Source of the DNA: Chitinispirillaceae bacterium
GTDB lineage: Bacteria; Fibrobacterota; Chitinivibrionia; Chitinivibrionales; Chitinispirillaceae
Assembly: GCA_016929595.1 (NCBI GenBank)
Contig: JAFGIN010000151.1
Coordinates: 1 to 64,000, forward strand
Direction: 5' to 3'
Length of the DNA stretch: 64,000 nucleotides
The notes beneath the pieces are model-generated. The model had not been told where the DNA came from. It searched no databases and worked only from the letters and a program-made list of their open reading frames with translations. Position numbers and translations under genes: made by a program. Position 1 is the stretch's first letter. The number at the start of each line of letters is the position of its first letter. This document shows positions 1 to 64,000 of this stretch, piece after piece.

Positions 1-5
1 TGACG

Positions 6-25
6 AATCCCGACACATCGGGATT
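6..25. repeat. Perfect 8-bp-stem hairpin at left edge
   Basis: AATCCCGA at 6-13 and TCGGGATT at 18-25 are exact reverse complements around a 4-base loop. No T-run follows on the plus strand, so it is not a textbook terminator. It may be the tail of a feature lying left of the window. Similar CCCGA/TCGGG sequence recurs in the hairpin of the structured element at 51-160. Confidence 0.5.
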
Positions 26-50
26 TGATTAATAGATTTATAATTGTACC

Positions 51-160
51 AATAGCTGCCTTATAAGTGCCTGAGTCCCGAATGAATCCCGATATTTTCA
101 TTCGGGATCGGGATTCTTAGGGGGAACGGGGCTGTAAAGCCCCTGACCTACCCGGTTAGG
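51..160 (+). ncRNA. Structured element, copy 1 (partner at 2834-2925)
   Basis: This stretch aligns with 2834-2925. Both copies begin AATAGCTGCC, carry a GAGTCC...GGGATTC hairpin, then a GGGGGAA strand, a second short hairpin and TGAYCTACCCGGT. Here the first hairpin is lengthened by a CCCGAATGAA/TTCATTCGGG stem, and the second is GGGGCT-GTAA-AGCCCC. The other copy has AGGCT-AAAA-AGCCT, so the paired bases change together and the fold is kept. The copy ends about 78 bp before the RhuM-like start. It could be a structured RNA leader, a recombination site or a mobile repeat. I do not recognise the family. Confidence 0.5.
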
Positions 161-237
161 CAATATCACGCCAAAATAGAGGAAGATAAAATGAAGAATA
201 GAGATAAAATAAAAAAGAGCTCTGTGGAGATAACTCA

Positions 238-1264
238 ATGAACCAATCTGAAATCATTCTCTACAGAACCGAAGACGGTGCAGTTAAAATAGACACTATC
301 TTCCAAAACGAAACCATCTGGCTGACACAGAGCTCTATGGCAGAGCTTTTCGGTGTAAATGTTCCAGCCATATCCAAGCACCTGAAAAATATTTTTGAAG
401 AAGGGGAATTGCAAAAAGAAGCAACTCTTTCCAAAATGGAAACAGTTCAAAATGAAGGTGGACGGCAGATTACTCGCAACAAGGAATCTTACAACCTTGA
501 TGCCATTATTGCTGTAGGCTACCGGGTAAACTCCAAACGCGCTACTCAATTCCGCATCTGGGGGCGACCAATATCCTGAAAGAATATATCATCAAAGGCT
601 TTGCCATGGATGATGACCGCTTAAAAAGTGTCGACAAATGGGACTATTTTGATGAGTGGCTTGAACGAATTAGGGATATTCGTGCCTCTGAGAAGCGTTT
701 CTACCAAAAAATCAGAGATATTTACTCCACCGCTATTGATTACGATAAAACTTCCGAAGCGGCTCAGCTATTCTTTAAAAAAGTGCAGAATAAAATGCTC
801 TGGGCTACTACAGGTAAAACCGCCGCAGAACTCATTGAATCCCGTAGTAACCCCGACAAGCCAAATATGGGACTTACCGCATGGCGTGGTTCCATTGTTC
901 GCAAATACGATATTTCTATTGCCAAGAATTACCTGAAAGAAGAAGAGAAAAAAGATTTAAATGAGATTGTCACTATGTATCTCGATTATGCTGAAAGACA
1001 GGCTCGCAAAAGAAAAACCGTGTGACCATGGTAGAGTGGTCTGATAAACTTGACGCCTTTCTGAAGCAAAATGAAGAAAAGCTTCTCACGCATGCAGGTA
1101 CCGTGAAGGCTGAAGTAGCTAAAAAGATTGCAGAAGAGCGCTATGAAGAATTTGATAAAAAAAGGAAAATAGCAGAAGCAGAAAGAGCGGATGAAGAAGA
1201 TTTGAAGGAATTGGTAGAAATGGAAAAAAGGCTGCTCAATAATAAAGACGATAAGGGTAGATGA
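238..1264 (+). pseudogene. RhuM-family protein, broken by two frameshifts
   Basis: Three consecutive reading frames together encode one RhuM/virulence-associated protein of about 340 residues. Segment 1 starts at ATG 238 behind GGAG and has the N-terminal DNA-binding part (NETIWLTQSSMAELF). It loses frame in a GGGGG run at 560-564, where two extra bases would explain the shift after TQFRIW. Segment 2 (from about 563 to 1025) holds the central RhuM region with YFDEWLERIRDIRASEKRFYQK. Segment 3 begins at GTG 1022, overlapping the stop of segment 2 by four bases, and holds the LDAFL...NEEKLL tail. RhuM proteins are known from pathogenicity islands and accessory DNA, and their biochemistry is unclear. 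Sequence conservation outside the breaks suggests recent inactivation. Confidence 0.8.
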
Positions 1265-1288
1265 TGTTAATGATTAGAAAAAGAAACC

Positions 1289-1317
1289 GCCTCCGCACAT
1301 CCTGTGCTCCGGCGGTG
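1289..1317. repeat. Imperfect G+C-rich inverted repeat
   Basis: CCGCC...GCACA and TGTGC...GGCGG form an imperfect hairpin with mismatched TCC/TCC bases near the stem middle. It lies just after the RhuM remnant and just before the attC-like repeat, and is far richer in G+C than its surroundings. Such hairpins are common in cassette-type accessory DNA. Confidence 0.3.
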
Positions 1318-1364
1318 GGGCGCGGGGATTTTAAGAAATTGGAACACGAAGAAGGCGCGGTACA

Positions 1365-1460
1365 GCCTATAACAGCGTCTATATGGTTCCGCTTCGCTTC
1401 ACCCAAATTTTTGCTTTACTGCGTTCCGCAAAATCTTCATATACTCGCGGAACGTTATAG
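1365..1460 (+). repeat. Integron attC-like inverted repeat
   Basis: The outer arms CTATAAC (1367-1373) and GTTATAG (1454-1460) are exact reverse complements. The inner arms GTTCCGC (1386-1392) and GCGGAAC (1447-1453) are also exact. The left side carries about 12 unpaired bases between its arms, while the right arms are contiguous. This R''-L''...L'-R' geometry, with AAC/GTT at the arm tips and a length near 95 bp, is that of integron attC sites. The arms deviate from the RYYYAAC/GTTRRRY consensus and no integrase gene is in the window. The next gene, a small two-gene module, starts 111 bp further on, as a cassette would. Confidence 0.4.
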
Positions 1461-1570
1461 TCAATTGGATTTTAAACCAGGCATTTTTATCGCACATCGT
1501 GTGCGTTATATGATATATTTAAAATAGTTATACTCGCCATTGTATCTAACTAATTGAAATATAAGGTATT

Positions 1571-1756
1571 ATGATTAGAAGTATTCAAGTTTTTAAATCA
1601 TTTAAATCTCACGAACAAGATGAAAGAAATCGTCGCCGTTCTATGACTCCTGAAAATCGTCTCAATGAGGTCGAATTGCTTAGAATTGAAGGCGGAAAGT
1701 TTTTATATGAATACCCAACAAGACTTCGAAGAGTTATTAAAATTACTCGAAAATAA
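1571..1756 (+). CDS. Small basic protein, antitoxin-like partner of the nucleotidyltransferase
   Basis: A 61-residue protein starts at ATG 1571, four bases after an AAGG ribosome site. It is rich in Arg and Lys, with a FKSFKSHEQDERNRRRSMTP segment and a C-terminal YPTRLRRVIKI stretch. Small proteins of this kind are often found directly upstream of AbiEii/DUF6036-type nucleotidyltransferases, which is the arrangement here. The coding region overlaps the next gene by 50 bp in another frame, so the two are probably translationally coupled. I infer an antitoxin or specificity subunit. No DNA-binding fold can be named from sequence alone. Confidence 0.6.
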   Translation: MIRSIQVFKSFKSHEQDERNRRRSMTPENRLNEVELLRIEGGKFLYEYPTRLRRVIKITRK

Positions 1757-2150
1757 TTCTGTACGATATATGATTGTCGGTGGTTATGCTGTTGCATTCC
1801 ATGGTTTTCCTAGACTTACTAAAGATATCGATTTTTATTTTGATAGCTCAAATGATAATGTCAAGAACATTATTATTAGTTTAGTTGGATTTGGTTTTCC
1901 AGAAAAAGATCTGAACTTTGATATGTTTACTTCTGAAGGAAATATAATAACATTTGGGATCGAGCCAGTAAGAGTTGATTTTTTAAATCAAATATCTGGT
2001 GTTGATTTTGAGGATGCCTGGAATAATAAAGTTCGTGGAAAATACGGAAATGTTGAAGTAAATTTTATTGGGCGGACACAACTTATTAAAAATAAAACGT
2101 CAACAGATCGTCCTAAAGACAAAATAGATGCAGAAGAATTATTACAATAG
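1707..2150 (+). CDS. Nucleotidyltransferase, AbiEii/DUF6036-like (toxin-like)
   Basis: This is a 147-residue protein if started at ATG 1707, which has a GGCGGAAAG ribosome site at 1691-1699. The longer frame from 1665 lacks one. Residues 21-43 carry the polymerase-beta nucleotidyltransferase signature: a GG pair (25-26), then FHGFPRLTKDIDFYF with acidic D40 and D42 as likely metal ligands. The family is small and includes toxins and abortive-infection proteins that transfer NMP to RNA or protein targets. It overlaps its upstream partner and sits between an attC-like site and a large inverted repeat. I infer a two-gene toxin-antitoxin or phage-defence cassette, and the substrate is unknown. 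Confidence 0.7.
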   Translation: MNTQQDFEELLKLLENNSVRYMIVGGYAVAFHGFPRLTKDIDFYFDSSNDNVKNIIISLVGFGFPEKDLNFDMFTSEGNIITFGIEPVRVDFLNQISGVDFEDAWNNKVRGKYGNVEVNFIGRTQLIKNKTSTDRPKDKIDAEELLQ

Positions 2151-2183
2151 GTAGCGCAAACGTCCTGTTTGCGGTTATTGTAA
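2142..2183. repeat. Compound inverted repeat at the end of the nucleotidyltransferase gene
   Basis: TTACAATA (2142-2149) pairs with TATTGTAA (2176-2183), and inside it CGCAAAC (2155-2161) pairs with GTTTGCG (2167-2173). The first arm includes the stop codon. There is no T-run on either side. It could be a terminator-like or mRNA-protective hairpin, or a second cassette-end site. Confidence 0.45.
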
Positions 2184-2200
2184 TCGCCTGGTTTAATATC

Positions 2201-2410
2201 CTACAGCCTATCGAGTATTCCGAACTTTATCGGCTGGGCGCATCTGACTCCCATTTCATAGGCATTCTGTATTATTTCAAATTCTGTTCTTCTATTTCCT
2301 TCTTGCTTTTTACTGCTAATACGAAGCAGAAAGGGGCCTTCTTCCGAAGAAAGCTTGTACTTTTTATCCGACGAAAAGCCAGCTTTAATTTCATCATATC
2401 TACACGCATT
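2201..2410 (-). pseudogene. Fragment of an aminoglycoside/choline phosphotransferase-like gene
   Basis: The minus strand reads about 69 codons between an in-frame TGA (2411-2413) and a TAG (2201-2203) with no usable start. The peptide contains GFSSDKKYKL, then FLLRIS, then EFEIIQNAYEMGVRCAQPI. This matches the N-terminal lobe of APH-family kinases, where a G(W/F)SSDKKY-like loop precedes the strand with the ATP-binding region and a KPIEFG-like stretch follows. The catalytic HGD and DxD parts of the C-terminal lobe are missing. I read it as a dead remnant. Confidence 0.65.
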
Positions 2411-2669
2411 TCAAGCTTTCAAAACCTAAGTGGAAAATCTGAAGAATCGGCGGGAAAAATCAAGAGAGAAATATGGTAGGTCGAGAATTTACATCTTACA
2501 ACAAAAAAATTGTGCTCCGCTGACGCTCCGGGCTGCGTCACATTGCCACCTGGACTATGGGAAGAGGGTTTATAGGCGGCAACGTCACCATTTTTCGCCC
2601 ATTGAACGTATCGGCAATGGATTTATACGACATAGCCAAATACACCCACATCGTGTGGGGAGAAAAGAA

Positions 2670-2810
2670 TTACTTGTCTAAAGACAGCTTAATGTCAAGA
2701 CGACAATTAACAGCTTCTGCATATTTTCTAAGTGTAAAAATTGATGGAGAATGATTACCCGTGATTAATGAACGTTTCATTATAATGCTTGCATTGGCAG
2801 ATAGAACCAT
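2670..2810 (-). pseudogene. C-terminal fragment of an XRE/HigA-type antitoxin
   Basis: On the minus strand 46 codons from ATG 2810 to TAA 2670 end with GNHSPSIFTLRKYAEAVNCR and then LDIKL. This is the hallmark C-terminal end of XRE-family antitoxins, the last helices of the helix-turn-helix and the tail. The N-terminal helices are absent or too changed to recognise, and an in-frame stop lies just upstream. It sits beside copy 2 of the structured element. The whole 1-2.9 kb stretch therefore holds several dead or dying accessory genes. Confidence 0.55.
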
Positions 2811-2833
2811 TTGATGAATTTTTTATGGTAAAT

Positions 2834-2925
2834 AATAGCTGCCGTGCAAGTTGCAGAGTCCTGATTAAAATTGGGATTCTCAGGGGGAAAGAGGCTAAAA
2901 AGCCTTTGATCTACCCGGTCCCAGG
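2834..2925 (+). ncRNA. Structured element, copy 2 (partner at 51-160)
   Basis: Second copy of the element at 51-160, without the extended first hairpin. It has AATAGCTGCC, a GAGTCC...GGGATTC hairpin, GGGGGAAAG, an AGGCT-AAAA-AGCCT hairpin and TGATCTACCCGGT. Conserved blocks lie mostly outside the stems or in matched stem positions. It ends 27 bp before the CPBP protease start, so it would lie in that gene's 5' leader if the promoter is upstream. A cis-regulatory RNA or an insertion-site repeat are both possible. Confidence 0.5.
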
Positions 2926-2952
2926 TAAATATAAAAACAGAAAGGCAAAAAT

Positions 2953-3864
2953 ATGAAAACAAAAAACAAAACAACACTATTTTTAATTCTCACATTTGTA
3001 ATCAGTTACTCCTTAGCAGGAATTTACAAATTATCCGGAGGGAACTATTCTGACAGAATCGGTTTTACAATAATTGGTGCAGCTTATATGTTTATACCGA
3101 TGATTTCTGCAATCATTGTTAAAAAGTTTGTCTACAATGAAAAGATAGGCGAATTATTAATTTCATTTAAAATTAACAGATGGTTTTTTATAGCCTGGGG
3201 ACTGATGCCTGTACTAGCTTTCAGTACATTTGGAATCAGCCTTTTGCTTCCGGATGTAATTTACAGTCCAGATATGTCCGGAATGTTTGATCGATTTGAA
3301 TCTATGATGACACCAGAACAATTTGAACAAATGAAGAATTCAGTTAAAACACTTCCTTTTGACCCAATCTGGATTACGTTACTACAGGGATTATTTGCAG
3401 GGGTTACTATCAATGCTATTGCTGGATTTGGCGAAGAGCTTGGTTGGAGAGGATTTCTGTTAATAGAATTTAAAGAAATGAGTTTTTTCAAAGCGAGTAT
3501 TATCATTGGTTTTATTTGGGGTATTTGGCATGCGCCACTGATATTAATGGGACATAATTACCCACAGCATCCACAGACAGGAGTAATAATGATGATTCTC
3601 TGGTGTATTTTATTAACCCCTTTATTTATTTATATTACACTCAAATCGAAATCGGTTATTGCAGCCGCAATTTTACATGGAACATTAAATGCGACAGCCG
3701 GATTAGCTATAATGAAAATTGAAGGGGGTAATGACTTAACTACTGGTGTGACCGGTTTGGCTGGATTTTTAACATTATTTATTTTCCTGACAGGTATATT
3801 TATTTTTGATTATTTTATAACTAAAGATAAAATATTTATTAACAAAATCAGTAACTATCTGTAA
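2953..3864 (+). CDS. CPBP-family intramembrane glutamic protease
   Basis: A 303-residue polytopic membrane protein with an AAAGG ribosome site upstream. It carries the three motifs of the CPBP (Abi/CAAX-like) family: EELGWRG with E161, E162 and R166; an FIWGIWHAP segment with H193; and LHGTLN with H242 and N246. These residues form the active site inside the membrane. Relatives include Rce1-type CAAX proteases and bacterial bacteriocin-immunity proteins. Bacterial members have diverse roles, including processing of peptides and sigma regulators, so the substrate cannot be named. It is the only clearly intact larger gene of the left accessory region. It has no operon partner, so it may be self-standing and controlled by the upstream structured element. 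Confidence 0.85.
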   Translation: MKTKNKTTLFLILTFVISYSLAGIYKLSGGNYSDRIGFTIIGAAYMFIPMISAIIVKKFVYNEKIGELLISFKINRWFFIAWGLMPVLAFSTFGISLLLPDVIYSPDMSGMFDRFESMMTPEQFEQMKNSVKTLPFDPIWITLLQGLFAGVTINAIAGFGEELGWRGFLLIEFKEMSFFKASIIIGFIWGIWHAPLILMGHNYPQHPQTGVIMMILWCILLTPLFIYITLKSKSVIAAAILHGTLNATAGLAIMKIEGGNDLTTGVTGLAGFLTLFIFLTGIFIFDYFITKDKIFINKISNYL

Positions 3865-4052
3865 CTCAACTAATCTGAATATCCATGTATACTCAATGAA
3901 AAACGACGCGCAGAGGATAACCGATCTTCCTGCTGAGCGTCATTCAGTTCGTAACCTGTCGTATCGTTGCGCAATCGTTGCAAAACCAAATCCTTTTCAC
4001 CCATCCCGGCAGTTACATTACTCCACTGGACTCCAGAAATGCAACCGGAATG

Positions 4053-5312
4053 TTAGCGTGCCGTCACAACAAGCGAATTATGGCACACGCCAAAGGCACT
4101 TTCAAGTCTGCAGATGTACTGACCCGGTGAGAGGACCGATGCATCAAACCACCTGGTATGCTGACCAGCTTTAAGCGCGCCACTGAAAATTGTCCTGACC
4201 CGCCTGCCCTGCATATCGCATAGAGATACCACCACACGGGATTGATCCTGTGGCAGGGTAAAGCCGATACCGACCTGGTGGTTGGAAAAAATCTGTTGCA
4301 GGGCATAGCCCCTCGCGTTCTGTGAATTAGCCTTATGTGGTAGTGATGAAGTAACCAAACCACTGATCGGTGTGCTGATGGTTGTCCCGTGTTGACCAAC
4401 CAACACCGCAATCTCATCACTGAGGGTCGCACTGTAAAACACTTCACCATCTGCGACTTTACTGAGATCCTCAACTTTCCACACGGTGCCATCCGTACTG
4501 GTATACAAATATCTGCATACCGCTGCCACATTATCACCAAAAGCGATGATATCCTGAATCGGGTCACTGTAAATATCTTTGATCATAGGTGTTGTACGCC
4601 GTGTCCAGGTGACTGCATCAGGAGAGGTGATTAAATAAGCATCCATCTCCCCACCGCCGGCATAGTAGAGGCCATCGACAAAAGCCACACAAAAGAGCGC
4701 TTGGGTGGCAGGAGTTGTCTGAACAGTCCAGTCGACGCCATCGGATGAAGTCATGACCACACCATTATTGCCAACGGCAACAAACCGTCCGTCACCCCAA
4801 ACAACATCATAAAGTCTGTCTGATGAAGTGGTTACGGGACTGGTCTTTGCTGTCCAGCTTGTCGCATCGGACGAAGTGTAAATACGGTGCCCCCCTGAAG
4901 TGCCTCCCTCCCACCCTACCGCTACATAGCCGCCATCACCTGCAGCAACCGACTCGAAATAGATGTCCGTATTGCCTATGGATGAAGATCGGTCAGTCCA
5001 TTCAGAACCATTGGACGAAGTGAAGATAATACCACTACTTCCCACCGCCACAAAGAGAGTGCTATCCCAGATGATTTCTTCGAATGAGGCGAACGAATTG
5101 GGGCTGATAGGACTTTCGGTCCATTGGATTCCATCAGTTGATCTGAAAGCCGCACCGAAATTACCCGCTGCGATAAACAGACCATTACCATAAACGACCG
5201 AATTGAGAGTCTCGGTCTCCCAGGCTGTTCCCTGCACCCGGACAGTCCACGCCAGTGCCATGATGTTGACTGAAAACAAAAAAACGAACACCCCAGCCAG
5301 AATTTTATTCAT
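4053..5312 (-). CDS. Secreted BNR-like propeller protein with FlgD/Por-like sorting domain
   Basis: A 419-residue protein with a strong GAGGAGG ribosome site and an N-terminal signal peptide (about residues 1-20, MNKILAGVFVFLFSVNIMAL). It then has about seven repeats of 40-50 residues of the form GDGxFVAVGxxGxxxxSxDGxxWT. These are Asp-box-like blades as in sialidase/sortilin-type beta-propellers. The last ~80 residues (FTLPQDQSRVVVSLCDMQGR, then LKAGQHTRWF and SPGQYIC) match the FlgD Ig-like/type A sorting domain seen on secreted proteins of Fibrobacterota and Bacteroidota. It is probably exported and attached to or released from the outer surface. Ligand unknown. The gene is visibly richer in G+C than its neighbours, hinting at separate origin. 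Confidence 0.8.
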   Translation of the reverse strand: MNKILAGVFVFLFSVNIMALAWTVRVQGTAWETETLNSVVYGNGLFIAAGNFGAAFRSTDGIQWTESPISPNSFASFEEIIWDSTLFVAVGSSGIIFTSSNGSEWTDRSSSIGNTDIYFESVAAGDGGYVAVGWEGGTSGGHRIYTSSDATSWTAKTSPVTTSSDRLYDVVWGDGRFVAVGNNGVVMTSSDGVDWTVQTTPATQALFCVAFVDGLYYAGGGEMDAYLITSPDAVTWTRRTTPMIKDIYSDPIQDIIAFGDNVAAVCRYLYTSTDGTVWKVEDLSKVADGEVFYSATLSDEIAVLVGQHGTTISTPISGLVTSSLPHKANSQNARGYALQQIFSNHQVGIGFTLPQDQSRVVVSLCDMQGRRVRTIFSGALKAGQHTRWFDASVLSPGQYICRLESAFGVCHNSLVVTAR

Positions 5313-5691
5313 TCTGCCTCCTCAGATTTAAAATATTTTTTTTAGGTTTTTCTAAAAAGTATGCCAGAGATTCCGGTTTGAGTCAACCATAAAAATTGGA
5401 AACCCACATTTTTTTACGAAATGTTAAAACCCAATCAATGGGATATGAATCGTTCTTCTGGTAGAAAACAATCTTTAAAACGGAAGGACACCCCACCAAA
5501 AATGACTGGTAAGGACAACTATTCTGATGCGACTAGTAATGATGAGTGTAGTAATCACATCATTGACATAAGGTTATATTACATTCTTAGTATATAAACA
5601 GGCAAAGTCCGGACGGTTCGGTAAAAACTGCGACCTGTAATTTTTGCTGAATTACACAAAAACTATAGGTAAACGCAGCATTCAAATAGAT
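5313..5691. other. Intergenic stretch with no gene found
   Basis: 379 bp between the propeller gene start and the end of glnS. It must hold the propeller gene promoter and any glnS terminator. I saw no coding stretch, strong hairpin with a T-run, tRNA or recognisable remnant. Confidence 0.5.
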
Positions 5692-7413
5692 TCAGGCACC
5701 TGATTTCTTTACAATCTTCGCCCATTCATCTTTCAGTGACACCGTCCTGTTGAACACGGTTTTCTCATCTGTAGATTCCTTATCCACACAGAAATAACCG
5801 ATTCTTTCGAACTGGAATTTATCCTCAGGGGTAACATGTGCCAGAGATGGTTCCCCTTTGCAATTAAGTAAAACCTTCAAAGAATCGGTATTAAGATCTT
5901 TGAGGTAATCACCATCAGTTCCGGCCCCTGGCGCTTCACTATTGAACAGTTTATCATACTGTCGCACTTCGAGATCAAGAGCATGCTGTGCAGAAACCCA
6001 GTGAATCGTTGCTTTTGGTGACCGTCCATCAGGAGCGGCTCCTCCCTTTGTCTGCGGGTCGTAGGTACAACGTAATTCAACAACCTCACCAGCGTCATTT
6101 TTGACCACATCTGTACAAGTTATAAAATAGCCATACCGCAGCCGTACTTCACGTCCCGGGCTGAGTCTGAAAAATTTCTTTGGCGGCACTTCCATGAAGT
6201 CATTTTTTTCAATATAAAGTACTCCGGAGAATGGTACCTGACGAGTCCCCATCGAAGCATCTTCGGGATTATTGATAGCATCAATCATTTCAACCATCCC
6301 CTCGGGGTAGTTCTTGATAACCACTTTCAGAGGATTAATAACCGCCATCACCCGTTTTGCCTTTTTGTTGAGATCCTCGCGGAGACAATGTTCAAGAAGT
6401 GCATAATCTACCGTGCTGTCACGTTTTGCAACGCCGATACGTTCACAGAAGTTCCGTATCGACTCTGGTGTAAACCCTCTTCTCCGCAAACCAGAAAGTG
6501 TCGGCATTCTCGGATCATCCCATCCTGCGACATAATTTTTATCAACAAGTTCCTTGAGTTTCCGTTTACTCATCACAGTAAAGGTGAGGTTAAGACGTGC
6601 AAATTCGATCTGCTGCGGATGGTGGACAGAAAGCTGATCCAGGAACCAGTCATACAGCGGACGATGATCCTCAAACTCAAGTGAACAGAGCGAATGGGTA
6701 ACCCCTTCGATTGAATCCTCAAGGCCATGTGCCCAGTCGTACATCGGATAGATTTTCCAGCGCCTTCCCTGGCGATGATGCTCTGCTTTAAGAATACGGT
6801 ACATGACAGGATCACGAAGGTTGATATTTGGACTTGCCATATCGATTCTGGCCCGCAGCACCCGTGAACCATCCTCGAAATCACCATTTGCCATCTTCTC
6901 GAATAATGCAAGGTTTTCTTCAACGCTGCGGTTGCGACATGGACTATCCTTTCCTGGCTCAGTCAGAGTTCCGCGGTATTTACGGATCTCATCAGCGGTC
7001 AGATCATCGACGTATGCTTTCCCCTGTTTTATCAGCTCGATCGCCCACATATGTATCTTTTCGAAATAGTCAGATGCATAGTAACAATGTTTACCCCAGT
7101 CAAAGCCCAGCCAGCGTACATCGCGTTGAATCGAATCGATATATTCCTGATCCTCTTTTGCCGGATTTGTGTCATCATACCGTAAATGACACTCGCCGCC
7201 AAACTCCTGAGCACTACCAAAGTCGATACAAATAGCTTTCGCATGTCCTATGTGAAGATACCCGTTTGGTTCCGGTGGAAAACGGGTGACCACTTTCCCA
7301 CCCCATCTTCCGCTTTTCATATCCTCTTTGATTATTTCCCGGATAAAATTTGCAACAGGTACAGTAGCTTCACCCTTGCTATTTTCATCAGTCCGATTTT
7401 CGTCTTTTCCCAT
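5692..7413 (-). CDS. glnS: Glutaminyl-tRNA synthetase
   Basis: 573 residues, about the usual length for GlnS. Class I synthetase signatures are present: [16 protein letters not shown] with HIGH at 54-57, and TVMSKRKL for the KMSKS loop. The YDDTNPAKE and [14 protein letters not shown] segments mark the glutamine enzyme rather than GluRS. It charges tRNA-Gln directly. Bacteria with GlnS need a GluRS that does not mischarge tRNA-Gln, and gltX lies just upstream in the same operon. The start has a TGGAG ribosome site. The gene follows the Dabb protein by 26 bp. Confidence 0.95.
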
Positions 7414-7439
7414 ATATAAACTCCAGTATATTTATTTTT

Positions 7440-7739
7440 TCAAATTTCGTAGTCGACAACATGCCGTTCTGCAACAAGTTTGCCTATTTGCGCAGCGACA
7501 TCTTTGTGAATCGGATGATCACCATACTCTTTGAGATCATTTACAGAGTTAAATGTTGAATAGAGTACCACATCATATGCGGCTGCAGTGCGATTACTAT
7601 CCAGGCCTGTTTCAAATTTGACAATCTGAGGAACTTTTCCCTGAAGAGTATCCAGCAGCTCCTTTATTTTTGCTGCGTTTGCATTCTGCTCAGCCAGATC
7701 ATTTCCAATACATTTCCACATTACAATATGAACAATCAT
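7440..7739 (-). CDS. Dabb (stress-responsive A/B barrel) domain protein
   Basis: 99 residues covering a single Dabb ferredoxin-like domain. It opens MIVHIVMWK, with conserved GLDSNRTAAAYDVVLYSTF in the middle and HPIHKDVA near the end. Dabb proteins form dimeric alpha/beta barrels. Members range from stress proteins to polyketide cyclases, so the reaction is not predictable. The start overlaps the gltX stop by four bases (ATGA) and glnS follows 26 bp on, so the three are co-transcribed. A Dabb gene between two tRNA synthetases has no obvious functional reason. Confidence 0.8.
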   Translation of the reverse strand: MIVHIVMWKCIGNDLAEQNANAAKIKELLDTLQGKVPQIVKFETGLDSNRTAAAYDVVLYSTFNSVNDLKEYGDHPIHKDVAAQIGKLVAERHVVDYEI

Positions 7740-9202
7740 TTTGATTCCTTACTTCTGATGTGTGTGATTGCATTTTCAATTCTTCGTATCACAGAGTCTT
7801 TTCCAATCAGCTCCATTATTTCGTACAGACCGGGTCCTGCACTTACCCCGCTTATCGAAAGACGTGCCGGATGGATAAGTTTTCCAGTAGACACACCCCT
7901 GCTTTCGGCGAGAGTCTTAAAAAGTGTTTCAATTTCTGATGCTGTGAATGAGCCGGTACCGGCAAGTGCATCATTGATAACTCCAAGCACAAAAGCTGCA
8001 TCAGAGGTAAACTGTTTCGCAGCAGCTTTTTCATCATAGGAGAGGGGATCTGCGAAAAAATAGAACGAGTTATCGACTATATCTGTCAACCGTCTCGAAC
8101 GAACTTTCATCAAAGTTATGACACTGAGTAAATAATCATCAGAGAAGCCTGATACATCTATTTTTCTTTCAGCCCACAGATCTTTACAATCATCAAGAAG
8201 AGCATCGCTGTTTTTCCCGGCAAGATACACCCCATTCATCCACTCCAGCTTCTGTTCATCGAACACCGCTGATTTCGGGGACACTTTTTCCAGTGAGAAT
8301 GCATCAATAAGTTCTTTCAGAGACATCTTTTCCCGCTCATCACCCGGAGACCACCCAAGCAATGCAAGGAAATTGAAAAGTGCTTCAGGTAAAAAGCCTC
8401 CGCGTTTGAAATCCATCACTGATGCGGCACCTTTTCTTTTTGATAATTTTCCCCCATCAGGAGAGAGAATAATCGGAAGATGAGCGAATTCCGGTGGTGT
8501 CCATCCGAATGCTTCGTAAAGAAGTACATGCCTGGGAGTTGATGCGATCCACTCATCACCCCGTAAAACATGAGTAATGTTCATCAGATGATCGTCAACA
8601 ACATTTGCCATATGATACGTCGGATATCCATCACTTTTAATAAGCACAAGGTCATCGAGAACATCACTGCTGTACTCAATTGCTCCTCTTATCTTATCAG
8701 TAAAAACGACTTTTCGTCCGGATGGAATCTTGAGACGCACCACAAAGGGTGTACCGGATGCAAGATGAGCCGCGATCTCATCATCACTTAGATTTCTACA
8801 CTTTTTGTCATATCCTGATGGTTGTTTTGCCTTTTCCTGTTCAGCTCTCAGTTGTGTAATTCTCTCCGGAGTGCAAAAACAACGATACGCATGCCCCGAT
8901 CCGAGAAGTTTTTCAGAGTATTCCTTGTAAATATGAAGTCTCTGGGATTGTATATAGGGTCCGCAGCCACCATCAGCCTGGGGTCCTTCATCCCACTGCA
9001 AGCCAAGCCATTTAAGACTTTCGTATATCTCCTGAAGAGCACCTTCAACAAACCGGGTCTGGTCAGTATCTTCGATTCTCAGAATAAAAGTACCATTATG
9101 ACGTCTGGCGAAAAGATAATTAAAAAGTGCGCTCCGGGCCCCTCCGACATGAAGATACCCTGTTGGAGATGGTGCAAATCGAACTCGAACAGATTCAGCC
9201 AT
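7736..9202 (-). CDS. gltX: Glutamyl-tRNA synthetase
   Basis: 488 residues, normal GltX length. The HIGH region reads APSPTGYLHVGGARSALF near residue 9, and the KMSKS loop is GGKLSKRKGA near residue 240. A CFCTPERI segment occurs where many GluRS bind zinc. It charges tRNA-Glu for protein and, where the C5 path is used, for haem precursor synthesis. First gene of a gltX-Dabb-glnS operon. An AAGGA ribosome site precedes the ATG. Its promoter should lie in the 594-bp divergent region shared with the kinase gene. Confidence 0.95.
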   Translation of the reverse strand: MAESVRVRFAPSPTGYLHVGGARSALFNYLFARRHNGTFILRIEDTDQTRFVEGALQEIYESLKWLGLQWDEGPQADGGCGPYIQSQRLHIYKEYSEKLLGSGHAYRCFCTPERITQLRAEQEKAKQPSGYDKKCRNLSDDEIAAHLASGTPFVVRLKIPSGRKVVFTDKIRGAIEYSSDVLDDLVLIKSDGYPTYHMANVVDDHLMNITHVLRGDEWIASTPRHVLLYEAFGWTPPEFAHLPIILSPDGGKLSKRKGAASVMDFKRGGFLPEALFNFLALLGWSPGDEREKMSLKELIDAFSLEKVSPKSAVFDEQKLEWMNGVYLAGKNSDALLDDCKDLWAERKIDVSGFSDDYLLSVITLMKVRSRRLTDIVDNSFYFFADPLSYDEKAAAKQFTSDAAFVLGVINDALAGTGSFTASEIETLFKTLAESRGVSTGKLIHPARLSISGVSAGPGLYEIMELIGKDSVIRRIENAITHIRSKESK

Positions 9203-9796
9203 AGTTATTATCCTTAATCATAAATCATATATAGTTATTGAAATTCACAGCCAGTTGATAAAATACATGCTACCCCAGCCACATAAGAAAAAAAATAGCG
9301 CAAACCAGTTATTCTGAAATTAAATTATATTTATGCTGGGTTAAAGAATTGCTAACTTTGGAAATGCTGAAAAATGGTAACTTTTGGTCCGTTCATCCAC
9401 AAATATTATGCCTTACATTTTCAGACATACATAGTTTTTGCTACTAATAGAAATATTTCGTAATTTCGGATAACTATTTTGAATCGTCCATTGATCATAA
9501 AAAGGTACAATATATTTTATTGGGTATAGATAATCAGCTTAATAATCAATGTATTATATTTTTTTACTTGCAAAAATTCAGGGGAGCAGATACTATATAG
9601 ATCAATCTTTTTTAACATTAGTTAAATCGCTTAAATTATTTTCATTCTGATTGATTTATTTAGAACACCGAAATTTAACAGATAAAGGTACTTTTCTCCC
9701 CAGAAATTTGTAAGAAATAAAATCACACACTGTGCCTTGAGTTTAAGTTCTTGATTATTATAACTCTACAGGTAACAATAACGGGATGGAAAAGCA
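9203..9796. promoter_or_regulatory. Divergent intergenic region, gltX and kinase promoters
   Basis: 594 bp of strongly AT-rich DNA between two divergent genes. No coding remnant was recognised. A sigma-70-like pair for the kinase is listed separately. No clear gltX promoter could be picked out. Confidence 0.5.
9568..9596 (+). promoter_or_regulatory. Candidate sigma-70-type promoter for the kinase gene
   Basis: TTGCAA at 9568-9573, then 17 bases, then TACTAT at 9591-9596. The spacing is ideal and both boxes are one or two bases off consensus. It would start a transcript about 190 bases upstream of the kinase ATG. In DNA this AT-rich such matches also arise by chance. Confidence 0.35.
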
Positions 9797-11545
9797 ATGG
9801 CTACAGCCGAAATAGAGACTTCAGGGTTAATGGATAACTCTGATAAGAGTCGAATGATTACTCTGCCAGATGGAAAAGAGCCGGTTCAACTTGGATCGGG
9901 CCTTGTTTCGGGAATTCTTGGTGAGGGTGGATCTTCAATACTGTACGAGATCCATAATGTTCCTCTGGGATTTCAACGTGCTGTAAAACTACTCAAGCCC
10001 AACCACACCAGAGAGAGTTTCGAGAGGTTTTTCAAAGAGTTCAGAATCGGCGCACAGCTTAATCATCCCAATATTATAGTCGTTCACCATGTAGGACAGT
10101 GGCATGGCCTTCCTTATATTGAGATGGAAAAGATTTCCGGTTTCTCACTTGCAGAAATTGCAGCACAGTTCGCACCGCTGCCATCAGGGTTGTGTACAGC
10201 TCTCGGGATAATCTTATGCAAAGTTCTTGAGTATCTTCAGGTTTGCACATTTGAACTCAAGAAGAAAAAGTATACAGGCCTGCTACATCTTGACCTTAAG
10301 CCATCAAACATTCTCCTGTCAGATTTAGGAGCGATAAAAGTGATGGATTTCGGTCTGGCGACTCCTTTACAGGAGCCTGTCGCAAATGGTAAATTTCTTT
10401 CCGGTATCGGTTCTCCCCAGTATAGTGCACCGGAAGTTCAGTTCGGTACAGACACTCCGGATATCAGAACGGATATTTTTTCACTTGGATGTATTCTGTA
10501 TGAAATGATTTCGGGAACAAAGACATTTAGTGGTTCCACATCCGAATCTGTTATCGAATCCAGAAGAAGCGATGGCCTTATTCCATTGAGAAAGATCACA
10601 AAAAATACCCCCTCGGATCTTATTGAGTTAGTAGATGCCTGTCTTTCGTTCGAAAAGGAACAGCGTCCTTCCAGTCCTGAGGAGATCCGCCTGAAACTCG
10701 AAAAAATTCATCAAAGAATCACACTCCTGACTCCAGAAAATACGGTAACTCATTATATCGAACAGCGTAAAAGAAACGAACCGTTCTCAATACCTAAAGT
10801 CAAGACCAATTCGAACCGGACAATTATGCTTGTCAGCGCCTCGGTATTAGCATTCTGCGTTTTGATCATTTTGTTTTTTGCCTTATTCAAGCCTGCAGAA
10901 TTTAATAATACACTGTATTCAATTACATCATTGCTTTCACCATCGAAACAGGAAGTTGCCGCTCCGGTACAGGATAAAAAGAAAGAATCAGATTCCTATT
11001 TTTATGCCCCATCCAATGATCCGGAAACAAACATGCTCGAGACTCTGCGGTCAGTATGGGGGCAGCGCAAATTTGATGAAATGCTTGCACTGATATCCAC
11101 CTTTCCTCCCGAATTATTGAACAATAAAGAAGTGATCCTTTACAGACTCCGTGCATCGGGACGCGGTGGTGAAGACCTTGGCATTCTACTTAATGATTTT
11201 CCTACCAATGATGGAGAATATTACTTTCACAAAGCACGGTACGATTACAGCCTCAAACAATATAGCGCCGTTCTTGAAGATCTTGATCTGGCAGAATCCA
11301 ACCCCAGTGAATTTCTTGACAAGAGAATCCTTGGCCAGGAGATACAGCTCTACCGTTCACGCAGCCTTACATCACTGTTTCGTGAGAATCCAACATCAGA
11401 TAACCTCGATGCAGCCATGAATGCATGGGACAGGCTTCTTGTCATAGTGCAAGACAGGCCGGAAAGTATTCAGAGTAAGGAAGCATTACGCGAGAAGAAA
11501 AATCTTCTTTCCGAAGCAGAATGGCGTGGATTCAGTCATCAGTAG
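9797..11545 (+). CDS. Membrane Ser/Thr protein kinase with extracytoplasmic tail
   Basis: 582 residues. A Hanks-type kinase domain covers about 35-310. It has glycine loop GEGGSS (42-47), lysine K64 in AVKLL, catalytic loop HLDLKPSN (164-171, with Leu replacing the Arg of HRD), DFG at 184-186 and an APE motif in YSAPEV. One transmembrane helix follows near 345-367. The ~210-residue C-terminal part outside the membrane has helical, TPR-like content (YYFHKARYDYSLKQYSAVLE). It is probably a receptor kinase sensing an envelope signal; ligand and targets are unknown. The stop is one base from the stop of the convergent copA gene, with no room for a terminator between them. Confidence 0.85.
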   Translation: MATAEIETSGLMDNSDKSRMITLPDGKEPVQLGSGLVSGILGEGGSSILYEIHNVPLGFQRAVKLLKPNHTRESFERFFKEFRIGAQLNHPNIIVVHHVGQWHGLPYIEMEKISGFSLAEIAAQFAPLPSGLCTALGIILCKVLEYLQVCTFELKKKKYTGLLHLDLKPSNILLSDLGAIKVMDFGLATPLQEPVANGKFLSGIGSPQYSAPEVQFGTDTPDIRTDIFSLGCILYEMISGTKTFSGSTSESVIESRRSDGLIPLRKITKNTPSDLIELVDACLSFEKEQRPSSPEEIRLKLEKIHQRITLLTPENTVTHYIEQRKRNEPFSIPKVKTNSNRTIMLVSASVLAFCVLIILFFALFKPAEFNNTLYSITSLLSPSKQEVAAPVQDKKKESDSYFYAPSNDPETNMLETLRSVWGQRKFDEMLALISTFPPELLNNKEVILYRLRASGRGGEDLGILLNDFPTNDGEYYFHKARYDYSLKQYSAVLEDLDLAESNPSEFLDKRILGQEIQLYRSRSLTSLFRENPTSDNLDAAMNAWDRLLVIVQDRPESIQSKEALREKKNLLSEAEWRGFSHQ

Positions 11546-11546
11546 C

Positions 11547-13970
11547 CTATCTTACTTCTCGATAAATATCCGGAATATATTTTCGCAAAAGCAATGAGAA
11601 TGATACAACGGTCACCGAACTCATTGCCATTGCCAGTCCCGCCAGTTCCGGCTTGAAAACAATACCGAACCAGGGTTTCAAAATACCTGCAGCAAGTGGT
11701 ATCAATGCTGAATTATATGCAAATGCCCAGAAGATATTCATCCTTATCTGCCTGATAATTTTTCTGCCCAGTTGAATGGATGCCACAACATCTTTTAAAT
11801 TATTTTTAACAAGAACAATTTCACCGGTTTCGATCGCAATATCGGTCCCGCTGCCTATTGCTATCCCGATATCAGCACGGGCCAGTGCTGGTGCATCATT
11901 TATTCCGTCCCCTACAAAGACCACTTTTTTTCCGGTTTCCTGAAGAGCCTGAATTTTATCGGCTTTCTGATGCGGCAAAACACCTGCGATGACCTCAGAA
12001 ATGCCTATTTGTGAACCTGTATGAATGGCCGTCTCTTTTTTGTCACCTGTTAACATCATTACTTCAAGCCCCATATCTTTCAAGGCACCAACCGCAAATG
12101 CGGCATCATCACGCAATGTATCAGCAACAGAGAGTATACCTGCGATTCTCCTGTCAATTGATACGAAAACATGCGACATCTGTTCCTGTGATTGATCATA
12201 CATCTCAGATTCATAAGTCAAGGCAATCCCCATCTCTGTCAGAAACTGGGCACTTCCAAGTACAATTTCCTTACCTTTTATATCCGCCTTAACACCCTTC
12301 CCTTCAAAAGTATGGAAAGAATCTACAGGAAGTAACTCACATCCAGCCTGTTTCGCGTACTCCACAACTGCCTCGGCCAGAGGGTGTATCGAGTTTTTTT
12401 CTACAGATGCAGCCAGTGTGAGAAATTCAAGGTGGTCTAACCCGGAGAAGGTATGCACATTTTTAACAGCCGGCTTCCCTGCTGTCAAAGTACCTGTTTT
12501 GTCAAATACGACCGTTGAAACCGCCTCTGATTTTTCAAGAACTTCACCATTTTTTATCAATATGCCAAGCTCTGCACCTCTTCCGATCCCCACTGTCACC
12601 GCAGTGGGTGAAGCAAGACCCAGTGCACATGGACAAGCGATAACAACAACTGAAATCATAACCGTAAGAGCAAATACCAGTGGTGACCCCATAACAAAAA
12701 ACCAGATTAGAAAGGCCGTAACAGCCAGACCAAGAATTACCGGTATAAATACAGAGACAACCCTGTCGGCAAACAATTGTACAGGCGGGCGGGAGCTTTG
12801 AGCATCCCTCACAAGCTTTATTATTTTCGCCAGAACAGTATCTTTTCCGATTCTTTCAGATACAATATGAACAACACCAGACTTATTTAAAGTCCCAGCC
12901 GTTGCAGAATTTCCAGTGGTCTTGTATACCGGAAGAGGCTCACCACTTATCATCGATTCATCAATCGTACTTTCTCCCTTAATTACTTTCCCATCAACAG
13001 GAATCTGCTCCCCGGGCCTCACAATAACCTCTTCTCCAGCTTCAATATTTTCAACCAATATCGTCATCTCTTTTCCATCCCGGATCACAATCGCGCTTTT
13101 TGGCTGCAGGTTAATTAACTTTCGTATCGATTGAGATGTTTTTCCTTTCGCATTGCTTTCAAGAAACCGCCCGAGAATAAGAAACCCGGCTAACATTATT
13201 GCCGTTTCGTACAGCATAAACTCGCGTGAAGGCAGAAGACCAAATGTACCTGCAACGCTTGCACCGTAAGCGGTACTGATTCCCAATGCATACATTACAT
13301 CCATTGTAAGCGCCTTATTTCTGAGATTAACTACTGCAATGGCGTAAATTGGATAGGTAACAAAAATGAATGCTGGCGTTACCAGCAAAAATAGCCAGAA
13401 CGGTTTTAGCAGATGGTGCAGGGCCGGAATATACATGATGATCATTAGTGGAATACTGATACCAAATGATACTCCCATGCGGATAGTTCTCATCCGTTGT
13501 TCATGCCGGTATTTTTCACCAGGCCCATCAGCAGCGTCATCGCCAATGATACCATCATAGCTGTATCCATTTCTTTTTATGTTCTGTTTAATCTGTAAAA
13601 GAGGTATCGACTGTGTATATAACACAAGCGAAGCCGTCGCTGTAGATGGATTAACTACTACATCTGCAACACCGGGTATTCCGAGCAGCGCGTTTTTCAC
13701 CGATACCGCACAGGATGCACAGTGCATCCCCCCTACCGCAATTTGAATTTTCTTAAACTGTACTGAGAACCCGTTTTTTTCAACGATCTCCCTGATTTGT
13801 TTGAAATTAATTGAATCGATGTCAAATTGGACGGTCGCGGTTTGTATGGAAAAGTTAACTTCAGCATTGATGATTCCACTTTGCGCAGACAAAGCTTTTT
13901 GCAGCCGCTGTGCACATGAAGCACAATGCATTCCGTCGATAATTATCTGATATTTCTCTGTTTCTTTCAT
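11547..13970 (-). CDS. copA: Copper-translocating P1B-type ATPase
   Basis: 807 residues, typical CopA length. Two N-terminal heavy-metal domains each carry GMHCASC (near residues 14 and 83). They are followed by membrane helices, a CPCALGL metal channel motif, the phosphorylation site DKTGTLTAGK, an HPLAEAV nucleotide-binding motif and GDGINDAPAL. The CPC motif and twin CxxC domains point to Cu(I) export rather than Zn or Cd, which is inferred from family knowledge. The start has AAGGA. No CopY/CueR regulator or copper chaperone gene is adjacent. It converges with the kinase gene with one base between stops. Confidence 0.92.
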   Translation of the reverse strand: MKETEKYQIIIDGMHCASCAQRLQKALSAQSGIINAEVNFSIQTATVQFDIDSINFKQIREIVEKNGFSVQFKKIQIAVGGMHCASCAVSVKNALLGIPGVADVVVNPSTATASLVLYTQSIPLLQIKQNIKRNGYSYDGIIGDDAADGPGEKYRHEQRMRTIRMGVSFGISIPLMIIMYIPALHHLLKPFWLFLLVTPAFIFVTYPIYAIAVVNLRNKALTMDVMYALGISTAYGASVAGTFGLLPSREFMLYETAIMLAGFLILGRFLESNAKGKTSQSIRKLINLQPKSAIVIRDGKEMTILVENIEAGEEVIVRPGEQIPVDGKVIKGESTIDESMISGEPLPVYKTTGNSATAGTLNKSGVVHIVSERIGKDTVLAKIIKLVRDAQSSRPPVQLFADRVVSVFIPVILGLAVTAFLIWFFVMGSPLVFALTVMISVVVIACPCALGLASPTAVTVGIGRGAELGILIKNGEVLEKSEAVSTVVFDKTGTLTAGKPAVKNVHTFSGLDHLEFLTLAASVEKNSIHPLAEAVVEYAKQAGCELLPVDSFHTFEGKGVKADIKGKEIVLGSAQFLTEMGIALTYESEMYDQSQEQMSHVFVSIDRRIAGILSVADTLRDDAAFAVGALKDMGLEVMMLTGDKKETAIHTGSQIGISEVIAGVLPHQKADKIQALQETGKKVVFVGDGINDAPALARADIGIAIGSGTDIAIETGEIVLVKNNLKDVVASIQLGRKIIRQIRMNIFWAFAYNSALIPLAAGILKPWFGIVFKPELAGLAMAMSSVTVVSFSLLLRKYIPDIYREVR

Positions 13971-14540
13971 TGAAATTCCTTAATTTCATCCCGGATTATG
14001 CCTGAATAGTTCATTTTTTCTTTTTTTCTTTATAAAGATATTCGCTCGCCGGCACATGTTTATGCTCAGGTTAATTATGTTCCAGGAAAATAATTTATCT
14101 ATTGATGCAGTCTATTGAGCTTTCGAAATCTCCTTGAAAGCCCGTTACTCATACCTGATACTATAGCTATAAATTTCGCATATAAAATTAACCCAACCGC
14201 TGTAAAAGCAAGACTCCTGATTGCTATCGTTATCGTGGTCATTGCCGACATCAAAAAAGAATTAAGGGTAAACGATATCGATAGCGATAACGACATAAAG
14301 AAAATGAAGGAATTACTAATAAGGATTGTGCGATGCAGACAAAACCTGGAGGGAGACGTTCGCAGTAATGTTAGAGGTATATGTTAAGAAAACTGCGTAA
14401 AACGCGGGCTATATATTGATTCTTCACAGGGAATAGGAAATTTTTGGAGAGCATTTTTTTCTACAATAATAAAAGGCCTACAGATCGTTTTCGATAACCT
14501 GCAAACCACACAGAATTGGATATTACAGGATGTCTTCAGA
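13971..14540. other. Intergenic region upstream of copA, no gene confirmed
   Basis: About 570 bp. Open frames exist on both strands at 14099-14387, but they are mutual complements, and neither has a convincing ribosome site or family resemblance. GCTATCGTTATCG near 14222-14234 and CGATAGCGATAACG near 14278-14291 are near-complementary and could form a long-range hairpin. The region next to the copA start should hold its promoter. Confidence 0.35.
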
Positions 14541-14632
14541 TGTCCAGTCCGGGATAAGTTAACAGTTTATGCTGCATGTTTTTGTTCTGGAGTAACATAT
14601 CCAATAGCAGCATGCAATCTTTCATATTGTGG
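14541..14632 (-). mobile_element. Insertion-sequence scar: transposase C-terminus plus terminal repeat
   Basis: On the minus strand the frame reads PQYERLHAAIGYVTPEQKHA and then A before a TAA (14567-14569). This is the C-terminal end of an IS3-type (rve integrase core) transposase. Beyond the stop, TGTCCAGTCCGGGATAAGTT (14541-14560) looks like the terminal inverted repeat, with the usual TG end. The rest of the element is gone. The break coincides with a run of CTCAAC-type hexamers. No matching opposite end was seen in the window. Confidence 0.6.
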
Positions 14633-14634
14633 TC

Positions 14635-14661
14635 TCCTCAACCTCAACCCCAACCTCAACC
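14635..14661. repeat. Short tandem repeat of CTCAAC hexamers
   Basis: Four tandem hexamers (CTCAAC, CTCAAC, CCCAAC, CTCAAC) mark the junction between the insertion-sequence scar and the end of the acyltransferase gene. It may reflect slippage or recombination at the deletion point. Confidence 0.6.
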
Positions 14662-14669
14662 TTCTTCTC

Positions 14670-15152
14670 TCAAGCACTTCTTTTCCTTATACCATAAAGA
14701 TAATCTTTCATTTGAACTCTTTTTGTCAAAGGGACTGTAACATTCGCCAATATATCCATCTCTTTCCTTCCGACCAGGACCCCTGGCGGCACATATTTCG
14801 AGACGGTAGTACCTGCCTGTATAACCGATCCCTTTCCAATATGAGTATCAGGCAGAATGACACAGTGAGGTCCGATAAAAACATCGTTTTCAATAATAAT
14901 TTTGCCCGGTTTTCCACTTCCCCTCTTCCCCCAGTATAGATGAGCGATAATGCTGCATCCTATTCCTATTGTGCAATAATCACCTATCGAAATTGCTTCC
15001 GGATGGATTTCATCAATGTATACATATTGACTGATCCATACATCTTTTCCTATAGTTACACCTCGTATGCTGTGCAGCCAAGGCCGTAGAGTTCCACCAC
15101 CCGGCGCGAAATATGCAAATCTTCTCAGTAAACGTTGAACTATTATATTCAT
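14670..15152 (-). CDS. Hexapeptide-repeat acyltransferase (WcaB/CysE-like)
   Basis: 160 residues forming a left-handed beta helix with hexapeptide turns (VTIGKDVWISQYVYID, CTIGIGCSIIAH, VFIGPHCVILP, THIGKGSVIQAGTTV). The catalytic-type His lies in the GPHCVILPDTHIG region. Proteins of this type O- or N-acetylate sugars from acetyl-CoA in capsule and exopolysaccharide loci. It is the last gene of the polysaccharide locus and follows the GINT1-like gene by 17 bp. The substrate is not predictable. Confidence 0.75.
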   Translation of the reverse strand: MNIIVQRLLRRFAYFAPGGGTLRPWLHSIRGVTIGKDVWISQYVYIDEIHPEAISIGDYCTIGIGCSIIAHLYWGKRGSGKPGKIIIENDVFIGPHCVILPDTHIGKGSVIQAGTTVSKYVPPGVLVGRKEMDILANVTVPLTKRVQMKDYLYGIRKRSA

Positions 15153-15169
15153 GATACAATCGATGTTCC

Positions 15170-16126
15170 TTAAAAATCTAATGTCAGTTTTACTCTCTTG
15201 TTGTATCCATCAACAGCAGCTATATATGATGAATCCTCATCCTTCCAGACATCGATTTGGTGCATACCATGCAATGCCCACCGTTCTTTTCCACGTTTTA
15301 GTACAGGGTTTTTCCTGTACGGAGTCTCAGCATAGTTTTTTTCGTCTATTTTTTCAATAATAAAGGCATTCACTTCCTTGCCATAAGTTTTTTTACAATT
15401 CTGTGAAAATCGGATAAGATTGTTATTATATATCAGCATTCTACCTCCCGGCCGTGCTTTGTCAGCGCGCTCTTTTATGACAGGACTTGAAGGATGCTCA
15501 GTCCAGGGCCCGTGAAGATTATTAGAATAAAACAGTTTCAGAGTAGAATGCCTGTGCGGTTCAGAACCTGCATAAAGCCACCACAAATTATTATATCTTA
15601 TAAGTGAATGATCTCCGAATGTACCTTGAAGCAACGTATCTATCAACTCCCATTTTTCCGGAAAATCTTTTGCATAATACAGAGACAGAAATCCCGCTTC
15701 CGCACTCTCCGGAATTAAAAACATCGAATCGTTCCACTCAAAAACATATGGGTAAGAGATGTGATAATTACAATCAATAATGATCTTTTTGTATTCCCAT
15801 TCTTTAAGATCTTTACTATAAGCATACCCGATATCACCTTTCATGTCCTTTTTGTTTAGAACTTCAAAAAAGAGATACCATCGAGAATCTTTTTTCCATA
15901 TAAATGGATCCGCAACAAAAGCAGCCTCAACATCAGTAACCATGGATGCATCTACAACAGGATTTCTGATATCGCCATCCGGTCCTATATGCAATGGATC
16001 TTTTCCCTTGTATATTCCTATAGACCAGATACTTTCACTACTTACTGAAACTTTGTCTTTTAACATATAGAACAAAGTATAAGAAGCGCCTGAGACGATA
16101 ATTACAATAAAGAGTAACAACTTCAT
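15170..16126 (-). CDS. GINT1-N-terminal-like five-bladed propeller protein
   Basis: 318 residues. An N-terminal hydrophobic helix (about 2-22) acts as signal or anchor. The rest resembles the five-bladed propeller fold shared by GH43-type hydrolases and the N-terminal domain of plant glucosamine inositolphosphorylceramide transferase. Visible signatures are VADPFIWKKDSRWYLFFEV, GDIGYAYSKDLKEW, then ISYPYVFEW and FGDHSLIRYNNLWWLYAG. Bacterial relatives sit in polysaccharide clusters next to formyl- or acyltransferases. Function unproven; a sugar-binding or trimming role at the cell envelope is an inference. It starts 19 bp after the UbiD-like gene stop. Confidence 0.65.
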   Translation of the reverse strand: MKLLLFIVIIVSGASYTLFYMLKDKVSVSSESIWSIGIYKGKDPLHIGPDGDIRNPVVDASMVTDVEAAFVADPFIWKKDSRWYLFFEVLNKKDMKGDIGYAYSKDLKEWEYKKIIIDCNYHISYPYVFEWNDSMFLIPESAEAGFLSLYYAKDFPEKWELIDTLLQGTFGDHSLIRYNNLWWLYAGSEPHRHSTLKLFYSNNLHGPWTEHPSSPVIKERADKARPGGRMLIYNNNLIRFSQNCKKTYGKEVNAFIIEKIDEKNYAETPYRKNPVLKRGKERWALHGMHQIDVWKDEDSSYIAAVDGYNKRVKLTLDF

Positions 16127-16145
16127 TTCAGCCCCCGCTTTAGAT

Positions 16146-17189
16146 TCAGCGTACTTTGAGGTTTCTTCCGGATAATTGGAATAACGTAAAGAGCTGATTA
16201 CGTAAAAGTAATGTTTGTATCCGGTTTTTAAGCTTTGACCCGTGAAAATTCATCATTCCGATTGAAGCAAGAACAGAGAGTAATTTGTGATCTTCAGCCC
16301 CAGGTTTACCAACTGCCATACCCCTGAAAATACAATTTTCCCTACAATGCATGGCTGTTACTTCGTAGAGCAGAGCATTCCTGTTACTATTTGCAACACC
16401 AGTATAATCAGCAAAAGGTCCATCGGTTACCCGTACACCCGCTTTTAATCTGCCTTCGAGAATTATCTCCGAATCAATGGGATACTCGAGATCTATCGTC
16501 TCACACAATCCCAGAGACACCGGTTTTCGTAAAATAGAGCCGGCAATCTCAAGTTCATCTATTCCACAGAGTGTGGCAGTTGATGCAGCCAGGACAACAT
16601 CCTCCTGAGTACCAATTGCAGTCACCATCTCAAGATCCAGTCCTTTTTTTTCGGCGACCAAAAACTGTTGTGCTAAATGACTATTGGCAGATACACTTAT
16701 CGTAGTGTGATTATCATCGATAATCATCATTCTATAAATTCCGACATTCCTTATCTTACTCACTATATCTTTAGTGATATTAGCATGCCATGTTCCAATA
16801 TACCTTCCACAATCGCGTTTGTCCCACCATGGTACCGGCAATTCAAATAGATTGACGGAAGTAGTGCTGCTAAAACCATTCCGGTTATACGTTTTATCAA
16901 TAAGGCAGGGTGTCTCTTTCTTTCTCAACCTTTCACGGATACAATCACCTATCTGTTTGAGTGATTGCTCTTTATCCATTTCCAAAACAGTACGGATTGT
17001 TTTTACAGATGAAAATCCTCCGGTAAAAAGAGTACTGTCTTTGTAGTCTTTAATTTTAGTAAAAAGTATCGGTGTATCGATATTTTCTCTGCAAATTGTT
17101 CCAATTTCATACTTCCAGTCGACCTCATGATCAATCTCGACCAGGAGACCTTCATTGCGAAGTTTACTTATACATTCTCTTAGATTCAT
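16146..17189 (-). CDS. UbiD-like decarboxylase, C-terminally short and divergent
   Basis: 347 residues against the usual ~450-500 for UbiD enzymes, which use prenylated FMN to decarboxylate aromatic or unsaturated acids. The N-terminal ~320 residues align clearly: MNLRECISKLRNEGLLVEID, then NVGIYRMMIIDDN, GKPGAEDHKLLSVLASIG and FHGSKLKNRIQ. The C-terminal domain is missing and the next gene starts 19 bp after the stop. Key regions differ. The usual E-G-P-F-G-E/D-x-T-G reads DGPFADYTG (256-264), and the usual His-rich stretch after NVGIYR is ISVSANSHLAQQF. It may have a changed substrate or be a non-catalytic partner. Its neighbours are an FAD oxidoreductase, a HemB homologue and an adenylating enzyme. 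Confidence 0.75.
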   Translation of the reverse strand: MNLRECISKLRNEGLLVEIDHEVDWKYEIGTICRENIDTPILFTKIKDYKDSTLFTGGFSSVKTIRTVLEMDKEQSLKQIGDCIRERLRKKETPCLIDKTYNRNGFSSTTSVNLFELPVPWWDKRDCGRYIGTWHANITKDIVSKIRNVGIYRMMIIDDNHTTISVSANSHLAQQFLVAEKKGLDLEMVTAIGTQEDVVLAASTATLCGIDELEIAGSILRKPVSLGLCETIDLEYPIDSEIILEGRLKAGVRVTDGPFADYTGVANSNRNALLYEVTAMHCRENCIFRGMAVGKPGAEDHKLLSVLASIGMMNFHGSKLKNRIQTLLLRNQLFTLFQLSGRNLKVR

Positions 17190-17215
17190 TCAGGATGTTT
17201 TTAGTAATTCGAATC

Positions 17216-18523
17216 TCAAACATTGAGAAGATCTCTGACCTTATCACCTGTTTTTTGACCATCAATAAAGGAGTCTTCCATTGAGAAGTATTCCCAGCCA
17301 CCAAACCTGCCAGCGGTAAAAACGTCATTTTTCCGGAGATACTCCTTGATTTTTTTTACATCAGATAAAGTATCTTTTTCGTAAATTACATAGGCATATG
17401 GAATATCTATTGTTTGAATCTCTTTTATATTACTGTCATTATCTATCAATTTTAAGGAAACCATGTCATCAACACATTTGCCTATACATGCGTCTTTATT
17501 GATTTTTGAGTTTTTTTTGTAAGAAGTTTCAATATACACCGACCCGCATCCTCCGGGTGTAACATTCTTTGAAAAATTGTGAGGAAAGCCTATCCTGTAA
17601 AAACTGAACTCTTTTTCCGGGAAATAAATCCAGTGTTTATTGCAGTTCTTTTTACTCAAACCGAAATTTACATCAAAAATTGAGATCCAGTTCAACCTTT
17701 TACTGCAATTCCCGATCTCCGTAGGCTTACTTGTAATTGAATTCACAAGTTCCGGAAGCGGTTGTGTTGAAATGAGGTATCTGAATTTCAGGTCACGATT
17801 TTTACTAGTTTTAGCGATCCTTTTTTTCAGGTCAATCTCGATTACTTTTTCATCAGTATTAACCTTCATTTTACTTGTCAATCCATTGATAATAGTTTCT
17901 ATACCTCCATAAGCAGGATAAAAAAAATTGGCATTATAACCCATCTGGTACTTTTTCTGATCAAACAATGCCCCCTGTAACATTCCTTCAAGATTAGCTT
18001 TCGGAACAAATCTGCCACCGGTTTCAGGAAGAAGTAATCGTGGATGCAATTTTAGCATTTTTTTTGTGTAGGGAATAAAAAAATGTTTACCAATTCCTTT
18101 ACCAAAATTCTGAATAATCCAATCCTCATAGGTTTCAGGAAGAGGTTTATCGTAAGAATATATTGAATCACAATAATGAAGAAGACACTCGATAATGACA
18201 TTTTCCGGTAACCCATATAAATTCATCTGGAAGGGATACCTGGTAAAAACAGTATTAGAAAAAATCCAGGCATTTCTCTCTCTGTGCTCAATATTTCCAT
18301 CAAGTATTCGTAAAATTCTTTTTTTGAATTCAGCGTTTTTAAAATGGAGCAGATGTCCTGTATAATCGAATAAAAATCCACCCTTTGATTCGGTGCGACA
18401 AAGCCCTCCGGCTCTATTCTCTTTTTCGATAATGGTGTATGGTATCTTCAACTCTTCCATTCTCAGAGCCGCACCGATTCCGGTTATGCCTGCACCAATT
18501 ATAAGAACATCATCCATATTCAT
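17216..18523 (-). CDS. FAD-dependent oxidoreductase, UGM/protoporphyrinogen-oxidase-like
   Basis: 435 residues. The N-terminal Rossmann motif is LIIGAGITGIGAALRMEE followed by IIEKENRAGGLCRT. A GGIETIINGL segment and the C-terminal FAD contact TAGRFGGWEYFSMEDSFIDG complete the fold. The superfamily includes UDP-galactopyranose mutase, amine oxidases and protoporphyrinogen oxidase. Members of this subgroup in polysaccharide loci lack an assigned reaction. It follows the glycosyltransferase gene by 15 bp and precedes the UbiD-like gene by 26 bp. The co-location with HemB and UbiD homologues suggests it may act on a non-sugar ring compound rather than a nucleotide sugar, but this is inference. 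Confidence 0.7.
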   Translation of the reverse strand: MNMDDVLIIGAGITGIGAALRMEELKIPYTIIEKENRAGGLCRTESKGGFLFDYTGHLLHFKNAEFKKRILRILDGNIEHRERNAWIFSNTVFTRYPFQMNLYGLPENVIIECLLHYCDSIYSYDKPLPETYEDWIIQNFGKGIGKHFFIPYTKKMLKLHPRLLLPETGGRFVPKANLEGMLQGALFDQKKYQMGYNANFFYPAYGGIETIINGLTSKMKVNTDEKVIEIDLKKRIAKTSKNRDLKFRYLISTQPLPELVNSITSKPTEIGNCSKRLNWISIFDVNFGLSKKNCNKHWIYFPEKEFSFYRIGFPHNFSKNVTPGGCGSVYIETSYKKNSKINKDACIGKCVDDMVSLKLIDNDSNIKEIQTIDIPYAYVIYEKDTLSDVKKIKEYLRKNDVFTAGRFGGWEYFSMEDSFIDGQKTGDKVRDLLNV

Positions 18524-18538
18524 CTATTTGTCACTTCG

Positions 18539-19669
18539 CTAAATTATGTTATAATTCTTAAGTAATTTTGTATATAGCTTTTCAAGTCTTTTTGTAAATT
18601 GACCCGGTTCAAATTTTGAAAAAGCATTTTTTTTGCCCATTTCTCCCATTGACTTCAGCCTGTCTGAACTTTTCAACAGGTCAATAATTTCCCGGGCAAG
18701 TACATGGTGATTGTCCGGAGGTATCAATCTTCCAGTCACTTTATCTTCGACAAGTTCTTTATTCCCTCCTACATTGGTTGCAATAACAGGCAAGCCAGAA
18801 GCCATTGCTTCCAGAATTACAATAGGACACCCCTCAGTTCTTGATGGTAAGACAAACAGGTCGAAAGCAGACAGCATTTCAAAGCTGTTATCTGTGTACC
18901 CGTTGAAATCGATGTATCGGGACACATTCAGTTCCCCAGCCAGTTTTTTCAATTTTGTTTCTTCCGGACCAGTTCCAACTATTATGCATTTTAAATTCCT
19001 GTTTTTTTCTGAAACAATCTGTATCGCTTTTATCAAATCGTCTACTTTCTTTTCTTCAGATAATCTTCCGACAAAACCTACGGTAAAAACACCTGTGATT
19101 TTGGGTACCCTGTTTTTCTCTTTCGCTTCAGTGTATTTCTCCATGCTGAATGGTGGATAGATTATTTCTGTTCTATCATGCATCCATACCGGGCTCCATT
19201 CCTTTTTGAGATACTCTGAAGTCACAACTAACTGATCGCATTTTTTAAAAGCATATTTCAGGGCGACCTGCAGTAATCGATCCCTCATCCTTCTCAAACC
19301 AGGTGGCGCAATGTTCTTCAATGTCATTTCAGTAGCAATGACAATTGGAACTTTTGCCGATCTGGCAGTTAACGTTGCTGTCAAATTTGCCCGCAATACA
19401 TGTGTCTGAACAATGTGCGGCTGCAGTTTTTTTAAGCGGCTGTATAGTCCTGTTATTTTGTTGATTTCCGATCCATTTCCGACGACCTCTATCCTGCCTC
19501 CCTTTTTTATAAATCTCTCTCCAAAATCATTGCCGTTATATTCATTTACCATTGCAATTAATTCATATCGATCTTTATCCAGACTATCGGCAAGAATTGA
19601 CAGTATTTCAATTAATCCATTATACACATTAAATGATTTATATACATGTACAACTTTTATTCTGTTCAT
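18539..19669 (-). CDS. GT4-family glycosyltransferase
   Basis: 376 residues with the GT-B fold. The donor-binding C-terminal half shows FTVGFVGRLSEEKKVDDLI, IVGTGPE and the E-x7-E motif in RTEGCPIVILEAMASGLPVI. It probably transfers a sugar to the growing lipid-linked repeat unit at the cytoplasmic face. Four bases separate its start from the HemB-like gene stop, so the two are translated from one transcript. Sugar donor and linkage cannot be inferred. Confidence 0.85.
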   Translation of the reverse strand: MNRIKVVHVYKSFNVYNGLIEILSILADSLDKDRYELIAMVNEYNGNDFGERFIKKGGRIEVVGNGSEINKITGLYSRLKKLQPHIVQTHVLRANLTATLTARSAKVPIVIATEMTLKNIAPPGLRRMRDRLLQVALKYAFKKCDQLVVTSEYLKKEWSPVWMHDRTEIIYPPFSMEKYTEAKEKNRVPKITGVFTVGFVGRLSEEKKVDDLIKAIQIVSEKNRNLKCIIVGTGPEETKLKKLAGELNVSRYIDFNGYTDNSFEMLSAFDLFVLPSRTEGCPIVILEAMASGLPVIATNVGGNKELVEDKVTGRLIPPDNHHVLAREIIDLLKSSDRLKSMGEMGKKNAFSKFEPGQFTKRLEKLYTKLLKNYNII

Positions 19670-19673
19670 GGTA

Positions 19674-20642
19674 TCAATTTTTCAAGTTCCTGGCAATTTC
19701 TTTTGCATGATACGAGATAATCATATCTGCTCCAGCCCTTTTGAATGCGGTCATTAATTCAATTTTTAAATCCCATCGCAAATCTCTGGATATATTTTCA
19801 ACCATCTCGAATTCCCCACTCACATTATACACAGCCAATGGAATATTGAATTCGGATTTTGCACGATATACAATATCAAGATACATCATTGCAGGTTTAA
19901 CCATTATTATATCAGCTCCTTCTTCAATATCAAGAGCTATTTCCCGCAATGCTTCATTGCCATTAGCAAAGTCCATCTGATGGGTCTTTTTGTCTCCAAA
20001 CTGTACTGAACTTCCAGTACCATATTTGAAAAAATTTGCATACAATGTTGAAGCATATTTTGCAGAATACGCCATTATTGGTATATCAGAGAATCCGCTT
20101 TCATCAAGTGATGAACGTATCGCTTTGATCTGTCCATCAAGCATAGCAGATGGAGCAACCATATCAGAACCTGCTTCCACGTGTGATAATGCAGTTTTTG
20201 AGATTAACTCAACTGATTCATCATTTACAAGGTAGTCATTTTTAATAATGCCACAGTGTCCGTGCTGAGTATATTCACAAAGGCAAACATCTGTGATAAC
20301 CATAACATCATTAAAAGAGCCTTTAATTTTTCTTACAGCCTGCTGGACAATTCCATTTTCACTGTACGCTTCAGTTCCAAGAGAATCTTTCTTTTCGGGT
20401 ACACCGAACAATAATATTTTATTAATTCCAGCCAGACGTAATTCCTCTATTTCCTTCTCTACTTTATCAAGTGATAAGTGATAATTATCATTCATATTCG
20501 GTATTTCATTTCGTATTCCGTTTCCATGAACGACAAAAACAGGGTAGATAAAATTTTCAATGTTAAAGCTATTTTCACGGACCATATTTCTGACAATCTG
20601 ATTTTTTCTCAACCTTCTCATCCTAACTACCGGGTAAGCCAT
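19674..20642 (-). CDS. HemB-family protein (porphobilinogen synthase), divergent paralogue
   Basis: 322 residues, normal HemB length. Both Schiff-base lysines are present (K195 in AYSAKYAS, K249 in VKPAMMYLD), as are the three zinc cysteines C120, C122 and C130 in DVCLCEYTQHGHC. The substrate-carboxylate loop differs from typical HemB. Where bacterial enzymes usually have YGPFRDA, it has YANFFKYG, and GDRKTYQMDP is GDKKTHQMDF. Two conserved Arg are thus Lys and a conserved Tyr is His. HemB condenses two 5-aminolevulinates to porphobilinogen. The fit with the aldolase core is strong, but the changed loop and its place inside a polysaccharide locus suggest a specialised enzyme. A housekeeping role cannot be excluded if no other copy exists. 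Confidence 0.8.
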   Translation of the reverse strand: MAYPVVRMRRLRKNQIVRNMVRENSFNIENFIYPVFVVHGNGIRNEIPNMNDNYHLSLDKVEKEIEELRLAGINKILLFGVPEKKDSLGTEAYSENGIVQQAVRKIKGSFNDVMVITDVCLCEYTQHGHCGIIKNDYLVNDESVELISKTALSHVEAGSDMVAPSAMLDGQIKAIRSSLDESGFSDIPIMAYSAKYASTLYANFFKYGTGSSVQFGDKKTHQMDFANGNEALREIALDIEEGADIIMVKPAMMYLDIVYRAKSEFNIPLAVYNVSGEFEMVENISRDLRWDLKIELMTAFKRAGADMIISYHAKEIARNLKN

Positions 20643-20662
20643 AGCATTCTCTCCATTTCCTC

Positions 20663-22261
20663 TTATTTAATTACAAAAAACGGTATAATTTTTCCACTTC
20701 TGGTTAAAACGGGTTCTTTCCTTTCAACTTTTATTATATTAACCTGTTCCCACATCACTGTTCCTGACTGAGTCCAGGACTCCGGGCTTGCTTTTGAATT
20801 CTTCAGATATTTAATGAATTCAGATTTTAAATGTTGTTCATCCACATCGGGGATTTTCGGACTTACCAGCAACTTTAACCTGTTAAGTCCTCCCTGCTCT
20901 TCATATTCAATGAGCTGATAATCTGTGCTTGAACCACCGAATTGTTCCGGAAGTTTCTTTTCCAGAATTTCGATAAAATCTGTATCGACAAAAGTAACAC
21001 CTTCTCCAGTTAACTTTTCATAGCTCCGTATTCCTGAAAGGTGTGTTGAAAATCCTATTTTTCCAAAGTCACAGCATGTTTCTTTCTCCTCGATCAGACC
21101 ATAATCACCCATTCCCACGTTCAGCAATATTTTGGGTGATTCAAACATCAGATTAGTAAAAAGAAAGGAATCAACGGACAAATCTCTTTGAGAATCGATA
21201 TAGTTGTGTTTTATTACTGCAGTTGAATCTTTGTATAAATGGCAGTGGTCACTTTGATCTCCACACTCAGGGCTATTACACCCTGCAGCAACAACACCGG
21301 CTTCAGAAATACCATATACAGGAATTGCCTTTGCCCCGGCGTTTTCAATTTCAGCTTTCTTTTTTTCTGTCAGTGGTTCACCTGTAACCAGAAAATATGT
21401 TCCTGCTATGTTAATATTTCTTTCCTGAGCTGCCATGCAGATACGTACCGCTGACGCTGCAAAAGTATAGATAACACATTTTGAAAATTCAGAACACATT
21501 TCAGAAGCCCATGATGCTATAATATGTGCGCTGTTGAGATCAACATATTCAGGATCTGCAATAGGTACGCCATAAAGCCTTGCAATTGAAAAAATGAGCT
21601 TCGCACCAAAAACTTTTTCCCAGTTGACTTTAACCTGTCGAGCTTTAACTTGTGAAAACCACTTTTTAGGTGGATTTCCTATTTTGGAAAATCGTAACGA
21701 TGAGTTAATTCCGGGAGCACCTGGAAACAGCGGAAACCAGTTTGCAATAGGTGCATTCATCAGGCCAAATATCGATAACAAATATGCATCATACAAAGCC
21801 CTTTTTGATAAATACTCGAAATCGATTCTTACTCGGGTTCCGGCACTTCTACTTGCACCGCTTCTGACTTCATAGGCTTCTTTGACAAAAGGATTATCGA
21901 AATCAGATTCACGACATTTAAATTTTAATCCGTTCCGGTTAACTTCCTTCTTTCCTTTGAATTCATCTACAGTAAAGTATATTCCCTCCAGTAGTAAACG
22001 TTTCAGCGTTTCTTCAATTCCCGAATTTTGTACCCACTTTTTTATATCCTGTGCCGTTATTCCAGCGGACTTCAACATTGATTTATAGGGACTATGATCA
22101 TTCCCGCATATCCCTTTTTCAACGATAGAAATAAAATTTGAATCTCTTGCTTTCATTCTTTCTGTCAGCTGTACACGTGCAGTCTCAAGTGCCTCAACCG
22201 GAGACATTCTGTTTTTTAAATAGCTATTGAGACCTGAAATAAATTTAATGTACTTTTTCAT
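20663..22261 (-). CDS. PaaK/LuxE-like adenylate-forming enzyme
   Basis: 532 residues related to phenylacetate-CoA ligase-type adenylating enzymes. It has a phosphate loop RSGASRSAGT (133-142), VTGEPLTEKKKAEIENAGAK, the A5-type motif YGISEAG (316-322) and a C-terminal TRSGKIIPF with a lysine at the position of the catalytic A10 lysine. A Cys/His cluster (C328, C333, C340, H341) resembles the zinc site of PaaK proteins. Such enzymes activate a carboxylic acid as acyl-AMP for transfer to CoA, a carrier protein or an amine. It is the first gene of the HemB/FAD/UbiD group and is 20 bp from hemB. It could activate the product made by those enzymes, but the substrate is unknown. Confidence 0.7.
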   Translation of the reverse strand: MKKYIKFISGLNSYLKNRMSPVEALETARVQLTERMKARDSNFISIVEKGICGNDHSPYKSMLKSAGITAQDIKKWVQNSGIEETLKRLLLEGIYFTVDEFKGKKEVNRNGLKFKCRESDFDNPFVKEAYEVRSGASRSAGTRVRIDFEYLSKRALYDAYLLSIFGLMNAPIANWFPLFPGAPGINSSLRFSKIGNPPKKWFSQVKARQVKVNWEKVFGAKLIFSIARLYGVPIADPEYVDLNSAHIIASWASEMCSEFSKCVIYTFAASAVRICMAAQERNINIAGTYFLVTGEPLTEKKKAEIENAGAKAIPVYGISEAGVVAAGCNSPECGDQSDHCHLYKDSTAVIKHNYIDSQRDLSVDSFLFTNLMFESPKILLNVGMGDYGLIEEKETCCDFGKIGFSTHLSGIRSYEKLTGEGVTFVDTDFIEILEKKLPEQFGGSSTDYQLIEYEEQGGLNRLKLLVSPKIPDVDEQHLKSEFIKYLKNSKASPESWTQSGTVMWEQVNIIKVERKEPVLTRSGKIIPFFVIK

Positions 22262-22588
22262 CGGTCAATCCGTTTTTTTCTGAATTTTAGATTGTTCTTT
22301 TTTTATAGTTCAATCCGAATTTATTATTTCGTCTTCTCCCATCAACCGAGATCAGATCAGCTTCTATATCCTTGACCATTTTTGCTGTTAATACAGGGTT
22401 TTTTACAGGTTCATCAAAATCAAATTATATGGTTTATCACTAAACAGTATGCCAATTTAATACTCACCTTTAACTACTACAAAGGGTATTCCTCTTTTAT
22501 TTCCAATAATGGCTCTTCTGAGAAATTTGGGGTAGTTAAATGGCTACTCTCTGATTTTATTATGTAAATCAGCTGATTTTTTTTCCTT
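22262..22588. other. Upstream region of the adenylating-enzyme gene, no gene found
   Basis: About 330 bp of AT-rich DNA. One open frame of about 60 codons on the plus strand has no ribosome site and no resemblance. The promoter for the HemB group may be here if it is not read from the upstream polysaccharide genes. Confidence 0.4.
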
Positions 22589-22829
22589 ATCCCGTAGGGA
22601 TCAAATATTTATATTTATAGAAATAGTAATAATAGAAACGAAATTTTCGTCTCGGAGAGACGATATATTTATTGTATAACAAGCAAAATGTGTTTTGTTT
22701 GTTATTATGAATACCGGTAATATATTTGTACAATTCATCTTTCCATTCAGGCATTATAAGAGATATCCTGTTTTCAACTGCAAAAATGAATTGGAGATAG
22801 ATATCTCTGTGAATCTGTTTGCCATACAA
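22587..22829 (-). pseudogene. Truncated IS200/RAYT-like transposase (Y1_Tnp)
   Basis: An 80-residue frame begins QIHRDIYLQFIFAVENRISL and continues IMPEWKDELYKYITGI. This is the N-terminal start of the Y1 HUH transposase domain of IS200/REP-associated transposases. Homology ends near the ITGI position. The rest is low-complexity Lys/Tyr sequence, and the catalytic HUH and Tyr residues are missing. Two small palindromes of the REP type follow at 22589-22661. It is a dead element separating the two halves of the polysaccharide locus. Confidence 0.6.
22589..22661. repeat. Pair of REP-like short palindromes
   Basis: ATCCC-GTA-GGGAT (22589-22601) and GTCTC-GGA-GAGAC (22649-22661) are perfect 5-bp-stem palindromes. 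Each is followed by a similar AT-rich phrase (CAAATATTTATA and GATATATTTATT). Paired small palindromes beside a RAYT-type transposase remnant fit the REP arrangement, in which the transposase recognises the hairpins. Confidence 0.5.
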
Positions 22830-23119
22830 TTAACCTTCTATGCATATTTTGGACAAAACCAATAATTTAAAACATGCATAACCTTTCCTCTGGAATGGTT
22901 GAAGCTCTCTGAACAACAACGCGAATGTCACTATCAGGTAATCGTATGGTCTTTGTCAATATGATACCCTAAAATATGTTTTATATCATACGCTTGGGAA
23001 CCTTCCTTTACCGGAATCTACCCACAATTTTTTCTGACGAGGCCCAATAATAATTCCGGAAAGGATAGCTACTATAATAAGAATATGAATTTAGGAAATC
23101 TGTTTTTTTTCCATATCGG
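22830..23119. other. Intergenic region, no gene confirmed
   Basis: 290 bp. Short minus-strand frames exist (one reads a hydrophobic stretch near 23030-23080) but are interrupted by stops and have no recognised relatives. It may be decayed sequence linked to the neighbouring transposase remnant. Confidence 0.35.
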
Positions 23120-24280
23120 TTAATGAGTTCTATTAATTAGCAGATAGTTATTCAATGCCTTATACATTGTCGCCTGTCCCCAGTGAAGCATTGGTGTTTT
23201 GTCTTTAACCAGCGGCAATACCCTGTAATAGAAATAGCCCTCTTTATCAAACATATTATTAATTGTCCATTCAATTGTCTTATTTGCTACATTGAGTAAT
23301 TTTTCATCATTTTCTGACAACAGGCTTAACGTATCAATAGCTTGAGAAGCACATTGTATTTCAATTGGATATGTTTTGTTGTTGTAATACTTTGGTGTTC
23401 CGTCGTTTTTGAAAAAATTTTTCACATAATATTCAGTGCCATTCTTCAGGTTTTTATTGAATTCAATATTTTTTGAATACTTTATATAGAGATGTAAACT
23501 ATCAAGATTATATCCTGTATGAAAATTATCAACCCAAAGTGTACTCGGACCTTCACCATAAAACCATGAGCCATCATCTCTCTGTCGGGAGCAGCTATAG
23601 AGCATCGCATCTCCAGCGACTTTCATCATCTCTGCATCATTACAGATCGATGCTGTACGTGCCAGCATTGCAGCTCCCAGCATATTTGAATTATGAATTG
23701 AACTTTGCGTAAATTTTACATAACTTATACACGTTCCACACTCAGTTTTTTCTCTGGGAAGATTCATTATCCAGGTACATATATCTTTTGCAATATCTAA
23801 ATATTTTTTCTCTTTTTTTGTATCATATACATCGAGTACTGCTTGTCCTATTAAACTTGTCCAAACAATAATAGGCTCATGTTTAGGTAACTTTCCGGCT
23901 CTGCTGGTGAAATCAAAATGATTTCCCCAGCAGGCATTTACATGGCCGGGAGATCTGTTTTTCAGCAACCATTCAAGGCAACGATCTGTTTTGTCCAGGT
24001 ATAATTGTTCTTTTCTTCTTTTATAATTTAACAAATAGCCCCATGCCATATACCCTCGCCCCTTTGTTGATTCAAGAGGTTTAACCCCCAGTATTGGACG
24101 AAGGTTAATCGGTGATTGTCTTACGATCTGCTGTAAAATTCTTTCTGGGTATACTTTATTAAAAGTAAGCGGCCTTAAAAACGATGACAAACCGTCAAAG
24201 GGCTCGTAGCTTTTATACTCTTTTTTTTCAACCCATTTTTCTACAAGATCGACACACTCTTCGATTCTTTCATTCTTCAT
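23120..24280 (-). CDS. Six-hairpin (alpha/alpha)-barrel protein of polysaccharide loci
   Basis: 386 residues when started at ATG 24280, which has an AGGG site; an in-frame ATG at 24322 would overlap the previous gene by 53 bp. No signal peptide. Aromatic and Trp-rich repeats typical of six-hairpin glycosidase-like barrels recur: CLEWLLKNRSPGHVNACWGN, SRQRDDGSWFYGEGP, FHTGYNLDSLHLY and MLHWGQATMYKAL. The fold is shared by unsaturated glucuronyl hydrolases and N-acylglucosamine epimerases. I cannot assign catalytic residues. It overlaps the GT2 gene stop by 11 bp, so it belongs to the same transcript. A cytoplasmic sugar-modifying or repeat-unit-trimming role is inferred. Confidence 0.6.
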   Translation of the reverse strand: MKNERIEECVDLVEKWVEKKEYKSYEPFDGLSSFLRPLTFNKVYPERILQQIVRQSPINLRPILGVKPLESTKGRGYMAWGYLLNYKRRKEQLYLDKTDRCLEWLLKNRSPGHVNACWGNHFDFTSRAGKLPKHEPIIVWTSLIGQAVLDVYDTKKEKKYLDIAKDICTWIMNLPREKTECGTCISYVKFTQSSIHNSNMLGAAMLARTASICNDAEMMKVAGDAMLYSCSRQRDDGSWFYGEGPSTLWVDNFHTGYNLDSLHLYIKYSKNIEFNKNLKNGTEYYVKNFFKNDGTPKYYNNKTYPIEIQCASQAIDTLSLLSENDEKLLNVANKTIEWTINNMFDKEGYFYYRVLPLVKDKTPMLHWGQATMYKALNNYLLINRTH

Positions 24281-25166
24281 ACTTTTTTCCCTGTATTCTA
24301 AATATTTTGGACAATCGATCAATCTGCTCCTTCTGGTGAAAATTTTGAAGCTCTTTTGATATCGGTTTTTTTACACCTGAAATTGCAGCATATATGTAAC
24401 CCGATAACACCATCATACCGGAGATTATATATGGCCTGGCCAACATTTGATTAATAGTTCTAAATACCTGCCATAAGAACAGATTTCCCAGATAGTAATC
24501 TTTTATCCCGTGGTTGAATCTGGCTTTTAATAATCCGGCACTACCAGTTCCCATAGGTCTAAGGTGTGTAAATTCTTTTTCGGTATAGGTTACGGTTTTC
24601 CATCCTTTCATCCTGGCTGTTGTCACTGCAATCCAGTCAATTCCGCCATGCCTGACTGGCGTATATCCACCAATATCATTGTAACATTGCATTCTGAATA
24701 TCTGACATGCTCCGGAAACATGATTTAAATCGACATATTTCCCATTGTATACTCTTTTTCCATTTTCAACAAAAGGTGTTCCTGCAACACCCAGTCGTGG
24801 GATCTCCATAAATTTTATCAGCAGGTACTCCATGAAATCCGGACCAAAAACAATATCAGCATCAATATTTCCAACAACATCAATTTTTTCATCTTTTATT
24901 TTTTTAATTCCCTCATTGAAGGAATTAACTTTGGCATCGAATCTTCTTCCTGATCTGACTGGTAAATCTATCAGTGTTATCCACCTGTAATCTGACAAAT
25001 ACTTCCTGACTATTTCTGATGTTGCATCCGTAGAGCCATCATTAACAATAACCCACTTCAGAGGTAAAACAGTCTGGTTTATTACCGAGCGGATGGTTTC
25101 TTCGATAAATTTTTCTTCATTGCGAGCAGGAGTAATCAAACCATAATCAAGAAACTTTTTGCTCAT
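24270..25166 (-). CDS. GT2-family glycosyltransferase
   Basis: 298 residues. The N-terminal GT-A domain has ITPARNEEKFIEETI, WVIVNDGSTDATSEI and a DxD motif in NIDADIVFG. A C-terminal hydrophobic stretch near residue 245-265 may anchor it to the inner membrane. It transfers a nucleotide-activated sugar during repeat-unit assembly. It shares one base with the stop of the preceding GT2 gene (TAATG), showing tight coupling. Confidence 0.85.
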   Translation of the reverse strand: MSKKFLDYGLITPARNEEKFIEETIRSVINQTVLPLKWVIVNDGSTDATSEIVRKYLSDYRWITLIDLPVRSGRRFDAKVNSFNEGIKKIKDEKIDVVGNIDADIVFGPDFMEYLLIKFMEIPRLGVAGTPFVENGKRVYNGKYVDLNHVSGACQIFRMQCYNDIGGYTPVRHGGIDWIAVTTARMKGWKTVTYTEKEFTHLRPMGTGSAGLLKARFNHGIKDYYLGNLFLWQVFRTINQMLARPYIISGMMVLSGYIYAAISGVKKPISKELQNFHQKEQIDRLSKIFRIQGKKYEE

Positions 25167-26074
25167 TAAAGTACCTTTTTATTTTGTTTACTTTTTATTA
25201 AAGCAATAATCCTTCCAAGATGGTGAAAAAAGCTTTCTATACATGCCATTTTTATTTTCTCATTACAGATAAGTATTGTTGGAAAAATCAATAATGTCAG
25301 AAACATTTTTAACAATGATTTTGTAATAATATATGCCTGGTATACTCCGGAACTGTTTTTCTCCAGAAATCGATGACTGTTTTGTCCTCTTTTTAAAGCT
25401 CTTTGTATATAAAATTTTCTTTTCAAGCGGCTTTCTTCAACCGGTTCATATACTATCGCCTCATTACACCAGAGGATTTTTGAATTTTTCAATTTTATGA
25501 GATTATGAAAGAAATCGACATCTTCCCCTCCTGATAAGCCGAAAACAGTATCAAACAAGCAATTACCTTTTACAATAGTTTCATGTAGCAAAAGACAGTT
25601 TCCGGTTCTTGCATTTTCGGTTTTAATTATTGTTCCGGTAGTAAATGATTTCCTTTGACATACATTTGATTCTCTTATCCATCGTGGGCTATGCCGTGGT
25701 AATTCGGCAATAACTGGTCCCAAAGTTCCATCAGCGTGATACAACTCACAAACAGTATAATGGTTAAGTAGCCAGAAATCGTCGGGATACTCATCGTCAT
25801 CAATCAGAGCTAGGTATTTTCCAGATGCAGTTTCCAGTACTTTATTTCTTGCTTTAGCAATATTTTTTTCAATAACACTATAATAGTTTACTTCAAAGTT
25901 GCACTCTGTTATGTTTTTGACAGTATCTTCTGCACTTTTTTCCACATCGTTATCAACTACATTAACTGAATAGCTGAACCTGTTTTCAGTAGATTGAAAA
26001 TTGAGTTTTTTCAACAACAATGCAAGCTTTTCAGGTCTTTTATACGTACAAATACCGATACAAATATGATCCAT
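25166..26074 (-). CDS. GT2-family glycosyltransferase
   Basis: 302 residues. It opens ICIGICTYKRPEKLALLL and has the DDD donor-site motif in LALIDDDEYPDDFWL, then FGLSGGEDVDFF, a typical acceptor-side GT2 signature. A hydrophobic segment (MFLTLLIFPTILI) near residue 260 suggests membrane association. It is followed directly by a second GT2 gene with a one-base overlap. Confidence 0.85.
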   Translation of the reverse strand: MDHICIGICTYKRPEKLALLLKKLNFQSTENRFSYSVNVVDNDVEKSAEDTVKNITECNFEVNYYSVIEKNIAKARNKVLETASGKYLALIDDDEYPDDFWLLNHYTVCELYHADGTLGPVIAELPRHSPRWIRESNVCQRKSFTTGTIIKTENARTGNCLLLHETIVKGNCLFDTVFGLSGGEDVDFFHNLIKLKNSKILWCNEAIVYEPVEESRLKRKFYIQRALKRGQNSHRFLEKNSSGVYQAYIITKSLLKMFLTLLIFPTILICNEKIKMACIESFFHHLGRIIALIKSKQNKKVL

Positions 26075-26242
26075 ATGATCTCAAACGATTAATAGTTTCT
26101 GGTACAATTTCTGATGTCTTAACAACAAAATGTAATGTAAACCAAACAAATGATGTTTGTTTTAAAAAACGCTTTCAGTAAAATTGTAAATCAATATCGT
26201 GATAAAGAAAGCTAATCTTAATCTTGAGAATTCAGAACAAGC

Positions 26243-27436
26243 TTATTTTTTTTGAGTACCTGCATAGTTTTGATTATGTAATGAGTCTATTATATCAAGA
26301 TATATATATTGTTTATTTTGCCAGTTATTCTCCTGTATATACTTTCTTGAATTTTTTACCATTTGCAGTCCGATATTGGAATTTTTGCACAGTATTTCGA
26401 TACAATCTGCCAATTTATAGTAGTTATCAGATTCAAAAAACATTATTTCTTTATCGGTGAAATAAAATTTGTGAGCAAGTGTATCAGCTGCAATTACCGG
26501 AATATCCATAATCATATATTCAAATATTTTTGTGCTCAAAGCTTCATTTGCAAAAGTCCTGCTACTCTTTGGTTCAACACCAATATCGGCTTCTCTCAGG
26601 AGTTCAGGTAATTGATGAATTGGAACTATATCATTAAAAAATATCCTCTCACCCAAATTAAGATCCACAGTCAAACCTTTCAGATATCCCTCATCGGTTC
26701 CTTTACCATATATCTTCAAATCAATATTAACAGATCTTCTTTTTAAAATATCAACTGCCCTAATTGCTGTTTCAAGTCCTTGATGCCTGCTCAGGGTTCC
26801 AGGATACACAATCGTTGTTGTAGTGTTCTGTTTTTTTTTGTATAGAGATTTATTGAATATTTTTACATCTGGATAATTTAAAACGACCGTACATTTTTTT
26901 TGATCTACAGCTCTTTTTATTAATTTTTTATACCATATATGATTCGCAACAATTACATGATCTACAAATTGTGCAGAAATTTTTTCGATTATAATCAGCA
27001 TTTTGAATAAAAAAGCATTTTGCCCTACGCGAAATTTACTTGCAAACAGCTCCGGAACAATGTCATGTATGTCCAGAATAATTTTGCTTCCCATCAGTTT
27101 TGGAAAAATCGTTGCGAATACCTCGAAGTCAGGAACAGAATGCACATGTATAATATCATATTTTTTTTTGATATTATTTATGGTCAGTAAATACATCGAA
27201 TGCAACAAAAACTTCATAAGTCTGAATAAATAAGTGAGCTTTCCCTTTTCATTAGATATTCTGCTCTGGATCTTAAAAATCTTTACTCCGTTGAGTTCAG
27301 ACATTTTTTCTGAACCCTTCTGTCTCAATACAATCGCGTCAACAGTATCGCCCCTGGCTGAGAATGTTTCTGCATACCTCCTGACTCTATTATCCCCCTC
27401 ATAGAAGGTATAAGCCACCATACATACGTGCATCAC
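26243..27436 (-). CDS. GT4-family glycosyltransferase
   Basis: 397 residues of GT-B fold. The N-terminal part has YDIIHVHSVPDFEVFA and ILDIHDIVPELFAS. The donor domain has TTTIVYPGTLSRHQGLETAI and DIGVEPKSSRTFANEALSTK, with an E-x7-E-like element shifted toward SKTIFEYM-type sequence. The ATG pair at the start leaves M1 or M2 as alternatives. A 168-bp gap separates it from the next gene; it contains a weak CAAACA/TGTTTG hairpin but no T-run. Confidence 0.82.
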   Translation of the reverse strand: MMHVCMVAYTFYEGDNRVRRYAETFSARGDTVDAIVLRQKGSEKMSELNGVKIFKIQSRISNEKGKLTYLFRLMKFLLHSMYLLTINNIKKKYDIIHVHSVPDFEVFATIFPKLMGSKIILDIHDIVPELFASKFRVGQNAFLFKMLIIIEKISAQFVDHVIVANHIWYKKLIKRAVDQKKCTVVLNYPDVKIFNKSLYKKKQNTTTTIVYPGTLSRHQGLETAIRAVDILKRRSVNIDLKIYGKGTDEGYLKGLTVDLNLGERIFFNDIVPIHQLPELLREADIGVEPKSSRTFANEALSTKIFEYMIMDIPVIAADTLAHKFYFTDKEIMFFESDNYYKLADCIEILCKNSNIGLQMVKNSRKYIQENNWQNKQYIYLDIIDSLHNQNYAGTQKK

Positions 27437-27457
27437 TTAATCCTTTTTAAACTTTTA

Positions 27458-28378
27458 CTAATTTATCTGATATTCTTTTTTGTTTATCAATATTGCGAGT
27501 TCTTTTGGCTGTATGTTCAAGAACTTACCATTATAGTTATTACAAATGTATTCTAATAATTCGATGTAATGTCTTACCGGATACTCTGTATAATTACATG
27601 TATTATTGAAACTCATATAATCAGGATGCGTATTCACAAGAATCATTCCGTTATTTTCAAAAATCCAGTCAACCTTTTCTTTCCATATCTTAATATCTCT
27701 TTCCTTCATCAATATGAACAGTAAAAAATCCTGCGGCAGAGTATAAGGCATTTCGACAAAAGTTCCACTTGTAAATTTCCTTTTAATCACAAATGGAAAT
27801 ATTGTGTTTACACCTTCTGGTTGCGGCTCAAATGGATCTGTATCAAAAGTTGAACAATCGTACGTAATATTAAGTTCACTTATCCAGTCTAAATTGTGAT
27901 ACATTGCTCCCGCTCTGAAACCGCATGCATTCCACTCTCTGAGATAGGTATTAATCTTTTTTGCTCTCTGCGTGAAAATACTGTAACTGCTGAATAGCCT
28001 CCCATCATGATTCAAATCATGTACCCCTATTTCAAAACCCATTTCGGTGAGTTTCCTTAAAATTTCCATTGAAACAGTGTACTTTTCGGGAACAAAATTA
28101 TATGAAGAACACAGATCCATGTCCTTTTCTATATTTGCAAGTTGTATACACTTACCGGAACCATTATATGACTCGACATCATGAGTCAGAATTAAAACAC
28201 ATTTTTTTCCATCTGGCCATCCATTCCAGTCTTCAGGTTTATTCGCAGCAGATTTACTTATTGGCCATATACCACCAGCCTTTAATAATTTCCTCTTAAC
28301 AATACCTCTTCGTATGTTTATCTGAATCGTACGCGGAATAAAAGGTTTTATAGAATAGAATAACAATTGAGAATTCAT
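27458..28378 (-). CDS. Polysaccharide deacetylase-family protein
   Basis: 306 residues of the NodB/CE4-like fold. The metal-binding motif is LTHDVES, the second is IGVHDLNHDG, and a third conserved segment is NTHPDYMSF. Two His and one Asp are placed for divalent metal binding. Family members remove N- or O-acetyl groups from sugars, but those in capsule loci often act on lipid-linked intermediates. No signal peptide is evident, so a cytoplasmic role is likely. The gene follows the aminotransferase by 26 bp. Confidence 0.78.
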   Translation of the reverse strand: MNSQLLFYSIKPFIPRTIQINIRRGIVKRKLLKAGGIWPISKSAANKPEDWNGWPDGKKCVLILTHDVESYNGSGKCIQLANIEKDMDLCSSYNFVPEKYTVSMEILRKLTEMGFEIGVHDLNHDGRLFSSYSIFTQRAKKINTYLREWNACGFRAGAMYHNLDWISELNITYDCSTFDTDPFEPQPEGVNTIFPFVIKRKFTSGTFVEMPYTLPQDFLLFILMKERDIKIWKEKVDWIFENNGMILVNTHPDYMSFNNTCNYTEYPVRHYIELLEYICNNYNGKFLNIQPKELAILINKKEYQIN

Positions 28379-28404
28379 TGTATAATCCTGCTGATAACAA
28401 GTGA

Positions 28405-29598
28405 TTAATTCCTGGTTGTATAGAACTTTCTGATTTCTTCTATTACTGCATTCTGTTCATTTTCCAATAACCATGGATGCATCGGAAGGGAAATAATTTC
28501 ATTTGCGCAGCGTTCACTTACCGGAAAAGCCCCTTTGGAATACCCGTAGTTTTTATATGCTTTCTGTAAATGTAAAGGTACCGGATAATGCAGTGCAGTT
28601 TCTATGCCATTTTCCAGGAGATATTTTCTTAGCTCGTCCCGATTTTTAACTTTTATGACATATAAATGATATACCGGGTATGATCCATCAGGAACTTCAG
28701 GCGTCATCACATCATCAATTTTGGATAACTCAGCAGAATAAGTAAGGGCGAGTTTCCTGCGTGTGTTGTTCCATTCCTGCAGATACTTCAGTTTATTGAG
28801 TAGAATCGCTGCCTGCAGCGTATCAAGTCTTCCATTGAAACCTTCAATCTCATGATAATATTTCGTTCTCTGTCCATGGTCCCGGAGCATTTTTATCTTC
28901 TGCGCTATTTGTGAATCATTGGTTGTAACCGCACCGGCATCGCCACAAGCACCGAGATTCTTTCCAGGATAAAAGCTGAATGCAGCAGACGAGCCATTTT
29001 CACCTGCATTTTTTAATTTTTTATCTGCTTCCGAAAAATATTGTGCGCCATGTGCTTGACATGAGTCCTCGATTACTGCAATATTATATGTGCCTGCGAT
29101 TCTGCTGATCTGATCGATTTTTGCCATTTGTCCATAGAGGTGAACTGGAATAACCGCTCTGACTGGTTTTCCTGAAATGGTATTTATTGTTTCTCCAGTT
29201 AACTCATCAAAAAAGCATTTCTCAGTAAGGTACTCTGTCAGTCGTTCGACAGACATACACATTGTACCTTCTTCGACATCAACAAATTCAGGTTGAGCAC
29301 CTGCCTGGGTTATCGCTTCTGCAGTTGCTATGAACGTATTCGGAACTGTTATTACGATATCACCGTGCTTCACGCCGATAGATAATAAAGAAAACAATAA
29401 GGCCTCAGTTCCACTTCCAACCCCAATCGCAAACTGTGTTCCACAAAATTCTGCGAATTTTTTTTCGAACTCACCAACAGATTGTCCGTTTATAAATTGG
29501 GCAGACTGGAGTAAATTCCTGAAGATTTCGATATATTCAGTTTCTCTTTCCTTGTGATGTTTTTTCAGATCCATGAACGGTACTTTTACAGCTTCCAT
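28405..29598 (-). CDS. DegT/DnrJ/EryC1/StrS aminotransferase (WbpE-like)
   Basis: 397 residues, usual for sugar aminotransferases. The PLP lysine lies in SFYPGKNLGACGDAGA, the phosphate-binding GSGTEAL near residue 62, and the conserved IEDSCQAHGA near 180. It is followed by partners matching WbpB and WbpD in order. In that pathway it transfers an amino group to the 3-keto sugar nucleotide, giving a UDP-2-acetamido-3-amino-glucuronate. The start overlaps the acetyltransferase stop by one base (TAATG). An equivalent of the WbpA dehydrogenase is not in the window. Confidence 0.85.
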   Translation of the reverse strand: MEAVKVPFMDLKKHHKERETEYIEIFRNLLQSAQFINGQSVGEFEKKFAEFCGTQFAIGVGSGTEALLFSLLSIGVKHGDIVITVPNTFIATAEAITQAGAQPEFVDVEEGTMCMSVERLTEYLTEKCFFDELTGETINTISGKPVRAVIPVHLYGQMAKIDQISRIAGTYNIAVIEDSCQAHGAQYFSEADKKLKNAGENGSSAAFSFYPGKNLGACGDAGAVTTNDSQIAQKIKMLRDHGQRTKYYHEIEGFNGRLDTLQAAILLNKLKYLQEWNNTRRKLALTYSAELSKIDDVMTPEVPDGSYPVYHLYVIKVKNRDELRKYLLENGIETALHYPVPLHLQKAYKNYGYSKGAFPVSERCANEIISLPMHPWLLENEQNAVIEEIRKFYTTRN

Positions 29599-30068
29599 TA
29601 TACCCCCCTGATGTATCTTGCAGGATTTCCTGCAACAATTGTTCCCGGTTCAACATTCTTAGTTACTACACTGCCAGCTCCTACAATCGCATTACGTCCA
29701 ATTGTAATTCCACACATGATAACAGATCCGGAACCTATTGAAGCTCCCTCTTTTACAATCGTAGGCTCAAGACTCCACTCGCTTTCGTTTTTCATGAGCC
29801 CATCATCGTTGGTTGATCGTGGAAACCTATCGTTTATAAATGTTACACTGTGCCCGACAAAAACACGATCCTCGATAATAACACCTTCACATACAAATGT
29901 ATGACTTGAAATCTTACAATTATTGCCGATCTTTGCGTTTTTCTGTATTTCAACAAAAGCTCCCACTTTTGTATTATATCCTATTTCACACCCGTACATA
30001 TTTACAAATAATCCAATGTAAACATTTTCTCCCAGTTTTACATTTGTTGATATAAGATGATTGCTCAT
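29598..30068 (-). CDS. Hexapeptide N-acetyltransferase (WbpD-like)
   Basis: 156 residues of left-handed beta helix with turns such as VYIGLFVNMYGCEIG, IEDRVFVGHSVTFINDRFPR and VIMCGITIGRNAIVGAGSVV. The FINDRFPR segment and the AGNPARYIRGV ending are typical of WbpD/FdtC-type enzymes. They acetylate the 3-amino group made by the adjacent aminotransferase. The reading frame overlaps the oxidoreductase end by four bases, so all three enzymes are probably made in fixed ratio. Confidence 0.85.
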   Translation of the reverse strand: MSNHLISTNVKLGENVYIGLFVNMYGCEIGYNTKVGAFVEIQKNAKIGNNCKISSHTFVCEGVIIEDRVFVGHSVTFINDRFPRSTNDDGLMKNESEWSLEPTIVKEGASIGSGSVIMCGITIGRNAIVGAGSVVTKNVEPGTIVAGNPARYIRGV

Positions 30069-31111
30069 AATTCATCTCCCAACGGAATCGGTACTTTCGT
30101 GCCACTTTTTTTCAATTCAACCGGTCTGCCATCATTAATCAACGACTGGTCGCAGGCTTCAAGCATTTTAACCACTTTCAATCCACACTGCCCATCATTA
30201 ATGGGCGCAAAATCATTTTCGATACACTCTATGAAATGAATGCATTCATGTTTCAAAGCCTCAACCTGATCCACTTTAGGAGCCCACATGTCCCCGGTCC
30301 GATAATTTATCAGTAAATCATATATTCCTTCTGTATTTTTAACCTCAACACCTTTATCATAAATTTTAATCTTCTCATCTGCATTTAAATCGTTCCAGAC
30401 GAGCATTTTTTTCTCTCCACCGATCAGGGTCGTTCGGACTTTAACAGGGGAGAGCCAGTTTACACTTATGTGTGCGATAATGTTTGTACTGTAATGAACT
30501 GTTATATAAGCTATATCCTCCCGTATATTAACGTGAGAACTTCCCCATGCTGAAATTGCAACCGGATCATCCTTAATGATATATGACATAATAGAAAAGT
30601 CGTGAGGCGCCAGATCCCATATCACATTTACATCATGCTGAAACAGTCCCAGATTTACTCTCACAGAATCATAATAGTATATTGAACCGACCTCACCATA
30701 CTCAATCAATTGTTTTATCTTTTTCACTGCTCCTGTAAATATAAACGTGTGATCAACCATTAACTTTAGTCTTTTAACATTTGCAAGTTCAATTAACTCT
30801 TCAGCCTGTGAAGATTTTAGAGTCAATGGCTTTTCAACAAATACATGCTTGCCATTTTCCAAAGCTAATTTTGACAATAAATAATGTGTTGAAACCGGTG
30901 TAACAATAGCAACAGCATCTATATCCGTTGACAGAATAACCTTTTCAGGATCTGTCTCGACTCTGATTCCATTCATCAATGATGCAATTCGCTTAAAAAC
31001 TTCCGGATTTTTATCACAAACAGCAATTACATTTACCCCGTCAATCGATCTGAAATTTCTTAAAATATTCGGTCCCCAGTAACCCATCCCAATTACACCA
31101 ACATTTACCAT
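30065..31111 (-). CDS. Gfo/Idh/MocA oxidoreductase (WbpB-like)
   Basis: 348 residues. An N-terminal NAD-binding fold has VGVIGMGYWGPNILRNF. The family motif VEKPLTL follows near residue 94, and the conserved DLAPHDFSIM carries the catalytic-type His. In the WbpB-WbpE-WbpD set it oxidises the 3-hydroxyl of a UDP-GlcNAcA to give the substrate for the aminotransferase. Its order next to the other two supports synthesis of a 2,3-diacetamido sugar acid. It starts 15 bp after the stop of the sugar-phosphate transferase. Confidence 0.85.
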   Translation of the reverse strand: MVNVGVIGMGYWGPNILRNFRSIDGVNVIAVCDKNPEVFKRIASLMNGIRVETDPEKVILSTDIDAVAIVTPVSTHYLLSKLALENGKHVFVEKPLTLKSSQAEELIELANVKRLKLMVDHTFIFTGAVKKIKQLIEYGEVGSIYYYDSVRVNLGLFQHDVNVIWDLAPHDFSIMSYIIKDDPVAISAWGSSHVNIREDIAYITVHYSTNIIAHISVNWLSPVKVRTTLIGGEKKMLVWNDLNADEKIKIYDKGVEVKNTEGIYDLLINYRTGDMWAPKVDQVEALKHECIHFIECIENDFAPINDGQCGLKVVKMLEACDQSLINDGRPVELKKSGTKVPIPLGDEL

Positions 31112-31126
31112 ACCTTATCCCCTGTC

Positions 31127-32226
31127 TTAATAACCACCCTTCGTCGAAAATAAAACCAATATAGTTTTACATAGTATTTTGATATCCAGAAATAATGAAT
31201 TGGATTCTTTATACCGCAGGTCCATTCTAACCATTTCATCAAACGTTGTTCGACTTCTTCCTTCCACCTGCCACAACCCTGTAATCCCAGGCTTGATTGA
31301 AAATATTCTTTCCCTATGCCATTTTTGGTACTGTTCAAATTCATATGGAAGCGCCGGACGCGGCCCTACCAATGACATCTCTCCTTTAAGAACGTTGACG
31401 AACTGTGGTATTTCATCGAAACTCAATTTTCTCAGAACATTTCCTGCTCTTGTAATTCTTGGATCATCAACGATTTTATATGTTGTATCCCTGCATTTCC
31501 CTTGTATCAACTGTGAAACATAGTTTCTGTGTATATCATCAGACAAATTACAATACATTGTTCTGAATTTATACATATAGAACTTCCTGCCATTCTCTCC
31601 TATCCGTATCTGTTTAAAAATGACAGGCCCTGGAGAAGTCAGTTTTATCACTATTGCAATGACTGCCGAAATCGGCAGGAATATGATAATCCCGGTTAGT
31701 CCACCAGCAATATCAAGACACTTTTTTACTACTGTCTTTAATACATTTTTTTTTTTAACAAATCGTTAAATAACAGTTCTCCAATGTTTTTATCCCGATT
31801 TGTATCATCAGAAAAATTTACTAAATTTAATGATAGCGATAACATACCTTCATTATAAAAACAATCAACAAGTTTCTTTTGAAGAACCATCTGGTCATCT
31901 GCTTTAATATCGGTAAAAAGTACTCCGATTTCTTCACTGTTCTTTATCCATCCAATCGAATCGCCATCCCTGATTTTGCCTCTCAAAGTTATTACAGATT
32001 TTCTTAAACTTTCCAGTACACATTTTCTTTTAACATTACTGTTATTATAACTATCTTTTAAATTTACTTTTGCTATCCCCACAGTTCTACTATTTCTTAT
32101 CGCTCTTGATTTTTCTACCAAAAGAGTACCGGCAAATTTTTGCTCATCCAGCATCCAATCCATACAGTCCATTGATTTTTTAACAGAACTTACATTTCTA
32201 TTCGATGCAGAATCATTTATATCCAT
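31127..32226 (-). CDS. Initiating sugar-phosphate transferase with GGDEF-like N-terminus, split by -1 frameshift
   Basis: Two frames make one protein. The upstream frame (ATG 32226 with a GGAG site, to TAA 31738) encodes 162 residues with a degenerate GGDEF-like region (GDSIGWIKNSEEIGVLFTDI). It ends LLKKKMY just after a run of 11 A. Reading -1 at that run instead gives LLKKKNVLKTVVKKCLDIAG and a complete bacterial sugar transferase: a transmembrane helix, KLTSPGPVIFKQIRIG, YKFRTM, MSLVGPRPALP and KPGITGLWQVEGR. The downstream frame has no ATG, GTG or TTG before the helix; its first GTG (31651) would cut the helix off. The joined product of about 366 residues would load the first sugar-phosphate onto undecaprenyl phosphate. 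It is either a slippage-expressed gene or a broken one. Confidence 0.78.
31746..31756 (-). other. A11 slippery run joining the two transferase frames
   Basis: Eleven consecutive A on the coding strand read TTA AAA AAA AAA ATG TAT TAA in the upstream frame. A -1 ribosomal slip, or one extra A added by RNA polymerase, moves reading into the transferase frame and avoids the TAA six bases later. Runs of nine or more A are known slippage sites. A one-base deletion or a sequencing error in the run would look the same. Confidence 0.7.
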
Positions 32227-32441
32227 GGTAGCTCCACATATCTCTATATTTTTTGAATAAAATGTTATAATCAGATTTATGTGAAATTCTCTGTTTTTAC
32301 TTTTTTTATCAATTTTGAGTTTAGCAGTAGGACTATAATCTAATTTTGCAAAAGACAGGCCATCATTGATTTCACATTTTCAATGTAAAACCTGAAACGC
32401 TTAACTTATAATTTGAGTGCTGAGCTTATTTAAACATTTTG
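32227..32441. promoter_or_regulatory. Upstream region of the polysaccharide locus
   Basis: 215 bp of AT-rich DNA before the first polysaccharide gene, after the EndoQ gene stop. It is the natural place for the locus promoter and for a terminator of the EndoQ transcript. I found no well-spaced promoter boxes, JUMPstart/ops element or T-run hairpin. Confidence 0.35.
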
Positions 32442-33683
32442 TTATACATTGATCAAAACAGATCCAAACTTACCATCATACCCGGGTGATATGGTTACAT
32501 TTCCATTTCTCAACTGTTCGATCAAAGCAGCCAATTCAGGTGAACTTTTTTTAATATATTCCAGAGGCAAGGTCAATATTATTTCCATTTCAGACCCCAA
32601 TGTTCTTACACATTTTTCGTATTCAACTGCGATTCTCTTACTCTTTGGAGAGATGCCCGACAATTGGGAAAGCAGATTCCTCAATGGTGTAATTCTCCAG
32701 AATTTTGATAAACGGTGGTTTCCTCTTCCTGATTCTTTACTAATAAGCTGTCTGGTACGATTAAGTACCCCCGGAGTCATTTTTTTACCACAAACCGGAC
32801 ATATTCTATTCTCCGTAAACATCGATGTATACATCTGACATTTTCTGTGACCATCCAGAAAATATTTGCCTTCTTCAGGAAAAAATTCGATTGTCCCAGA
32901 AAACCCGAATTCTTCGGTTCCGGTTTTAATTGCATTAATTATAGTATCGAGTGAAATACTGGTATCAAAGCAGGTTGCCTCTCTCCCAATCACATCTGGT
33001 GAGTGTGCATCAGAATTCGAAACCAATGTGTAATTGTCCAATAATGCAACGGCTCTGTTCATCGGAGGATCGGAAGATAGTCCAGTTTCTACAGCATAAA
33101 TACTGCCAGTAAGATCTCTGAAACACTCTTCTATAGAATCAAAGCCCGACCATTCTCCCAGAACAGAATACCATGGAGTCCATATATGTGCTGGAATACA
33201 AAGACTACTGCTATCAATTGAAAGTACGATTTCGAGTAAATCTCTTGAATCGATTTTCAGGCAGGGACGCCCATTTGAAGAAACATTCCCAAAAAGTTCA
33301 AGACGCCTGCTAACTTTTCGAGCTGCATCCAGAGAACTTAACAATATCAATAGATGAATCCGCCGGACTTTTTTATCCCATTTGTATATGCAGCACACTT
33401 CTGTTGCCACAAAAAAATATACTTCCCGTCCAAAATATAATGCACAATCGTCATGCCTGAATTCATCCTTAAGCATATACAGGCCATTTTCACAAAGAAA
33501 TAGCTTTTTTTCCAGTTCTCTGGCCCACTCCGGATGCAGAGCATCTGCCGTACCAAGCACAGAAATACCCTTTTTCCTTGCCCAGAGATCGAACAGTTCG
33601 GGACAGCAATATTTACTTGTCGCAATAGAAAATCTGGAATGAAGATGTAAATCGGCAAAAAACAGCATGATCTCAATGTTCAA
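32442..33683 (-). CDS. PHP-domain endonuclease Q-like protein
   Basis: 413 residues. The N-terminal PHP metal site is ADLHLHSRFSIATSK (His 12 and His 14 region), followed by LGTADALHPEW, IPAHIWTPW and VSNSDAHSP, each giving metal-binding His or Asp. Near residue 295 is a zinc-finger-like ICPVCGKKMTPGVLNR. This domain order is that of EndoQ, which nicks DNA 5' of deaminated or abasic bases. EndoQ is best known from archaea and occurs in scattered bacteria. The start overlaps the SpoIID-like gene end by 11 bp. An alternative start is M6. Confidence 0.75.
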   Translation of the reverse strand: MNIEIMLFFADLHLHSRFSIATSKYCCPELFDLWARKKGISVLGTADALHPEWARELEKKLFLCENGLYMLKDEFRHDDCALYFGREVYFFVATEVCCIYKWDKKVRRIHLLILLSSLDAARKVSRRLELFGNVSSNGRPCLKIDSRDLLEIVLSIDSSSLCIPAHIWTPWYSVLGEWSGFDSIEECFRDLTGSIYAVETGLSSDPPMNRAVALLDNYTLVSNSDAHSPDVIGREATCFDTSISLDTIINAIKTGTEEFGFSGTIEFFPEEGKYFLDGHRKCQMYTSMFTENRICPVCGKKMTPGVLNRTRQLISKESGRGNHRLSKFWRITPLRNLLSQLSGISPKSKRIAVEYEKCVRTLGSEMEIILTLPLEYIKKSSPELAALIEQLRNGNVTISPGYDGKFGSVLINV

Positions 33684-35133
33684 GTGTACAAATTGACAAT
33701 TGAACTCCCGTATAATATGATTTCAGGATCTCGTCAAACTTTTGACCAGCTCTGGCCCTTCCTATCGCCCCCATCTGGCACATGCCAACACCATGACCGT
33801 AACCATTCCCTGAGATTGCAACTTCTTTTTTCGTAAAAGAGACAATGTTGAAATTAGAACTTCGTAAAATTGGATGGTCTGAACTGCCTCTCCTTAAAAC
33901 ATACCTCGTTTTATCAGCAATAATTTTTCTCTTCCACCCCTTGCCTTCAACCAGAAGCGTTTTGACCCTTCCACATCCATTCTTGTCAACAATACGAAAT
34001 TTAAAATCACCTGAAACCATTTGACTTTTGTCATACTCACAGTTATTACCGATATTTTTTAGAAGAATGTTCTTGAATTGATCTCCCGGCCACAACTCCC
34101 TCCAGGTATAGTATTTTGAAAGCGCGCAATAACTTTCGCCATCAGGATCGAGATCTGAAACGGATATCAAATATGGTTTTGGGGATTTCTGAGGCCACAC
34201 ATCCTCTATCGATGCAGTTCGTCCGCCACACGTCGAGTGATAATATGCATAAACAATTGAATCTCCGGATGTAAGAATTATGTCTTTTGTCATTTTTACC
34301 GCGATATCAGCCTCACGGTATTCAACATTCGCACCCCCATACACCTGATCTTTCACAGTACTGTAAAGATCAAACAAAAAAGATCTACGTTCTTCGATTC
34401 TTTTATATGCATATGTTCTGGCTGCAACAGCCTGAGCTTTCAAAGCTTCAAGATCTCCTTTACCCCTCTTTCCCAATTCGAGCGGAATCACACCACGCAG
34501 ATACTCTTCAATGTCAAGTATGTTTACGAGTAAAAGAGCATTATTCGGACCGTTGTAAAAAGCAAATGTACCACGATAACTCTTTTCATCATAGTCGATA
34601 TAGTTATATTTGTTAACAGAAATTAATGTACATGGAAGAAAGATATCTTTTTTTATTCCCTTATTTTCTATGCTGACAATTTGAGACGTTTTCTTCTGAA
34701 TGCGAATACTTCCATGCAAAGGTGTAACTACCTTCCCCGGAGAATGAACTGCAACAGCACCTGCAGAGTAGATATTAAACTGACGTTTTTTTTCTGACAA
34801 AACGACACGAAGCGACTTTGTGCTTACCTTAAATGATGGATAGCGGAAACTTTTTGTTGAAGCTATGGTCTTTTTTTCATTGAGGGAATCTGAAGTGTTG
34901 AGCCTGGCAGAATCCAACCTGTTTGAATCTCTGATTTCAATATCTTCAGGGTCCGGAATTGCAGCACTGAAATCTATTTGACTAATACTGTCCTCAGATG
35001 ATTCATCATCCACCCGCTCCGACGGGTCGGGAGAAACTTCATAAGCATCGGGTGCCGGCTTAATAAATGTATTGCCAATACACCCGATGAATAGAAAAAG
35101 CGGTATGCAATATATCAGGCTATGATATTTCAG
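33673..35133 (-). CDS. SpoIID/LytB-domain lipoprotein, likely CTG start
   Basis: The SpoIID domain (VNILDIEEYLRGVIPLE, LKAQAVAARTYA, YYHSTCGGRT, then GNGYGHGVGMCQMGA) covers most of the chain. SpoIID-type proteins cleave glycan strands stripped of stem peptides. From GTG 35013 the product has 446 residues and no export signal. The frame stays open upstream and encodes KYHSLIYCIPLFLFIGC, a lipoprotein signal with lipobox Cys at 18. It is preceded by CTG 35133, with GGGA five bases before it and no ATG, GTG or TTG. I therefore place the start at CTG 35133 (486 residues), overlapping the def stop by 14 bases. A frameshift or misread base is the alternative. Confidence 0.72.
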   Translation of the reverse strand: MKYHSLIYCIPLFLFIGCIGNTFIKPAPDAYEVSPDPSERVDDESSEDSISQIDFSAAIPDPEDIEIRDSNRLDSARLNTSDSLNEKKTIASTKSFRYPSFKVSTKSLRVVLSEKKRQFNIYSAGAVAVHSPGKVVTPLHGSIRIQKKTSQIVSIENKGIKKDIFLPCTLISVNKYNYIDYDEKSYRGTFAFYNGPNNALLLVNILDIEEYLRGVIPLELGKRGKGDLEALKAQAVAARTYAYKRIEERRSFLFDLYSTVKDQVYGGANVEYREADIAVKMTKDIILTSGDSIVYAYYHSTCGGRTASIEDVWPQKSPKPYLISVSDLDPDGESYCALSKYYTWRELWPGDQFKNILLKNIGNNCEYDKSQMVSGDFKFRIVDKNGCGRVKTLLVEGKGWKRKIIADKTRYVLRRGSSDHPILRSSNFNIVSFTKKEVAISGNGYGHGVGMCQMGAIGRARAGQKFDEILKSYYTGVQLSICTLEH

Positions 35134-35641
35134 ATGTGTCCCGACCGGTTTTGTTCAGTTTTTTCAGCTTTGTACTCAGCATTTTTTTTTGCAAAGCAGA
35201 AATATGATCGACAATCATTATGCCATTAAGATGATCAGTTTCATGTTGGAGGGCACGTGCCAGCAAACCATCAGCATCTTTAATGAAAAACTCTTTTCCC
35301 TCTGAATCGAAGGCGCGAACAGAAACGGTTTTGGGCCTGGTGATATTTAAATGTATCCCCGGAACACTCAAACACCCCTCTTCAGCCTCCTCCAACTCCT
35401 CTGATTTCTCGATAAATTCGGGATTTATCAAAACCAGGGGTTCTTTTTCACCGCCAGTTACATCTATAACTGCAATCCTGACAGACTCCCCAACCTGAGG
35501 AGCAGCAAGACCTACACCATCTTTTTCAATCATGGTTTCGGTCATTTCTGTGAGAAAATTTTTTAGAGAGCTATCAAACACTGTAACAGGCTGAGCAGTT
35601 TTTCTCAGGACCGGATCACCATAAATTTTTATATCAAACAC
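35120..35641 (-). CDS. def: Peptide deformylase
   Basis: 173 residues with all three family motifs: GVGLAAPQ (42-49), EGCLSVPG with metal ligand C90, and LQHETDHLNG with ligands H133 and H137 and catalytic E134. It removes the formyl group from nascent proteins and is essential in most bacteria. It starts one base after the yajC stop and its end overlaps the SpoIID-like gene. Confidence 0.95.
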   Translation of the reverse strand: MFDIKIYGDPVLRKTAQPVTVFDSSLKNFLTEMTETMIEKDGVGLAAPQVGESVRIAVIDVTGGEKEPLVLINPEFIEKSEELEEAEEGCLSVPGIHLNITRPKTVSVRAFDSEGKEFFIKDADGLLARALQHETDHLNGIMIVDHISALQKKMLSTKLKKLNKTGRDTSEIS

Positions 35642-35642
35642 T

Positions 35643-36038
35643 TTACTTTCCTTCTTTTACTGTACTCTTGGACGTTTCATCAGTTATTACGTTGGTTATA
35701 GCACTTTTAGTGAATTCAACATTTGTGTTCTCTGCAATTCTAACCATAACAGTAGTCTCTTTAACATTTCCTACAACTCCAATAACACCTCCGGCAGTCA
35801 GGACCTTATCTCCCTTTTTTACGTTTTTTAACAACTCTGCCCGTTCTTTCTGCTTTTTCTGTTCCGGACGAATCATAAAAAAGTAAATGATCGCAAACAT
35901 CAGAAGCATCATCGGCAGCATACCAATCAAACCACCAGTGCCAGGTTGAGGCGCAGGAGCATTTTCCTGGGCAAAAATTGTTAGCGGTACCATAAGGCTG
36001 AAAGCTGCAATAATCACTCTTTTAAAAGCGTTCATCAA
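35643..36038 (-). CDS. yajC: Preprotein translocase accessory subunit YajC
   Basis: 131 residues. A short N-terminal signal-like helix ending near AQE is followed by a Pro-rich linker, the membrane segment LIGMLPMMLLMFAIIYFFMI, and RPEQKKQKERAELLKNVKKG with DKVLTAGGVIGVV. This is the standard YajC layout, apart from the extra leader helix seen in some FCB and related bacteria. It binds SecDF-YidC. secD and secF are not in the window. Confidence 0.92.
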   Translation of the reverse strand: MMNAFKRVIIAAFSLMVPLTIFAQENAPAPQPGTGGLIGMLPMMLLMFAIIYFFMIRPEQKKQKERAELLKNVKKGDKVLTAGGVIGVVGNVKETTVMVRIAENTNVEFTKSAITNVITDETSKSTVKEGK

Positions 36039-36137
36039 AAATTCCTTTCAATACATGAATAAAATAATCTGGTTAAAAATACGTCTGATAAATTTTGAAG
36101 TCAACCAGCAGGTAGTTTAAAAATAATCTACACGAAG

Positions 36138-37265
36138 CTAAAAAGAAGAGTATTTGCCATTTTTCTGTGATGCTCTGACTTTTTTTCTGTGCGCTTCGAA
36201 GGCATCACCCAATTGTGCAGCGATATCTGGAATCACCTGGGTTAAGAATACATCCTCACTTCCACGATAGCGCTCGACAGCTTGTTTAACAACTTCTCCA
36301 GTCTCAACATCAACAATACTTGTTTTGATATTGAAGGACTTCCTGAAACGTGATATTTTTCCATATCCCATAAAATCAACACCCAACAAACGGCCTATAT
36401 CTCTCGCGCTTTCTTTGTCGGAACAATTCAGATTGCCTCCTCTGGCACGCAACAGAAGCTCCATTTCGTCTATATACAACATCGCATGTGCCCCGGCAAT
36501 CGAGAGGTACGATTGTAACTGGTAGCTGTAGCGTAAAACATCGTCTTCGCTCATATTTGCACCAATCATCAAGTACCCGAAAGCCATCTTCCCATCAGTA
36601 ACAATTTTTGCGGTTGTGTCCTCAGAATAGGATAAATACCCTCTCATATCATTGAATGAAGATGAACGGGCCCTTGCTATCAAATCTTTCTCTCCTGATT
36701 CTGTCGAAGTAAAACGTTTGCGATTAGCAGTAAGAACAGATTTAACATCAGATGCAAGAAGTTCAACCACTTCGGGAAGAACTTTTTTAGTAAACTTTGA
36801 TTTTTTTCCGCTGTAAAATTTTGAAACATCAGAAATCAGCCGTCCAGTCGATACATCCGCAATCTGAACCGATATGGCAATCGATCTTCCGATAGTTTGA
36901 ACTCTGCCGAATATTACATAATCGACATTGAGATATTGCCCGTTCAATGTGGCACAATCCACTTTGGAACAGAGCCAGTCGCCTCCCTGTTTTTTGATTT
37001 CCTCCATGGTAGTCCGGAAATCCATAATCTGCCAGCCCAGCGTAGCCTCAAGCTCAGATTCGAGTATCAGACAATATCTATCAACATCCTCTGATTCGAA
37101 TCCACTTGACACGAGTCTAAAAAAAGCCGCATTTTTAGGCTGAAAAGCATAGTTTTCTCTGCAAATTACTGCTTTTGAAAAAATTGATACCAATAAAAAA
37201 ACCAGGGCGAGACAGATCCTTGTTTTTAAAAGATTAAAACTTGTAAGTCGATAAAAATACTTCAC
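36138..37265 (-). CDS. Secreted protein with duplicated CsgG/FlgO-like domain
   Basis: 375 residues with a signal peptide (about 1-35). Two halves repeat the same plan: SEDVDRYCLILESELEATLG with LNVDYVIFGRVQTIGRSIAI and ADVSTGRLISD (about 55-170), then SEDDVLRYSYQLQSYLSIAG with LGVDFMGYGKISRFRKSFNI and VDVETGEVVKQ (about 235-345). This resembles the TolB-N/CsgG-like domain found in FlgO and in outer-membrane-associated proteins, here in tandem. A periplasmic assembly role is an inference. It precedes yajC by 99 bp. Confidence 0.6.
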   Translation of the reverse strand: MKYFYRLTSFNLLKTRICLALVFLLVSIFSKAVICRENYAFQPKNAAFFRLVSSGFESEDVDRYCLILESELEATLGWQIMDFRTTMEEIKKQGGDWLCSKVDCATLNGQYLNVDYVIFGRVQTIGRSIAISVQIADVSTGRLISDVSKFYSGKKSKFTKKVLPEVVELLASDVKSVLTANRKRFTSTESGEKDLIARARSSSFNDMRGYLSYSEDTTAKIVTDGKMAFGYLMIGANMSEDDVLRYSYQLQSYLSIAGAHAMLYIDEMELLLRARGGNLNCSDKESARDIGRLLGVDFMGYGKISRFRKSFNIKTSIVDVETGEVVKQAVERYRGSEDVFLTQVIPDIAAQLGDAFEAHRKKVRASQKNGKYSSF

Positions 37266-37715
37266 TGATCAGATCCTCAACGTCAAGCCCTCAGTGATTA
37301 CACAATTCGGGCATCCAAAATAAACCGGAAAAACTCATAACACTCAGGTAACTACTTGGTCTGTAGCGTCGAGTAACTGGAAAGGGAAAATGCAATTGCT
37401 GGTATAATTCTCAACAGATTTATGGCTACAATCAAATTTCACTTCGACAATTAATTCGACGAAAAAAGACTGATTATAATATACTTGAAAATTGAGCAAT
37501 TTCAGAATTTTTTTAATATGGATTTAATATAAATTGGTTCCGATGATAAACTGGCAAAAAACGTCCATCCCGCAGCAGGTAGGCCTCTGATCAAAACCGC
37601 TTAACTAATCGTTTTCTTCCCGGCTTATGCACCAATAACTTACGGCAGAAAGTCCCATGCACTCTTCGGAAAATATCCTTCGGAATTTTCCGTCATATCC
37701 AACTGCGGTTTCTGG
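37266..37715. other. 450-bp intergenic region at the end of the flagellar operon
   Basis: No coding sequence recognised. The inverted repeat listed at 37667-37692 lies just after the HDOD gene stop. The right part should hold the terminator of the flagellar operon and the left part the promoter of the CsgG-like/yajC genes. Confidence 0.45.
37667..37692 (-). terminator. Hairpin after the HDOD gene, possible terminator
   Basis: CGGAAAAT (37667-37674) and ATTTTCCG (37685-37692) are exact reverse complements, 24 bases after the HDOD stop in the direction of transcription. A T-tract is lacking, so it may instead stabilise the 3' end or need Rho. Confidence 0.3.
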
Positions 37716-38612
37716 TTAACCTTTATTCTGAAGAAAGGTCATAAAGCTCTCAGCACGATCAAACTCTATGTAAAAAGCTATCTTTTTGGATTCAATATCT
37801 GAGATTTCAAGTGAAATGCCGTTATTTTGAAAAATTTCCCACATTTTTTCTTCAAGAACCGGCAGTTCTACCCGTCCTGAATTCCCCATTCCTGAAATAT
37901 GGCAGATATAATCAGCAAAACAGATCAAAGCCACCAGAACCTGGTCTTTGCCGGATTCCCAGGGATTATGATGATACAACAAGGATTCTGATATAATTTT
38001 GGGAAGATTCCATTTTTCTGCCAGCCAGGCACCTATTCTGGCGTGACTTGTACCCAGAACCTGTAATTCCGCATCATCAAGAGCTATTCCATTTGCAGCC
38101 AATTCCATAATTTCGTTAAATTCTTTATTGAAATACTGGTTTAAAACAACTTTGCCAATATCATGTAATAACCCGGCGACGAAAGCTTCCGCCGAATAGC
38201 GTCTGCAATACTCATCAGTAAGCATTCTGGATGCAACACCGCAGGCAATCGAGTGCTCCCAGAATCTGGAAATATCGAAATTTTTGGACTGTCCCATTTT
38301 TTTAAAAACATCAAAAACAGAGAGTGACAATCCCATATCTTTAACAGTATTAAAACCAAGAACTACAATAGCCATATTCACTGTCGATATTTCACCTGAA
38401 AAGCCATAATACGCTGAGTTTGCCAGTTTCAATATCCTGGCCGTAAGAGCCTGATCAGTAGATATTAACCGGGCAAGAGAAACCGCTGAAGTTTTGGGAT
38501 TATCCACCAGCTGAATCATCTTTGAAACCACCGTCGGCAACGTTGGTAATCCAATAATGCTTTCTGTGATTCGCTTTATTCTGGCTACATCTGCTTTATG
38601 ATCCATTATCAT
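37716..38612 (-). CDS. HDOD-domain signalling protein
   Basis: 298 residues. The HDOD domain covers about 10-210: IIGLPTLPTVVSKMIQLVDN, ISTDQALTARILKLANSAYY, then SIACGVASRMLTDEYCRR and AGLLHDIGKVVLNQYF, with an HDIGK remnant of the HD site. HDOD proteins act in signalling, often with c-di-GMP or chemotaxis circuits, generally without proven phosphohydrolase activity. It closes the flagellar operon, 21 bp after a small basic protein gene, suggesting a motility role. The start may be M1 or M3. Confidence 0.8.
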   Translation of the reverse strand: MIMDHKADVARIKRITESIIGLPTLPTVVSKMIQLVDNPKTSAVSLARLISTDQALTARILKLANSAYYGFSGEISTVNMAIVVLGFNTVKDMGLSLSVFDVFKKMGQSKNFDISRFWEHSIACGVASRMLTDEYCRRYSAEAFVAGLLHDIGKVVLNQYFNKEFNEIMELAANGIALDDAELQVLGTSHARIGAWLAEKWNLPKIISESLLYHHNPWESGKDQVLVALICFADYICHISGMGNSGRVELPVLEEKMWEIFQNNGISLEISDIESKKIAFYIEFDRAESFMTFLQNKG

Positions 38613-38633
38613 TCTATACCACCATTAATTTTT

Positions 38634-38942
38634 TCAGCATTCAACATCAATAAAGAATCCATTCTCTCCCGAAGCGTCCTGTTTTTTTTCTCTTTTTTTA
38701 GATTCCGGATTATTTTTCTTACGCCCCTTTTTTTTACTCACATTCTGTATCTTTTTTTTACTGTTCTCAACAAGATTTGAATTTTTGATCTCATTAGGCC
38801 GCTTTAAATTCATCATTGTTTCATTGAGATTTATCTGTTCTTTCTGAACCTGCTCTACTGCCGGAGCTTTAAGAGTTTCATTGTGGTAACGATCAAGCTG
38901 GGGAATGTTATTAATAGAAAAGTTAGCATTGACGGTACTCAT
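38634..38942 (-). CDS. Small basic protein in the flagellar operon, unknown
   Basis: 102 residues. The N-terminal third is Asn/Gln rich and probably disordered. The middle to end is very basic (SKKKIQNVSKKKGRKKNN), and the last residues (ENGFFIDVEC) turn acidic and hydrophobic. No domain recognised. It sits 18 bp after fliA and 21 bp before the HDOD gene, so it is clearly co-transcribed. The short conserved-looking ends around a variable Lys-rich linker resemble a partner-binding peptide. Confidence 0.6.
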   Translation of the reverse strand: MSTVNANFSINNIPQLDRYHNETLKAPAVEQVQKEQINLNETMMNLKRPNEIKNSNLVENSKKKIQNVSKKKGRKKNNPESKKREKKQDASGENGFFIDVEC

Positions 38943-38960
38943 TTTATACCTCCCAACACA

Positions 38961-39725
38961 TCAGGCATTAATCTTCTGCAACAGTTTTGAACGCAGTTTT
39001 AAAATTGCCTTGGAATGAATCTGGCTGACACGTGACTCTGTTATATCAAGTACAACTCCAATTTCCTTCAAAGTAAGTTCCTCATAATGATAAAGAGCAA
39101 CAACCAGTTTTTCTTTTTCTGGTAAAGCGGCGATTGCATCCTTAAGGATACTCTTAACTTCAGAAAACCCGAGTTCCTTAAGAGGATTATCACTTCCCGG
39201 ATCTTCAATGGTATCAATAATTTTCAGTTCTTTTGCATCAGATTCCCTACCCGGCATAGCTTCTTCAAGAGAAATTATAGTTGTTGGTGTAACTTCTGCA
39301 AGCAGATTCTCATACTCCCTGATTGTGATTCCCAGTGCATCACAAACTTCATCATCGTAGGGAATTCTTCCCAGATCATTTTCCAGTTTTGCATAAGTCC
39401 TTTGCAGTTCTCTTGACTTTTGTCTCACGGATCGGGGTACCCAGTCCAGAGCCCGCAGTTCATCGAGGATGGCGCCTCTAATTTTATGACCTGCAAACGT
39501 CTCAAATTTGAATCCGCGATCCGGTTCAAATGTTTCAACAGCTTTGATTAACCCCATCACCCCGGAGCTTATCAGGTCGTTTCTGTCTACTGATGGAGGC
39601 AGATTTACAGCAAGTCTGGCGCTCACATACTTTACCAAATGAGCATATTCAACAAGAAGTTTGTCTTTTGCAATCTTTGAATTATTCGCTTTAAACTCAT
39701 GCCACAGCTGCTCTATACCTGTCAT
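38961..39725 (-). CDS. fliA: Flagellar sigma factor FliA (sigma-28)
   Basis: 254 residues. Region 2 has LISSGVMGLIKAVETFEPDR and KFETFAGHKIRGAILDELRA. Region 3 has WVPRSVRQKSRELQRTYAKL. Region 4 has LPEKEKLVVALYHYEELTLK and SRVSQIHSKAILKLR. The SVRQKSREL stretch is diagnostic of the FliA/WhiG group. It directs late flagellar and chemotaxis genes. No flgM anti-sigma gene was seen nearby. Confidence 0.95.
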   Translation of the reverse strand: MTGIEQLWHEFKANNSKIAKDKLLVEYAHLVKYVSARLAVNLPPSVDRNDLISSGVMGLIKAVETFEPDRGFKFETFAGHKIRGAILDELRALDWVPRSVRQKSRELQRTYAKLENDLGRIPYDDEVCDALGITIREYENLLAEVTPTTIISLEEAMPGRESDAKELKIIDTIEDPGSDNPLKELGFSEVKSILKDAIAALPEKEKLVVALYHYEELTLKEIGVVLDITESRVSQIHSKAILKLRSKLLQKINA

Positions 39726-39756
39726 TCCACCAGTTCTCCATCGCTATTGCACTAAA

Positions 39757-40107
39757 TTATTTTTTTTTCTTTTCAGAATTTTTTTCATTTTTCACGGCAG
39801 TAACCAGAGGCATATCCTCCCCACCGGGTAAGCTTTTTTCTTTTTTAAGATGAATACGCTGGAGCATCCCCCCTTCAATAAGATTATTCCGTTCCAGAGG
39901 AACGTCCGTTAGAACACCTTTAAAAAAAATATCTCCTATAATAAACCCGGCAAACCAGAGAATCGAAGCGCCTAGTAATGATTTTATTATAGCAGGCAGT
40001 AGCAGATTAAGATTAAATGGATCTGATCCGGAAAAATGGATCGCCATTGAAGCAAAAAAGGTAATCAGTCCAATTATAAATGCAAGTTTCTTAATCCAGA
40101 AAACCAT
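39757..40107 (-). CDS. Small membrane protein between flhG and fliA, unknown
   Basis: 116 residues with two transmembrane helices (about 5-25 and 40-62) and a charged cytoplasmic tail ending NEKNSEKKKK. No family recognised. Spacings of 22 and 31 bp to flhG and fliA show co-transcription. A structural or regulatory role in flagellation is inferred from position only. Confidence 0.6.
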   Translation of the reverse strand: MVFWIKKLAFIIGLITFFASMAIHFSGSDPFNLNLLLPAIIKSLLGASILWFAGFIIGDIFFKGVLTDVPLERNNLIEGGMLQRIHLKKEKSLPGGEDMPLVTAVKNEKNSEKKKK

Positions 40108-40129
40108 ACGTCAGTCCAGTTAAAAGCCG

Positions 40130-40999
40130 CTATACCTTTTTCAGAAAGCGCGAAAAAAAACCACCTCTTCTGATGACAGAGATTCCTGCAGATGCCCTTG
40201 ATATTCTTGAGACCCGTAAAAAAAACTCATCATTCCTGTTTTCCGTCACAAGCCTCTGCATCCGGATAAATCTCTGAAGTTCCCGGTTCATCGGCAGAAC
40301 CCCTAAAAATTCAAGCGGTTTCTTAAGAAATTTTACCACAACAGCATTGATCCTGTCAAATGTTTCCATCCCTTCTTTCTCAGACATTACCATATTAACT
40401 ATGGTTGCGATTTGTTTCTGACCTCGTTCGTACAATATCTTCACGACCGCGTATGCATCAGCTAATGAGGTTGGATCCGGTGTCATCATTAAAATTGCAA
40501 GATCTGTTTTCGCTGCTACATTAATTACAGATGAACCTATCCCGGCAGCGGTATCAACAAGAATAAAATCATAATGATTTTCCATTGTATTAAACTGATC
40601 AATAAGATAGTGCAGTTTATCCGGTGCGATATTGGCAAGGGTTTCCAGACCTGATGCACCCGGAATAATTGATACTCCCAGCGGTCCGTTTATTACGGTG
40701 TCCATTATTGTGCATTTACCTTCAAAAACATCCGCGACGGTCAGCTTTGGAGCGATTCCAAGCAATATGTGAATATTTGCAAGCCCCAGATCGGCATCAA
40801 GCAGCAACACTTTTTTTCCGCTCTTTGCAAGGGACATAGCGTAATAGAGTGCTATATTTGTCTTTCCAACCCCTCCCTTTCCACTCACAAAAGAGATGCT
40901 TTTACAAAGCTTCCTGCTGCCGGGTGCATTACTTTTATACTCGTTACCGATAGCTACTGATGCGACCAGTTCCCTTAATTTTTCAGCCTGATCTCTCAC
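40130..40999 (-). CDS. flhG: Flagellar number regulator FlhG (MinD/ParA-like ATPase)
   Basis: 289 residues. The deviant Walker A is SFVSGKGGVGKTNIALYYA near residue 38, with LLLDADLGLANIHILLGI and FILVDTAAGIGSSVINVA following. A C-terminal basic stretch (RRGGFFSRFLKKV) fits a membrane-targeting helix. FlhG acts with FlhF to set number and place of flagella. The start overlaps the flhF stop by four bases. Confidence 0.92.
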   Translation of the reverse strand: MRDQAEKLRELVASVAIGNEYKSNAPGSRKLCKSISFVSGKGGVGKTNIALYYAMSLAKSGKKVLLLDADLGLANIHILLGIAPKLTVADVFEGKCTIMDTVINGPLGVSIIPGASGLETLANIAPDKLHYLIDQFNTMENHYDFILVDTAAGIGSSVINVAAKTDLAILMMTPDPTSLADAYAVVKILYERGQKQIATIVNMVMSEKEGMETFDRINAVVVKFLKKPLEFLGVLPMNRELQRFIRMQRLVTENRNDEFFLRVSRISRASAGISVIRRGGFFSRFLKKV

Positions 41000-42243
41000 T
41001 GCACAACACCTTCCATAAAATTTTCAACTATTCTACTGCATTGTGCAGGTTCGATGTCATCGGGAACACTTTGACCAAATGTCAAATATGAAACAGGAAT
41101 TTTAAAATCATTCACGACATTAAAAACGTTACCCAATTTCAATGTTTCATCAATTTTTGTGAACAACAATCTATCAACTTTAACAATAGAAAACTTTTCC
41201 ACACTATTTTTCAAGTCAGAATATTTTGTTGTTGCACCCAGCACAAGATGTATCTCATCAGGATTAAGCTGAACCATTAATTTTTTAAGTTCATCAAGGT
41301 GTTCATTGTTTCGTTGACTTCTTCCCGCAGTATCAACAAAAATTACATCGCTGTCTTTACATGCATCAAGAGCAGCCGGCACCTCTTCAGGAGAAAAAAT
41401 CACCTCACAGTGAACCTTTACTATGTCTGCAAAAATCCTTATCTGTTCTATTGCAGCTATCCGATACGTATCAGCTGCGATTATTGAGACTTTTTTGTTT
41501 TTTATAATCGCACAATGTGCTGCCAGCTTGGCAAGTGTAGTTGTTTTTCCTGAACCTGTAGGTCCAACAAATGCCACTATCAATGGTTCTGTTTTTTTCA
41601 GACGCATCGGGCCGGCAACGGGAAATTCACCGGTAACAATCTCATTGAGTCTTTTAAGCTGTATTTTACCATCAAGACATTCTGAAGTTCCGTTCATTCT
41701 CTTTACGATATGATCCACCAGATCACTTCTGACTTCCGAATCTATCAATTTTTTATAAAGAGCCTCTTTCCCGTATTGTACCAGCTGATTATTCGTTTTC
41801 TTTTCGTTTATTACCGATTTCACAAGAGATGTAAGTTCTTCGAGGTTTTCCTTAAGTTCCTCAATTTTAATTTCATCCTTTGTGTGATTTTCAGAATTTT
41901 TTTCCTGTACGTTTTTATTATACTCTGACGGTATCCACTTTTTGACCACCGGTGCATCAGGGTTGTCCATATCGACAATACATGATGTCCTTGGCCTTCC
42001 ATAAACGACCTGTTTATGGTCTGTATTATGTATGACCTTTATTGGCTTCACACCTGGAGTTACTGTATTCTCAGCTGTATCATCAACTGCGGCAGTTACT
42101 TCAACTTCATTTTTTTCTCCAATTGCAAATACGTTTTTTGGTATTTTCCGTGTCTTCAGGATCACCGCTTCTTCACCAAGATCATCCTTAATCTGCGCAA
42201 GTGCATCCCGCATACTTTTAGCAACATATTTTTTAATCCGCAT
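40996..42243 (-). CDS. flhF: Flagellar biosynthesis GTPase FlhF
   Basis: 415 residues. An N-terminal B domain (MRIKKYVAKSMRDALAQIKD, then LGEEAVILKTRKI) and a linker are followed by the SRP-type NG domain: FVGPTGSGKTTTLAKLAAHC, ADTYRIAAIEQ, VDTAGRSQRN and TKIDETLKLGNVFN. It is the SRP-like GTPase that places the flagellum. It precedes flhG with a 4-bp overlap and follows flhA by 25 bp. Confidence 0.95.
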   Translation of the reverse strand: MRIKKYVAKSMRDALAQIKDDLGEEAVILKTRKIPKNVFAIGEKNEVEVTAAVDDTAENTVTPGVKPIKVIHNTDHKQVVYGRPRTSCIVDMDNPDAPVVKKWIPSEYNKNVQEKNSENHTKDEIKIEELKENLEELTSLVKSVINEKKTNNQLVQYGKEALYKKLIDSEVRSDLVDHIVKRMNGTSECLDGKIQLKRLNEIVTGEFPVAGPMRLKKTEPLIVAFVGPTGSGKTTTLAKLAAHCAIIKNKKVSIIAADTYRIAAIEQIRIFADIVKVHCEVIFSPEEVPAALDACKDSDVIFVDTAGRSQRNNEHLDELKKLMVQLNPDEIHLVLGATTKYSDLKNSVEKFSIVKVDRLLFTKIDETLKLGNVFNVVNDFKIPVSYLTFGQSVPDDIEPAQCSRIVENFMEGVVQ

Positions 42244-42268
42244 ATATCCCCGTACATACTGAAATTCA

Positions 42269-44359
42269 TTACTGTGTTGATATCATGCCTAATGAACGAA
42301 TCTCTATACCTGAAACAATTTCATTATATGATAATACTATTAATTCACTGTAATTGTTCTCGGTAAGACGCTTGAATGCACTCCGGATTGTCGGAGAGCA
42401 CAATAAAATCGGTATATCTCCGGTCGTTTTTACTTTTTCAATAACAGGACGTGTCATTTCGAGTATTTTCCCGATCTCAGTCGGTGATATTCCAAATCTG
42501 AACCCCGATTCATTCTCCTGTAAAGTTCCTTCAAGCTTCGCTTCAAGATTAGGATCGAGTGTAATAACCGGTATGATATCATTCTCACCCTTAAATGTTT
42601 CGCATATTTGCTTTGCCAATGCATTTCTGACATATTCCGTAAGGATTTCTGTATTTTTATTTCTTTGAGCCACATTGGCCAGTGTTTCCAGAATTAATTG
42701 CAGATCGCGAATTGAGACTCTTTCTCTGAGCAGATTCTGCAATACCTTATGAACATCCCCGACTGACAATACACCTGGAATCAGTTCGTCTACAAGTACC
42801 GTATTGGTTTCCTTAACTGTATCAAGCAATTGACGAACATCCTGCCGTGTTAATAATTCGAAAGCATGCTTTCGTACAATTTCTGTTAAATGTGTCGCCA
42901 GAACCGCTGGTAATTCAACGACTGTATACCCGGACATTTCGGCATCATCTTTCTGACTTTCAGTAATCCATAATGCAGGCAGTCCGAATGCAGGTTCAAC
43001 GGTCTGGATCCCCCTGATTTTCTTTGTTGCAGTACCAGGATCCATTGCCAGGTATGCCCCATTCATCAGTTCACCTTTACCAACAAGTATTGTTCGTATT
43101 TTAATCCTGTATTCATTTGGTTTGAGCTGAATATTATCACGTATTCTTATTGGTGGAATAATGATGCCCAATTCTGTCGCAAGTTGTCTTCTGATCAAAG
43201 TGATCCGATCCAGAAGGTCCCCTCCCTGCTTGACATCAACAAGCGCGATCAGTCCATACCCGATCTCAAGTTCCATTGGATCGATATGAAGATAATCCTC
43301 CACGCGCTCTTCCTGTTCCGGTTGTTTGATTTCCTGTTTACTTTCTTCAGCAGTCTTTTTCTTTTCCTGGTTTTTTCCAACAAAAACAGCGGCAATACAT
43401 GCAGCACCAAGAATTATGAACGGTACTTTAGGAAACCCTGGAATAACAGCAAACAGTAACATAAGGCCACCGGCAACACCGAGTATCTTTGGATTTGATA
43501 AAAGTTGTCCGGTAATTTCATTTCCAAGATCATTCTGTGATGCTGCGCGGCTTACAAGAATACCTGCACCTGTCGATATCATGAGCGCCGGAATCTGGGA
43601 AACAAGACCATCACCAATCGTCAGTTGTGTATACGTGGACAGGGCTTCTGTAACACCCATTCCTAACTGCGCCATACCAATTATAAACCCGCCGATAACA
43701 TTTATGATGGTAATCAATATCCCCGCTACCGCATCACCTCGAACAAACTTTGAAGCTCCATCCATCGCGCCATAAAAATCGGCTTCTCTTGCAATTTGCA
43801 CTCTTCTGTTTCTCGCCTGCTCTTCATTGATCGTTCCAGCGTTAAGATCAGCATCAATGGCCATCTGCTTTCCAGGCATCGCATCCAATGTGAACCTTGC
43901 CGCAACTTCAGCAATTCTTCCGGCGCCTTTTGTAATAACGACAAACTGAATGATTACAATTATCAGGAATATTATCGAACCAACAACCATATTCCCTTTT
44001 GTAACGAATGTTCCAAAAACCTCTATAACCTCCCCGGCATCAGCCTGACTCAGAATCAGACGTGTTGAAGCAACATTCAATGATAACCGAAACAGTGTGA
44101 CAGTAAGCAGCAGAGATGGGAATACAGAAAATTCAAGGGCTTCACGAGCGTACATCGATACAAGCAGTATTATTATTGCAATTCCAAGATTCAAGGTTAA
44201 AAGTATATCCAGGAAAAAAGGCGGTACCGGGATAATCATCACAATGAGAATTCCAACTACACCCAGCACAATAATCAGATCACGCTGTTTAGTGATACTC
44301 TTCAAAAATGAATTTCCCATTATGCTTTGCATTGAAGAGGCCATGGTTCTGGAATTCAA
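42269..44359 (-). CDS. flhA: Flagellar export gate protein FlhA
   Basis: 696 residues, normal FlhA length. The N-terminal half has eight or so transmembrane helices and the FHIPEP motif region (PSLLLTVTLFRLSLNVASTR, then LDAMPGKQMAIDADLNAGTI). The C-terminal cytoplasmic domain has GYGLIALVDVKQGGDLLDRI and LPAVLATHLTEIVRKHAFEL. The start is TTG, overlapping the stop of the Ig-repeat lipoprotein gene (TTGA). ATG 44344 is an alternative five codons in. It forms the proton-linked export gate with FlhB and FliPQR. Confidence 0.95.
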   Translation of the reverse strand: MNSRTMASSMQSIMGNSFLKSITKQRDLIIVLGVVGILIVMIIPVPPFFLDILLTLNLGIAIIILLVSMYAREALEFSVFPSLLLTVTLFRLSLNVASTRLILSQADAGEVIEVFGTFVTKGNMVVGSIIFLIIVIIQFVVITKGAGRIAEVAARFTLDAMPGKQMAIDADLNAGTINEEQARNRRVQIAREADFYGAMDGASKFVRGDAVAGILITIINVIGGFIIGMAQLGMGVTEALSTYTQLTIGDGLVSQIPALMISTGAGILVSRAASQNDLGNEITGQLLSNPKILGVAGGLMLLFAVIPGFPKVPFIILGAACIAAVFVGKNQEKKKTAEESKQEIKQPEQEERVEDYLHIDPMELEIGYGLIALVDVKQGGDLLDRITLIRRQLATELGIIIPPIRIRDNIQLKPNEYRIKIRTILVGKGELMNGAYLAMDPGTATKKIRGIQTVEPAFGLPALWITESQKDDAEMSGYTVVELPAVLATHLTEIVRKHAFELLTRQDVRQLLDTVKETNTVLVDELIPGVLSVGDVHKVLQNLLRERVSIRDLQLILETLANVAQRNKNTEILTEYVRNALAKQICETFKGENDIIPVITLDPNLEAKLEGTLQENESGFRFGISPTEIGKILEMTRPVIEKVKTTGDIPILLCSPTIRSAFKRLTENNYSELIVLSYNEIVSGIEIRSLGMISTQ

Positions 44360-46326
44360 TTTCCGCTGCCTTTTACATTAAGATATACGTTTCTGATCGT
44401 ATAGTTTTTTATATCGTTGACAGAAATGATAAGAGTATCGGTATACGTCGAATCTACAGTCATATAATTACTCATCGTTTTTGAAATCTTTGAAATTCTG
44501 TTTTTATATAAAGATTCGCATCCAATTGTCAAAGTATCCCCCTGAAGATCGCGTGCAAAGACCGACACCGTTAAGGTATCGGGATAGACTGCAGCATATA
44601 CTATGTCTTTTTGAACATCTTTAAATACAGCGCTATCTATGATTATACTATCTATAACAGGTTCAGGCGAGTTAACATTCAAAAAGACTTTGAAAACATC
44701 AGTTAAAGCACCGTCAGTAATTGACAAAGATAGCGTATCAATACCTTTGGCGGAATGTGTCCGTAATATCAATCTATTCTCCACCTTTGATGTAACCCTG
44801 GATGAGTCTTTGATTTTCCATGAATATTTCACGGTATCTGCATTATCCAGATCCCGTATCCAGGTAGTCACAACGATCTGTTCATTATAAAAAGCCTGAT
44901 ACCATTCTGTACCACCTGGATTTTTATAATTTTTACCATTTATTTTCAGACTGTCAAATAGTGGAAAAATATCGTGTATATTGACAATAATCAGACTTTT
45001 CGCTGTAAGTTCATTATCAGAAACAGTAACCGTAATCGTATCTCTTGTTATAAGAAGTGGAGCAGAATAAACGACCGTACTTCCGGTATCGCTATTGAGT
45101 TTTCCTTTCTTTGCGTCCCATACGCAGGACAGTATAGTACTGTCGGGGTCATATAATTCGAGTGAGAGCTTTATTTTCTCAGACCCGATTCCATCTAAAA
45201 ACGTAAGGGCAGTATTAGTATCATTAACTACTGAACTGTCTGCAATAACCTTTTCAATAACTGGAGGTTTATTCTGGATTCTCTTTCCAATAAAGATGTA
45301 CCCAACAGTGCTGTCACCTTTGGAATCATGTAAAACGACAAGAAGCGTATCTATATTAAAGATATTTCTGGTTGCAACTACTTTGCAGTTTGAACTAGTA
45401 CAAATCAGCGATACACTGGCATTATTACCCGTATCTGGTATTAAGAGATTTTTTTTCAGGCTCCACTTTATTGTTGAAACCGTATCATAATTATCATGAT
45501 AATACAGTTTCAACCTCAATGTATCAATTTTTTCAAAGACAGCACTGGTCTTCCCACCTGAAAATTTGAACATTCCAGTGTTTATACGTACGCTATCGAT
45601 TACCGGTGGTGTATTAGGATAAACACGTTCAAGATAGAGTTCTTTCACAGCCTGCCCCTGAGCACGATCATACAGGGTAAAAATAAGAGTATCTTTAAAC
45701 TGTCCCGATGGACTGACATAACCAACACGAAATGGTTCTCCCGGGTATTTTTCCAATAGGTAATTACTCCCTGAAATGACCATATCAGGAGTTTTATTAT
45801 CAAGATCCCTGGCATACACTCTTATATTGAGCTTACGTATGGAATCATGAACATTTAATTTCCAGATCATTTCAGACGGTTTGAATGTTCGCGTACTTGC
45901 TTTCAGGCTGTCTATCACTACCGGTAAATTACTTACTTTTACGATAACAGGATTACTTCTCTTTATGTTCCCTCCTGTTCCGATATAGATTGTGTCATAG
46001 TAAAAATTATCAACAGAATCTTTATATCGCGGGTAGCTTTTCCATGAAAGGTATGCATGAAATTTTCTTCTATTCTTCAGGTACGTTGTATCATCAGCAC
46101 TATACAATCCACTCCCGGTTTTCCATGTCAATGATGAGAAAGATAGCGAATCGTTAGTTTCGATAATAGCGAGAATTGGCTCACCTGTAAATTCCGCAGC
46201 CACATTACCGGCATATTCAAGATTCAGCCGGATGGAATAGGTATGTTCGTTTTCAACAGGCATTGGTGAACAAAACAGGAAAACAACCACAAAAGATATG
46301 ATTATTCTTTGAATAGTCACTTTCAT
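44356..46326 (-). CDS. 656-residue Ig/cadherin-like repeat lipoprotein inside the flagellar operon
   Basis: The N-terminal signal (VTIQRIIISFVVVFLFC) ends in a Cys at 19 that could be lipidated. The rest is built from about six beta-rich modules of 80-100 residues, each opening with a PPVIDS-like phrase (LPVVIDSLKAS, TPPVIDSVRIN, KPPVIEKVIAD, FPLFDSLKING, EPVIDSIIIDS). Each contains a D-x-D-like DLDN/DPDS element typical of PKD or cadherin-type folds. No flagellar family is recognised. It overlaps flhB by four bases (ATGA) and flhA by four (TTGA), so it is locked into the operon between two export-gate genes. A periplasmic or outer-membrane partner of the basal body or an adhesin is possible. 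Confidence 0.65.
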   Translation of the reverse strand: MKVTIQRIIISFVVVFLFCSPMPVENEHTYSIRLNLEYAGNVAAEFTGEPILAIIETNDSLSFSSLTWKTGSGLYSADDTTYLKNRRKFHAYLSWKSYPRYKDSVDNFYYDTIYIGTGGNIKRSNPVIVKVSNLPVVIDSLKASTRTFKPSEMIWKLNVHDSIRKLNIRVYARDLDNKTPDMVISGSNYLLEKYPGEPFRVGYVSPSGQFKDTLIFTLYDRAQGQAVKELYLERVYPNTPPVIDSVRINTGMFKFSGGKTSAVFEKIDTLRLKLYYHDNYDTVSTIKWSLKKNLLIPDTGNNASVSLICTSSNCKVVATRNIFNIDTLLVVLHDSKGDSTVGYIFIGKRIQNKPPVIEKVIADSSVVNDTNTALTFLDGIGSEKIKLSLELYDPDSTILSCVWDAKKGKLNSDTGSTVVYSAPLLITRDTITVTVSDNELTAKSLIIVNIHDIFPLFDSLKINGKNYKNPGGTEWYQAFYNEQIVVTTWIRDLDNADTVKYSWKIKDSSRVTSKVENRLILRTHSAKGIDTLSLSITDGALTDVFKVFLNVNSPEPVIDSIIIDSAVFKDVQKDIVYAAVYPDTLTVSVFARDLQGDTLTIGCESLYKNRISKISKTMSNYMTVDSTYTDTLIISVNDIKNYTIRNVYLNVKGSGN

Positions 46327-47393
46327 GCAGCACTCCGGTTTTTTAATTTCAATACATAAGCCAGAATTTCAGCTATAGCAGTAAAAAATTCTATCGGTAT
46401 CGGTGACCCTTCAGTAACTTTATCATACATTGCTCTTGCAAGAGGTTTATCTTCAACAATCGGAATATTATTATCTATAGCAGTCTTTTTAATCTTAGCC
46501 GCAACGAGTCGTTTTCCTTTTGCAACAACAACCGGCGTATCATTTTCTAATGGTTCATATCGGATTGCGATTGCTATATGTGTAGGGTTTGTGACAACAA
46601 CAGTAGCTTTTGGCACCTGTTCCATCATTCTTCGTCTTGCCATTTCACGCTGAAGTGAACGAATTCTGGATTTTACAAGCGGATCACCATCCATCTGTTT
46701 TCGTTCCTCTTTTACCTCTTGTTTTGACATTTTCAACTGTTTTTCATGTTCATATCTCTGCCATGCATAGTCAAGAGCGGCTATTACGATTAAAATAACA
46801 GATATTCTTATAATTACATCAAAGCTTGTTGTTAAGATGAATCCCCATATTAACATAACCGACGAATCTGATAGTACTACCATCTCCTCAAAAGCTGCTT
46901 TGATAGTAACCCATGCAACTAAGGAAATAATTGATAATTTAAGAAGATTTTTAATTAATTCAACTACCGATCGCATTGAAAACAGTCTCTTGAAACCGCT
47001 AATTGGATTGATTTTTTCAAAATTTGGCATAATTGGTTTCAATGTAAACAAAAACCCAATCTGAACAACATTTGCGATTACTCCTATCAGAAGGATAACA
47101 CCAGCCACCGGCGTTATACATTTAAAAAATATTAAAGAAGCTTCTTTGGATATATAAACCAGTTCATTCACACTCATTTCCAATCTGCTCGAATGAATTA
47201 TAAATCTTTCCAGAAGAAATCCAAGTTGTCCCTGCATCCAGGAGCCGGTTATTTTCAACATGATAACAGCCGACAGCAGAACCAATACGGAATTCACTTC
47301 CGTACTTTTGGCAACAGTTCCTTTCTCTCTTGCATCCTGACGTTTCTTATCAGATGGCGTTTCGGTCCGTTCTTCTGAACTTTCATCAGCCAC
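46323..47393 (-). CDS. flhB: Flagellar export switch protein FlhB
   Basis: 356 residues. An N-terminal EERTETPSDKKRQDAREKG precedes four transmembrane helices. The C-terminal domain has the self-cleaving VVVTNPTHIAIAIRYEP site. FlhB switches export specificity from rod/hook to filament proteins when cleaved and in contact with FliK, which is encoded upstream in the same operon. 19 bp from fliR. Confidence 0.96.
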   Translation of the reverse strand: MADESSEERTETPSDKKRQDAREKGTVAKSTEVNSVLVLLSAVIMLKITGSWMQGQLGFLLERFIIHSSRLEMSVNELVYISKEASLIFFKCITPVAGVILLIGVIANVVQIGFLFTLKPIMPNFEKINPISGFKRLFSMRSVVELIKNLLKLSIISLVAWVTIKAAFEEMVVLSDSSVMLIWGFILTTSFDVIIRISVILIVIAALDYAWQRYEHEKQLKMSKQEVKEERKQMDGDPLVKSRIRSLQREMARRRMMEQVPKATVVVTNPTHIAIAIRYEPLENDTPVVVAKGKRLVAAKIKKTAIDNNIPIVEDKPLARAMYDKVTEGSPIPIEFFTAIAEILAYVLKLKNRSAA

Positions 47394-47412
47394 AATATCA
47401 CTTGAATCCTTC

Positions 47413-48201
47413 TTAAGACATTATAGTAATCAATTTGTTAATATCAATGATTAACACCTCAAATGTTTTTCTAAACAGCGTTGAAAGCATAGGTAATACC
47501 AGAATAGCGGTCATTAAACCAGTAACGATTTTTAATGGCATACCGACAAAAAAGATGTTGATTTGAGGTACCGTTCTGGCCACGACTCCAAGAGCAACTT
47601 CAGTTATCAGTAATGTTACAAATATTGGTGCTGCAAATTTTATCGCACATACAAAAATACCGGCAAAAATTGAAACAACACCTCCTGCAATTGATACATT
47701 TTCCAATCTGAGAGCAGTAAGAGGAACCGTTTCAAAACTTTTTTGTATGGATAGGATAAAAAAGTAATGGCCGTTAAACAAAAGGAATAATATTGTAAAA
47801 AGTATTACCTGAAACTGTCCGAATACAGTAACAGGTTCATCATTAAATGGATCCATCAATTCAACAAATCCAAAACCGATTTCACTATCAATCAACCATC
47901 CGCCTATTTGTACTGCAGTAAAGAGCATCGAAGATACAAATCCGATGATCAAGCCAAACAGAATTTCTTTCAAAATGGATAAAATAAACCCCGGGACATT
48001 ACCTGATTGAATCAAAACACTCTGCATTGATGGATTGGTTCTGAATATGATCATCGTCAATATCAGCCAGAAAGCAACTTTTGCCTGCATAGGAATTGAT
48101 TGCGAGCCGAAAATCGGCATCAACGCCATTATTGTACTGATCCTTGTGAAGATCAGCAGGAATGTTTCTATTTCATTGACTCCTATAAGGTTATTCATCA
48201 A
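47413..48201 (-). CDS. fliR: Flagellar export protein FliR
   Basis: 262 residues with about six membrane helices. Characteristic regions are FTRISTIMALMPIFGSQSIP near the start, KEILFGLIIGFVSSMLF and VTLLITEVALGVVARTVPQI. It forms the export-gate core with FliP and FliQ. The start overlaps the fliQ stop by four bases. Confidence 0.93.
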   Translation of the reverse strand: MMNNLIGVNEIETFLLIFTRISTIMALMPIFGSQSIPMQAKVAFWLILTMIIFRTNPSMQSVLIQSGNVPGFILSILKEILFGLIIGFVSSMLFTAVQIGGWLIDSEIGFGFVELMDPFNDEPVTVFGQFQVILFTILFLLFNGHYFFILSIQKSFETVPLTALRLENVSIAGGVVSIFAGIFVCAIKFAAPIFVTLLITEVALGVVARTVPQINIFFVGMPLKIVTGLMTAILVLPMLSTLFRKTFEVLIIDINKLITIMS

Positions 48202-48467
48202 TGGCCAATTTTCCCGATCAACTCAAAAAGTGAAATGGTATATTCAATTATTTTTAAAAGCATCCATGGCATTAGAATGAGGAATACGAGAACCATCGAT
48301 AAAATTTTTGGAATAAATGTCAATGTCATTTCATGTATTTGTGTGACAGCCTGAAAAACACCAACAATTAAACCAACGACAAGCCCAACGATCATTATTG
48401 GCCCTGAAACAAGCAACGTTACCCATAATGCCTGCCTGCCAATATCTATCACCATTGATGGATCCAT
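48198..48467 (-). CDS. fliQ: Flagellar export protein FliQ
   Basis: 89 residues, two transmembrane helices. The central PIMIVGLVVGLIVGVFQAVT followed by QIHEMTLTFIPKIL is diagnostic. Four copies surround the FliP5-FliR core of the gate. It lies 23 bp after fliP. Confidence 0.95.
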   Translation of the reverse strand: MDPSMVIDIGRQALWVTLLVSGPIMIVGLVVGLIVGVFQAVTQIHEMTLTFIPKILSMVLVFLILMPWMLLKIIEYTISLFELIGKIGH

Positions 48468-48490
48468 ACAAATTCTCTTTCCAGATGTAT

Positions 48491-49285
48491 CTAGTTGAAA
48501 GATACCAGTAACTGCTTAACTATCAAATGCCATCCATCAACCAGCACAAACAGAATAATTTTAAATGGCATGGAAATCATAACCGGAGGCAGCATCATCA
48601 TACCCATGGATAATAAGATGCTCGCTACAACCATATCAATAACGAGAAACGGTATATACAGTATAAAACCGATTATAAACCCATTCTTTAATTCACCGGT
48701 GATAAATGCAGGTATAATGACTTCCAGAGGTAAATCATCTACATTTCTTGGAATTTTTGCATGTGCAATTCTTACAAATAATGCAACATCTTTTTCATTT
48801 ACCTGACGCAGCATAAAACTGCGCACCGGTTTTACTGCAATATCGACGGCCTCTGAAAATTTTATTTTTTCTTTTAAAAACGGTTGAATAGCGTCATTAT
48901 TTATTTCATTGTAAACCGGCATCATAACAAAAATGGTCAGAAACAGTGCCAATCCAGCCATTATTTGATCGGGCGGCATTGTTTGTGTCCCCAGAGCACG
49001 TCTTAAAAATGACAGTACAATAATTATGCGGACAAAAGATGTCATCATTATAAGTATTGATGGAGCTATGGCAAGAATTGTTATCAAAAAAACTATTTGT
49101 AAAGCTACAGCTACATCTCCCGGTTTGTCAGAATTGCCTACTGATAATGAAAGCTTTGGTAAAAGCTGAGCAAAGGTCTGAGAACATTGAAATAGTAACA
49201 GCAGAATTGAAGTAAATACCACTTTTGCATTAAATATTTTTTTGAGAGTGCCATGATTTTTATCTGTTTTTTTTCTAAAGCTCAT
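48491..49285 (-). CDS. fliP: Flagellar export protein FliP
   Basis: 264 residues. A cleavable signal sequence near the N-terminus (VVFTSILLLLFQCSQTFAQ) is followed by the FliP core: FLRRALGTQTMPPDQIMAGL, ALFVRIAH, IPAFITGELKNGFIIGF and LPPVMISMPFKIILFVLVDG with WHL. Pentamer in the export gate. Confidence 0.95.
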   Translation of the reverse strand: MSFRKKTDKNHGTLKKIFNAKVVFTSILLLLFQCSQTFAQLLPKLSLSVGNSDKPGDVAVALQIVFLITILAIAPSILIMMTSFVRIIIVLSFLRRALGTQTMPPDQIMAGLALFLTIFVMMPVYNEINNDAIQPFLKEKIKFSEAVDIAVKPVRSFMLRQVNEKDVALFVRIAHAKIPRNVDDLPLEVIIPAFITGELKNGFIIGFILYIPFLVIDMVVASILLSMGMMMLPPVMISMPFKIILFVLVDGWHLIVKQLLVSFN

Positions 49286-49336
49286 TTAGCTGCCTGCCGA
49301 TACCGATAATAGGGAGAGATGTGGTAATAAAAATTG

Positions 49337-49891
49337 TTATGAATTCTTTTTGAACTTATCCATAAAACTGTTGATCGCATCTTTAAACTGAGTTACAGCA
49401 GTACCACCCTTTGAAGTAGAGATCAGTTCAAGTGCCTTCTGCCCCTCGACTTTATCTATAAGAACCATAGCACCCTGACTCTGTCCAAGTATGTAAACTG
49501 CATCAAGTATTCTTACTATTGTAATTGTCCTGTTTTGTGAGATTGGAAGAACTTCAAGCAGATCCATCGATCCGGGGCCATTATTCTTGATTGTACCTGG
49601 TAGCCCGATTCTTTTAAAAAGCCAGGAAATGCCTGATATCAGCACTATTACAAGCAGTAGATATAGAAGTATTCTTATCAGTATTGCTATAGGATTTTCC
49701 TTCTCATTCTCCCGCACTACTCCGGAATCTTCTTCAACTATCGAACTATTCTGAAGTTCATTGTGCAAAATAGTCATATCAAAACCATCACCTGCGCCGG
49801 ACAATCCTGCATCTTCACCGGAAGCATGCGAACCTGTTATGAAAACCATAACTGTAGCGACAAACAAAATCCCGTTAATTGTCTTTCTCAT
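49337..49891 (-). CDS. fliO: FliO-type flagellar biosynthesis protein
   Basis: 184 residues. A signal peptide (about 1-24) is followed by an acidic linker, one transmembrane helix near 70-92 (AILIRILLYLLLVIVLISGI), and the FliO cytoplasmic domain with MDLLEVLPISQNRTITIVRI and LGQSQGAMVLIDKV. FliO helps assemble the FliP ring. Members are poorly conserved, but position before fliP supports the call. Confidence 0.85.
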   Translation of the reverse strand: MRKTINGILFVATVMVFITGSHASGEDAGLSGAGDGFDMTILHNELQNSSIVEEDSGVVRENEKENPIAILIRILLYLLLVIVLISGISWLFKRIGLPGTIKNNGPGSMDLLEVLPISQNRTITIVRILDAVYILGQSQGAMVLIDKVEGQKALELISTSKGGTAVTQFKDAINSFMDKFKKNS

Positions 49892-49930
49892 TTTACCCTT
49901 TTGATAAATTTCTTCAGATATGACAGGATG

Positions 49931-50989
49931 TTATCTCAAACTCTTAATTCGCTCTTGAGGAGACACCAGCGATACAATCCTGATACCAAAATTCTCATCT
50001 ATTACAACTACTTCACCTTTTGCCACAATTTTATTATTAACCATAAGGTCAACAGGTTCACCAGCAAGACGATCCAGTTCAACAACTGAGCCTGGAGCCA
50101 GTTCCAGAACTCTTTTTATTGACATTATCGATCGTCCAAGTTCTATACTCACATCCAGTTCAATATCAAGCAGCATACTGATATTTTCCTGTGGTGCATT
50201 AAGAGGCTGTCCTGTAAGATTCGTTTCAGTGAAATGTCCGGATGATGAATCAAATGAGGTGACTCTGGAAAGATCATCAAGTTCAGACATATTCAGTCCA
50301 ACACCACTTGAAGGGCTGCTCATTGAATTGGAATCGTTCCCGATTGCTTCAACGATCTGTTCGGTGAGTGCATTGGGAATTAACAATGCAATCCAGGAGT
50401 CTTCCACCCCGTCAAGTTTCAGTGATGTAATGATCATGTCTAGTGAGCCGGCATCCATCGGTGGGTTATCCATATCAAATTCATTTACTACCACACTCCC
50501 TGCGGAGATTTGAATACCCCGTTCACTTCCCAAACTGGTTGTAAATGCACCCATCACCTGATTGAACAGTTCACCAATTGCATCCTTATGATCCTCACTG
50601 TATTCCGCAGTGCCATCTCCCATCATCATTAAATCGGAAAGTATTGCAACATCATTTTTTTTCATTAACAAATAGAATTCACCCTCAAAGCCTGATTTGA
50701 AAGAGAGTGACATGGAAATAGCGACAGACGTAATTTTTTCCTGAATAGCTTCAAAAGAGGCGACCTGGGCCTCCTGGCCGGTAAATGTAGTTGACTTATT
50801 TAAAACAGTTGTTATCACCGTTGAGGCTTGTGTAAAGAAATTTTCATATACATCGTTAAGTACCGGATACTTATCGGTTTGCTGATCACTTCCTGAACCA
50901 CCACCAAACAGTGATGAACTGTCACTGCTGTCAAGTCCTTCGGAATTCAACAGAGCATCTATCTGTTCCTGAGAAAGAATATCACTCAT
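49931..50989 (-). CDS. fliY: Flagellar switch protein FliY/FliN
   Basis: 352 residues from ATG 50989; a longer frame to 51013 would lie over the ribosome site AAGGAGGT. It has an N-terminal FliM/FliY-type peptide (MSDILSQEQIDALLNS), a CheC-like middle (NEFDMDNPPMDAGSLDMIIT and surrounding) and a C-terminal FliN SpoA domain (LDIELDVSIELGRSIMSIKR, then LAGEPVDLMVNNK). The CheC-like middle makes it FliY rather than plain FliN. FliY proteins can dephosphorylate CheY-P in Bacillus; activity here is not shown. It overlaps fliM by eight bases. Confidence 0.9.
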   Translation of the reverse strand: MSDILSQEQIDALLNSEGLDSSDSSSLFGGGSGSDQQTDKYPVLNDVYENFFTQASTVITTVLNKSTTFTGQEAQVASFEAIQEKITSVAISMSLSFKSGFEGEFYLLMKKNDVAILSDLMMMGDGTAEYSEDHKDAIGELFNQVMGAFTTSLGSERGIQISAGSVVVNEFDMDNPPMDAGSLDMIITSLKLDGVEDSWIALLIPNALTEQIVEAIGNDSNSMSSPSSGVGLNMSELDDLSRVTSFDSSSGHFTETNLTGQPLNAPQENISMLLDIELDVSIELGRSIMSIKRVLELAPGSVVELDRLAGEPVDLMVNNKIVAKGEVVVIDENFGIRIVSLVSPQERIKSLR

Positions 50990-52034
50990 AACACCCCGGG
51001 ACCTCCTTCTCAATTATTTTTGTAATACGAACAGCTTTCTTTCTTCCTATAAGGCCTGATTTCGCTGCCATTTTTGTTTTTCCTTCAACCTGGATAAGCA
51101 GATCACTCTCATATGGCTTATCAAGGCACAGAACATCACCACGCTGCAGTTGAAGCAGATCCTTTATGCTTAATTTCGTTGTTCCGATTACACTTGCAAC
51201 TGTTAAATCAACATCCTGCATCTCTTCTTCAAGAACAGACCTGGTTTCCTGTGTGGATGTACTTTGTGAAGACATCCAGGATTCCCCTGACAAATTATTA
51301 ATCACACTCTCCAGAAGCATATAGGGAAAACAGACGCTCATAAGTCCCGACGCGTTCTGCATCCGAACTTCAAGGGAAATAAGTATCACGGTCTCTCCGG
51401 GAGGCGCAATCTGTACAAATTGCGGATTTGTTTCGTAGGCTTCAATTTTCGGACTGAATACTCCAACATGCTCCCAGACATCTTTTAAATCGCTTAAACT
51501 TCTCTCGACAATACGATGTATCACATTCTGTTCAATCAGGGTAAGTTCTCTGTTTTGTTCTGATGGTCTCCCCTGACCACCAAACAACCTGTCAATAATA
51601 AAAAACACAAGTGAAGGATTGATTTCCAGTATGGCATTACCCTCAAGCGGCTCCATTTTAAAAACATAGATACAACTCGGGTTGGAAATCGACATTACAA
51701 ACTCAGAATATGTCAACTGATCAACACTGACAAGCTCAATTTCGACAAATGTCCTCAGGAAATTTGTCAAAGTTGTTGAAAACTGGCGGGCATACCCTTC
51801 ATGAAGGTTTTGAAGGGTTCGCATCTGATCCTTCGAGACACGATCCGGTCTTCTGAAATCGTACAGTGAGAGTGATTTTTCCATTTCAATGGAATCACCA
51901 GCACCAGGTGCGGAACCCATGAATGACGCAGGGGCATCATACGTTGTGGTTTCGGCAACTGGTTCAGCCAATCCTCCTGCAGACACAGCAGAAAGTAAGG
52001 CATCAACTTCTTCCTGAGACAGGATATCACTCAC
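50982..52034 (-). CDS. fliM: Flagellar motor switch protein FliM
   Basis: 350 residues. The CheY-P binding peptide MSDILSQEEVDALLSAV is at the N-terminus. The middle domain has RRPDRVSKDQMRTLQNLHEG and SYSEFV-like sequence (LTYSEFVMSISNPSCIYVFK). A C-terminal SpoA-type domain has LSIKDLLQLQRGDVLCLDKP. Forms the C-ring with FliG and FliY. fliG is not in the window. Confidence 0.95.
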   Translation of the reverse strand: MSDILSQEEVDALLSAVSAGGLAEPVAETTTYDAPASFMGSAPGAGDSIEMEKSLSLYDFRRPDRVSKDQMRTLQNLHEGYARQFSTTLTNFLRTFVEIELVSVDQLTYSEFVMSISNPSCIYVFKMEPLEGNAILEINPSLVFFIIDRLFGGQGRPSEQNRELTLIEQNVIHRIVERSLSDLKDVWEHVGVFSPKIEAYETNPQFVQIAPPGETVILISLEVRMQNASGLMSVCFPYMLLESVINNLSGESWMSSQSTSTQETRSVLEEEMQDVDLTVASVIGTTKLSIKDLLQLQRGDVLCLDKPYESDLLIQVEGKTKMAAKSGLIGRKKAVRITKIIEKEVPGCYE

Positions 52035-52061
52035 GGAAATTTCTCCTGAAAAAACAATCCA

Positions 52062-52616
52062 TCACTGGATAATAAACGTTGTAAACATTACCTCGCGAAC
52101 TTCCCCGAACTTTGAAGGCAATGAGTTATTGATCAATCGTAAAACATCCTTGCTGATCCGTTCCTTCGCATCCGGCTCTGTCAACTCTACAAGCGTCAAC
52201 TTGGACAAATGGTTCATGAGAATGCTTTTAAATTTTGGTGCTCTACGAGTAAGTTCTGCACCCAATTCCCCATATTTCTGATCATCGTATTCGAAAATTA
52301 TCGTTGCTTTTAAAAACCGCTCTCCATCAGTACCCGCGATATTCACAATAGCCTCGATTGGTTCTTTATCGGTTGTCGCCCCCATTTGCTTTGTGGTTTC
52401 CATTACCTGTTTCAAAGAGTCGACACGCATTTTTTCACGTTCTTTTTCAAAATCTTTCGGCCGGGTTGCCTGTATTAAAACAAATGCAATGAGGGTATTC
52501 AACAGAATAGCAGCCGCTATGATACCAAAAAAGAGAGCTTTGCTGTTCTTGCCTTCAGGTTTCTGCTCTTTTGCTTCAGACGTTTCTTTTTCAGCTGTTT
52601 CTGGATTGCTGTTCAT
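52062..52616 (-). CDS. fliL: Flagellar basal-body protein FliL
   Basis: 184 residues. An acidic/Lys-rich cytoplasmic start and a single transmembrane helix (about 28-48, ALFFGIIAAAILLNTLIAFV) precede the periplasmic FliL domain with LKATIIFEYDD and the conserved C-terminal FGEVREVMFTTFIIQ. FliL surrounds stator units. Follows motB by 21 bp. Confidence 0.92.
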   Translation of the reverse strand: MNSNPETAEKETSEAKEQKPEGKNSKALFFGIIAAAILLNTLIAFVLIQATRPKDFEKEREKMRVDSLKQVMETTKQMGATTDKEPIEAIVNIAGTDGERFLKATIIFEYDDQKYGELGAELTRRAPKFKSILMNHLSKLTLVELTEPDAKERISKDVLRLINNSLPSKFGEVREVMFTTFIIQ

Positions 52617-52637
52617 TGTCTCATTCCTCTCATCAGC

Positions 52638-53369
52638 TCACTGTTTTTCTTCAACGGGAATCTGATTATAATCAACGTATATCTCGATACGCCTGTTGAT
52701 CTGCCGATTTTCTTTTGTCGAATTTTGAACAAGCGGTCGAAACTCACCATAACCGACAGCGCTCAGCGTAGCCGGATCGATACCCCCTGTTTCGGCTAAA
52801 AATTTGACTACATTCAATGCTCTTGACGCACTTAACTCCCAGTTGGACGGATACTTTGTTGTGTGAATCGGTGTATTATCAGTATGACCTTCAACGCGAA
52901 TTTTTGTTCCAGGTGTACGGCTAATAATTTTCGATATTCCGTGAAGTGTTGCAATAAGTTCTGGTTTTACATCTGCATCTCCGGGATCAAATCCGATTGG
53001 ATCTGCAACTTTTATCGCAATTCCACTTTCGGTCACTTTTACTTTGATAGCATCATCGAGGTTCTCATCTTTAATCACTTTTTTAATTTTCATAGCAGCA
53101 TCGATCGCCAGATGTTTATTCTGATCTTTTCCGCCCATTCGTGGAACCAGTATATCCTGAGTGATAACAACTGATGGATATGATTCCAGAACACCACTGA
53201 AAGCATTCATAAATGATGAGGCGGCAACATCAAATTTAGCTGGATCAGTTGTTGACATAGCCAGCAGCATTACAAAGAAACACAACAGGAGAGTACACAT
53301 ATCTCCCCATGTGCTCATATATGCCGGAGAGCCCCTGGGACAATCCTGTGATTTTTTTCTTCCTGCCAT
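52638..53369 (-). CDS. motB: Flagellar motor stator protein MotB
   Basis: 243 residues. The transmembrane helix has the plug-side STWGDMCTLLLCFFVMLLAM with the proton-carrying Asp in WGDM near residue 23. The C-terminal OmpA-like peptidoglycan-binding domain has IRVEGHTDNTPIHTTKYPSN, WELSASRALNVVKFL and NRQINRRIEIYVD. It anchors the stator to the wall. Overlap-free, eight bases after motA. Confidence 0.95.
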   Translation of the reverse strand: MAGRKKSQDCPRGSPAYMSTWGDMCTLLLCFFVMLLAMSTTDPAKFDVAASSFMNAFSGVLESYPSVVITQDILVPRMGGKDQNKHLAIDAAMKIKKVIKDENLDDAIKVKVTESGIAIKVADPIGFDPGDADVKPELIATLHGISKIISRTPGTKIRVEGHTDNTPIHTTKYPSNWELSASRALNVVKFLAETGGIDPATLSAVGYGEFRPLVQNSTKENRQINRRIEIYVDYNQIPVEEKQ

Positions 53370-53377
53370 ACTTCAGC

Positions 53378-54157
53378 CTACTTCCCACCCTGGCGTTCTT
53401 TCAACGCTGTAATTCTCAATCGAGGTTCAAGAAACGCTGTCAATTTTTGTTCTACGATCCTTGGATTATCACCAGACTGTAACGACATAATTCCTTCAAG
53501 CATCAATTCTTTGATCAATATTTCCTTATGAGAAAATGACTTTAATTTCTCAACAATGGGAAGACAGAATACATTTGCCAGTACGGAGCCATAAAAGGTA
53601 GTGATCAAAGCAACCGCCATATTCGGACCGATCGATGCAACATCACTCATGTTTCCAAGCATCAGTACCAGACCAACCAGAGTACCGATCATGCCAAAAG
53701 AGGGCCCCATCGCCCCCAGGAAGTCAAAAACTTTCGCACCCTCTTCATGACGTGATTCTGTAAAGGCAATTTCAGTTGACAATATATCCTTTATCAGATC
53801 CGGTTCCGTACCGTCAACCGCTAATTGTATACCTTTTTTCAAAAATTCATCCTTAATTTCTGCAGCATGCGCTTCCAGAGCAAGAATTCCCTCTCTGCGC
53901 GCCTGTTCAGCAAAATCAACGAGTTGACGGATTATTTCCACCGGGGTAGTACTTTTTGTGATAAAGGCATTTTTTACAACATTGATAGAATTTAAAATTC
54001 GATTCATGGGATAGGCGGCAATCGTTGAAGCTATTGCACCGCCAACGGTGATATATACAGATGGCATATCAATAAATGCAAGCAGATTTTCAGGCTTTAT
54101 ACCAAAAAGTATCAGTAGAAGAGCGCTACCTAAACCAATTATTACTGCAAGATCCAT
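53378..54157 (-). CDS. motA: Flagellar motor stator protein MotA
   Basis: 259 residues, four transmembrane helices. It has FIDMPSVYITVGGAIASTIA, a cytoplasmic loop with EQARREGILALEAHAAEIKD, and helices 3-4 with GAMGPSFGMIGTLVGLVLML and GPNMAVALITTFYGSVLANV. Forms the ion channel with MotB. Whether H+ or Na+ is used cannot be told safely from sequence. Confidence 0.95.
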   Translation of the reverse strand: MDLAVIIGLGSALLLILFGIKPENLLAFIDMPSVYITVGGAIASTIAAYPMNRILNSINVVKNAFITKSTTPVEIIRQLVDFAEQARREGILALEAHAAEIKDEFLKKGIQLAVDGTEPDLIKDILSTEIAFTESRHEEGAKVFDFLGAMGPSFGMIGTLVGLVLMLGNMSDVASIGPNMAVALITTFYGSVLANVFCLPIVEKLKSFSHKEILIKELMLEGIMSLQSGDNPRIVEQKLTAFLEPRLRITALKERQGGK

Positions 54158-54199
54158 ACAATTAACGGCCTTTTTTAAATTGCACTATGCCGTACCCAT

Positions 54200-54433
54200 C
54201 TATCCCCGTTCTTTCGGCAGATCGGAATCGGTTTTTTGCATTACCTGAACATATTGATGACATAACTGTTTATATTTTATAGTTTTGCGCACAACATCTT
54301 CAAGACTGTTCTTCACTATAAGCTTCTTACCTGTTGTCAGAGCAATAATTGTATCCGGCGTGGATTCGACGGTCTCGATCAAATCAGCATTCAGCACAAA
54401 CTCCTGACCATTAAGTCGCTTAAGTGCTATCAT
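54200..54433 (-). CDS. flbD: FlbD-family flagellar protein
   Basis: 77 residues. MIALKRLNGQEFVLNADLIE, then TPDTIIALTTGKKLIVKNS and EDVVRKTIKYKQ give the whole short FlbD/SwrD domain. In Bacillus SwrD raises motor torque through the stator genes. Here it lies 42 bp before motA, consistent with that role. Confidence 0.9.
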   Translation of the reverse strand: MIALKRLNGQEFVLNADLIETVESTPDTIIALTTGKKLIVKNSLEDVVRKTIKYKQLCHQYVQVMQKTDSDLPKERG

Positions 54434-54570
54434 TGTCCATTCCTTTTATTGAAGAGCGTTATACTAACAGTGTGGTGCTGATTTGATGAAATACACTGAT
54501 GGTTTTTAACGCCATAAAAACATCAATCAGATCTGACATAACAATAGTACAATTCATTGATATACAATGC

Positions 54571-54595
54571 AAGTGAGGAGAATATCCCCTCACTT
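54571..54595. terminator. Hairpin between flgE and flbD
   Basis: AAGTGAGG (54571-54578) pairs with CCTCACTT (54588-54595), just past the flgE stop in the direction of transcription. T-run sequence follows on the plus strand (ATTTTTTTA), where no gene ends. On the minus strand the run precedes the stem. It may attenuate transcription between flgE and flbD or protect the flgE mRNA end. Confidence 0.35.
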
Positions 54596-54603
54596 ATTTT
54601 TTA

Positions 54604-56724
54604 CTACCTGATCAATTGAACCAGCTCCTGCAACATCGAATCGCTTGTAGTGATAACCCGCGCATTCGCCTGATAACCACGTTGAGTTGTAATCATGTTG
54701 GTAAACTCTGTGGCAAGCTCCACATTAGACATCTCCAGTGCGCCAGGCTTGATTTTTGTTGCAGAACCAATTCCCGGCTGCAACAATACACCCTCTCCGG
54801 AATTATTGGAAACGGCGTACATACTGTCACCCATCTTCATAAGCCCCGCAGGGTTATTAAATTCAGCTACATAAATAGTTGCAATTGATTTTGAAATGCC
54901 GTTTGTATAAACACCTGATATTTCCCCTCTTTCGTCAATAGATATTTCCTGCAGTTTTCCCATGGGGTACCCATCCTGCTCCCTGGCAACGGTAGTTGAT
55001 GGTGAACGGAACTGAGTAATTCCCCGGTATGACCCGGGTGTACCGATATCGAGATTGAGGGAGACGATATTGGAGCCATTCATCGGATCAAATCGGAAAT
55101 TTGTCGCATTATCATCAAATGTCCATGAAGATGGAGAACCATCCTGTCCGAAGGTCATTCTGCCCCGGTTTCCACTGAGAATCTCCTCTCCACCTTCAGT
55201 AGTAATTTCCCACAGCCATTCATTTGGCTGACCTGAATGGGTAAAGGTGGTAGTAATACTGTGTGCATCACCCGATTCATCATACACGACAATTGAAGTA
55301 CTGTGAACACCAGTATTACGTGCAGTCTGAATCTCTGTAAATGTCATATTGGCATTGAATCGTGTTGGTGCTGGTAATGCATTATCTTCATTTGTTGCAG
55401 AAATGGAGACCGAAGTTATCGCAAATGGTTCTTCAGGCTGGCCGCGTAAGACAATTGATCCATCAGGTATCAGGTCATCATCTGTGTCAGCCATATTTAT
55501 ACTTACCGACGGATTATCATGATTTGTCCCATCAGTCTGAGGCAAACTGAAAGCCTGTTGTATTAAGTTAAGAAGATCGCCAATTGTTCTTACCGAAGTT
55601 GTATCAGTCGGGTCTGTATTATCAAATACAGCAGATGTCGTTGGTATTGTTCTTCCGCCAACACCACCATTGACGTTTACCACATCTCCTGCTGACAATC
55701 CTAACGTTTGACCCGTAGAATCAAAAACCTCACTGAGCAAATCTGTCTCATCAGCAGGAACTCTTAAACCAGAAATGGTATAGGTAGAATTACCTGGAAT
55801 TGATGGCGGAAAATTCAAAGCGTTTGCTACATAAGAATTGGAACCGGGACGGGAACTTCTGATTTGCAACCCAGTTACCGATGTTCCCGGATCCAGAGTT
55901 GTATCAACTATTAAATCGCCACCTGTTGGCAAAACCCTTATAAATCCACTTCCCGTTACATCTCTGAGGTAGGTCTGAATACTGGTTGCAAGGTCTGTAA
56001 TTGTCGAAGTTTCAGTTACGGTAAAACGAACCGGATCTTCACCACTTACAGAAATAATCATGTCATCGCCAATCTGAATTCCAAGGTCATTTCCATCCTG
56101 GTCGAATAACGACGTCAAGCGATCGATGTCATCAGCCTGCGTGATATATCGGTTCGAATAGGTAACTGTTCCCAGGCCGTCGGAATCTGAATCGAGGTTA
56201 CATGAGAATTTGACCTCAGATGTAGCTCGTGCAGGAGCTTTTTCACCGTAAGGAATCTTGAGGTCGCCAATCGCAGTGCCTGCGGGGTAAGTGCCATCTA
56301 CCGCTGCCATTTTCCCCTGAAGTGTAAATCCGTTTGTCGGTGAAACAAGGCGTCCATTCCCATCCAGTTGCAAAGCACCATTCCTGCTGTAATACCGCCC
56401 TTCCCCATTTGAATAGGCAAAGTAAGCGTTTCCCTCGAGTGCCAGATCGGTGATCTGTCCTGTTGTCTGCAGATTTCCCTGCATCAATATTGTATCGATA
56501 GAGCCTACTGACATACCAAGGCCAACCTGCAATGGATTCGTTCCGCCGCTTGCTCCTGCGGGACGTGATGCGCCCTGCAGAAGTTGAGCCATTGATTCCT
56601 CAAACGTCACCCTCCCCGACTTGAATCCTACAGTATTAACATTAGCGATGTTATTACCGGTAACATCCATCGATACCTGATGATTCCTCAGACCGCTGAT
56701 TCCTGAATAGAGTGATCTAACCAT
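54604..56724 (-). CDS. flgE: Flagellar hook protein FlgE, long form
   Basis: 706 residues from ATG 56724, which has GGGAGG five bases upstream; an in-frame ATG at 56751 lacks one. The N-terminal MVRSLYSGISGLRNHQVSMD and TGNNIANVNTVGFKSGRVTF, and the C-terminal GALEMSNVELATEFTNMITT plus QRGYQANARVITTSD, are the conserved rod-like ends. The central part is much longer than in the ~400-residue E. coli protein and carries extra surface domains. It polymerises into the hook. Confidence 0.93.
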   Translation of the reverse strand: MVRSLYSGISGLRNHQVSMDVTGNNIANVNTVGFKSGRVTFEESMAQLLQGASRPAGASGGTNPLQVGLGMSVGSIDTILMQGNLQTTGQITDLALEGNAYFAYSNGEGRYYSRNGALQLDGNGRLVSPTNGFTLQGKMAAVDGTYPAGTAIGDLKIPYGEKAPARATSEVKFSCNLDSDSDGLGTVTYSNRYITQADDIDRLTSLFDQDGNDLGIQIGDDMIISVSGEDPVRFTVTETSTITDLATSIQTYLRDVTGSGFIRVLPTGGDLIVDTTLDPGTSVTGLQIRSSRPGSNSYVANALNFPPSIPGNSTYTISGLRVPADETDLLSEVFDSTGQTLGLSAGDVVNVNGGVGGRTIPTTSAVFDNTDPTDTTSVRTIGDLLNLIQQAFSLPQTDGTNHDNPSVSINMADTDDDLIPDGSIVLRGQPEEPFAITSVSISATNEDNALPAPTRFNANMTFTEIQTARNTGVHSTSIVVYDESGDAHSITTTFTHSGQPNEWLWEITTEGGEEILSGNRGRMTFGQDGSPSSWTFDDNATNFRFDPMNGSNIVSLNLDIGTPGSYRGITQFRSPSTTVAREQDGYPMGKLQEISIDERGEISGVYTNGISKSIATIYVAEFNNPAGLMKMGDSMYAVSNNSGEGVLLQPGIGSATKIKPGALEMSNVELATEFTNMITTQRGYQANARVITTSDSMLQELVQLIR

Positions 56725-56822
56725 AGCTGCCTCCCGATCAGCGTTGCACAAGCTTTACATTAATCGTTTCGATCAATCAACGATTCACCACTTCAAGAGT
56801 ACCTATACCCTTGTCCAGTGAT

Positions 56823-57248
56823 TCAGTCAGCAAGTACAGCACTGTCTATGTTTGTAAAAATGTTATTATTCAAACTTTTTCCATCCATGGCAGTAACCAC
56901 CATCCTGTTGGGAATATTTACGATAAAAGCACAATTATTCATCAATATCAATGAATCTCTTGCACCTTTCTCAGCAGCTCCCGCGACTGCTTTTTCCAGT
57001 TTGCCAACAATTTCCTCATTCATTGGTATGTTACGACTTCTTATTCTGGTCGATGCATGAGCTGAAAACCTGATTCCATCAATTTTGGACTTAAGGACTT
57101 CTGAAAATGTCTTGACATCAGAAGTTCCATCTGTTTTCGATGATGGATTCTGCGTGCTCTGAATTCCATTTCCTGCCGCAGCACCATACCTGAATACCTC
57201 AAGACGCCTTTGAATATCATTTCCATGTGATATTGATTCTGCGTTCAT
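56823..57248 (-). CDS. TIGR02530-family flagellar operon protein
   Basis: 141 residues. The C-terminal 80 hold the family core: GIRFSAHASTRIRSRNIPMN, KLEKAVAGAAEKGARDSLIL and NRMVVTAMDG. The family occurs almost only in flagellar operons between flgD and flgE, as here, and has no assigned function. A hook-assembly role is likely. 24 bp after flgD. Confidence 0.85.
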   Translation of the reverse strand: MNAESISHGNDIQRRLEVFRYGAAAGNGIQSTQNPSSKTDGTSDVKTFSEVLKSKIDGIRFSAHASTRIRSRNIPMNEEIVGKLEKAVAGAAEKGARDSLILMNNCAFIVNIPNRMVVTAMDGKSLNNNIFTNIDSAVLAD

Positions 57249-57272
57249 CTCAACTCCATAATTATTGATGGA

Positions 57273-58484
57273 TCATGCACTTATACCTATAATATCCGAC
57301 ACATTTACATAGACGCCATTCACTTTTAGTTTCATCCCGCTGCCAACATCAGTTATCCCATCGACCCTCCCTTCAATAAATGAGAATATATACGGATTAT
57401 CTTCCTGTCCATCGATTCTGAGTGTGTATTTTCCTGCATCAGCATAGACGCCGGAGCGCGTCTCTCCATTCCATGATAAAGTCGCAATCCCCTTATCATC
57501 CGCATCACAATGTTCAGTCCATACGGTCTTTCCCATTGAATCTACAATGTCTACTTTTACATTAGTCATTCCACCTGTATCAATTTTCGTAGTTATGACC
57601 TCCCCATCAGATTGTCTGTAGGTGATCGAATCTGATTTCACTGTTATGTTTTTACCAATTAGAGATACGGCGCTTGAACTACCGTTGTAACCGGAATCAA
57701 AGGATGACGAGTCCCCTCCTCCTGCTACATCGAGGATCTGACTAACTGACAACTCCTGATTACCGACTTTCACCATCGCACCTTCAGCAGTGTACCTGAT
57801 TCCACTGGCAGTATTTTGAACAAAGGCATAGAGAGATGAATCGTTTTCCTCATTTTCGAAATGAATATGATAGCTTCCAGTCTTTGCAACTTCACCTTTG
57901 TCATCTGTTCCATCCCAGGTAACTTTCACTTCGCTTGAACTGTTTCCCTTTTCAATATTGATTGCCTTTATTACATTTCCATCGTCATCTATGATTTGTA
58001 ATAATGCGGTCTTGTTATTACCAAGATTGACATCCAATGTAACACTGTTTCCGGCAGATGCAACCCAGTCAATACTGGTCTGTTGCAGGCGAACCTGTTT
58101 GCCGATCAATGAGACCGCCGAAGTATTTGTGATCGATTGCGCAGCATAATTCTGTGCTTTTACCGTCCCCTGGAATGATTCACCAAGGTTGTTGATCGCA
58201 GTTTCTATATTGGAACTGCTTTCCATCGATCTGAACTGTGCAAGCTGAGAAACGAATTCAGTGTTTTCCATCGGGTTCAGAGGATCCTGGAACCTTAGTT
58301 GTGTTACCAGCAGTAACAGGAAATCATCTTTTCCCAGATCATTTTTTGATTTAAAAATATCGGTAGTCCGGTCTCCTGTAGGTGTACTTGTTGAAACATC
58401 TACCTGATCATCTTTCAGGGATGCCTTTACAGTATAGGGATCGGCATTTTTTACCAATGATGAAACATCTGTTGAAATACTCAT
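57273..58484 (-). CDS. flgD: Hook cap protein FlgD with duplicated C-terminal module
   Basis: 403 residues, nearly twice the usual ~220. The N-terminal export and cap region (LGKDDFLLLLVTQLRFQDPL, NPMENTEFVSQLAQFRSMES) is normal. Two copies of the tudor/FlgD-Ig module follow. The first begins VSLIGKQVRLQQ with VTWDGTDDKGEVAKTGSYHI (about 128-260). The second begins VSLIGKNITVKS with LSWNGETRSGVYADAGKYTL (about 275-403). The repeated VSLIGK start shows an internal duplication. FlgD caps the growing hook. Confidence 0.92.
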   Translation of the reverse strand: MSISTDVSSLVKNADPYTVKASLKDDQVDVSTSTPTGDRTTDIFKSKNDLGKDDFLLLLVTQLRFQDPLNPMENTEFVSQLAQFRSMESSSNIETAINNLGESFQGTVKAQNYAAQSITNTSAVSLIGKQVRLQQTSIDWVASAGNSVTLDVNLGNNKTALLQIIDDDGNVIKAINIEKGNSSSEVKVTWDGTDDKGEVAKTGSYHIHFENEENDSSLYAFVQNTASGIRYTAEGAMVKVGNQELSVSQILDVAGGGDSSSFDSGYNGSSSAVSLIGKNITVKSDSITYRQSDGEVITTKIDTGGMTNVKVDIVDSMGKTVWTEHCDADDKGIATLSWNGETRSGVYADAGKYTLRIDGQEDNPYIFSFIEGRVDGITDVGSGMKLKVNGVYVNVSDIIGISA

Positions 58485-58494
58485 TATAAGCCTC

Positions 58495-60132
58495 TCATGC
58501 GTAGTATTCTATACTGTTGTTACCATACCGTATTCCGGTATCATTTCCGGTAACTTTGCTAATGTTAACCGAAGCGTCATCCTGCACCCTTTCAGCCTGT
58601 CGTTCTCCATCACCGCCGGAATATTTTCTGTCATCATGGTTATGCTGCAGGTTCCATTCGAAATTACCCCCGCTGTTATCATCATTTCCAACACTTACAT
58701 CAATCAATCCAGCAGAGAGATTCTGTCCGGCCAGAGAGTCCTTAAGTAGCTGTAAGTTACTTTCTACAATCTGCCTGACCTGTTGTGATTCAACCTGAAT
58801 TTTGGCAAAAACAACATCCCCCTCCATTTTTATGCGAAGACTAACCTCTCCGAGCGATTCGGGACGTAACTGTATTCGCACTTCATTGCTGCCGGATCGT
58901 ATTACAGATGTTAATTTTCCGGTAATCTGTTCCATTACCGGAGCTTCATCATCCATTCTGTGAAGTGCCGATGAAATTTTTTCCTGTGTAATAAAATGAG
59001 ATGTAGAAACGTCCATTTTAATACTCTTTACATCAGAGGCCACAGCTAATTCCGGCATACTTGTATCCTCGATGCCATCCAGACTGACTGCAGCCTCTGT
59101 GTTGACAACTGTAATAAGGTCCTCATTTTTATGAAGCCGATCGATTGAACCTTTTTCTCCTGTTTCTTCGCCATTCGATTCAACAGCATCAACTTTCAGC
59201 AGGGTTCTATACGTCTGAGTATCAAATTTTTTAACTATGTCATTATCTTTTTCCAGAGAGTCGATGGTGATGGAGTCTGGAAAGTGATTTAACTTAACAT
59301 CTGCATTTCCTGCTTTGGATGCATCCTTATTCATTGAGTCAAGCACCCTGCCAAATAGTTTTTTGATCTGCTCAAGAGGCATTGAGATCGATGATGGATC
59401 TATTGCCTGATTCATGCCTGCCATGGAAACCTTCTGAGCCAGTTCAGCGGCCTTATTCTGAACCTCCGCAGAAGCACCAAGCAATTGAATTCCCATTTTA
59501 AGTTTAAACAATTCAACACGTAAGATCGTAGAGATATCAGCCGACCCTGTATTCTGCAAAGTGGCTTCAGTACCCGTCCCCGTATCAGCGGTATTTTCCA
59601 CGCTCAGTTGTGAAGAGGTAACATTATTACCTGGAATCTCAAGAGCTGCAATAATTTCAGTCAGCGTATACACAACTTCAGCAAGCTCCCCGACTGTTGA
59701 ATCATTGACCTTTAGAATGCCTGATTTTTCAACACCACGATCAGGTAAACCAAGCACTTCTGTAACGGTATGAAGTGCGCTGCTGATCAGTTCTGATGCC
59801 ACGGTTGAATTTTCGACGTAAGCAATATCTTCACTGACAGTAAGATCCTGCAAAGGAAGAAAACTAACGGGATCAACAACAGAGATCACCTCCGTGTTAC
59901 TTTGATCATCTTGAGCCTTTTCCATTTCCAGTTCCTCATCATCATTGACCAGAGCATCTCTGTTACAATTTGATATTCTGGTATAGAGCTCTGCGAAATT
60001 ACCCCCCTCCATAGCGCTACGAGAAAACCCCGCACAACTTCCGGTAGTGTCACCATTGTTAATGCAGTCCATCTTCCCGATGTTTTTTCCGGCATTTCCA
60101 TCATAATTGCCGGGCAATGATGCATTGATCAC
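58495..60132 (-). CDS. fliK: Flagellar hook-length control protein FliK
   Basis: 545 residues, mostly low-complexity Ser/Asp/Glu/Val sequence of variable type. The C-terminal FliK domain has NEVRIQLRPESLGEVSLRIK, VESQQVRQIVESNLQLLKDS and LAGQNLSAGLIDVSV. It measures hook length and triggers the FlhB switch. It lies between motE-like and flgD genes, a common arrangement. Confidence 0.9.
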   Translation of the reverse strand: MINASLPGNYDGNAGKNIGKMDCINNGDTTGSCAGFSRSAMEGGNFAELYTRISNCNRDALVNDDEELEMEKAQDDQSNTEVISVVDPVSFLPLQDLTVSEDIAYVENSTVASELISSALHTVTEVLGLPDRGVEKSGILKVNDSTVGELAEVVYTLTEIIAALEIPGNNVTSSQLSVENTADTGTGTEATLQNTGSADISTILRVELFKLKMGIQLLGASAEVQNKAAELAQKVSMAGMNQAIDPSSISMPLEQIKKLFGRVLDSMNKDASKAGNADVKLNHFPDSITIDSLEKDNDIVKKFDTQTYRTLLKVDAVESNGEETGEKGSIDRLHKNEDLITVVNTEAAVSLDGIEDTSMPELAVASDVKSIKMDVSTSHFITQEKISSALHRMDDEAPVMEQITGKLTSVIRSGSNEVRIQLRPESLGEVSLRIKMEGDVVFAKIQVESQQVRQIVESNLQLLKDSLAGQNLSAGLIDVSVGNDDNSGGNFEWNLQHNHDDRKYSGGDGERQAERVQDDASVNISKVTGNDTGIRYGNNSIEYYA

Positions 60133-60157
60133 AGAACACCTCCTTTATAGACATTCC

Positions 60158-60766
60158 TTATTTCAGATTCGCGATAAGTTTACTGATAGACGCCGCTTTA
60201 TCTCTTGACATGAATGCAAGTATTTTTGCTTTCTGCCGATCATCATTAATCATTTTTAACACTTTCGCAACATTTCTGTCTGATAATGTACTTAAAATTT
60301 CAGCCGCTTCAGCCGGTTTCATCGCGCCATAAACTTTAGCAAGATCCCGCATCCGTTTCATATCAAGAGAGTCACTCTGAGAGACCAGCTGTTCAAGTTT
60401 TTTTCTTTCCTTAAGTAATGCCTCTCTTTGTGACTGAATCTCCTCCTGCATCATCTCGAGCCGTGTCCGTTGGTCATTCAGCCGTTCTTTCTCTTCAATA
60501 ACTTCACCACGTTCTTTCTGCAGCGCCTGAAACACCTTCGAATTTGCTGCCGCAATTGAGTCCTTTCGGGCCGAAGTATTCATCCGCTCCGATTTCTTAA
60601 GTGTTTCAATCTGTTTTTCCTGTCCGACTTCAAACACAACTTTAGCCGAGCCGGTTGCAAAAAGCAGGATTGTATACATTAACGGAAATGAAGTCAGCAT
60701 TACAACTGCGATTATTATGATGTCTTTGAGTTTTAGATTCATTTTACCTGCATCCATCCAATCCAT
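60158..60766 (-). CDS. MotE-like coiled-coil membrane protein
   Basis: 202 residues. One N-terminal transmembrane helix (about 15-38), a long coiled coil (about 45-135, rich in EKERLNDQRTRLEMM-type heptads), then an MgtE-N-like domain (YGAMKPAEAAEILSTLSDRN, VAKVLKMINDDRQKAKILAF). This is the layout of MotE, a periplasmic chaperone-like stator partner in proteobacteria. M9 (60742), with AGGT close upstream, is an alternative start. It heads the flagellar operon. Confidence 0.78.
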   Translation of the reverse strand: MDWMDAGKMNLKLKDIIIIAVVMLTSFPLMYTILLFATGSAKVVFEVGQEKQIETLKKSERMNTSARKDSIAAANSKVFQALQKERGEVIEEKERLNDQRTRLEMMQEEIQSQREALLKERKKLEQLVSQSDSLDMKRMRDLAKVYGAMKPAEAAEILSTLSDRNVAKVLKMINDDRQKAKILAFMSRDKAASISKLIANLK

Positions 60767-61026
60767 ACTTTGCGTGAGATAAGATATGCAATCCTCATGC
60801 CGGAGTCACATTACTTTTAAAACATTCTGTTTCCTTTTAAAATCAATGATTTAATTTATAGTGTACCGTCCTGAACCACCAGATGTCCAGCAACATGGCA
60901 TAAAGAACCGGAAGCTATTTCCTTCAGCCGGGGAAAAAAATGCCAGAACATCAGGTAACAGATTGTTTAGTTCGGTCTACTATGATTTTGATATTTGAGA
61001 CCCTGGCGGGTCAAAGTGGGCTCGCG
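60767..61026. promoter_or_regulatory. Upstream region of the flagellar operon
   Basis: 260 bp between the ankyrin gene stop and the motE-like start. A flagellar-operon promoter should be here. No sigma-28, sigma-54 or sigma-70 boxes with correct spacing were picked with confidence. Confidence 0.35.
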
Positions 61027-62304
61027 CTATCTTGAATACTGGTTTGGAGAAGCCCTGCCATTCCTGGCACCTGCGTCCAGAAGCAGTTTCACTATTATAT
61101 GCTGCCTGTATGCAAGAGCGTAATCCAGCGCAGTCCGTCCCTTATCATTTTCAATATTGACACTGGCGCCGGAGGCTACAAGGAACTCAACTGCATTTCT
61201 GTGTCCATTTGCAGCAGCATACATCAGAGCGGTACCGAGGATTTTGTTCTGCACATCTATATCTGCACCATACATCAGAAGTTCCTCGATGACATTAACA
61301 TGACCTTTTGATGCTGCGATAATCAGAGCATTACTTCCATAACTGTTAACTTCATTAATATTTACAAATTTGGTCACGAGCAGTTCCCGGACTTTTTCAA
61401 TTTCACCATTTCTTGAATATGTCATCAACCGGGAGTATCCATCAGGGGTTTTCGTCAGCAGTACCTTTTCTAACTTTGTAAACCTGTTTTTCATCGCAAT
61501 CATTAGCGGGGTATCCTCATTGCGGTCTTTTACATTTACATCAGCACCAGATTCAAGCAGCATGGCTGCAACTGATATACGATTATACTTACAAGCAATA
61601 AGAAGCGGTGTATCACCTTTACTGTTAGAAAAGCTGCAGTCTGCACCACGATTGAGGAGCATGCGGACGAGAGCAGTATCGTTGCTGCCACATGCCAGAT
61701 GAAGAGCTGATATCCCGGATTCATCACGGGCATTAACATCTGCACCAGCATCGAGAAGTATCTTTACAATACCAGGTTTTTTCTTTTTCAAAGCACTTAA
61801 AAGCGGTGGGTTCGAAATGGAGTAAACATCTGCTCCATATTGAAGCAGTAGCGATACGGAAGCAGAATCACCATTTGCAATTGCAACTGCAAGTGGAGAA
61901 TTTCCAAGGGTATCGACAAGATTCACATTTGCGCCATGCAAAAGCAGAATATCAACCACCTGTGGGTATCTATTCTTTACAGCATAAAGAAGTGCTGTAG
62001 AGCCACCGTGATTCTGAATATCCGGATCCACTTTAAATCGCAGCAGCGACTCAACTACAACAAGACACCCTGAAGAGGCAGCCGACATAAGTACTGTTGT
62101 TCCGACACTATCCTGAATATCAGGATCAACACCACCGTGAAGAGCTTCATAGAGCAGATCTCTGTTGCACGTCCATATTGACTTTACCAGTTTTAAATAT
62201 GAGAGGGAATCATTTGCTGAAACTGTCGTATCTGAATAGTCAGCCTCAGCCGGGAGTACCAGGCAGCATAGAATAAGAGATAAAAGAAAGCCATTCAGCA
62301 TCAT
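61027..62304 (-). CDS. Secreted ankyrin-repeat protein
   Basis: 425 residues with a signal peptide (about 1-22, MLNGFLLSLILCCLVLPAEA). About eleven ankyrin repeats of 33 residues follow, such as DSVGTTVLMSAASSGCLVVV, HGGSTALLYAVKNRYPQVVD, DESGISALHLACGSNDTALV and NEDTPLMIAMKNRFTKLEKV. A shorter spacer near 275-300 (TKTPDGYSRLMTYSRNGEIE) splits the array. Periplasmic ankyrin proteins are scaffold modules; the partner is unknown. It is 17 bp after the Crp-like gene, so the two are co-transcribed. Confidence 0.82.
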   Translation of the reverse strand: MMLNGFLLSLILCCLVLPAEADYSDTTVSANDSLSYLKLVKSIWTCNRDLLYEALHGGVDPDIQDSVGTTVLMSAASSGCLVVVESLLRFKVDPDIQNHGGSTALLYAVKNRYPQVVDILLLHGANVNLVDTLGNSPLAVAIANGDSASVSLLLQYGADVYSISNPPLLSALKKKKPGIVKILLDAGADVNARDESGISALHLACGSNDTALVRMLLNRGADCSFSNSKGDTPLLIACKYNRISVAAMLLESGADVNVKDRNEDTPLMIAMKNRFTKLEKVLLTKTPDGYSRLMTYSRNGEIEKVRELLVTKFVNINEVNSYGSNALIIAASKGHVNVIEELLMYGADIDVQNKILGTALMYAAANGHRNAVEFLVASGASVNIENDKGRTALDYALAYRQHIIVKLLLDAGARNGRASPNQYSR

Positions 62305-62321
62305 TGCATACTTCCGAAATG

Positions 62322-62987
62322 TTAAATTACAGGTGATTCATCAACAGCGGTAAACAAATGTCCCGCTATCTCATCAATATCAGATTTCGAACTAAGTATA
62401 CATTTTGTTTTCTCGATTATTATAAAACCCTTTTGCTGCAATTTTTCGAGAATTTCTGCTATCTCAGTAAGTGGAATATTGAGTAGATCCATAATTTCAT
62501 TCTCAAGGAATTTCAAATTGATCTCATATCCGATAGAGCACGGGTCACAGTGCTGAGTATATGAAACCAGAGAAATGATAGCAGCTACATGTGCCGTCCG
62601 GTCACCTTCAATTGAACGGTTAATTTTAGAATCAACGGCACGCAATCTCTGGACAAGAATTAAAGCAATTTTTTTCAGGTAATCCGGAACTGAAGCTAGT
62701 ACCCTTTGAAATTCTGCTGCTGGAATAACGATTGCATCAGTGTCTTCAAGAGCATAACCGGAAGCGGTTCTCACGCCCCCATCAATTGAGGCTATCTCCC
62801 CGACAACCATGCCTTTGCCAACAGTATCAAGATCAATTTCAACATTTCCCTCAGTTTTAAAAATGCGAACAGACCCCTCCTGAATTATAAACAAATCCCT
62901 GGAGGTATCATTTTGTCTGAAAAGAAAACTACCTTTGTGGAATTGAACTACGTGACTTTGAACATCAGAACGGTTTGAATCGTTCAT
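62322..62987 (-). CDS. Crp/Fnr-like cyclic-nucleotide-binding regulator
   Basis: 221 residues. The N-terminal cNMP-binding barrel (about 10-125) has FHKGSFLFRQNDTSRDLFII, GSVRIFKTEGN and GMVVGEIASIDGGVRTASGY. A long dimer helix and a winged-helix C-terminus (NIPLTEIAEILEKLQQKGFI) follow. The phosphate-binding cassette lacks the usual R-S-A pattern of CRP (here GGVRTASG), so the ligand may not be cAMP. Near operon head, nine bases after the SPOR lipoprotein gene. Confidence 0.8.
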   Translation of the reverse strand: MNDSNRSDVQSHVVQFHKGSFLFRQNDTSRDLFIIQEGSVRIFKTEGNVEIDLDTVGKGMVVGEIASIDGGVRTASGYALEDTDAIVIPAAEFQRVLASVPDYLKKIALILVQRLRAVDSKINRSIEGDRTAHVAAIISLVSYTQHCDPCSIGYEINLKFLENEIMDLLNIPLTEIAEILEKLQQKGFIIIEKTKCILSSKSDIDEIAGHLFTAVDESPVI

Positions 62988-62996
62988 TGAAAAAGC

Positions 62997-63503
62997 TCAG
63001 TTTGAAGAAACGGACCGAGCAGTTACAATCCAGGCATCAGTATATCCATATTTTTTAACTCTTGACAAATACTTTTCAGTTTCTTCCCTGGATTTAAAAT
63101 CCCCTACATATAGCTTAAAAAATGGCGCATCATAGGAAAGAAAAAAAGGAAGATCAACCTTTCGTTCCATCATACGCTTCTGCTCCCTAAGCGATTCAAC
63201 ACTGCTTGAAGCAAACATCTGTATCCGATATCGTACTTCAAGACCAGCTACAGACTGTTCGACCGTCTGTATCACTGTCGGATTGATTTCTCTGCCAAAA
63301 TCCGCATTTGAAAGAGCAATTTCACCTGTACGATTTAATGTATCAAGGAATGTCTGACGTACACCTGCCATTGTCTCCGGGATAATTGGTACTGGTTTAT
63401 CAGTATCTTTTTCTATCGGATTTTCAACATTTCTGTTTACAACGGCTGGTGTACAGCTCAACAGCAACGCGAACGTGCCAATTATTAAAACGTTTTTATC
63501 CAT
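62997..63503 (-). CDS. SPOR-domain lipoprotein
   Basis: 168 residues. The signal NVLIIGTFALLLSC has a lipobox Cys at 17. A linker is followed by a SPOR domain (about 90-165): VRYRIQMFASSSVESLREQK and FKLYVGDFKSREETEKYLSR then VKKYGYTDAWIV. SPOR domains bind peptidoglycan stripped of stem peptides at division sites. The SpoIID-like lipoprotein elsewhere in the window has a matching substrate theme. First gene of its operon; its promoter faces the divergent gene at 63605. Confidence 0.83.
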   Translation of the reverse strand: MDKNVLIIGTFALLLSCTPAVVNRNVENPIEKDTDKPVPIIPETMAGVRQTFLDTLNRTGEIALSNADFGREINPTVIQTVEQSVAGLEVRYRIQMFASSSVESLREQKRMMERKVDLPFFLSYDAPFFKLYVGDFKSREETEKYLSRVKKYGYTDAWIVTARSVSSN

Positions 63504-63604
63504 CAGATGTTCTCCTCAGAGATGAAAGGGGGTACACAACCAATAAATAAGATCATATACTGTAAGTAACGAAAATAATACTTTGAATTTCAAAGGAAGT
63601 CAAC

Positions 63605-64000
63605 ATTTATAAATATAAAAACCAGATTGAGAAAATCCAAGAGAGAAGCAGCTTCAGTTTCACACAAAGCCGCATTGGAAGAGGATATTATGTAAAATTA
63701 CTACTCATTTTTTCAATCATTATCATCCTTACCTGGTTGAGCCGCCAGAATTTCTCCGATTTTCTGGAGAGCAGAAGGGAAATTACAGTATATATTAAAA
63801 ATGATTTAACTCTTCTAGCCTATGATGGTTTTGATCGTACTACGACTAAACGAATATTCTCAACAGACGGGGTTATTTCATTCTGTCATCAGGACCTGAA
63901 TCTGCCATCTTCCTGGGAACTTTTTTCAACATCGTTTGAAACAGACTTCAGTTGCGTAACAACACCACCTGAACACTGGTATATCTGCAATACTATGGAT
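63605..64000 (+). CDS. Membrane protein, partial (runs off the window), possible ATT start
   Basis: The frame is open from a TGA at 63584-63586 to the window end. It encodes a basic N-terminal stretch, a transmembrane helix (YVKLLLIFSIIIILTWL, about 63686-63736) and an extracytoplasmic part with NDLTLLAYDGFDRTTTKRIF. No ATG, GTG or TTG precedes the helix in frame. ATT 63605 has AAGGAAG at 63593-63599, five bases upstream, which would give a product beginning with M-YKYKNQIEKIQ. ATT starts are rare but used by infC. No family recognised, and the gene is cut by the window end. Confidence 0.45.
   Translation, partial: MYKYKNQIEKIQERSSFSFTQSRIGRGYYVKLLLIFSIIIILTWLSRQNFSDFLESRREITVYIKNDLTLLAYDGFDRTTTKRIFSTDGVISFCHQDLNLPSSWELFSTSFETDFSCVTTPPEHWYICNTMD

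Follow-up and report, generated by a model that had tools for sequence, protein, structure and literature searches.

The gene cluster described here is probably part of a dedicated module that leads from 5-aminolevulinate (ALA) through a porphobilinogen (PBG)-type pyrrole to a product other than a tetrapyrrole. This reading draws on a clade of HemB proteins with intact lysines and zinc ligands, a fixed PaaK-HemB-UbiD core, the addition of HemA (with or without HemL) and UbiX in relatives, and the persistence of the module in genomes that have no PBG deaminase (HemC). The cluster lies on the minus strand of the window, the whole 64,000-nucleotide stretch of Chitinispirillaceae DNA that was analysed, and its gene families, that of the PaaK-like protein excepted, were assigned from open reading frame (ORF) calls and Pfam and NCBIfam profiles:

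20663-22261, minus strand: PaaK-like (ANL superfamily) adenylating enzyme, 532 aa; core gene
19674-20642, minus strand: HemB paralogue (porphobilinogen synthase) of a cluster-specific clade, 322 aa, PF00490; core gene
18539-19669, minus strand: GT4 glycosyltransferase, 376 aa, nearest to TIGR03088/BshA-like, below cut-off; accessory
17216-18523, minus strand: FAD-dependent oxidoreductase of the PRK07208/UGM-like group, 435 aa, NAD_binding_8/Amino_oxidase; accessory in Chitinispirillales
16146-17189, minus strand: short UbiD, 347 aa, PF01977 plus UbiD_N, prFMN-binding domain only; core gene
15170-16126, minus strand: GINT1_N / GH32-43-like protein, PF24793 at 207 bits; accessory in Chitinispirillales
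14670-15152, minus strand: hexapeptide acyltransferase (left-handed beta-helix); accessory in Chitinispirillales

The first five genes are separated by gaps of 20, 4, 15 and 26 bp, and the ORF coordinates bear out the tight minus-strand group with 4-26 bp gaps that the initial annotation had described. The five-gene run stands as such, but it is extended by the GINT1_N gene and the hexapeptide acyltransferase, both of which that annotation omitted. In Chitinispirillales relatives the cluster also holds HemA (glutamyl-tRNA reductase), UbiX and sometimes HemL. A tblastn search with a relative's HemA gave no hit anywhere in the window, the 22262-23119 gap included, and the window organism, whose cluster contains neither HemA nor UbiX, would use its housekeeping HemA (contig C191) and an unlinked UbiX (contig C53).

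Genes for PaaK, HemB and UbiD occur in the same order in Fibrobacterota, Acidobacteriota and Verrucomicrobiota, and PaaK-HemB also occurs on one Aminicenantes contig; most of the genomes compared are MAGs. Absence of this gene order elsewhere had been named as a result that would count against a pathway, but the order is widespread across several phyla, and its presence in many genomes indicates that it is neither due to chance nor a local accident. Among 168 Fibrobacterota genomes, PaaK is present in 10, the short UbiD in 11 and both in 10 (hypergeometric p ~3e-15, uncorrected for kinship); the eleventh short-UbiD genome (G032, 79% complete) carries FAD-UbiD-GINT1-UbiX on a 6.5-kb contig. Across phyla, 27 of the 30 PaaK-positive genomes have the short UbiD (10/10 in Fibrobacterota and 17/20 outside), which outside Fibrobacterota lies on the same strand downstream of HemB (or HemA) in 17 of 20 genomes; a profile search and tblastn located it at loci L094, L096, L100 and L103. 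The full series HemA-HemL-PaaK-HemB-GT4-FAD-UbiD-GINT1-UbiX-AcT is found at L088, and in G023 the set is spread over three contigs with every member retained. UbiX is in the cluster of seven Fibrobacterota genomes and beside UbiD on G023 C8 and G032 C203, while that of G000 is located elsewhere in the genome. HemL is present in all ten PaaK-positive Fibrobacterota genomes. The cluster HemA is a glutamyl-tRNA reductase (PF05201) rather than a cyclising ALA synthase; cluster HemAs did not resolve as a single clade in the HemA tree, so that repeated recruitment of HemA is possible.

The window HemB matches PF00490 at 428 bits and exceeds the PRK09283 cut-off. A second, housekeeping hemB is present in the window's genome at C191:255-1193, and in a tree of 26 cluster and 20 other HemB sequences the cluster HemBs (n = 26) form a single clade, with support of 100/100, separate from housekeeping HemB. 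We therefore rejected a stray housekeeping hemB at the locus as an explanation, and the same results answer the concern raised in the initial annotation that this hemB might be the genome's only copy and group with housekeeping enzymes. Both Schiff-base lysines are invariant in 26/26 cluster HemBs, and the metal site DVCxCEYTxHGHC with its zinc cysteines is kept, as are the P-side residues. We infer that PBG, or a compound closely analogous to it, is what the cluster HemB produces.

The same retention of catalytic Lys, zinc Cys and P-side residues would suit a second PBG synthase isozyme that serves ordinary tetrapyrroles, perhaps when metal or oxygen supply differs, and has ended up in a polysaccharide operon by chance. 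HemC, which such an isozyme would feed, does exist in G000, G004, G005, G006 and G018. However, it is never in the cluster and sits on another contig, whereas HemA, HemL and UbiX co-locate, and the PaaK-HemB-UbiD order is constant across phyla. HemC is also absent from five module genomes in which the sole HemB is of the cluster type, namely G016 (99% complete), G017 (99%), G024 (100%), G023 (88%) and G038 (86%), although in the latter two its absence could reflect incompleteness. PaaK is enriched accordingly among HemB-positive Fibrobacterota, being found in 5/8 HemC-negative versus 5/124 HemC-positive genomes (Fisher p 4e-5, uncorrected for kinship). Given these patterns, we consider the isozyme explanation very unlikely. 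In G016, G017 and G024, which lack HemC and have only the cluster HemB, tetrapyrroles cannot be the product; an alternative route to uroporphyrinogen III is undescribed (PMC7242693). Half of the module-bearing Fibrobacterota, including the window's genome, do have HemC, and use shared with tetrapyrroles is possible there.

At the A-side lid, the cluster clade carries R206K, R218K, Y221H and a one-residue insertion at position 204, changes seen in none or few of the 20 other HemBs. With Lys in place of Arg at 206 and 218, the basic residues that the lid presents to the A-side carboxylate differ from those of housekeeping HemB. It is through basic lid residues that the substrate which determines KM is bound by its carboxyl (PMC7729013). 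The altered lid suggests that the cluster HemB may not make PBG itself. It might instead join ALA to another amino-ketone or keto-acid to form a pyrrole with a ring carboxylate, which UbiD would decarboxylate while PaaK activated the side chain, with no PBG involved. Ring carboxylates are what UbiD enzymes usually work on, in keeping with this scenario. Nevertheless, Lys keeps the positive charge, Chlorobaculum HemB likewise has Lys at position 218, and a dedicated HemA and HemL for ALA suit PBG equally. We regard the variant substrate as unlikely; it is nested within the preferred explanation of a non-tetrapyrrole pyrrole module, and the two likelihoods overlap.

The short UbiD matches PF01977 (154 bits) and UbiD_N, with the prFMN-binding domain present and the C-terminal domain absent. 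This C-terminal oligomerisation domain, which in UbiD enzymes contributes the second half of the active site and has an interface role (PMC8379154), is missing in all short UbiD homologues. The protein has its own C-terminal tail, and both length and tail recur in homologues across phyla, for which reason we rejected a frameshifted or truncated pseudogene. The nearest folds to its AF2 model (pLDDT 91) are those of two enzymes that decarboxylate heteroaromatic acids, HmfF and HudA. HudA (PA0254) acts reversibly on pyrrole-2-carboxylate and HmfF on furandicarboxylate, both five-membered heteroaromatic substrates, and the prFMN-domain fold is shared with the short UbiD (TMq 0.80-0.84). The short UbiD differs from both in sequence (~21-27% identity), in lacking the oligomerisation domain, in having Asp-Arg-Asp versus Glu-Arg-Glu and in its own C-terminal helices. 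In an alignment of 13 sequences, N148 is kept in 13/13 and H171 in 12/13, but E230, the Glu of the KCET motif, is mostly lost in relatives; we take these three to be the metal-binding Asn/His/Glu at the prFMN phosphate. The acidic network D256-R153-D261 is kept in 13/13, with Asp at both acidic places, and in the Fdc network single Glu-to-Asp variants stay active (PMC5818171). Because the domain that normally closes the active site is missing and the KCET Glu is not conserved, the short UbiD may differ from conventional decarboxylases in what it does.

Neither Pfam nor NCBIfam gave a match for the PaaK-like protein, but a profile search against the PDB matched it to ANL/PaaK-type enzymes (E 1.7e-4), and its predicted fold (AF2) matches 4r1m, 2y27 and 2y4n, PaaK1 and BT_0428. 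Adenylation motifs and fold are common to it and the PaaK-family ligases PaaK1, BT_0428 and ClxA, from which it differs in its very low identity (13-16% in structural alignments) and an N-terminal helical extension of ~100 residues. The motifs RSGA(T/S)RSxGTR, YGISEAG, GMGDY and SGK are invariant, as are C327, C339, H340 and C396. Homologues 54-63% identical were found in four phyla, and a plasmid search with this query gave no match.

A dedicated ALA supply combined with an acid-activating enzyme recalls the C5N clusters of actinomycetes (PMC4525017), and the PaaK-like enzyme might by analogy make ALA-CoA or ALA-AMP that is then cyclised or amidated, with HemB merely binding or dimerising ALA derivatives. 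This seems highly improbable, since the core has neither an ALA synthase nor an amide synthetase, and the intact HemB and the UbiX/UbiD pair would be left unaccounted for. C5N-unit clusters, which contain an ALA synthase and an acyl-CoA ligase, do resemble the module in recruiting ALA formation into specialised metabolism; here, by contrast, ALA would come via the glutamyl-tRNA route, and PBG synthase and UbiD are present.

For the PBG-type module, we infer both the product and the following order of steps. In relatives, dedicated HemA (with or without HemL) would supply ALA and dedicated UbiX the prenyl-FMN cofactor of UbiD, and HemB would convert ALA to PBG or its analogue. HemA, HemL and HemB are the enzymes that lead from glutamyl-tRNA to PBG in the C5 tetrapyrrole pathway, but here PaaK and UbiD follow instead of HemC, and HemB is of a separate clade with a changed lid. 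Because the carboxylates of PBG sit on sp3 side chains and one ring alpha-carbon is free, the reaction closest to known UbiD chemistry would take place at that carbon, as either carboxylation or, with an analogue, loss of a ring carboxylate. HudA reversibly carboxylates pyrrole (PMC7976604). The PaaK-like enzyme would adenylate an acid that results and hand it on, either to CoA or straight to an acceptor. We propose these roles of UbiD at a ring carbon and PaaK at an acid only tentatively. The literature searched, which covered few subscription papers, describes neither PBG-derived non-tetrapyrrole products nor a matching gene set, in agreement with the earlier statement that no such pathway was known, and the set looks like an undescribed metabolic branch.

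PBG, a building block of heme, is regarded as committed to tetrapyrroles. It is reasonably likely that PBG is a branch point: bacteria of at least three phyla would make it with a dedicated HemB and channel it, by way of an adenylating enzyme and a prFMN enzyme of reduced domain content, to a pyrrole metabolite or a substituent of a glycan that is new, and in some species this would be the pathway's sole use. If so, a widespread non-heme module gives one of the best-known pathways a further branch, a second hemB need not mean extra heme capacity, and HemA and HemB alone are no proof of tetrapyrrole synthesis in genome annotation. The module would also point to a new class of pyrrole natural products, and a natural UbiD pared to its cofactor domain would be useful for understanding how UbiD enzymes handle heteroaromatics.

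The initial annotation had further suggested that the pyrrole decorates a polysaccharide. Its pyrrole pathway gains from the recurring order, the second hemB in a separate clade, the HemA, HemL and UbiX of relatives and the five genomes without HemC, but attachment to polysaccharide is only partly supported. GT4 immediately follows HemB in 7/9 relatives within the phylum, is found in G023 on a separate contig, with the remainder of the set, and occurs also at L089, L090, L092 and L095. The window FAD oxidoreductase is nearest PRK07208, under its cut-off. The position of the GINT1-like gene after UbiD is conserved among relatives, in which the acyltransferase (56-62% identity) comes after UbiX. 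Chitinispirillales clusters almost always include GT4, GINT1 and acyltransferase. Together with the FAD enzyme, these might serve there for oxidation, glycosylation or attachment of the pyrrole, perhaps onto a glycan. Many acidobacterial copies, however, are the bare PaaK-HemB-UbiD triad beside unrelated genes, which is why we class FAD and GT4 as accessory rather than core. A glycan linkage is thus plausible in Chitinispirillales, though short of an even chance, and not universal.

The product might be a free small molecule or cofactor, with the glycan genes accessory or mere neighbours, a view that concerns only its destination, is compatible with the module as proposed and has close to even odds in our judgement. 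The bare triads at L093, L098 and L100 lie next to cytochrome bd, thiolase, rhamnosidase or Ig-domain genes, and the operon of G004-G006 is without the glycan genes that surround it in the window. Set against this are the near-constant accessory genes of Chitinispirillales and several acidobacterial loci that sit among exopolysaccharide genes. Some module loci share FemAB-like, amidotransferase, Wzx and GT genes with XrtA/PEP-CTERM-type exopolysaccharide loci, although the matches are under curated cut-offs and many clusters are found away from loci of this kind. L090, L095, L097, L105 and L107 have Wzx, Wzy-like, GT or FemAB genes on their flanks.

The initial annotation's tight minus-strand group of five enzymes agrees with the ORF coordinates, the intergenic gaps from the PaaK-like gene through those for HemB, GT4 and the FAD oxidoreductase to UbiD being 20, 4, 15 and 26 bp. 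Family searches likewise returned its HemB, UbiD and GT4.

Features of the operon in the window
20663-22261, minus strand: PaaK-like protein, ANL/PaaK type by PDB profile match and predicted model
19674-20642, minus strand: HemB, by family search
18539-19669, minus strand: GT4, by family search
17216-18523, minus strand: FAD oxidoreductase
16146-17189, minus strand: short UbiD-like protein, by family search
15170-16126, minus strand: GINT1_N protein (GINT1), continuing the run after UbiD (gap 19 bp)
Next in the same run (gap 17 bp): hexapeptide acyltransferase

The PaaK-like protein had no match in Pfam or NCBIfam. A profile search against the PDB matched it to a phenylacetate-CoA ligase chain (ClxA), PaaK1 and BT_0428 were matches to its predicted model, and across 23 homologues the adenylation motifs vary little or not at all. 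The protein occurs in 10 of 168 Fibrobacterota genomes (nine besides the window's, at 59-63% identity). These relatives share the order PaaK-HemB-GT4-FAD-UbiD-GINT1-UbiX-acyltransferase, where UbiX is the prenyl-FMN maker, and HemA lies upstream of PaaK; in two genomes HemL separates HemA from PaaK. The GINT1_N homologue (named for the N-terminal part of plant glucosamine inositolphosphorylceramide transferase) holds a fixed place between UbiD and UbiX in the relatives.

Recurrence elsewhere, a check proposed in the initial annotation, was found in a scan of genome contigs, with 28 loci in Fibrobacterota, Acidobacteriota, Verrucomicrobia and one Aminicenantes contig. By tblastn, PaaK-HemB-(HemA)-UbiD keeps a constant order on a single strand. 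Within the phylum, each of the 10 PaaK-positive genomes has the short UbiD, as does one further genome that is 79% complete; outside the phylum 17 of 20 genomes have it, and of the three that lack it, two have a PaaK contig of just 3-5 kb. This makes PaaK-HemB-UbiD the core, while GT4, FAD, GINT1, UbiX and the acyltransferase are mainly a Chitinispirillales extension. On one Terriglobia contig (L104, 3334-3537), an apparent HemA remnant between HemB and UbiD suggests that a dedicated HemA was lost there.

The cluster hemB is neither the only copy in its genome nor of the housekeeping type. A second HemB (contig C191:255-1193) belongs to a gene run that also includes a radical-SAM protein, HemL, HemA, HemC and genes of siroheme type (neighbours identified partly by sequence reading, HemA and HemC also by separate searches), and in a tree of 46 HemBs all 26 cluster copies form one clade (support 100/100). 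In these copies the two lysines, the zinc cysteines and the Ser and Tyr of the P-side are retained. Lys replaces Arg206 in 24 of the 26, and Arg218 to Lys, Tyr221 to His and an extra Phe204 occur in all 26; each change is almost entirely missing from the other 20 HemBs. Since basic lid residues of porphobilinogen (PBG) synthase hold the carboxyl of the KM-determining substrate (PMC7729013), and the acetic-acid side of PBG derives from the second 5-aminolevulinate (ALA; PMC7242693), the clade has a modified lid or A-side and may use a different substrate.

The strongest argument for a non-tetrapyrrole use is the absence of HemC, the PBG deaminase, which was not found in G016 (99% complete), G017 (99%), G024 (100%), G023 (88%) or G038 (86%), all genomes with the module. 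Their sole HemB belongs to the cluster clade, all have HemL, and the cluster copy is the one HemA present in G016, G017, G023 and G024. The argument is based on MAGs, but two genera have members that are 99-100% complete. Across the phylum HemB occurs in 132 genomes and HemC in 129; the remaining genomes with HemB and no HemC are G049 (60% complete), G110 (77%) and G166 (HemB at a contig edge). Because no other way of getting from PBG to uroporphyrinogen III is described (PMC7242693), a PBG-type product in the HemC-negative module genomes must, judging from gene content, have another use. Lower-scoring HemC matches inside frames of 650-673 aa (G006:C113:27219-27818, G025:C3:110266-110859 and G026:C123:14960-15559) are possible HemC fusions.

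The short UbiD (about 345-355 residues, some open frames beginning earlier) is without the oligomerisation domain and has a conserved helical tail of its own. Its AF2 model (pLDDT 91) is nearest to HmfF and HudA, whose substrates are furan- and pyrrole-type acids. All 13 of 13 sequences have Asp-Arg-Asp as the acidic network, and Fdc1 with single Glu-to-Asp changes remains active (PMC5818171). Conservation does not extend to the Glu of the KCET motif, so normal cofactor binding should not be taken for granted. In UbiD enzymes the active site sits between two domains (PMC8379154), one of which is missing here; the rest of the site may therefore be contributed by a partner or a large substrate.

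PBG carries carboxylates on its side chains and has one free alpha-carbon; HudA, with bicarbonate, carboxylates pyrrole at a position of this kind (PMC7976604). In one economical scheme, of which we infer all steps past HemB, HemA/HemL would provide ALA, HemB would convert it to PBG, UbiD would act on the ring carbon, PaaK would adenylate the resulting acid and so pull the unfavourable carboxylation forward, and an acyltransferase or GT would attach the activated acid. In the window's genome, HemA would come from C191 and UbiX from a further contig (C53), both outside the operon. A ring-carboxylated PBG analogue that UbiD decarboxylates fits as well. We know of no PBG-consuming pathway besides tetrapyrrole synthesis, and searches of the open-access literature for products derived from PBG, or for this set of genes, found no description; we therefore regard the proposed pathway as of a new kind, with every enzyme from known families.

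The polysaccharide decoration proposed in the initial annotation is only partly supported. Sugar genes (PGT, Gfo/Idh, DegT, polysaccharide deacetylase and GTs) adjoin the window operon, and several acidobacterial loci have Wzx, Wzy-like, GT, amidotransferase or FemAB genes alongside, but other acidobacterial loci are bare PaaK-HemB-UbiD triads amid unrelated genes. For Chitinispirillales it is therefore reasonable to guess at polysaccharide attachment, but this is not a property of the core. At four acidobacterial loci (L105 8623-9678, L107 2487-3722, L106 8371-9552 and L090 6635-7723), a FemAB/GNAT-type gene directly or closely upstream of PaaK is a possible acyl or aminoacyl transferase partner.

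Elsewhere in the window, a conserved protein of about 400 aa (23120-24322, minus strand), without Pfam or NCBIfam match, has homologues 60-63% identical that adjoin GT2a in G017, G018 and G024, and is probably a sugar-locus enzyme. Two neighbouring minus-strand ORFs (5692-9202) read as class I Glx-tRNA synthetases; the GltX-like one would supply glutamyl-tRNA, the substrate of HemA, its closeness to the module being probably coincidence. A long minus-strand run adjoining the polysaccharide locus (37716-60766) appears flagellar-like by reading.

Follow-up and report, generated by a model that had tools for sequence, protein, structure and literature searches.

A Candidate Accessory Protein of the Flagellar Basal Body Encoded Between flhB and flhA in Fibrobacterota

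Few bacterial machines are as highly conserved as the flagellar export gate, which has only a small number of extracytoplasmic partners. The stretch of DNA analysed here (64,000 nucleotides, referred to below as the window, on a contig of a 6.6-Mb draft genome) carries, between the gate genes flhB and flhA, an open reading frame for a predicted (lipo)protein of 656 residues, which we call X. The question is whether X belongs to the flagellum and, if so, in what capacity. According to the original prediction, its synthesis keeps pace with that of the export gate, and it may be a new envelope part of the flagellum or a partner of the basal body.

The Gene and Its Neighbors

Gene X occupies positions 44356..46326 of the minus strand, begins with ATG and has orthologues in the same slot. 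It is flanked on the same strand by flhB (46323..47393; Pfam PF01312, E 2.6e-126) and by flhA (42269..44359; Pfam PF00771, E 4.8e-275), the TTG start of which aligns with the MNS starts of its homologues. The four-base overlaps originally read on both sides are borne out by the sequence: ATGA (46323..46326, minus strand) joins the flhB stop to the X start, and TTGA (44356..44359, minus strand) joins the X stop to the flhA start. An equal overlap with flhB is kept across families in about ten genomes, and the overlap with flhA is also four bases long in G001, G017, G027, and G032. A Shine-Dalgarno-like GGAG (46333..46336, minus strand) lies within the 3' end of flhB, 6 nt upstream of the X ATG. 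The GC content of X matches that of flhB (0.368 vs 0.370), so that nothing in its composition suggests foreign DNA inserted recently.

The surrounding run on the minus strand reads flgD, flgE, motA, motB, fliL, fliM, fliN, fliO, fliP, fliQ, fliR, flhB, X, flhA, flhF, flhG, fliA, with all names other than flhB and flhA assigned by eye. A small membrane protein of 116 residues is encoded between flhG and fliA (39757-40107), and a similar small ORF is present in that slot in most relatives. An ankyrin-repeat protein with a signal sequence (61027-62304) adjoins the flagellar run. Chitinispirillum alkaliphilum, a cultured relative, is motile and has a single flagellum (PMC4814513).

Domain Organization and Membrane Attachment

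X opens with a signal sequence, residues 1-18 (MKVTIQRIIISFVVVFLF; 46273..46326, minus strand), which includes a low-confidence helix (residues 4-15) in the AlphaFold2 model. Six beta-sandwich domains come after Cys19 (46270..46272, minus strand), the predicted site of lipid attachment. D1, a conserved N-terminal beta domain (about residues 25-134; 45925..46254, minus strand), is delimited by the alignment, the model, and a profile match to homologues that have a beta-propeller tail; it has no family match in Pfam or NCBIfam. D2, the first Ig-like domain (about residues 135-236; 45619..45924, minus strand), is common to both tail types by profile comparison and alignment. D3-D6 (44359..45618, minus strand) are four more Ig-like repeats that form a variable tail, recognized from the model, from Foldseek matches to Ig/cadherin arrays, and from comparison of the repeats with BLAST, in which D3 and D4 match at 3e-5 and D5 and D6 at 1e-5. 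The count of about six repeats is accordingly revised to five Ig-like repeats and a distinct D1, while the PPVIDS-like openings ascribed to them do stand at the beginning of most of D2-D6.

The AlphaFold2 model of X, computed with 13 homologues, has a mean pLDDT of 80 and a pTM of 0.32, and the domains are therefore to be viewed as beads with uncertain mutual orientation. Foldseek returned titin, contactin, and cadherin-type arrays as the best matches to the model, and a sequence search of the PDB gave a single marginal Ig match (E 0.048). Nothing in Pfam or NCBIfam exceeded the cut-off for X of the window, Big_9 scoring 12.1 bits against the 23.6 required by Pfam; Big_9 was matched by 4 of 13 X members, at best with 1.6e-14. 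X is thus similar to Big_9/PKD-type bacterial Ig repeats in these matches and in its modeled beads, but differs from them in that the window protein lies under the cut-off and the family is set by D1-D2 and gene position.

Across the order to which the window belongs, orthologues of X with 21-30% identity lie between flhB and flhA. Other families of the phylum have in this slot a protein of 550-600 residues, of which the first ~230 are homologous to the N-terminus of X and the tail is a beta-propeller instead of Ig repeats. The N-terminal module is related across the two tail types with a profile-profile E of 1e-15 (hhalign) and, by an independent HMM, with E 1e-14 to 1e-5 vs 0.16 for the best of 1200 shuffles; five positions (C19, W95, D111, S124, and N133) are invariant in 17 aligned sequences. 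In the AlphaFold2 model of a propeller-tail homologue, the propeller part has pLDDT mostly 80-90 and the N-terminal part is poorly modeled; Foldseek matched this model to propellers. Its tail is like that of NHL/6-bladed propeller lipoproteins, although matches of curated families to it were no better than E 0.02. Judging by the aligned sequences, the D1-D2 end is under constraint and the tail is exchangeable.

The X family is defined here by D1-D2 with the Cys, encoded next to flhB and/or flhA, and the window protein belongs to it. No description of X was found in the literature or in curated families, and a search for it on plasmids gave none. A pattern-based search of named genomes produced no match, X being too divergent for that method. 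The N-terminal module was not found in 12 genomes of Gammaproteobacteria, Acidobacteriota, and others, a weak negative. Weak Ig-only profile matches in Fibrobacter (model 346-676) were long repeat proteins without the N-terminal module and were rejected as orthologues; matches of the module itself in Fibrobacter, with E about 5e-4, lay mostly in the signal region of a short frame (about 195-254 aa) and were not counted.

How is X held at the membrane? The residue preceding the lipidated Cys is usually Ala, Gly, or Ser. In X the signal ends in FLF before Cys19, with Phe at -1, which weakens the original lipoprotein assignment, whereas the signal and the Cys, invariant in all 17 aligned homologues, uphold it. 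Lipidation at Cys19 is probable, not certain; from signal and Cys we infer that X is placed outside the cytoplasm and held at the membrane. A bulky -1 residue in the Ig clade may instead block signal peptidase II, so that X would stay tethered in the inner membrane beside the gate, a possible though doubtful arrangement. It agrees with the mostly bulky -1 residue of Ig-tail members, set against Gly in 6 of the 10 other putative lipoproteins in 429 kb of the same genome, but one of these others has the same FLFC and the lipobox is standard in most propeller-tail homologues.

Distribution in the Fibrobacterota

Among 168 Fibrobacterota genomes, most of them drafts in which a single absence may be an assembly gap, 62 have flhA and one (G026) has flhB only; these 63 were counted as flagellate, and 105 have neither gene. 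Strong matches to the N-terminal module occur in 32 of the 63 flagellate genomes and in 0 of the 105 others (Fisher p about 3e-17, uncorrected for relatedness). A 33rd case is G067: at the end of a contig, flhA is preceded by a propeller tail that is truncated. Every strong match, over ten families, adjoins flhB and/or flhA. The gene lies between the two in the window and in G017, G024, G025, G027, G028, G030, G032, G033, G035, G041, G043, G064, and G158.

The linkage is kept where the gene order has been rearranged. In genus g34 of family f8, flhB is at another place in G071, G073, and G074, the three genomes checked, and in all members read X lies 1-13 bp before flhA or overlaps it. X is still behind flhB in G152; in G006, which is included in the 32, flhA has moved off by about 23 kb, and stops interrupt the X that follows flhB. 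In family f14 (G166 and G167; L177:1454-4186 and L193), flhB and X form a single open frame, in which the FlhB C-terminus runs into the signal and Cys of X. As a C-terminal extension of FlhB, X of f14 would be an inner-membrane protein, in accord with the tether discussed above, but cleavage at the signal, which is retained, could release X from the fusion, or internal GTG codons could provide X with a separate start. The insertion that the original prediction would have us look for in related genomes is thus widespread, occurrence as an unlinked surface protein is contradicted, and the proposed tie to the flagellar export gate gains from the restriction to flagellate genomes, the overlaps, and the in-frame fusion.

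Is X an adhesin or glycan-binding protein of the cell surface that merely rides in a flagellar operon? Ig arrays and propellers are common in such proteins, which speaks against a flagellar reading of X, and polysaccharide degradation is known from cultured members of the phylum (PMC4814513). We consider this highly unlikely in view of the exclusive link to flhA/flhB over ten families, a link that outlasts breaks in the gene order, the fusion to FlhB, and the absence of X from all searched relatives that lack flagella.

Several other export-gate genes were observed in these genomes. G033 has on contig C92 (L085) a second, divergent set of the fliP-fliR-flhB-flhA type, with about 37% identity to that of the window, possibly a separate type III secretion system. 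Extra copies of flhA are present in G161 and G163. A small separate gene for the FlhB C-terminal domain alone (FlhX-like; G000:C77:30146-30364) has counterparts in most genomes of the phylum with flhB and in some where no full-length flhB was found.

X is absent from families f7 and f11 and from most of f1 (G005; the G003/G008/G016 group; the G004/G007/G009/G012 group). These genomes keep flhB, flhA and, with few exceptions, flgH, which indicates that X is an accessory, dispensable for the machine; in many of them flhB is directly followed by flhA, so that absence there is not an assembly gap. In a tree of FlhB and FlhA, the Ig-tail and propeller-tail groups form separate branches, the whole propeller branch with weak support (0.63), and the X-less lineages are nested among X-bearing ones. 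X is therefore probably ancestral and was lost several times, as far as this tree can tell. Absence in sister strains with normal motility had been named as an outcome that would speak against a flagellar role; at the level of gene content, such absence is observed, in X-less sisters with flhB directly followed by flhA.

FlgH, the protein of the L ring, is normally a lipoprotein. In seven genomes of the phylum looked at, with and without X, it seems to have no lipid Cys (the signal ends, e.g., in VSA before SG; loci L161:5539-6333, which is flgH of G000, L157-L160, L163, and L164). Neither flgH, present with and without X, nor FlgH lipidation, absent with and without X, was retained as a correlate of X.

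Possible Roles at the Basal Body

Two known proteins are useful for comparison. FapH (HP0838) of Helicobacter pylori is likewise a lineage-specific lipoprotein encoded in an operon with a motor gene, and is an accessory unneeded for motility in soft agar (PMC11756786). It differs from X in its link to flgP and not to flhB/flhA, and the part of its description consulted mentions no FlhB fusion (PMC11756786); the comparison is one of description. Flagellar accessory families in Pfam and NCBIfam gave no match to X members. In the manner of FapH, many outer-membrane-anchored copies of X might form a ring or collar around the rod that protects the outer membrane or braces the motor. This is a tentative idea to which we give limited credence. 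X is operon-linked and lineage-specific, and a flagellum can be had without it, just as motility does not require FapH (PMC11756786); an extra outer-membrane anchor could be useful where FlgH has no lipid Cys. However, FlgH is unlipidated in X-less genomes too, the homologous part of X is membrane-proximal and its tail swapped, and a small number of copies agrees better with the FlhB fusion and with coupling to gate genes that are themselves low-copy.

The second protein, FlhE, has about 130 residues and is soluble, and its gene is located downstream of flhA. Like X, this enterobacterial protein is extracytoplasmic, encoded with the export-gate genes (flhBAE), and a lineage-specific recruit (PMC11247099). 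By the same logic of neighborhood, X could be a periplasmic chaperone or guard of rod and ring assembly, a counterpart of FlhE, itself periplasmic and recruited recently in Gammaproteobacteria (PMC11247099). We find this conceivable but unlikely, as X is several times longer, apparently membrane-anchored, and not matched by the Pfam family of FlhE (no match to that profile among the Pfam matches at E<=0.1 for 13 X members). FlhE and FapH do show that such accessories are recruited by lineages (PMC11756786, PMC11247099).

The reading that we favor, with a probability of roughly 0.6, is that X is an ancient accessory to the basal body of the flagellum, serving assembly of the basal body or its fitting into the envelope, so far known only in Fibrobacterota and comparable in its working to the lineage-specific FapH or FlhE. 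X would be exported by the general secretory path via its own signal and held at the membrane by the lipidated Cys19 or an uncleaved signal. The membrane-proximal D1-D2 would be the working or docking part, with the tail, an Ig rod or elsewhere a beta-propeller, extending farther into the envelope. Translational coupling to both gate genes would keep the synthesis of X in step with the gate and similarly low; together with the FlhB fusion, it suggests that X is present in few copies and acts at every basal body. X may serve whenever a basal body is built, for instance by guiding or guarding the assembly of rod and rings or by fitting the basal body into the envelope. Binding to the basal body, a part in its assembly or in the envelope, and a place as a structural envelope part are what comparison leads us to infer. 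The ring, gate-tether, and chaperone versions discussed above compete with this reading yet overlap with it. A rather unlikely extension counts X as an additional subunit of the Fibrobacterota export gate, located outside the cytoplasm: an inner-membrane-tethered partner of FlhB (covalent in f14) whose exchangeable Ig or propeller tail would act as a sensor or organizer of rod, wall, or rings, with feedback on export.

In summary, natural sisters without X and natural FlhB fusions make the role of X directly testable. A protein family that stays next to flhB/flhA phylum-wide, in most of the families that swim, whose base is conserved, whose tail can be exchanged, and which is naturally fused to FlhB in one family, is very probably an undescribed part of the flagella of Fibrobacterota.
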